From: a virus
Virus record (IMG/VR): IMGVR_UViG_3300025632_000096
Span: 1-21,902 of that record
Reading direction: 5' to 3' (one strand)
Length of the DNA: 21,902 nucleotides
Shown: positions 1-21,902 of the stretch, in pieces
How positions within the stretch are numbered: position 1 is the stretch's first letter
Layout: every line of letters starts with the position of its first letter
Translations under genes and position numbers: made by a program
The notes under the pieces: generated by a model
The model's database searches: none
Told to the model about the DNA's origin: nothing
The model's input: only the letters and a program-made list of their open reading frames with translations

Positions 1-1
1 T

Positions 2-628
2 GAAAAATACAAAACAGGTGAAGACCTAGCCAAAGCTTATAAAGAACTAGAATCTAAGCTAGGTAATAAAGATGAAACTCTTCGTAAAGAAATAGAAGAA
101 GAGTTTAATAGAACTAAGTATGAGAATCGTCCAGAAAACAAAGGTGATTACACATTACCTGAGGGCATAGACGAAGGTGAAGCTATTGAAAGTGAGCTGT
201 TACAGTGGTGGTCTGAACATTCATTTGAGAATGGCTATGGTCAGGATGTATTCTCTGCTGGTATTGAAAAGTATATGAACGCTATTGCTGGTAATGAAGT
301 TAACATTGACGATGAGATGATTAAACTAGGTGACCAAGCTTTAGACAGAACTAATGCAGCTAGTGCATTTGCTAATAAGTTTTTCCCTGAGGAGTTAATG
401 CCAGCAATAGAGCGCATGGCAGAGACCCATGAAGGTATTGTTGCCTTAGAGCATATTATGGAAAACATGAAAGGCGCGTCATTAAATTCTACTACAGATT
501 CAGTAGATAAAATTAATGAGTCTGATTTAAGAACTATGATGCTTGACCCTCGATACCACAATGTAAGTCAACGTGACCCTGCTTATGTTAAGACTATAGA
601 AGACGGATTCAAGAAGCTTTATGGCTGA
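2..628 (+). CDS. Capsid assembly scaffolding protein, 5' partial (T7 gp9-like)
   Basis: The reading frame is open from base 2, so the true start lies upstream; 208 residues and the stop are present. The visible part begins with a charged segment containing DLAKAYKELESKLG, a pattern I associate with podovirus scaffolding proteins. A Lys/Glu-rich helical stretch follows, then DYTLPEGIDEGEAIE and a mostly acidic, helical C-terminal half. The family forms an internal scaffold that directs capsid protein assembly and then leaves the procapsid before DNA fills it. Position just upstream of the capsid gene supports the call. The stop overlaps the next start by 8 bases, suggesting translational coupling. 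An ATG at 275 is internal and should not be taken as the start, because conserved-looking sequence extends well upstream. The family call rests on motif memory, composition and synteny. Confidence 0.8.
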   Translation, partial: EKYKTGEDLAKAYKELESKLGNKDETLRKEIEEEFNRTKYENRPENKGDYTLPEGIDEGEAIESELLQWWSEHSFENGYGQDVFSAGIEKYMNAIAGNEVNIDDEMIKLGDQALDRTNAASAFANKFFPEELMPAIERMAETHEGIVALEHIMENMKGASLNSTTDSVDKINESDLRTMMLDPRYHNVSQRDPAYVKTIEDGFKKLYG

Positions 629-1133
629 TTGGCTTATGAAGCAGGGGCTTTTAACCCTAGTTCCTGCTCATATGAAACACGTTATTCCTCTTTCAGAAAC
701 ACTTAGTGAAGAAAATAAGTTTGAGTTATCTCTATTTAACAGAGAACCTTTAGATTTCTTTATGGAATTTGTTAGAAAAAAGAATGTTTATGTAGTTGAG
801 AAAGCTAATAAACCATTAGGCATTGTAGGTGTAGAGCCTGACGGCTATCAAACTGGGCTAATGTGGGCAATGTTTGCAGAAGATATGCAGAAAAATTGGT
901 TTAGTTTTTTAAAAGCATCCCCAAAGTTAGTAGAATTTCTACATGGAAACTATTATAAACTTAATATGAACATATTAGAAAGCAATGAGCGCATAATACA
1001 GTGGGCAATTTGGCTTGGATTTGACGTTGATGTTGTAGTTGATGGAGAAAATATTAATTATGTTCATTTTGTGCGTTGCAATTTGTCAAAAAAAAATGTT
1101 TATAATTTAGAATCACGGCCTGTAATACATTGA
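621..1133 (+). CDS. T7 gp13-like virion-associated protein (GNAT-like fold)
   Basis: A 170-residue protein. The layout resembles the T7 gp13/DUF2833 family: an N-terminal VPAHMKHVIPLSE segment (compare 'TPAHHDILEAK' in T7 gp13), a central strand region ending in NKPLGIVGVEPDG, an aromatic helix (MQKNWFSFLKASPKLVEFL), and a C-terminal NERIIQWAIWLGFDV. That last motif resembles the end of GNAT acyltransferase domains, where a residue run precedes a 'LGF' turn. T7 gp13 is needed for a complete internal core but is not itself a major virion component; enzymatic activity has not been established for the family as far as I know. The start overlaps the scaffold stop by 8 bases; an alternative ATG lies 15 bases further on. 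It lies between scaffold and capsid genes, not after the tail tube genes as in T7. Confidence 0.65.
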   Translation: MADWLMKQGLLTLVPAHMKHVIPLSETLSEENKFELSLFNREPLDFFMEFVRKKNVYVVEKANKPLGIVGVEPDGYQTGLMWAMFAEDMQKNWFSFLKASPKLVEFLHGNYYKLNMNILESNERIIQWAIWLGFDVDVVVDGENINYVHFVRCNLSKKNVYNLESRPVIH

Positions 1134-1182
1134 GTAGCCCTTTTGGATACCTACAATGACCATGTGAAGCAGACACCCACGA

Positions 1183-1197
1183 TATAAATAATTGTGC
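1183..1197 (+). promoter_or_regulatory. Candidate late promoter/regulatory motif upstream of the capsid gene
   Basis: The 86-base gap between the gp13-like gene and the capsid gene holds TATAAATAATTGTGC at 1183-1197. Twelve of 15 bases match 12811-12825, immediately upstream of the tail fibre gene; the core TAATTGTGC is identical. These are the two largest gaps in the window, and T7 has strong late promoters at the equivalent places (before genes 10 and 17). A promoter role is inferred from this. The rest of the gap has no ORF worth calling and no clear hairpin; a further TACAAT hexamer is at 1152-1157. The capsid gene's Shine-Dalgarno sequence, AAAGG, lies downstream at 1206-1210. Confidence 0.3.
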
Positions 1198-1219
1198 AAC
1201 TTAATGAAAGGTAGCTGTA

Positions 1220-2032
1220 ATGGCAAACTCAATAGACACAGCCTTCATCAAACAGTTCGAGTCCGATGTGCATTTAGCGTATCAGCGTATGGGTTCTAAA
1301 CTGCGTAACACTGTCAGAACTACTAACGTAACTGGCAACATAGCAAGGTTCCAAAAAATCGGAACAGGTGAAGCAACAACTAAATCTCGTAACGGTATGG
1401 TAACTCCAATGGAGCTAGCTCACACAACCGTTGAAGCAACAATGGCTGACTTCTATGCCGCTGAATATATTGATAAACTCGATGAGTTAAAAACCAATAT
1501 CAATGAGCGTCAAGCAGTAGCTCAATCTGCAGCTGCGGCCCTTGGTCGTAAGACAGATGCTATTATTGTTGCGGCCCTAGACGCTGGCGCAAACTCTACT
1601 CAAATACATGATACAAGTTCTGCTGTTCAAATAGCTGACTTACTATCATTGTTTGAAACAATGGGTGCGGCAGAAGTTCCAGAAGACAACCAAAGATATT
1701 TGGCAATGCATCCTAAAGGTTTTGCAGACTTATTCTTAATCGAAGAGTTTGCATCATCTGATTATGTAGGTGAGCAAAATCTTCCGTTTGCTGGTGGAAT
1801 GACAATGAAGAACTTCTTAGGTCTTAATATTTTCTCAACCAGTGCAATTGCTGGCGGTAAAAATATGGCTTATCACACTTCAGCTATTGGTCTTGGTATT
1901 AATGCTGATGTTTCTACAGAGGTAAATTATATCCCTGAGAAAGCTTCTCATTTAACCACTTCAATGATGTCAATGGGGTCTGTTGCGATAGACGACAATG
2001 GTATCTACGAAGTTCTTGACAATAACGGATAG
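1220..2032 (+). CDS. Major capsid protein
   Basis: A 270-residue protein placed directly after the scaffold block, preceded by a good Shine-Dalgarno (AAAGG) about 9 bases before the ATG. The sequence starts MANSIDTAFIKQFESDVHLAYQ and continues with a basic, Thr-rich arm (KLRNTVRTTNVTG). A helix-rich segment follows (INERQAVAQSAAAALGRKTDAIIVAALDAG), resembling the spine helix and preceding region of HK97-fold capsid proteins of the P22/N4-like 'phage capsid' group. The C-terminal part is Gly/Ala/Thr/Ser-rich (MTMKNFLGLNIFSTSAIAGG) and ends with ...DDNGIYEVLDNNG. It should be the shell subunit. Its length is short compared with T7 gp10A (about 345 residues), and it lacks an obvious frameshift extension. 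The small protein 18 bases downstream may decorate it. Confidence 0.85.
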   Translation: MANSIDTAFIKQFESDVHLAYQRMGSKLRNTVRTTNVTGNIARFQKIGTGEATTKSRNGMVTPMELAHTTVEATMADFYAAEYIDKLDELKTNINERQAVAQSAAAALGRKTDAIIVAALDAGANSTQIHDTSSAVQIADLLSLFETMGAAEVPEDNQRYLAMHPKGFADLFLIEEFASSDYVGEQNLPFAGGMTMKNFLGLNIFSTSAIAGGKNMAYHTSAIGLGINADVSTEVNYIPEKASHLTTSMMSMGSVAIDDNGIYEVLDNNG

Positions 2033-2050
2033 TAAAGAAAGGACTTTAAA

Positions 2051-2314
2051 ATGGCTTATGGTGCATCTGGATTAACGCGCATGGCAGGGGGTGGAGGCTA
2101 CAACATTTGGTATTATTCAAGTGTTGACGCTCTATCAGTTGTTCGCGCATCAGGTTACTTTAATGACGCAGCTGCAATGATGAATGTTGGCGACCTAATT
2201 GCTGTATATGATAATAATGCTCCCACAATAGCGTGGACTGTTGTTTTATCTAATACAGGTTCGGTAGTCGATGTTGCAGATGGTACTGCAATTACAGTAA
2301 CAGATTCTGATTAG
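2051..2314 (+). CDS. Small capsid-linked protein, possible head decoration protein
   Basis: An 87-residue protein starting 18 bases after the capsid stop, with AAAGGA as ribosome binding site. It begins MAYGASGLTRMAGGGGYNIW, continues with a helix-turn pattern (VVRASGYFNDAAAMMNVGDLI) and ends in short beta-like segments rich in Val, Thr and Asp (VVLSNTGSVVDVADGTAIT). I recall similar 80-90-residue proteins with 'YxSxDxxxxVxASGYFNxAxxxLxVGDLI' directly after capsid genes of many marine phages. They are usually annotated hypothetical. Position and a compact beta-rich sequence favour a role as decoration or cement protein on the head, but that is an inference. No catalytic or membrane motif is visible. 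A GC-rich hairpin follows its stop. Confidence 0.7.
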   Translation: MAYGASGLTRMAGGGGYNIWYYSSVDALSVVRASGYFNDAAAMMNVGDLIAVYDNNAPTIAWTVVLSNTGSVVDVADGTAITVTDSD

Positions 2315-2352
2315 AAAAGGAGTGGGGGGTTTAACCGCCCCCTACACTACAT
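2315..2352 (+). promoter_or_regulatory. GC-rich hairpin between SD and start codon of tail tubular protein A
   Basis: The gap holds a strong Shine-Dalgarno (AAAAGGAG, 2315-2322) 30 bases before the ATG at 2353, too far for normal use. Between them lies an inverted repeat: GGGGG (2325-2329) pairs with CCCCC (2338-2342), and AGTG (2321-2324) can pair with CACT (2345-2348) around a 2-base bulge; the loop is about TTTAACCG. Folding brings the SD close to the start codon. T4 gene 38 is a known case of such hairpin bridging. The position, after the capsid block, also matches T7 terminator T-phi, but there is no downstream T tract, so simple intrinsic termination is unlikely. Confidence 0.5.
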
Positions 2353-2937
2353 ATGGCAACACCAGCAAATTCATCAATAGATGTATGTTCGAGGGCTTTA
2401 ATCCTAATCGGTGCAGAGCCTATAACTTCATTTGAAGACTCTACTAATGAAGCACTTGTTGCTTCTAATATGTATGAGGATATAGCAAGGGCGGCATTAA
2501 CTAATTGTCGATGGCGTTTTGCAACAGAGCAGGCAGTATTAGGTTTACTATCTGATGCTCCAACAGGGCGATATGATGCAGCGTATCAGTTGCCGTCTAA
2601 TTTAATAATGTTACATGCGGTAACTGTAGGTGATTTTCCTATAGAGTATCAAACATATGGTGACAAAGTATTTTGTGATGCAAGCAGTACTGAAACTTTA
2701 ATTGCTGATTATACATTTAGGGCAGTAGAAGTAGACTGGCCTTCGTATTTTACAATAGCAGTTGAATATACATTAGCTAGTATGTTTGCAGTATCAATAG
2801 CTAGAGACACAGCAATGGCTGGTATGATGGAAGATAAAGCCGCAGTATCTATGGCTAAAGCTAGAGCAAGTGACTCTCAGCAACAAACAAATAGAAAATT
2901 TAATACTAGTAGGTATATTACTCAAAGGCGTAGTTAA
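2353..2937 (+). CDS. Tail tubular protein A (T7 gp11-like, gatekeeper)
   Basis: A 194-residue protein, almost the length of T7 gp11 (196). The N-terminal pattern SSIDVCSRALILIGAEPITS followed by a Glu/Ala helix (NEALVASNMYEDIARAAL) and an aromatic-basic turn (NCRWRFATEQ) is typical of the gp11/tubular-A family. So are the later YDAAYQLPSNLIMLHAV and the C-terminal segment with ALASMF-like helix and SxxxARASDSQ. The protein forms the ring that sits under the portal and joins it to the tail nozzle. No Shine-Dalgarno lies in the 12 bases before the ATG; the nearest strong one is upstream of a hairpin. The stop and the next start share one base (TAATG), so it is probably coupled to tubular protein B. 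Confidence 0.9.
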   Translation: MATPANSSIDVCSRALILIGAEPITSFEDSTNEALVASNMYEDIARAALTNCRWRFATEQAVLGLLSDAPTGRYDAAYQLPSNLIMLHAVTVGDFPIEYQTYGDKVFCDASSTETLIADYTFRAVEVDWPSYFTIAVEYTLASMFAVSIARDTAMAGMMEDKAAVSMAKARASDSQQQTNRKFNTSRYITQRRS

Positions 2938-5519
2938 TGCGAAAAGTTCGAGTACCAGTAAATAATTTTCAATTTGGTGAAATAAGTCCGTCAGCAATAT
3001 CAAGAACAGACTCCGCTGTGTACTCAGCTTCTGCTCAACGTGTAGAAAACTTTCTTCTTAGAAGTGAAGGGGGTGTAATTAAACGTGCTGGCACTGAAAA
3101 AATATACAAGTACGATATTACTGTAGAGCAAACATCATTTACAATTACAGTAGCTGACTATGCTAACATTGCTGTTGGTAGTCAAATAAAGTTTTTTACA
3201 CATGACGGCACAGAAATTACACTAGAGTCTGAAGCGGTTGGTGCTGGTACTCCTACTGCCGCGTCTGGCAATACTCATTATTATAAACCTAATACATCTA
3301 ATAATGTAACGGCAGACCTTATTTTTGCAGCTATAAATGCAATATCAGGATTTACAGTAGCCAATCCAGCAGCGGCAGTAGTAACTGTTAAAAGAGATTT
3401 TCCTCAATCTGCAACTAATTTAACAGTAACAACAACAGACAGCACACGATTAGCTGTAACAAATTTTACTGGCGGTGCTGATATGCAAAGTAGGTTAGTT
3501 CCGTTTATATTCTCAGATGATTTCCAATATATTGTATCTATAGAAAATGCTAAGTTAAGAGTATTTAGAGTAGTGCAATCAACAGGTGTTACAAGTTTAG
3601 TATCTACATTAACGGCTGACGTAGATAGTAATGCAATTCCATTTGATGATGAGTATATAAATGAATATTCATTTGCTCAAAGTGGAAACACTATGTGGAT
3701 ATGTCATACACTTTTTAAACCACGTTTATTAGTAAGGACTAGTGCAACTGCTTTTCAATTAGAAGTAAAAGTATTTGATACATTAACGTCTGGGTCTACT
3801 GTTACTGACACATTTCAACCATATTATCCTTTTCAAGATACTGGCGTAACTCTAGCAGCTGAGGCTACATCTGGGACAGGTGTCCCTTTAACAACTAGTG
3901 CATCTTATTTTGTATCAGGTCATGTTGGTACACGGTTAAAGTATGGTAATTCAGAAATACTTATAACAGCAGTTGTTAATGGGACTACTGCTACAGGAAC
4001 AATATTAAAAGCATTACAGCAAACATTAATTAATAACGCATTTAGGACAGCATCTGGCAGTGCAGTAGTAGAAGTTACTCATATAGCTCATGGTTTTAAA
4101 GGTGGTGAAACTATTGTTATCTCTGATGCCGCTACTGTTGGTGGAATTTCTGTTTCAAATCTAAACAATTCAGAAACTATTCTAGCTATTATAGATGAGA
4201 ATACATACACATTTACAGCTAATGGTACAGCTAATGCTAGTGAAGATGGTGGTGGTGCTTCTATTAAAATTACTACTGGTGCAGCTACATTAGATTGGCA
4301 AGAGCAAACTTTCTCTTCTTTAAGAGGATTTCCTACAGCCGTTACTTTCCATGAAAATAGATTAGTATTTGGTGGAACAAGCTCACAGCCTGATGCTATA
4401 TGGATGAGCAAAACAAATGCTTACTGGAACTTTGATGTAGGTACAGCAAATGATTCTGATTCAATCCAATTAATTGCAGCTACTGGTGAAGTAAACGAAA
4501 TAAGACATTTAGTGTCTAATAGAGATTTGCAAATATTTACAGCTAGTAACGAATTATTTGTGCCTACATATCTAGGTAATGCAATAACGCCAACTAATGC
4601 ACAGTTAAGAAAACAAACACCTTATGGTAGTACATGGATTCGTCCTGAGTCATTAGATGGTGCAACTGTATTTGTACAAAAGAATGGTTCTATTGTTAGA
4701 GAATACATTTATTCAGACGCAGAAGGTTCGTATACTGCATCTTCTATTTCTTCTATTTCATCGCATCTTATTAAGAATCCTATTGAGCAGTCTGTTCTTA
4801 GAGGTGCGATAAATAGAAATGAGTCTTATATATTTATGGTAAATGACGATGGCACTGTAGCTGTGTTTAATTCTAACAGAACAGAAAAACGAGCTGGGTG
4901 GGTTGAGTTTACGACTAGAGGTTCTTTTAAATCTATATGTGTTATTGATGACAAAGTGTTTTGTAATATTGTTATTGATACTGGTGCTGGTACTCAGGAA
5001 TATATTTTATGTGAGTTTAAAGACACAGTTAATTTAGATGTAGCTAAGACTTATACTAGCACTACAGGTGTTTTTACTGTGAGTGATGAGTTTGCTAATG
5101 GTGCAGTTGTTAGTGTAGTTAGCAATACAAATTACTATGGTGATGTAGTAGTATCTGGTGGTGAAGCTGATGTATCTGCTGTTGAAGCTATAACAACAGC
5201 AGAGATTGGATATAAGTTTGATGTTACTTTAAAAACTAATCCTATTGATTTAACAGCTGACAATGGCCCAGTTACAGGATTGCCTCGAGCAATAGGAAGT
5301 GTTTTCTTAGATTTAAATAATACACTAGCAGTAAGTGTAAACAATACAGCATTAACAATAAGACAAGTTACTGATGACATGTCAAAGATAAGAACGCCTG
5401 TTACTGGTAAAAGAGAGTTTAGATTACTTGGATATAGTGATGACCCACAAATAGAAGTGACTCAAGCAGAACCTCTACCTATACAGGTTAATGGATTAAT
5501 AGCAGAGGTAATTATATAA
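2937..5519 (+). CDS. Tail tubular protein B (T7 gp12-like nozzle)
   Basis: An 860-residue, beta-rich protein, slightly longer than T7 gp12 (about 794). The start MRKVRVPVNNFQFGEISPSA with a following SAQRVENFLLRSEGGVIKRAG is the diagnostic tubular-B opening ('...F..GE.SP....R.D...Y..g...nf....GG...R.GT'). Further family features are the paired FIFSDDFQYIVSIENAKLRVF segment, the WxxQTFSSLRGFPTAVTFHENRLVFGGT segment around residues 455-490, and the DLQIFTASNELFV segment just after. The protein builds the tail nozzle through which DNA leaves. It overlaps tubular A by one base at the 5' end and the next gene by one base at the 3' end (both TAATG). A short Ser/Ile repeat (ASSISSISSHL) near residue 605 is a local curiosity. 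Family assignment is firm. Confidence 0.92.
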   Translation: MRKVRVPVNNFQFGEISPSAISRTDSAVYSASAQRVENFLLRSEGGVIKRAGTEKIYKYDITVEQTSFTITVADYANIAVGSQIKFFTHDGTEITLESEAVGAGTPTAASGNTHYYKPNTSNNVTADLIFAAINAISGFTVANPAAAVVTVKRDFPQSATNLTVTTTDSTRLAVTNFTGGADMQSRLVPFIFSDDFQYIVSIENAKLRVFRVVQSTGVTSLVSTLTADVDSNAIPFDDEYINEYSFAQSGNTMWICHTLFKPRLLVRTSATAFQLEVKVFDTLTSGSTVTDTFQPYYPFQDTGVTLAAEATSGTGVPLTTSASYFVSGHVGTRLKYGNSEILITAVVNGTTATGTILKALQQTLINNAFRTASGSAVVEVTHIAHGFKGGETIVISDAATVGGISVSNLNNSETILAIIDENTYTFTANGTANASEDGGGASIKITTGAATLDWQEQTFSSLRGFPTAVTFHENRLVFGGTSSQPDAIWMSKTNAYWNFDVGTANDSDSIQLIAATGEVNEIRHLVSNRDLQIFTASNELFVPTYLGNAITPTNAQLRKQTPYGSTWIRPESLDGATVFVQKNGSIVREYIYSDAEGSYTASSISSISSHLIKNPIEQSVLRGAINRNESYIFMVNDDGTVAVFNSNRTEKRAGWVEFTTRGSFKSICVIDDKVFCNIVIDTGAGTQEYILCEFKDTVNLDVAKTYTSTTGVFTVSDEFANGAVVSVVSNTNYYGDVVVSGGEADVSAVEAITTAEIGYKFDVTLKTNPIDLTADNGPVTGLPRAIGSVFLDLNNTLAVSVNNTALTIRQVTDDMSKIRTPVTGKREFRLLGYSDDPQIEVTQAEPLPIQVNGLIAEVII

Positions 5520-5977
5520 TGGCAATTCCATGGTTAGCAATCGCTAGTACAGGTTTATCAGCTTTTAGCTCTATTCAAAGCGGAAGAGTTAGAGCTGGAC
5601 AAGCGTTGCAAAGTGCAAAGCTTGCATTAATTGACCGCAGTTTAATGGACACACAGACTAAACAATCTGCTATAATTAGAATGAATGAATATCAAAATGA
5701 TATGTCAGCTAATGAAAATATGTTTGCAAATCTAGGGAGAAGAGATGACCCCAGTATGCAAGCTTTTTTTGATAATCAAAAAGATATAGTAGCAGAAGAC
5801 ATAAGAGTTGCTACTAATCAAAGTCTGATTAGTATGAGAAAAACAGAAATAGAAGCGGCAAGTTTAAGAGCTGGTTCAAAAAATGCTTTAAGGTCTGCTA
5901 CTGTTAATGCCTTTGGAGATATAATGGGGGGTATATCTTCTTACAGAGGCTCAAGAAAAAAATCAGATAAAGATTAG
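5519..5977 (+). CDS. Internal virion protein (T7 gp14-like by position and pattern)
   Basis: A 152-residue protein. The first 20 residues are hydrophobic (MAIPWLAIASTGLSAFSSI), followed by a helical Ala/Gln/Arg-rich body and a basic Ser/Lys tail. This resembles T7 gp14-type proteins, which are small, Ala/Gln-rich, part of the inner core and ejected into the cell, where they form the outer-membrane part of the DNA channel. T7 gp14 is longer (196). The gene starts inside the stop codon of tubular protein B (TAATG) and is followed after 9 bases by a very long internal protein, exactly the T7 order 12-14-15. The hydrophobic N-terminus would fit membrane insertion after ejection. No direct sequence identity to gp14 can be claimed by eye. 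Confidence 0.7.
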   Translation: MAIPWLAIASTGLSAFSSIQSGRVRAGQALQSAKLALIDRSLMDTQTKQSAIIRMNEYQNDMSANENMFANLGRRDDPSMQAFFDNQKDIVAEDIRVATNQSLISMRKTEIEAASLRAGSKNALRSATVNAFGDIMGGISSYRGSRKKSDKD

Positions 5978-5986
5978 GAATTTTTA

Positions 5987-8900
5987 ATGCCAGTACTTAG
6001 ACAAAAAAGAACAGTTACTAACGCACCAATAGGTGTTGCTAGGATTAATACAGGTGAGTCTGAGCTTTGGGAAACAATTAGAGCTAACGCAAAAAACGTA
6101 GCATCAACAGCTTTTAATACTTTAAAAAAAGAATCTCTTAATGAAGCACAAGAGTTAGCTTTAAGTGAAGATATAGATAAAGTTAGAACAATTAATCCAA
6201 CTACAGGTAAGCTAGAAGCTTTAGAGTTATACAATATGAACTCTGATGCTAGAGCTGCTTACAAAAGAATAATTGATAGTAGATTTGAAAAATCAATATC
6301 TGATGAAATTAAATTAAAATCTAAAGAATTTTCATTAATAGAAAATATTTCTCCTCAAGCATATGAAGAAAAGTTTTCTCAATACTTATCTGGTATGGTT
6401 AATAATGCTCCAGAAGGTATGTATAAAGGTATGGTAGAAGAAGCTGGAACTTTTTATCTAGCTTCTACTAAAATGAATCTTACTCAAACTCGAAGACGAG
6501 AACTAAAAGCAAAAAATAAACAATTGTTTATAACTGAAGTTAATGAAATTCAAAAAAGTTTTTCAGAATTAAATGATGAAGACAGAGAAATAGCATATAA
6601 CAAAATATTAGAAAAAATAGATTTAAATGTAACAGCAGATTCAAACTCATATTCTGGCCCAGAAATAAATGCTTTAAAAAATGCAGCAGAAAAATCTTAT
6701 TGGTCAGCGGTTCTTCAATCTGATTTACAATCTCAATCTTTTAAAACTGCAAAAGAATTTAATAAATATGTTAATAATGTTGCAAGAAATAGAATAATTT
6801 TTGGTACTAAAGAATATGATGTTGGTTTGCCTCCTGAGTATTTAAGTGAGGAATTAGCAAATCAAGTTAGAAGTCAATCATCTATATATCAATTTAGAAT
6901 TCAAGAAGAACAAGCAGAAATATTTAAAGATGTACAAGAAAAATTAAATGCAAAAGATATTAGTATTAATAATATTTTAGAAGAATTAGTTTTTAGTGAG
7001 CAAACTAAAGAAGAAATTGATTTACTTGGAGTGCAAAACAAAAGTGAAAGAATAGAAGCTGGATTAGAGTATTTTATTACAGAACTTAATTCTTATAAAG
7101 ACAATTTAGAAAAATACATGAGGGAAAATCCAGAAATTAATTTTGATGGTTTAAATAAAGAAATAGGAAATGAAGCAGAAATTTTATTAACTTATGCTAT
7201 CTCTCTTGGTCTTGATACAAATGACCAAATTGCTACAGCAGTAGGTCGTCATAATACTGATGTACAAGACGAAGACGGAAACTTTCTTTCCCCAGAAAGC
7301 AAAGTAATTATTGAAGCAATTCATAAATTAGTTCCTTTTGACAAACTTGGTTCTTTAAAAACATATGTTCAACGAGGTTACAGTGGTAAGTTTAAAGATG
7401 CTCAAGCCGCAAGACAAAAAGCTTTAAAAGAAAATTTAATAAATAAACAAAAATTTGATTTTTCACTAACTGTAAGTAATGAAATTACTAAAATAAGAAA
7501 TGGAGATATAAGTTATACACAGGAAGATTATAATAATTATTTAGATGAATTTAATGAAAAAGTTGAATATTTTATTAATCAAGGTAAGCCACTTGGTGTA
7601 GATAAACTTATAGATTTTCAAAAAAAATTAAATAAAGAATTTATTATAAGAGATGTTAACGCCATGATGTCAGACATTCCTAATATTTCTTCTGAAATAT
7701 TATACGATTCAGATGCTTATATTTTAAGTGGCGGTAAAAACACAAGTTCATTAAAAAAATATGAATTTGGTACATCAATTGTTTCTCCTGATGGGCCAAT
7801 GTCTGCTCCTATAAATCATCTTAAAGATAGACTTGATGATATATTATCAAGAACTATGGGCGAAAATGTTAAAGCTATATCTACTGTTTTTGGAGAATTA
7901 GCAAAAGGACAAGCTAAAAAAGAAACACAAGCAAAAGCAATAGCTGATGCAAATATAAATAGACTTACATTATTATCAGGCGAGGCAGATAAAAGTCATA
8001 GAAATATAGTTGATGACAATTTTAATTGGCGTAACTCTAATACTTGGGAAAATATAATATCACAAACTGGTTCTACTGAGTTAACTAAACAAGTTAATCT
8101 TATGATGTCTGGTGCGCTTGTAGATAATGAAATTATAAATTCAATATTTCAACTTCATAATCAATACAGTAATTTAAGAACAGACAAGGGCGCAAGGTAT
8201 AATAAATTAAAAGCCTACAATGTTTTTACTGAAGACCAAGAAGCTTTTTTTGAGACTGTAAGTGATTTATCATTAATGCTTGGAAGTGATAAACGTAATG
8301 AAATTATACAAAGTTTAGGTAGTTTAACTAATAAAGATAAAAGTGAAAAACGTGCTAATTTTTTTGCAATTGCTAATATAGATGACAAAACTACAAGAAA
8401 TGACAGAAATGATATTATATCTTCTACTGCTAAATATATAAGAACAGTTTTGCCAGAAACAGATTTAATGCTTGGCACAGGTTTATATAAACAATTTGAA
8501 GCATATGTTAATTATCAAATCTACAGCAATATAAATGAAAAAACAATTAGTGAAAATTTAACTAATATGTATGATAAAGTTTTTGTAGAAGATGATATTA
8601 TTCTTGATTTAAGAACAGGTACAAACAAAACAAATCTTACTTTACATAATGTATTTGGAGATAATGACACAGCTACTTGGGCTGAAAGCCAAATGGAAAA
8701 ACAATTAAATGATTTTGGTTATACTTTATTAGATAGAATATTTGTAGGTAAAAGTGTAAAAGAACTTAACGAAATTATGGATTTACCAGCTGATGAACGA
8801 CAAAAACTTAGAAAAGAAGCAGAAGAATCTGGGGGTAAATATCAAAAAGTAGTTTTAATTCCTGATGAATTTTCTAGTGAAGGTAGTTTAAATTTATGGC

Positions 8901-9514
8901 CTCATGTACTTAGTGAAGATGGTTCGTTGAATCCTGTGCTGGGTAAACAAAATAATGAATTAATGATGCCATATTTTAATACTGACGAATTAAGAGATGA
9001 ATACCGTAAGAGTGGTCAAGAAGGCAGATACGAACTATTAAGAAAAAGAGCAGAAAAAGAACTTGCAGAAAGCCAAGAAACAATAACTCAACAAATTATA
9101 GAAAGCTCACTTTCTTTAAAAAATGCTAAAGCACTTTTAAAAAAGCAACAAGCTGAAATAAATGCAATACCTTCACCTATAGGAAATATTGTAAAAGGCA
9201 CAGTTGTTGAAAGCAACATAATAGAAAGCATAGATTTTAAAAGTAAGAAACACATTACTTTAATGTATGCTGGCTTAGACCATAATCAACGAGGGTATTC
9301 ATTTGTTTCTAAAGAAGGAAATAGTTCTGGAAAACCTATTCTTTTAAATCAAAAAAGAGAACAAATAACAGGAAACGAACTTACTAATCTTAAAAAAACA
9401 TTGTTTGATGATATGAAAAAATTTAATGCAAGCACTTCAAAATATAAAGAATTAAGTAAATTTTATGAGTTAGTAAATAAAGTACATCGAGTAGAATTAG
9501 GATTAAGTAATTAA
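5987..9514 (+). CDS. Large internal virion (ejection) protein, T7 gp15-like by position
   Basis: A 1175-residue protein rich in Asn, Lys, Glu and Ile, predominantly helical, without a signal peptide or obvious membrane segment. Position after the gp14-like gene and before the gp16-like gene fits T7 gp15, an inner-core protein ejected with the DNA that forms the periplasmic part of the channel. T7 gp15 is only 747 residues, so this protein is considerably longer. N-terminal residues 1-40 (MPVLRQKRTVTNAPIGVARI) resemble openings of other podoviral internal core proteins, where a basic stretch precedes 'N..'. No enzymatic motif was found. The weak ribosome binding site is AGGA, 7 bases before the ATG. 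The stop shares one base with the next ATG. The coding strand is visibly more A-rich than the capsid gene. Confidence 0.65.
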   Translation: MPVLRQKRTVTNAPIGVARINTGESELWETIRANAKNVASTAFNTLKKESLNEAQELALSEDIDKVRTINPTTGKLEALELYNMNSDARAAYKRIIDSRFEKSISDEIKLKSKEFSLIENISPQAYEEKFSQYLSGMVNNAPEGMYKGMVEEAGTFYLASTKMNLTQTRRRELKAKNKQLFITEVNEIQKSFSELNDEDREIAYNKILEKIDLNVTADSNSYSGPEINALKNAAEKSYWSAVLQSDLQSQSFKTAKEFNKYVNNVARNRIIFGTKEYDVGLPPEYLSEELANQVRSQSSIYQFRIQEEQAEIFKDVQEKLNAKDISINNILEELVFSEQTKEEIDLLGVQNKSERIEAGLEYFITELNSYKDNLEKYMRENPEINFDGLNKEIGNEAEILLTYAISLGLDTNDQIATAVGRHNTDVQDEDGNFLSPESKVIIEAIHKLVPFDKLGSLKTYVQRGYSGKFKDAQAARQKALKENLINKQKFDFSLTVSNEITKIRNGDISYTQEDYNNYLDEFNEKVEYFINQGKPLGVDKLIDFQKKLNKEFIIRDVNAMMSDIPNISSEILYDSDAYILSGGKNTSSLKKYEFGTSIVSPDGPMSAPINHLKDRLDDILSRTMGENVKAISTVFGELAKGQAKKETQAKAIADANINRLTLLSGEADKSHRNIVDDNFNWRNSNTWENIISQTGSTELTKQVNLMMSGALVDNEIINSIFQLHNQYSNLRTDKGARYNKLKAYNVFTEDQEAFFETVSDLSLMLGSDKRNEIIQSLGSLTNKDKSEKRANFFAIANIDDKTTRNDRNDIISSTAKYIRTVLPETDLMLGTGLYKQFEAYVNYQIYSNINEKTISENLTNMYDKVFVEDDIILDLRTGTNKTNLTLHNVFGDNDTATWAESQMEKQLNDFGYTLLDRIFVGKSVKELNEIMDLPADERQKLRKEAEESGGKYQKVVLIPDEFSSEGSLNLWPHVLSEDGSLNPVLGKQNNELMMPYFNTDELRDEYRKSGQEGRYELLRKRAEKELAESQETITQQIIESSLSLKNAKALLKKQQAEINAIPSPIGNIVKGTVVESNIIESIDFKSKKHITLMYAGLDHNQRGYSFVSKEGNSSGKPILLNQKREQITGNELTNLKKTLFDDMKKFNASTSKYKELSKFYELVNKVHRVELGLSN

Positions 9515-12500
9515 TGTTAAACGGTTTTAATAATAATAGAGTATGGAGTAATCAAACTTCATCTATTGATAATATGCCTAAGACACCAACATGGGGTGAA
9601 ACAATAGGAGCTAGTATAAAGAGTGCTGGTAGTCCGATTGTAAATCATATTAGTAATTCTTATAAGTTTAACCATGTAAGAGATGAAAACTTTCAATTAG
9701 ATATAGATATGTTCGAACCTCGACACTATGAATATGTTGGTGATTATGTTGATGTTCAGAGTCAAGCTGAGTTAGATGCAAAACTTAAAGACTTAGATGG
9801 TCTTTTAGAAAATAGAGAAACTTTATACAAAGCTGGCGTAGCTAAAGCAATGATTAGTGAATTTGCTAATCCTATTAATTGGTTAGGTTTGCCGTATGGA
9901 ATTGGCGAAGCTAGATTAATGTATGCAATTGGTAAAGTTGCTACAGCTTCAGCGTTTCATCAAGGAGGTTTAGAATTACTTCGCGCGCCTTTTGACCCTA
10001 CATCAGTTCCTCATGAAACACCTATTAATATAGGGGCAGCTTTTGTTTTTGGAGGATTTTTGCAAGGTGGGTTAAGAGTGCCGTCTGCAATAAAAGCACG
10101 TAATCATAATATTTTAATGGATGATTACAATGCAATGATTGATGGATTAAATGGTCTTACTCCTGATGACATAGATAAAATGCCATCTGTTAAAGATAGA
10201 AAATATGGTCTTCAAAGCACAAAAGAATTAAACAATTTAAAAAATAGAAGTAACAGTAAGCAAGAAGTCTTTGACCTTAATAGAGAAATATCTGTAAGGC
10301 GCATGGAATATTGGAAAAGCAAAGACCCTAATGATATTTATAAAGCTGATAGTTTTTTTGTAAAAGCAATGCCTACACCATTTAGAAGTTTCTTACGTTC
10401 TAAATTAACAACTACTAAAGGTTATATGCATAGATTAGCTAGTGACCACGGACTAGTTACAGTTGCTAATATGATGGGTTTAACTCATGGCCCTTCTATT
10501 TATACACAACAAAAATTGCGTGTTGGCCCTGTAGTAAAAAACATGAAACAATTTTACAGGCTTTGGGGCGAAGAACAAGGCGGTGCAATGGAGATGGCTG
10601 GTTATAGGTTATCTAATGCTGCAGCAAAAGCATCTAAATTAAACCCATTGCAAAAAAATAAAATGACATTTGATGATTGGATTACTGAGGTAAACACAGC
10701 TCGATTAGCTGATGACCCAGCTTATTCTATGAGTCCTAAACAAAAAGAAGCCGCAGATTTAATAGACAACTTTTTTAAAGATGCTGAAGTTGAGTTAAGA
10801 GATTTAGGTCTTATAGGTTCTGCTAAATCTGTTAAAACTAGTATTAAAAAATTAACAAATGGTATTGATTCTACTAAAAATAAATTAAAAGTTGCAACAA
10901 AACCAGCTTTAAGAAAACATTTTGAAAAACAAATAATAAGATTAGAAGAAAAATTAAAAGAACAAGAATTATTATTAAAAGAATCTTATACTGGTTCTGT
11001 AATGCCTAAAGGAGAAACTAAATATTTTGCTCGTTATTGGAATCAAGGCAAAATTAAAGCAAACAGAGCATTATTTACAAATAAAATTTTACAACATTAT
11101 TTAGCAAACCCTAAAGAGGGCGCGCCTATGGATGTAAAATCAGTAACTCTTCGAGCAGAAGATACAGTTAAAAAAATACTTGAAGAAGGTGAGTATGACC
11201 CATTAAATCCTGACACTTTATTTCTTGGATTAGGCTCATCTAAACACACAAAAGGTAGAATATTAGACATACCTAATAAAGATGTATTAGATTTTATAGA
11301 ATTAAATCCAGAAAAAGTAATGCTAGAATACACAAATAGAATTGCTCCGTTAATAGAATGGGAAAAAGGATTTGGTGGCAGAACATTAGATGATATTTTA
11401 GATGAGATAGACGAAGACGGTATTTCTAACAATATGAGTGTTAGGCAAATAAATAAAGCTCGTATGGAATTTCAAATAATGTACAATCGTGTAGTGGGTA
11501 GAACAATTGAAGACCCCTCTCGTTGGGATAGTAAAACTGCTTACGCAATTAAAGAAGCATCTGCGTTAAGTTATTTAGGTTCTGCTGGGTTTGCAACTAT
11601 TAGTGAACCAGCAACTATGTTTATGAATCATGAAGTTGGTACAATTTTTAAAAGTTTATTTAACATTTTAAAAAGACCACAAAATGTACAACAAGCGTTA
11701 AGAGAAACTAAAGAAGTTTATGCTGAAGCTTTAGAAATTGAAATAGGTAATGCTCAAGTACGTTTTACAGATGAGATGCGCGGTGAGTCTAAGATAACTA
11801 AGACTTGGGAGAAAGGTAAGGATGCTTTTTATACTCTTAATGGTCTTGCTCCTTTAACTGCATTATTAAAAAACTGGGAGTCATTAAACAGACAGCACAG
11901 TATTATTGATTACTCTATTAAATTAGTAAATGGTAATTCAAATAAATTTGAAACTACTTGGCTTTTACGAAATGGAATAGACAAAGAAAAAGCTACAGAA
12001 ATAGCAAATGCTCCTTGGGATAAAACTGATAATGGATTGTATTTAGCTAATATAAGTAAATGGAAAACAAAAAAAGGCAAATCAAATAAGCCTAGTAAAT
12101 TTGTGCAAGAAGATACTATTACATCTTTTAAAGCAGCAATGAGTGATGGTATTTTAAATACTATTTTAATGGGTACACCAGCAGACAAGCCTATATTAGC
12201 TGATGGTATTATTATGTTACCTATGCACATTGCTGGCAAAATGGGTCTTAAAGAACACCCTAAATATAGAGGGTATGCTCGAGTAGAAAGTGGTTTATTA
12301 AATATGCCATTGCAGTTTTATTCTTATCTCATGGCAGCAGCTACTAAAATACAAGGCTCATTGGCTCAAGGACAAAATAAAAATAAAGCTATAACAATAG
12401 CCGCGTTTATGGGTCTTGGTTATTTACAATATCAAATGAGAGTTCCTGATTATGTTCGAGAAAAAGATAACATTCCTACAGCACTTATGAGGTCTTTTGA

Positions 12501-12819
12501 TTATGCTGGTTTAGGTGGTGTGTATTCAGATATATTTTATACATCATTACATACTGGCATGGAATTAACAGGTAAGAATTTTACTGGAGGAATGGTAGCA
12601 GCTAAATATGGAGCAGAACAAAACTATGCTGATGCATTGGCTGGTATATTAGGTGCTGGCCCAGACATTGCATTACAATATAGTCGTGCAGCTGGAAATA
12701 TAGTGCAAGGAAATTATGGTGAAGGTACAGAAGATTTCTTACGAATACTACCTTTTCTTAGATTATGGTTTTTAAAAGACCAAATGAAAGAACTAGGTAG
12801 AACATTTGGTAATATGTAA
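9514..12819 (+). CDS. Large internal virion (ejection) protein, T7 gp16-like by position
   Basis: A 1101-residue protein. After an N-terminal region there is SEFANPINWLGLPYGIGEARLMY and a hydrophobic segment INIGAAFVFGGFLQGGL (about residues 171-188). Residues about 440-490 form a strongly charged likely coiled coil (KQIIRLEEKLKEQELLLKE). The C-terminal third has Gly/Ala-rich hydrophobic stretches (TIAAFMGLGYLQYQM, ADALAGILGAGPDIALQY). Large size, hydrophobic patches and location directly before the tail fibre fit T7 gp16, the 1318-residue core protein that spans the inner membrane during ejection. No lytic transglycosylase motif is seen at the N-terminus, unlike T7 gp16, so peptidoglycan cutting may be absent or carried out elsewhere. 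The protein ends ...LFLKDQMKELGRTFGNM-like, with a basic helix. Homology is inferred mainly from context. Confidence 0.65.
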   Translation: MLNGFNNNRVWSNQTSSIDNMPKTPTWGETIGASIKSAGSPIVNHISNSYKFNHVRDENFQLDIDMFEPRHYEYVGDYVDVQSQAELDAKLKDLDGLLENRETLYKAGVAKAMISEFANPINWLGLPYGIGEARLMYAIGKVATASAFHQGGLELLRAPFDPTSVPHETPINIGAAFVFGGFLQGGLRVPSAIKARNHNILMDDYNAMIDGLNGLTPDDIDKMPSVKDRKYGLQSTKELNNLKNRSNSKQEVFDLNREISVRRMEYWKSKDPNDIYKADSFFVKAMPTPFRSFLRSKLTTTKGYMHRLASDHGLVTVANMMGLTHGPSIYTQQKLRVGPVVKNMKQFYRLWGEEQGGAMEMAGYRLSNAAAKASKLNPLQKNKMTFDDWITEVNTARLADDPAYSMSPKQKEAADLIDNFFKDAEVELRDLGLIGSAKSVKTSIKKLTNGIDSTKNKLKVATKPALRKHFEKQIIRLEEKLKEQELLLKESYTGSVMPKGETKYFARYWNQGKIKANRALFTNKILQHYLANPKEGAPMDVKSVTLRAEDTVKKILEEGEYDPLNPDTLFLGLGSSKHTKGRILDIPNKDVLDFIELNPEKVMLEYTNRIAPLIEWEKGFGGRTLDDILDEIDEDGISNNMSVRQINKARMEFQIMYNRVVGRTIEDPSRWDSKTAYAIKEASALSYLGSAGFATISEPATMFMNHEVGTIFKSLFNILKRPQNVQQALRETKEVYAEALEIEIGNAQVRFTDEMRGESKITKTWEKGKDAFYTLNGLAPLTALLKNWESLNRQHSIIDYSIKLVNGNSNKFETTWLLRNGIDKEKATEIANAPWDKTDNGLYLANISKWKTKKGKSNKPSKFVQEDTITSFKAAMSDGILNTILMGTPADKPILADGIIMLPMHIAGKMGLKEHPKYRGYARVESGLLNMPLQFYSYLMAAATKIQGSLAQGQNKNKAITIAAFMGLGYLQYQMRVPDYVREKDNIPTALMRSFDYAGLGGVYSDIFYTSLHTGMELTGKNFTGGMVAAKYGAEQNYADALAGILGAGPDIALQYSRAAGNIVQGNYGEGTEDFLRILPFLRLWFLKDQMKELGRTFGNM

Positions 12820-12825
12820 TTGTGC
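12811..12825 (+). promoter_or_regulatory. Candidate late promoter/regulatory motif upstream of the tail fibre gene
   Basis: AATATGTAATTGTGC spans the stop codon of the preceding gene and the start of a 56-base gap. It shares 12 of 15 bases with 1183-1197 before the capsid gene. The gap then continues AT-rich to a GAGG ribosome binding site shortly before the ATG at 12876. T7 places a promoter (phi17) before its fibre gene, which is why a promoter is suspected; no sigma70-type hexamer pair with good spacing is evident. Seen: the match. Inferred: the function. Confidence 0.28.
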
Positions 12826-12875
12826 GTTGAAAAGTAATAAGTAAATTGGTAACAGGGGAAAAATGAGGTAGTAAA

Positions 12876-15800
12876 ATGACAATAGTAATAGCAAATAACT
12901 CACCAAGAGTATCATATACAGTAGCAGAAGGTGCAACACAGACAAGTTTTGCGGTATCATTTGAGTTTTTTGCTGATGCTGACCTTAACTTTATTGTTGA
13001 TGGTACTACTAAAACATTAACCACGCATTACACTGTTAGTGGAGGTGATGGTAGTACAGGAACTATAACTACAACAGCAGGAAATACAGTCACTGGAATT
13101 AGTGGCGGTAGTACGGTCGTTATTACTAGAGACATTTCTTTAGAAAGAGTGACAGACTTTCCAGCCCAAGGCTCATTCCAAATATCTTCATTGAATACAG
13201 AGCTAGATAGATTTACTGCAATTGCGGCTGACCTTAATGACAAAGCTAATCGTGCTATACAAACTACAGATTACGATACGGCTGTTTCTGTGACTCTTCC
13301 CTTGGTTGCAGATAGAAAAGGTAAAGTTCTTGCCTTTAATGCTTCTACTGGTGCAGTCGAGGCTGGACCTTCTACCTCTGACGTACAGACAGTATCAGCC
13401 AATGCCGCCTCAGTGGCTCTATTAGGCACTAGTGACGCTGTTGCAGACATGAATACACTAGCAACATCGGCAATTGTTGAAGATATGAACTTATTAGGCA
13501 CAGCTGCTGTTGTAGAAGATATGGGTTTGCTTGCAACATCTGCAGTTATAGAGGACATGGGGCTGTTAGCTACGTCTGCTGTTATTGAGGATATGGGATT
13601 ACTTGCTACATCTGCAAATGTAACGGCAATGGGTTTGTTAGGAACATCGGCAGTCATCGAGGACATGGGTATATTATCTGCGAGTGATGTTGTTGCTGAT
13701 ATGGCTTTGTTAGCTACTACAGATATAGTTGCAGATATGGCTTTGTTAGCTAACAGTGATGTAATTGCTGATATGAATACTTTAGCCACAAGTGCTATAG
13801 TTGCTGACTTAAACATACTAGCTACTACTGACATAGTTGCTGACATGGCAATATTAGCAACGTCAGATATAGTATCTGATTTAAATACCCTTGCTACTTC
13901 CGATATTGTAAGTGATATAAATACATTAGCTACTTCTGATATAGTAAGTGATATTAATACTTTAGCTACTAGTGACATTGTTTCTGACTTAAACACTTTA
14001 GCTACGAGCGATATAGTTACTGATTTAAATTTATTAGCTACTAGTGCAATAGTAGATGACCTTAATTTACTAGCAACATCTACTGTTATTGCTGACATGG
14101 CTACTCTTGCTGGTGGCGGTGCTAATCCTAACATAACTTCTGTTACTGCTTCTGGTGAAATAGCGGCAGCAAGTTTAGATATTTCTGGTAATATTGATAT
14201 TGACGGAATTAGTAACCTAGATATTGTAGACGTAGATGGTGCAGCTAACTTTGCCGCAGACGTAACCTTTGCAGATGGCGCAGATATTATCACTGCTTCA
14301 GCAGGTACATCTAACTTCAGAGCAGGTGTCAACGCAGGTAACTCAATAGAATCTGGTGGTAATTTCAACACTGTCGTGGGTGACGAAGCTGGTACTGCGA
14401 TTACTACTGGGGATGGTAATACATTTGTAGGTTATGCCACAGGTGACGCTATTACCACAGCAGGTAATAACACAGCAGTTGGTTATAATGCTCTAACAAC
14501 TAACACCACAGGAAGTAACATCACAGCAGTTGGTAAGACTGCTTTAACTTCTAACACCACAGGAATACAGAACAATGCTTTAGGTGCTTCTGCTTTAAAT
14601 GACAATACTACAGGTAACTACAACAACGCAATGGGTGTAAGTGCTTTAGGCGACAACACTACTGGTGATAATAATACTGCGGTTGGTCACGATGCTTTAA
14701 GATTAAACACTACAGCAGATGACAACACAGCAGTCGGATACGATGCAATGGCTGCTAACACTACAGGTGCTTTAAACACAGCAATAGGTAAGTCTGCTTT
14801 AGACGCTAATACTACAGGTTCTAGTAACACAGCACTTGGCAGAAACTCCCTTGGTAGTAACACTACAGCAGGTAATAACACAGCACTTGGACATAATGCT
14901 TTGCTAGCTAACACTACAGGTGCTTTTAACACAGCCGTTGGTACTGCATCTTTAGATGCTAACACTACAGCGAGTGGCAACACAGCCGTTGGCTATAATT
15001 CTTTAACCGCTAACACTACAGGTGCTAGTAACGTAGCTGTAGGAAGAGATGCTTTAGCTGCTAACACTACAGCAAATAACAACAACGCCTTTGGTTATCA
15101 GGCACTTTTAACTAACACCACAGGTACTTTAAATACAGCATTTGGTGGTGTTGCCTTAAAATTAAACACGACAGGCGCACGAAACACTGCTATTGGCACT
15201 TTTACACTTGATGCCAACACGACAGGCGGCAACAACACATCAGTTGGTAATGCATCAATGTCAAGTAACACTACAGGTAGTAACAATGTTGCGCTGGGTT
15301 CGTATGTACTTGGAGCCAACACAACAGCAGATAACAACACCGCAGTTGGGTATCAGGCTTTAGACGCTAACACTACAGGTGCTAGTAATACAGCAGTTGG
15401 TAAGTCTGCTTTAGGAGCTGCAACAACAGCATCTGGTAATACAGCAGTTGGTATTAACTCAGCGGATGCTATTACTACAGGGTATCACAACGTAGCTTTG
15501 GGTAGCTTTGCTTTATCTGCAAATGTAACAGGCAACCAAAATGTTGCTATAGGTTACGAGTCTCTATTTAATCACACTGGTAACAACACAACAGCGGTTG
15601 GTCACGATTCTTTAAAGGCTAATACAACGGGTACTTCAAACACTGCTTTAGGGTATAGGGCTTTAACATCTAACACTACACCAAATAACAACACAGCAGT
15701 TGGCTCAAATTCACTAGATGTAAACACTACAGGTGCTAACAACACAGCAGTTGGCAGCAATTCTTTAGGAGCAAACACTACAGCAGATAACAACACAGCC

Positions 15801-16979
15801 CTTGGTTATCTAGCTTTAACAACTAACACTACAGGCTCTTTAAACACGGCTGTTGGTGGTGATACATTAAAACTTAATACTACAGGCGCACAGAATGTTG
15901 CTGTTGGAATGTACACCTTAAACGCAAACACTACAGCCTCACAAAATACAGCAGTTGGTTATGCCGCTATGCTATCTACCACCACAGGTGCTAGTAACGT
16001 AGCCGTTGGTGGAAATGCCCTAGACGCAAACACTACAGGTGCTTCAAATGTTTCAGTTGGTTGGAACTCACTGACAACAAATACAACCGCTAGTAATAAT
16101 ACTGCCGTTGGGCAAAGCTCTTTAGGGTTGAATACTACAGGTACTGGTAACACAGCCGTTGGTAAAGGTGCATTAGATGCAAATACAACTGCTAATTACA
16201 ATACTGCTGTAGGTTTAGACGCTTTAGGAACAAATACTACAGGCACAAATAATAATGCATTTGGAGAAACTGCTCTTTTTTCTAATACGACAGGTAGTAA
16301 TAATCAGGCTATTGGTAGAGGAGCGTTAGAGCAAAATACCACAGCATCTAACAACAGTGCGTTTGGGCATAATGCTTTAAAAGCTAACACTACAGGTACT
16401 AACAACGTAGCAGTTGGTATAAATGCTGGTGTAAGTCTTACTTCTGGAAATAATGGTATATTTCTAGGAAAAGATGCAGGTCTAACAGGAAGCCCGGGAG
16501 GCAATATAACCTCTGCGAATAATATTTTAGTTATTGGTGATGAAAATATTACAGCATCAAACATCCAAGTAGATTGGACAGTAGCCTCTGACCAAAGAGA
16601 TAAGACAGACTTTACAGCCCTAGATTTAGGCTTAGACTTTGTTAAGGCACTTGCTCCTGTAACATACAAGTGGGATAAACGTAGCAAGTATGGCGATAAG
16701 TCTGCTGATGATTATGATTTAAATGCACAGACACCAGACGGTACACACAAAGAAGATTGGCTAGACATAGGCTTTAAGGCACAAGAAGTTCAAGCTCTTG
16801 AGGAAGCCGCTGGATATACAACTGCGGCTAAGAAAAACCTTACTGTATCTACATCAGGTGATGGTAAACAAATGGGTCTTCAGTACAGCAAGTTTGTACC
16901 AATCCTAGTAAAAGCAATACAAGAACTATCAGCAAAGAACGATGCTTTAGAAGCACGTCTAACAACCTTAGAAGGATAA
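12876..16979 (+). CDS. Tail fibre protein with T7-type anchor, two repeat domains and S74 chaperone
   Basis: A 1367-residue fibre. Residues 1-135 match the T7 gp17 N-terminal anchor that attaches to the nozzle: SYTVAEGATQTSFAVSFEFF, then HYTVSGGDGSTGTI, VITRDISLERVTDF and a final LDRFTAIAADLND. Residues 182-409 are 19 tandem 12-residue repeats. Residues 410-480 form a beta-rich linker (GDIDIDG, DVTFADGADI). About residues 484-1210 are repeats of the NTAVGxNALxxNTTGx type, 17 residues each, as in YadA-like trimeric beta-roll heads. The C-terminus is an S74 intramolecular chaperone with SDQRDK (Ser1238 and Lys1243, the Ser-Lys pair used for self-cleavage) and a final coiled coil (LVKAIQELSAKNDALEARL). 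The fibre should be a trimer and bind the host receptor; the specificity tip is probably in the repeat domain that remains after cleavage. Confidence 0.92.
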   Translation: MTIVIANNSPRVSYTVAEGATQTSFAVSFEFFADADLNFIVDGTTKTLTTHYTVSGGDGSTGTITTTAGNTVTGISGGSTVVITRDISLERVTDFPAQGSFQISSLNTELDRFTAIAADLNDKANRAIQTTDYDTAVSVTLPLVADRKGKVLAFNASTGAVEAGPSTSDVQTVSANAASVALLGTSDAVADMNTLATSAIVEDMNLLGTAAVVEDMGLLATSAVIEDMGLLATSAVIEDMGLLATSANVTAMGLLGTSAVIEDMGILSASDVVADMALLATTDIVADMALLANSDVIADMNTLATSAIVADLNILATTDIVADMAILATSDIVSDLNTLATSDIVSDINTLATSDIVSDINTLATSDIVSDLNTLATSDIVTDLNLLATSAIVDDLNLLATSTVIADMATLAGGGANPNITSVTASGEIAAASLDISGNIDIDGISNLDIVDVDGAANFAADVTFADGADIITASAGTSNFRAGVNAGNSIESGGNFNTVVGDEAGTAITTGDGNTFVGYATGDAITTAGNNTAVGYNALTTNTTGSNITAVGKTALTSNTTGIQNNALGASALNDNTTGNYNNAMGVSALGDNTTGDNNTAVGHDALRLNTTADDNTAVGYDAMAANTTGALNTAIGKSALDANTTGSSNTALGRNSLGSNTTAGNNTALGHNALLANTTGAFNTAVGTASLDANTTASGNTAVGYNSLTANTTGASNVAVGRDALAANTTANNNNAFGYQALLTNTTGTLNTAFGGVALKLNTTGARNTAIGTFTLDANTTGGNNTSVGNASMSSNTTGSNNVALGSYVLGANTTADNNTAVGYQALDANTTGASNTAVGKSALGAATTASGNTAVGINSADAITTGYHNVALGSFALSANVTGNQNVAIGYESLFNHTGNNTTAVGHDSLKANTTGTSNTALGYRALTSNTTPNNNTAVGSNSLDVNTTGANNTAVGSNSLGANTTADNNTALGYLALTTNTTGSLNTAVGGDTLKLNTTGAQNVAVGMYTLNANTTASQNTAVGYAAMLSTTTGASNVAVGGNALDANTTGASNVSVGWNSLTTNTTASNNTAVGQSSLGLNTTGTGNTAVGKGALDANTTANYNTAVGLDALGTNTTGTNNNAFGETALFSNTTGSNNQAIGRGALEQNTTASNNSAFGHNALKANTTGTNNVAVGINAGVSLTSGNNGIFLGKDAGLTGSPGGNITSANNILVIGDENITASNIQVDWTVASDQRDKTDFTALDLGLDFVKALAPVTYKWDKRSKYGDKSADDYDLNAQTPDGTHKEDWLDIGFKAQEVQALEEAAGYTTAAKKNLTVSTSGDGKQMGLQYSKFVPILVKAIQELSAKNDALEARLTTLEG
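13419..14102 (+). repeat. Nineteen tandem 36-base repeats (12-residue units) in the tail fibre gene
   Basis: The coding repeats run exactly from the codon of residue 182 to that of residue 409 without length variation: 19 units of 12 residues. The consensus is LLATSxIVxDMN, with Leu/Thr at position 1, Leu at 2, Ala/Gly at 3, Thr at 4, Ile/Val at 7-8 and Asp-Met/Leu/Ile at 10-11. Units 13-17 are nearly identical in protein but differ at many synonymous sites. Similar short 'xDxxTLAT' repeats occur in other phage fibres as elongated shaft segments. Here they probably form the shaft between anchor and head. Confidence 0.9.
14466..16451 (+). repeat. Thirty-nine tandem 51-base repeats (17-residue YadA-head-like units)
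   Basis: Units follow the pattern NNTAVGYNALTxNTTGx; I count 39 units from the one starting with AAT at 14466 to the one ending at 16451. One unit (NVAIGYESLFNHTGN type, the 24th in the wider count) has 16 residues instead of 17. Degenerate units flank both sides (about 14350-14465 and 16452-16500). The invariant parts are the [AV]-[VIL]-G turn in the first third and the NTT turn near the end. YadA-type heads use NSVAIG-like repeats of about 14 residues to form left-handed trimeric beta-rolls; here each coil would be about three residues longer. Confidence 0.92.
16587..16979 (+). other. S74 peptidase/intramolecular chaperone domain of the tail fibre
   Basis: The domain starts at TCT (16587, Ser1238) in the motif SDQRDK. 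Ser1238 and Lys1243 have the five-residue spacing of the Ser-Lys dyad in K1F-type endosialidase chaperones, so cleavage between Ala1237 and Ser1238 is expected after trimer folding, releasing about 130 residues. Downstream features typical of the family are the KALAPVTYKWDKR segment, the DIGFKAQEVQALEE segment and the terminal LQYSKFVPILVKAIQEL coiled coil. Confidence 0.88.
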
Positions 16980-16985
16980 ACTAAA

Positions 16986-17231
16986 ATGACAGATAGAACA
17001 GACGCAGAACTACTACAAGACTTTACAGCAATGGGTCACTCCATAGCACTCATTACAGATGTAATAGCTGGAAACGCTATGGCTGGTGAATCAGCCGCAG
17101 ATAGACAATCAGCAGTAGACAGAAATGTTGAGCATCTTGAGCTAATGAAAGCTAAAACAGACTGGGGCAGTGAGTCAATGACAGCTACAACTAATGCAAT
17201 TACAGCTGGTAAAGGTTACACTGCTTCGTAA
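16986..17231 (+). CDS. Small conserved-type protein of unknown function
   Basis: An 81-residue protein starting 6 bases after the tail fibre stop. The sequence is helical, acidic at the start (TDRTDAELLQDFTAMG), with a central segment SAADRQSAVDRNVEHLELM and a Ser/Thr-rich end (TATTNAITAGKGYTAS). I recall similar short proteins with 'DRNVEHLExMxAKxDW' directly after tail fibre genes in marine phages, always of unknown function. No signal peptide, membrane segment or catalytic motif is present. Its position suggests a late gene made with the fibre, perhaps a fibre assembly helper or small virion protein, but this is only inferred. Its TAA overlaps the next ATG by one base. Confidence 0.65.
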   Translation: MTDRTDAELLQDFTAMGHSIALITDVIAGNAMAGESAADRQSAVDRNVEHLELMKAKTDWGSESMTATTNAITAGKGYTAS

Positions 17232-17779
17232 TGTTATCTAGGTTAATTTATATTAGTTTGCTGTTGTTATGTGCGACAGCAGGGGGGGCTTTATCTGCTG
17301 ACTCTAATACTGTTTCCTCCACAGTTGTCACGGACAAAGCTCCTCCAACAGCATCAGCTCCCTCTGTTGTAGTTAACAACTCAGATGTCTGTAAGACTGG
17401 TGCGTCTGCTGCTATTCAAACACAGATACTTGGCATAGCTAGTGGCATTGCTATTCCTGATTTAAATTGTGAAAGACTAAAACTATCTAGGTCATTGTAT
17501 GCTATGGGTATGAAAGTAGCAGCTGTGTCTACTTTATGCCAAGACTATCGTGTCTTTGATGCTATGGCTATGTCCAATACTTTCTGTCCTTATATGGGTA
17601 AGATAGGTGAAGATGCACAAATTGAATGGAAAAAGAATTTTAATTTAATTCCTAAAGGTTCTGTTATTAAAGATTTATACACACCAAAACCAACTAAGAG
17701 AGTAACAAGTGAAACACCTATTCAAGTTGACCCAAAGAAAGGCATTATTGGCGTGCTGCTTATGCTGCTTATTCTTTAG
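17231..17779 (+). CDS. Putative exported protein with four cysteines and hydrophobic C-terminus
   Basis: A 182-residue protein. Residues 1-23 look like a Sec signal peptide (positive Arg4, hydrophobic LIYISLLLLCATA, likely cut after LSA at residue 23). The mature part has a Ser/Thr/Val/Pro-rich linker (24-50), then a compact helical region with Cys54, Cys80, Cys103 and Cys119, enough for two disulfides. The core motif (CKTGASAAIQTQILGI ... NCERLKLSRSLYAMGMKVAAVSTLCQD) is one I associate with unnamed marine phage proteins. The last 12 residues (GIIGVLLMLLIL) are hydrophobic and could anchor in a membrane. The stop lies 71 bases inside the next gene. Function unknown; periplasmic or virion-surface roles are possible. 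Confidence 0.7.
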   Translation: MLSRLIYISLLLLCATAGGALSADSNTVSSTVVTDKAPPTASAPSVVVNNSDVCKTGASAAIQTQILGIASGIAIPDLNCERLKLSRSLYAMGMKVAAVSTLCQDYRVFDAMAMSNTFCPYMGKIGEDAQIEWKKNFNLIPKGSVIKDLYTPKPTKRVTSETPIQVDPKKGIIGVLLMLLIL

Positions 17780-19226
17780 CGTACAAAAAACTGTTAGCCA
17801 AACGTGCGTTGTTGATACAGTAGGACTATGTGACCCTGCTGTTGATGTGTCTATTGAATCTGAAGTAGTGACTGAAAGTTTTACTGACTCTACTGGGATT
17901 ACTACTATAGAAACTACTACTTCTGTTACCACCACTACTACTGTTACTAATGAAGACTCAGGAGATTTACTTAATTCTGAAAGTGGATACGTAACTTCTA
18001 CTAAAGAAGGTGATATGGATTCTGATTGGGGTGGTGAAGGTCCTGCTTCTATGCCCTCTGGTTCTACATGTGCAGATTTAGGCACAGATAAATGCGCTCA
18101 AATAACAGGGTCTGGTAATGGCACTAGTAATAATGGTGTTACTGGTATGGGTAGTACTTTTGTTCAGACAATAGACATTAGTAATTTAAATATAAGCGAT
18201 GGTGGTCAAGTAACTTATACTATCGAAGTAGTTAAAGAAGATAGTGAAGACTCTATTTACTTTCATGTTACTGGTAATAATGGGTCGGTATTAAATTTTT
18301 CAAGTACTGATATACTCTCAGCATCTGGTGTTAATAGTGGATATGCTTCTTATACTGGTGGTTTTAATTTTGGTGGAAATCTAACTAGTCTTATCGTAGA
18401 AATAGGTGGTCGAGATATTAACTTAGCTATCGGCCCGATGTTTGATGATGTAACTGTAAATGTTTTATACAATGTTATTAATACTATTATTACTCAGAAC
18501 ATTACTACTATAGAGACTTTTATTGCTTTAAATCTAGGTAGCGGTGATGTTGCTATTGATATAGCCGAAGATATATTTGAACATAATGATGTTATCGAGG
18601 TAGATGGCATTACTATAATTGAGCCAATGAAAGGACCAAACGATGCGACTTACGATTCAGTTGAACTTGAACTCGATTCGCCAGTTATTGAGGCGATTGA
18701 TATTAAAATGGACACGCAAACCCAAGGAGGAGATACCAATGTATATGCAGAAACCAACCAAGAAGCCAGCGTCGAAGCCGAGCTTGAAGCCAAAGAAGAG
18801 CCTAAAGAAACCACCATCGTTAAAATCAAAGCCGTCAAAGAAGAAGTAGTTAAAGTTGCTGAGGTAGTTGAAGAGGAGGTAGAGGTTAAGGAAGAGGCTG
18901 AGAAAGAAGAGCCAGTTAAGAAAGCAGAGGTTAAGAAAAATACTAAGCAACAAAAACAAAAGGTTGCTAACAAGATAGTAAAAGAGATGGGTTCTAAAGG
19001 TAGGTATGATGATGCCAACCAATTTAAAACCTTGATGATTATGTCTGTTCTCGCTGATAACAAGAGTTTCTTTAACAACCAGACTCCATTGGTTGATACT
19101 GTAAAATTATTTTCCAATGATACAATACCTGATGGTGTTATTAATGATAACAATATGGCTTTATTTTTAATGAAATATGGTGCTGATGCGTCAATGACTG
19201 CGTTAGTAGACATACAATATAGATAG
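17709..19226 (+). CDS. Putative exported modular protein with charged linker (GTG start)
   Basis: A 505-residue protein. A GTG at 17709 has AAGAGAG placed 7 bases upstream and gives a signal-peptide-like start (KHLFKLTQRK then ALLACCLCCLFF); the next in-frame ATG would remove this and much of the Thr-rich region. Residues about 32-110 are Thr/Ser/Glu-rich. Residues about 125-265 look beta-rich (QVTYTIEVVKEDSEDSIYFH, FGGNLTSLIVEIGG), possibly a lectin-like sandwich. Residues about 344-420 are a Glu/Lys/Val charged linker. The C-terminal domain has KIVKEMGSKGRYDDANQFKT and ends MTALVDIQYR; I recall comparable C-termini in unnamed marine phage proteins. The gene contains a nested gene in the +1 frame within the charged linker. 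Function is unknown; a virion-associated or surface role is plausible. Confidence 0.7.
   Translation: MKHLFKLTQRKALLACCLCCLFFSVQKTVSQTCVVDTVGLCDPAVDVSIESEVVTESFTDSTGITTIETTTSVTTTTTVTNEDSGDLLNSESGYVTSTKEGDMDSDWGGEGPASMPSGSTCADLGTDKCAQITGSGNGTSNNGVTGMGSTFVQTIDISNLNISDGGQVTYTIEVVKEDSEDSIYFHVTGNNGSVLNFSSTDILSASGVNSGYASYTGGFNFGGNLTSLIVEIGGRDINLAIGPMFDDVTVNVLYNVINTIITQNITTIETFIALNLGSGDVAIDIAEDIFEHNDVIEVDGITIIEPMKGPNDATYDSVELELDSPVIEAIDIKMDTQTQGGDTNVYAETNQEASVEAELEAKEEPKETTIVKIKAVKEEVVKVAEVVEEEVEVKEEAEKEEPVKKAEVKKNTKQQKQKVANKIVKEMGSKGRYDDANQFKTLMIMSVLADNKSFFNNQTPLVDTVKLFSNDTIPDGVINDNNMALFLMKYGADASMTALVDIQYR
18739..18849 (+). CDS. Nested +1-frame gene for a 36-residue Lys/Pro/Ser-rich basic peptide
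   Basis: ATG at 18739 is preceded by AAGGAGGAG (18724-18732), one of the strongest Shine-Dalgarno sequences in the window, at ideal spacing (6 bases). The peptide starts MYMQKPTKKPASKP and ends KSKPSKKK; it has about 15 Lys and 8 Pro among 36 residues and almost no acidic residue. It is read in the +1 frame inside the 505-residue protein gene. Over exactly this stretch the outer frame uses GCC for 4 of 5 Ala, ACC for 3 of 3 Thr and ATC for 2 of 2 Ile. Downstream of the nested stop these are 1/10, 1/6 and 0/5. Those third-position C bases are the second bases of the Pro and Ser codons of the nested frame, suggesting selection on it. The product would be expected to bind nucleic acid or membranes. 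Confidence 0.72.
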   Translation: MYMQKPTKKPASKPSLKPKKSLKKPPSLKSKPSKKK

Positions 19227-19234
19227 GAAATAAT

Positions 19235-19375
19235 ATGGTTAAGAAAAAAGGACTATACGCTAACATGAACGCGCGTAAAAAAGCTGGCACATCACGCTCA
19301 AAGAAAAACAGTACAGTTACTGACAAAGCTTACTCTAATATGAAAGCTGGTTTCCCTAAAAAGAAAGGTAAGTAG
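19235..19375 (+). CDS. Small basic protein, KKGLYAN type
   Basis: A 46-residue protein beginning 8 bases after the 505-residue protein, with AGGAAA as ribosome binding site. It starts MVKKKGLYANMNARKKAGTS and ends KAGFPKKKGK; about a third of the residues are Lys or Arg, with two YxNM repeats (YANM at 8-11, YSNM at 33-36) each followed by a basic stretch. I know 'KKGLYANI(H/N)' peptides of 40-50 residues from marine cyanophages and pelagiphages, always unnamed. Its charge suggests DNA or RNA binding or packaging with DNA, but no function is known. The stop is followed one base later by the nuclease start. It is too short for ordinary ORF calling at a 60-residue cut-off. Confidence 0.75.
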   Translation: MVKKKGLYANMNARKKAGTSRSKKNSTVTDKAYSNMKAGFPKKKGK

Positions 19376-19376
19376 T

Positions 19377-19778
19377 ATGTATGAATACGCAGTTAAGAAA
19401 ATAGTTTATGTAGTTGATGGTGACACAGTAGACATAGAAATAGATTTAGGTTTTAATCTAACTAAGAAAGAACGTGTCCGTCTAGCTGGAATTGATACAC
19501 CTGAGAGTAGAACTAGAGACTTAGCTGAGAAAGAATTAGGTCTTAGAGCTAAAGATTATTTAAAGCAAATGCTAAAAGATTCTAAGAATTTAACAGTACA
19601 GACATCTAAAGATGGTAAGTATGGTAGAATGTTAGGTTGGTTTTATGATAAGGAATTAAATATTAATCTAGATATGGTTGAGAATGGACATGCTTGGGCA
19701 TATGATGGTGGCACTAAGGTTAAAAACTTAGAAGATTTAATTGCAATACAAGGAGATAGAAATGAAACTAACATATAG
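19377..19778 (+). CDS. Staphylococcal-nuclease-like (SNase/thermonuclease) enzyme
   Basis: A 133-residue protein. The OB-fold nuclease motifs are all present: VVDGDTVDIEI at residues 12-22, VRLAGIDTPE at 34-43, KYGRMLG at 81-87, and NLDMVENGHAWAY near residues 100-112. Arg35, Asp40, Glu43 and Arg84 correspond to the phosphate-binding, calcium-binding and catalytic residues of staphylococcal nuclease. The family cuts single- and double-stranded DNA or RNA with calcium. No signal peptide is present, so it probably acts inside the cell, perhaps degrading host DNA or processing phage DNA. The ribosome binding site is AAGAAAGG, in the end of the previous gene. The last 17 bases overlap a tiny membrane protein gene, suggesting coordinated translation. 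Confidence 0.9.
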   Translation: MYEYAVKKIVYVVDGDTVDIEIDLGFNLTKKERVRLAGIDTPESRTRDLAEKELGLRAKDYLKQMLKDSKNLTVQTSKDGKYGRMLGWFYDKELNINLDMVENGHAWAYDGGTKVKNLEDLIAIQGDRNETNI

Positions 19779-19845
19779 AAGATTAATAATTGGGCTTGTG
19801 ATTGCCTGTGCTGTTGTAATATATTTTATGGCTAAACAATTTTAA
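19762..19845 (+). CDS. 27-residue single-span membrane peptide
   Basis: ATG at 19762 follows AAGGAGA (19750-19756) at good spacing. The peptide starts MKLTYRRL, has a hydrophobic core IIGLVIACAVVIYF (residues 9-22) and ends MAKQF. It overlaps the nuclease end by 17 bases, and its TAA shares one base with the next ATG. The positively charged N-terminus predicts the N-in, C-out orientation. Such tiny single-span proteins near lysis genes can act as small holins, antiholins or membrane anchors; none of these can be decided here. The strong ribosome binding site and exact stop-start overlap with the downstream gene make a real gene likely. Confidence 0.68.
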   Translation: MKLTYRRLIIGLVIACAVVIYFMAKQF

Positions 19846-20120
19846 TGAGTTTATTAAAGAAACATAAAAATCCTAAGGGTGGATTGAACGCGGCTGGTCG
19901 CGCTCATTTTAAAAGAACAGAAGGGTCTAATCTAAAAGCACCTGTTAAATCAGGTACTAATCCAAGGCGTGTAAGTTTTGCAGCTAGGTTTGCTGGAATG
20001 AAGGGGCCAATGAAGGATGAAAAGGGTAGACCAACTCGTAAAGCATTAGCATTAAAAGCCTGGGGATTTGGCAGCGTTGCAGCTGCGCGTTCTTTTGCGG
20101 CTAACAATAAAAAGAGTTAG
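19845..20120 (+). CDS. DUF6321-like basic protein
   Basis: A 91-residue protein with strong positive charge. Motifs recalled for the DUF6321 family are the N-terminal KNPKGGLNAAGRA (residues 8-20), GSNLKAPV (27-34), and the block SFAARFAGMKGPM (44-56) DEKGRPTRKALALKAW (58-73). The family occurs in many marine phages and has no assigned function; the basic sequence would suit nucleic acid binding. Here it starts within the stop of the 27-residue membrane peptide (TAATG) and is followed after 2 bases by the coiled-coil membrane protein. No ribosome binding site of its own is obvious, so translation is probably coupled. The Ala-rich end (SVAAARSFAANNKKS) replaces the usual shorter 'RRW' ending I recall. 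Confidence 0.78.
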   Translation: MSLLKKHKNPKGGLNAAGRAHFKRTEGSNLKAPVKSGTNPRRVSFAARFAGMKGPMKDEKGRPTRKALALKAWGFGSVAAARSFAANNKKS

Positions 20121-20122
20121 GT

Positions 20123-20797
20123 ATGGCAGAGGTAGAATTTGCAGGGGTAAAGTTTACAGGCGGCAAGATGGTTGCTTTGATTGTAAGTTTGAGTACTCTA
20201 GGTGGTGGTGCATATGGTGTGTTCGAGGCATACAAACAATTTACTGACATGCAATCTGCTATCTCTGAGTATGTAAGTCCTGACTTATCCCACATAGATA
20301 ACCATATAACTATGGTATCTGGTGAGCTAGGTGTAATTGAAGCTGAGTTTGTTGCGTTGAAAGAGGCAGATACGTTAATGAACGAGCTAGTTAGAGAACA
20401 AGTTAATTCTATTAAGAGTACAGTTGCTGAGTTACAAACACAAATACACGACTTAAAAATAGAGCAGAAGGTTGACCTTTCTGATATGTCTGCACGATTA
20501 GATAAGGATATAGAAAAGCAATCGAACAAACTAACAACAAGTATTGAGCAAGTTACTAAAGACTTAAACAAAGTAATTAAATCTACTGATGAACAAGAGA
20601 TTAGAAATAGGTCAAGCATCAGAGACACAGACCTATTGTTGCGCGGTAATGTTAAAACTATTAGAGATATTATCTCATCGTTTGAAATTAGAATGGATGC
20701 TAAGCTAACTAAACTAGATGAAAAAATTGACAGCCTCGAGGAAAACCTAGATAAGAAAATACAAAGAGCATTAATCAATCCATTACTCGGAGGATAA
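20123..20797 (+). CDS. Membrane-anchored coiled-coil protein upstream of holin
   Basis: A 224-residue protein. The N-terminus has MAEVEFAGVKFTGGK, then one membrane segment (about residues 14-33, MVALIVSLSTLGGGAYGVF), then a long, charged, heptad-like coiled coil (about residues 75-215) ending KKIQRALINPLLGG. I recall related sequences with 'GGKMxALIxxLSTLGGGxYG' just before the holin in marine phages, always hypothetical. Its one-span, long-coiled-coil layout resembles inner-membrane spanin subunits (Rz), and it sits in the lysis cassette. However, no outer-membrane partner with a lipobox follows, and the protein is longer than typical Rz (about 150). A spanin-like or ejection/tethering role is possible. 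The gene ends 1 base before the holin start. Confidence 0.65.
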   Translation: MAEVEFAGVKFTGGKMVALIVSLSTLGGGAYGVFEAYKQFTDMQSAISEYVSPDLSHIDNHITMVSGELGVIEAEFVALKEADTLMNELVREQVNSIKSTVAELQTQIHDLKIEQKVDLSDMSARLDKDIEKQSNKLTTSIEQVTKDLNKVIKSTDEQEIRNRSSIRDTDLLLRGNVKTIRDIISSFEIRMDAKLTKLDEKIDSLEENLDKKIQRALINPLLGG

Positions 20798-20798
20798 T

Positions 20799-21176
20799 AT
20801 GGGATTATTAAGTACACTTGTTGGGCCAGTCACTGGCATCTTAGATAAATTCATAGAAGACAAAGACCAGAAAGCTTTACTTGCTCATGAGATTAGCACG
20901 ATGGCTGAATCACATGCTCAAGAAGCAATGCTTGCACAGTTAGAAATAAACAAACAAGATGCAAAGGGTAACTGGTTTCAATCTAGCTGGCGACCAGCTA
21001 CTGCTTGGGTATGTGTTCTTGGATTCCTTGTAAATTTTTTAGTGTCTCCTTTGTGCGCTGGGTTTGGTATTGATATACCTCAAGCTGATACAGGTACTAT
21101 GCTTCCTGTGTTAATGGGGATGTTGGGGCTTGGCGGTTTACGTTCATTCGAGAAAACAAAAGGATTAAACAAATGA
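20799..21176 (+). CDS. 3TM-type phage holin
   Basis: A 125-residue protein with the signature NWFQSSWRPATAW (residues 58-70) at the start of the first clear membrane segment (66-90, ATAWVCVLGFLVNFLVSP), a second segment at 98-115 (GTMLPVLMGMLGLGGLRSF) and a Lys-rich tail (FEKTKGLNK). The amphipathic N-terminus and a helical segment (KDQKALLAHEISTMAESHAQ) complete the layout of the GTA/marine phage 3TM holin family. The protein would form inner-membrane lesions that let the endolysin out. The ribosome binding site GGAGG overlaps the end of the coiled-coil gene. The stop overlaps the endolysin start (ATGA), a usual holin-endolysin arrangement. Confidence 0.88.
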   Translation: MGLLSTLVGPVTGILDKFIEDKDQKALLAHEISTMAESHAQEAMLAQLEINKQDAKGNWFQSSWRPATAWVCVLGFLVNFLVSPLCAGFGIDIPQADTGTMLPVLMGMLGLGGLRSFEKTKGLNK

Positions 21177-21628
21177 GTTTTAGATTATCAGATAGAAGTA
21201 CAGCTAAATTAGATAAGGTTGATTCTAATCTAGTTGCTTTAGTAAAGATGGCTATCTTAAAAACTAAAGTAGATTTTGGTGTGATATGTGGGTTGCGTAC
21301 TATCCAAGAGCAAAAGCTATTGGTTGATAAAGGTGTGTCACAAACTATGGATAGCAAACATATATCTGGTAGGGCGGTAGACCTTATGGCTTATGTAGGT
21401 AGTCGAGCATCATGGGAGTTAAACTTGTATGATGATATAGCTGACAGCATGAAGAAAGCATCTCAGTTAATTGGTGTGCCAGTACGCTGGGGTGCGGCTT
21501 GGCACATCAAAGATATTGCTGAGTATGAAGGTACAATGGAAGAGGCAATGAATGAGTATATAGATTTGCGTAGGTCGCAAGGTCGTCGTCCTTTTATTGA
21601 CGGTCCTCACTTCGAACTTGCTGGTTAA
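21173..21628 (+). CDS. Endolysin, M15-family L-alanyl-D-glutamate/carboxypeptidase type
   Basis: A 151-residue protein with the zinc-peptidase signature SKHISGRAVDL: His63 and Asp70 are the first two zinc ligands, and DGPHFEL near the end supplies Asp143 (catalytic) and His146 (third ligand). The spacing equals that in the T5 endolysin (His66, Asp73, Asp130-X-X-His133). GLRTIQEQ (residues 40-47) is the other conserved part. The enzyme cuts peptide cross-links or stems of peptidoglycan; release through the holin fits the missing signal peptide. It lies 4 bases overlapping the holin. The last 35 bases, which encode Asp143 and His146, overlap the end of the convergent HTH gene on the other strand. 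No strong terminator is evident after the gene; only a T7 run lies just after the stop. Confidence 0.9.
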   Translation: MSFRLSDRSTAKLDKVDSNLVALVKMAILKTKVDFGVICGLRTIQEQKLLVDKGVSQTMDSKHISGRAVDLMAYVGSRASWELNLYDDIADSMKKASQLIGVPVRWGAAWHIKDIAEYEGTMEEAMNEYIDLRRSQGRRPFIDGPHFELAG

Positions 21629-21785
21629 ATTTTTTTACTAGCTGGTATACTCTTGACGGACTTATATTAAATAGTTTGCCAACGCTTTTCATCGTATGCC
21701 TGCCCCCACAATGGGGACAAGCATCCTGATAAGTCTCTGCAATTTTTTTATTACGAGACTCTTTTACTCTACCTCGACCGCTCAT
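21594..21785 (-). CDS. Small helix-turn-helix protein with Cys/His loop insertion
   Basis: A 63-residue basic protein. After a short basic N-terminus (SGRGRVKESRN) comes a helix (KKIAETYQ), then a loop with CPHCGGRH (Cys23, His25, Cys26, His30), then a helix-turn-helix pattern MKSVGKLFNISPSRVYQLVKKF (residues 32-53) typical of recognition helices in homeodomain-like/sigma-region-4-like regulators. The Cys/His group could bind a zinc ion. It probably binds DNA, perhaps regulating the phage early-late switch. Its ATG lies in the stop codon of the preceding minus-strand gene (TAATG), so it belongs to that operon. It overlaps the endolysin gene tail to tail by 35 bases. Confidence 0.72.
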   Translation of the reverse strand: MSGRGRVKESRNKKIAETYQDACPHCGGRHTMKSVGKLFNISPSRVYQLVKKFNQQVRSEDRQ

Positions 21786-21901
21786 TAGAATGGTATCACA
21801 TCATCTATGTCGGTGTTATCTTTAGGTGTAACCTGTGTTCGGTCTGTAACCTGTAAGCTAATCATATTAAGTCCAGCATCTGTAGTTTTTTTCCAAGCTG
21901 C
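21785..21901 (-). CDS. C-terminal end of a probable single-stranded DNA-binding protein (5' partial)
   Basis: The minus-strand frame is open to the window edge, giving the last 38 residues. They start AAWKKTTDAGLNMISLQVT, resembling the late strands of phage SSB-like/DUF736-like OB-fold proteins ('WKKxSKxGxxYxSxxV'). They end with an acidic tail DIDDVIPF, close to the bacterial SSB C-terminal tip (D-D-x-I-P-F) that recruits partner proteins. The stop codon overlaps the HTH gene start by one base. It suggests that replication genes continue beyond the right edge on this strand. Only a fragment is present, so identification rests mainly on the C-terminal tip. Confidence 0.6.
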   Translation of the reverse strand, partial: AAWKKTTDAGLNMISLQVTDRTQVTPKDNTDIDDVIPF

Positions 21902-21902
21902 A

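Follow-up and report, generated by a model that had tools for sequence, protein, structure and literature searches.

The outer gene and the reading frame inside it

The window, by which we mean the whole 21,902-base stretch of DNA analysed here, comes from a virus record (IMG/VR IMGVR_UViG_3300025632_000096) and has the head, tail, holin and endolysin genes of a dsDNA tailed phage. Its major capsid protein is closest to that of pelagiphage EXVC031P Hodr, and we take the window to belong to a marine SAR11-type (pelagiphage-type) phage. On the plus strand, positions 17709-19226 hold a 505-codon open reading frame (ORF) with a GTG start in the ORF list, referred to here as the outer gene. Its product begins with a hydrophobic, signal-like stretch and is probably a secreted, exported protein. 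The family of this protein has at least 140 members in IMG/VR, from marine phages, and among named phage records only that of Pelagibacter phage HTVC115P contains a relative. Family members are laid out as a signal-peptide-like hydrophobic N terminus, a conserved region and a hypervariable acidic low-complexity linker, and most also have a small conserved C-terminal domain. The linkers change fast, through repeats and indels. The outer protein matched no family in Pfam, PHROG or PDB, a profile of its family gave no meaningful match among solved structures, no relatives were found in the prokaryote genomes searched, and its structure model had a pLDDT of 44. In one homologue (L073) the family C-terminal domain is swapped for unrelated sequence after the linker, which reflects either a natural fusion or a chimeric contig.

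The window contains other small or overlapping frames. The gene just upstream (17231-17779) shares 71 bases with the outer gene, read in a different frame, and encodes a product with a signal-like N terminus and a hydrophobic C terminus. Downstream on the plus strand lie a 46-residue Lys-rich small protein (19235-19375) that matches PHROG 25774, of unknown function, and a 27-residue single-pass hydrophobic peptide (MKLTYRRLIIGLVIACAVVIYFMAKQF; 19762-19845) that has the SD AAGGAGA, overlaps the end of a nuclease gene, abuts the ATG of the next gene and gave no family match. On the minus strand, a 63-residue ORF at 21594-21785, convergent with the endolysin gene, encodes a CxxC pair and a helix-turn-helix-like stretch (SVGKLFNISPSRVYQLVKKF), and a 366-codon antisense ORF at 13271-14371 is probably a product of the repeats of the tail-fibre gene that contains it (12876-16979).

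Over the acidic linker of the outer gene lies a second ORF, in the +1 frame, which runs on the plus strand from an ATG at 18739 to a TAG stop at 18847-18849 (18739-18849, 36 codons). It is preceded by an SD, AAGGAGGAG, at 18724-18732, with the spacer ATACCA between the two. With a duplex energy of -10.9 kcal/mol, this SD ranks first among those of the 537 ATGs of the window. A sequence-only reading of the window had described exactly this arrangement, an SD followed 6 bases later by an ATG at 18739 and 36 codons in the +1 frame of a 505-residue gene, and every element of it was verified in the sequence. That reading overlooked that the nested frame is already open from an ATG at 18643, with AAAGGA (18630-18635) 7 nt upstream, giving a long form of 68 codons (18643-18849). 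The nested ORF is thus complete, with SD, start and stop all lying inside another gene in a different frame.

Only three lineages have the nested frame with matching ends: A (the window, L002 and L009), B (L003 and L010) and C (L005-L008). Their outer proteins are 88% (B) and 64% (C) identical to that of the window, and their nested products 97% and 65% identical. Counted from the ATG equivalent to 18643, the nested frame has 68, 68 and 70 codons in A, B and C and stops at the equivalent place, and the start, SD and stop of the long form are kept in all three. The duplex energy of the long-form SD is -4.6 kcal/mol in the window and L003, and -9.8 kcal/mol at the L005 equivalent. Since the frame is open from 18643 and this is kept throughout, the nested product, as read from the DNA, could be 68-70 as well as 36-39 residues long. 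The start site of the short form is less constant: the ATG at 18739 is kept in lineages A and B, but lineage C lacks it and has instead, at the homologous position, an in-frame GTG (L005:3482) whose SD is just as strong (-10.5 kcal/mol). In relatives beyond these lineages, HTVC115P included, the nested ORF is absent, and the frame is filled with stops or holds unrelated ORFs. Among the relatives examined, the nested ORF is therefore more narrowly distributed than the gene that contains it.

A run of C-ending codons bounded by the nested frame

The outer gene changes its codon choice where the nested ORF lies. A segment fit with controls from the family and the window placed a run of C-ending outer codons at 18753-18836 on the plus strand; in this run 13 of the 16 codons able to end in C do so, compared with 55 of 387 in the rest of the gene. 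The corresponding run in L005 has 18 of 21, against 72 of 400 elsewhere. The codon counts that had first drawn attention to the overlap proved exact, both within it (Ala GCC 4/5, Thr ACC 3/3, Ile ATC 2/2) and from the nested stop onwards (1/10, 1/6 and 0/5, respectively), and before the overlap we counted 1/14, 5/44 and 4/30. The log-likelihood ratio of the run, 17.0, is the maximum for the window, where the next gene reaches 9.5. Among 193 large ORFs of related loci the highest ratios were 21.3, 17.0 and 15.7, followed by 11.7, and only homologues of the outer gene equalled the codon switch. When amino-acid-specific expectations were used and any third base was allowed, the runs of the clade scored 15.8-21.8 and those of other family members 9.0 or less. 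The codon switch goes far beyond chance.

The run is also bounded by the nested ORF. Both in the window and in L005, it opens 14-17 nt downstream of the short-form start and extends to the nested stop. Within the short ORF, the Lys, Glu and Gln codons end in A (14/16 in the window, 13/13 in L005) and G is nearly absent from outer third positions. Because the purine-ending codons of the run remain A-ending, import from a GC-rich donor is not the explanation. Between the window and L005, 11 of the 28 third positions of the run have changed (39%), and 6 of these are C in L005, where 1.0 would be expected (P = 2e-5); with L005 as the reference, the C excess is weak (3 versus 0.9 expected, P = 0.03). 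The extra residues that L005 has within the run also use C-ending codons.

The geometry of the two frames gives this pattern a possible meaning. The third base of an outer codon is the second base of a nested codon, where A or C yields Lys, Pro, Ser or Thr and T yields hydrophobic residues. The sequence-only reading had noted that third-position C makes the Pro and Ser codons of the nested frame. Given this correspondence, it is natural to read the signature as the outer gene spelling out a hydrophilic peptide in a second frame, and we infer that C-ending codons may have been selected to bar T and G from the nested second position, which would leave few hydrophobic residues there. This codon signature is the one signal left standing after every control.

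Openness, synonymous change and alternative explanations

The openness of the nested frame is weaker evidence. For the outer protein with the codon usage it has, the frame would be open at this fixed place with a probability of about 2e-4 or less, but for the longest +1 stop-free stretch anywhere in the gene P was 0.015, 0.12 and 0.035 in the three lineages. In the Glu-rich linkers of relatives the +1 frame can run for up to 100 codons without a stop, and several of these stretches are longer than the nested ORF; since open +1 frames are common in this family, openness alone says little, and after the scan correction and the family comparison we rejected it as evidence. The stretches of 86-100 codons in L070, L030, L077, L029 and L043 have unrelated, Lys/Asn/Gln/Leu-rich translations and look like by-products of Glu-rich coding. 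In addition, C-ending codons cannot make +1 stops, so that openness and the codon run are one fact rather than two. Two antisense ORFs over the nested region (187 and 121 residues) extend past the codon switch at 18849 and were set aside; Glu/Lys-rich codons can be expected to give long antisense ORFs.

The sequence-only reading had taken both frames to be under selection and had proposed synonymous-site suppression as the check. A deficit was found: between the window and L005, 5 of 31 sites had synonymous changes, fewer than a rate of 0.37 would give (binomial P = 0.009), and simulations gave 15.9 synonymous differences in the ORF for lineages A and C (5 observed) and 19 for A and B (0 observed). 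However, deficits as large or larger occur elsewhere, in many other pairs of the outer family, and once the synonymous rate was matched or the deficit allowed for, no frame was specifically conserved. Likewise, the window and L003 show no synonymous differences across 18600-18860, but this is not special, as other close pairs have difference-free blocks of 73-123 sites; long blocks of this kind between close relatives are probably due to mosaic exchange. The ratio of third- to first- and second-position changes in the linkers did not discriminate. In close comparisons, a hand count found 7 substitutions in the run, 4 of them silent in the nested frame and only 1 in the outer frame. The case for selection on both frames would thus rest on the codon signature and the start sites; the alignments, in which synonymous suppression is modest and not frame-specific, do not demonstrate it.

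The main rival account, less likely in our judgement, takes the run for a compositional accident: a linker segment with C-ending codons, gained by the common ancestor of the three lineages through a GAAGCC-like expansion or by import, would have decayed passively, with the SD incidental and no product made. Such a segment would keep the +1 frame open and K/P-rich automatically, which fits both the unexceptional openness and the conservation that singles out no frame. Both the window and L005 have three copies of GAAGCC, the linkers of the family are quick to change by repeats and indels, and the C content of roughly 80-86% in each lineage is what neutral decay from an all-C ancestor would be expected to leave, as inferred from rates. 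Against this, only a weak repeat was detected (2.6 copies, score 37), and much of the run consists of other sequence than GAAGCC. In other family members whose linkers are plainly repetitive, codon runs score 9.0 at most, whichever third base is considered. The residues added to the run in L005 are likewise C-ending, and the account does not explain why there are two strong SD/start sites in the same place.

A constraint on the RNA, either a structure or a C-rich, G-poor unstructured element such as a Rho-type loading site, appears very improbable. The run is A/C-rich and predicted to be unstructured, but its excess of C over G is unexceptional (524 of 21,824 windows rank higher), there is no surplus structure (z about +1), and neither the start and stop boundaries nor the restriction to third positions is predicted by such a constraint. 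Ribosomal frameshifting from the outer frame at a prfB-like internal SD, producing a truncated secreted protein with a basic tail, would account for a strong SD directly before the +1 segment, but we give it hardly any credence, as the window and L005 share no recognisable slippery codon and the spacing from the SD to the in-frame start after it is normal.

We therefore lean, with some reserve, towards a young overprinted nested gene whose core is the segment of 36-39 codons, possibly with a longer form from 18643. What favours an overprinted gene is that the run has diverged in lineage C and yet remains C-rich there, ending at the nested stop. The original proposal of a gene overprinted on a low-complexity linker remains the best explanation, as the signature recurs in a lineage with only 64% identity; its claim of dual-frame selection is not established by the alignments.

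The predicted product and comparison with known nested genes

Under the overprinting model, a young gene would have arisen in the DNA that encodes the linker of a probably secreted pelagiphage-type protein. Ribosomes would initiate within the outer mRNA at the SD at 18724-18732 and the ATG at 18739 to make a 36-residue polycationic, disordered K/P/S peptide, and the upstream ATG at 18643 might give a 68-residue form with an added helical N terminus. The predicted short form is K/P/S-rich, with 14 basic and no acidic residues and a pI of 10.8; the pI of the long form is 11.6. AlphaFold2 modelled the long form, from three sequences only, as a helix at residues 2-24 followed by disorder (mean pLDDT 66.6). 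Compared with shuffles, the amphipathicity of this helix gave P = 0.05 and 0.14, so an amphipathic character is suggestive only. Nothing similar to the nested product was found in Pfam, PHROGs or phage records, and a DNA search with the nested ORF returned no match except a 26-base chance hit. The product has no cysteine and no signal sequence. With the outer protein probably exported and no signal sequence on the nested peptide, the two should act in different compartments. If the gene exists, we tentatively suggest that its product might act late in infection as an accessory peptide in the cytoplasm, binding nucleic acid or anionic membrane. It is also conceivable, although we would not count on it, that this is a recent nested gene with two starts (68-70 and 36-39 residues) and a functional polycationic peptide, for which the outer codons were reshaped to supply Lys, Pro and Ser.

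Nested genes of known function offer partial parallels. The Rz1 spanin of lambda, whose gene lies inside Rz in another frame, is an outer-membrane lipoprotein that is rich in Pro and carries a signal peptide and a lipobox cysteine. The present locus resembles Rz/Rz1 in having a small other-frame ORF inside a larger dsDNA phage gene near the lysis region, but the outer protein is not Rz-like and the nested product has neither cysteine nor signal sequence. As neither product matches PHROG or Pfam either, an Rz1-type spanin does not fit. The single-gene lysis (sgl) genes of leviviruses are a close parallel: they sit within rep where it is poorly conserved, often in its +1 frame, are lineage-specific and of de novo origin, and several have been shown to lyse cells (PMC7693330). 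The nested ORF is likewise small, wholly inside a larger phage gene and over a poorly conserved part of it. However, sgl genes belong to RNA phages without other lysis genes, whereas this dsDNA tailed phage has both a holin and an endolysin and the nested peptide is hydrophilic and polycationic, and we discarded a sole lysis protein of the levivirus type. For young overprinted viral genes, a narrow distribution and a disordered product are expected (PMC8227390). The nested ORF resembles such de novo genes in its narrow distribution, disorder-promoting composition, unusual codon pattern and expected accessory role, but most curated cases (PMC8227390) come from eukaryotic viruses and have expression evidence, whereas the nested ORF is a prediction from phage sequence.

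Nested phage genes are already well known; the codon-level trace is unusually clear here. If real, the nested ORF would clearly exemplify how a gene can be born within a gene of a dsDNA phage: one clade has it and its relatives do not. A linker that tolerates change would host a second gene, with the codon choice of the outer gene visibly bent to serve it, and the acidic linkers of this family are likely nurseries for new genes. It would also mean that small overlapping genes are being missed in the annotation of abundant ocean phages, and a frame-bounded local run of codon choice behind an internal SD would provide a cheap signature with which to search for them.
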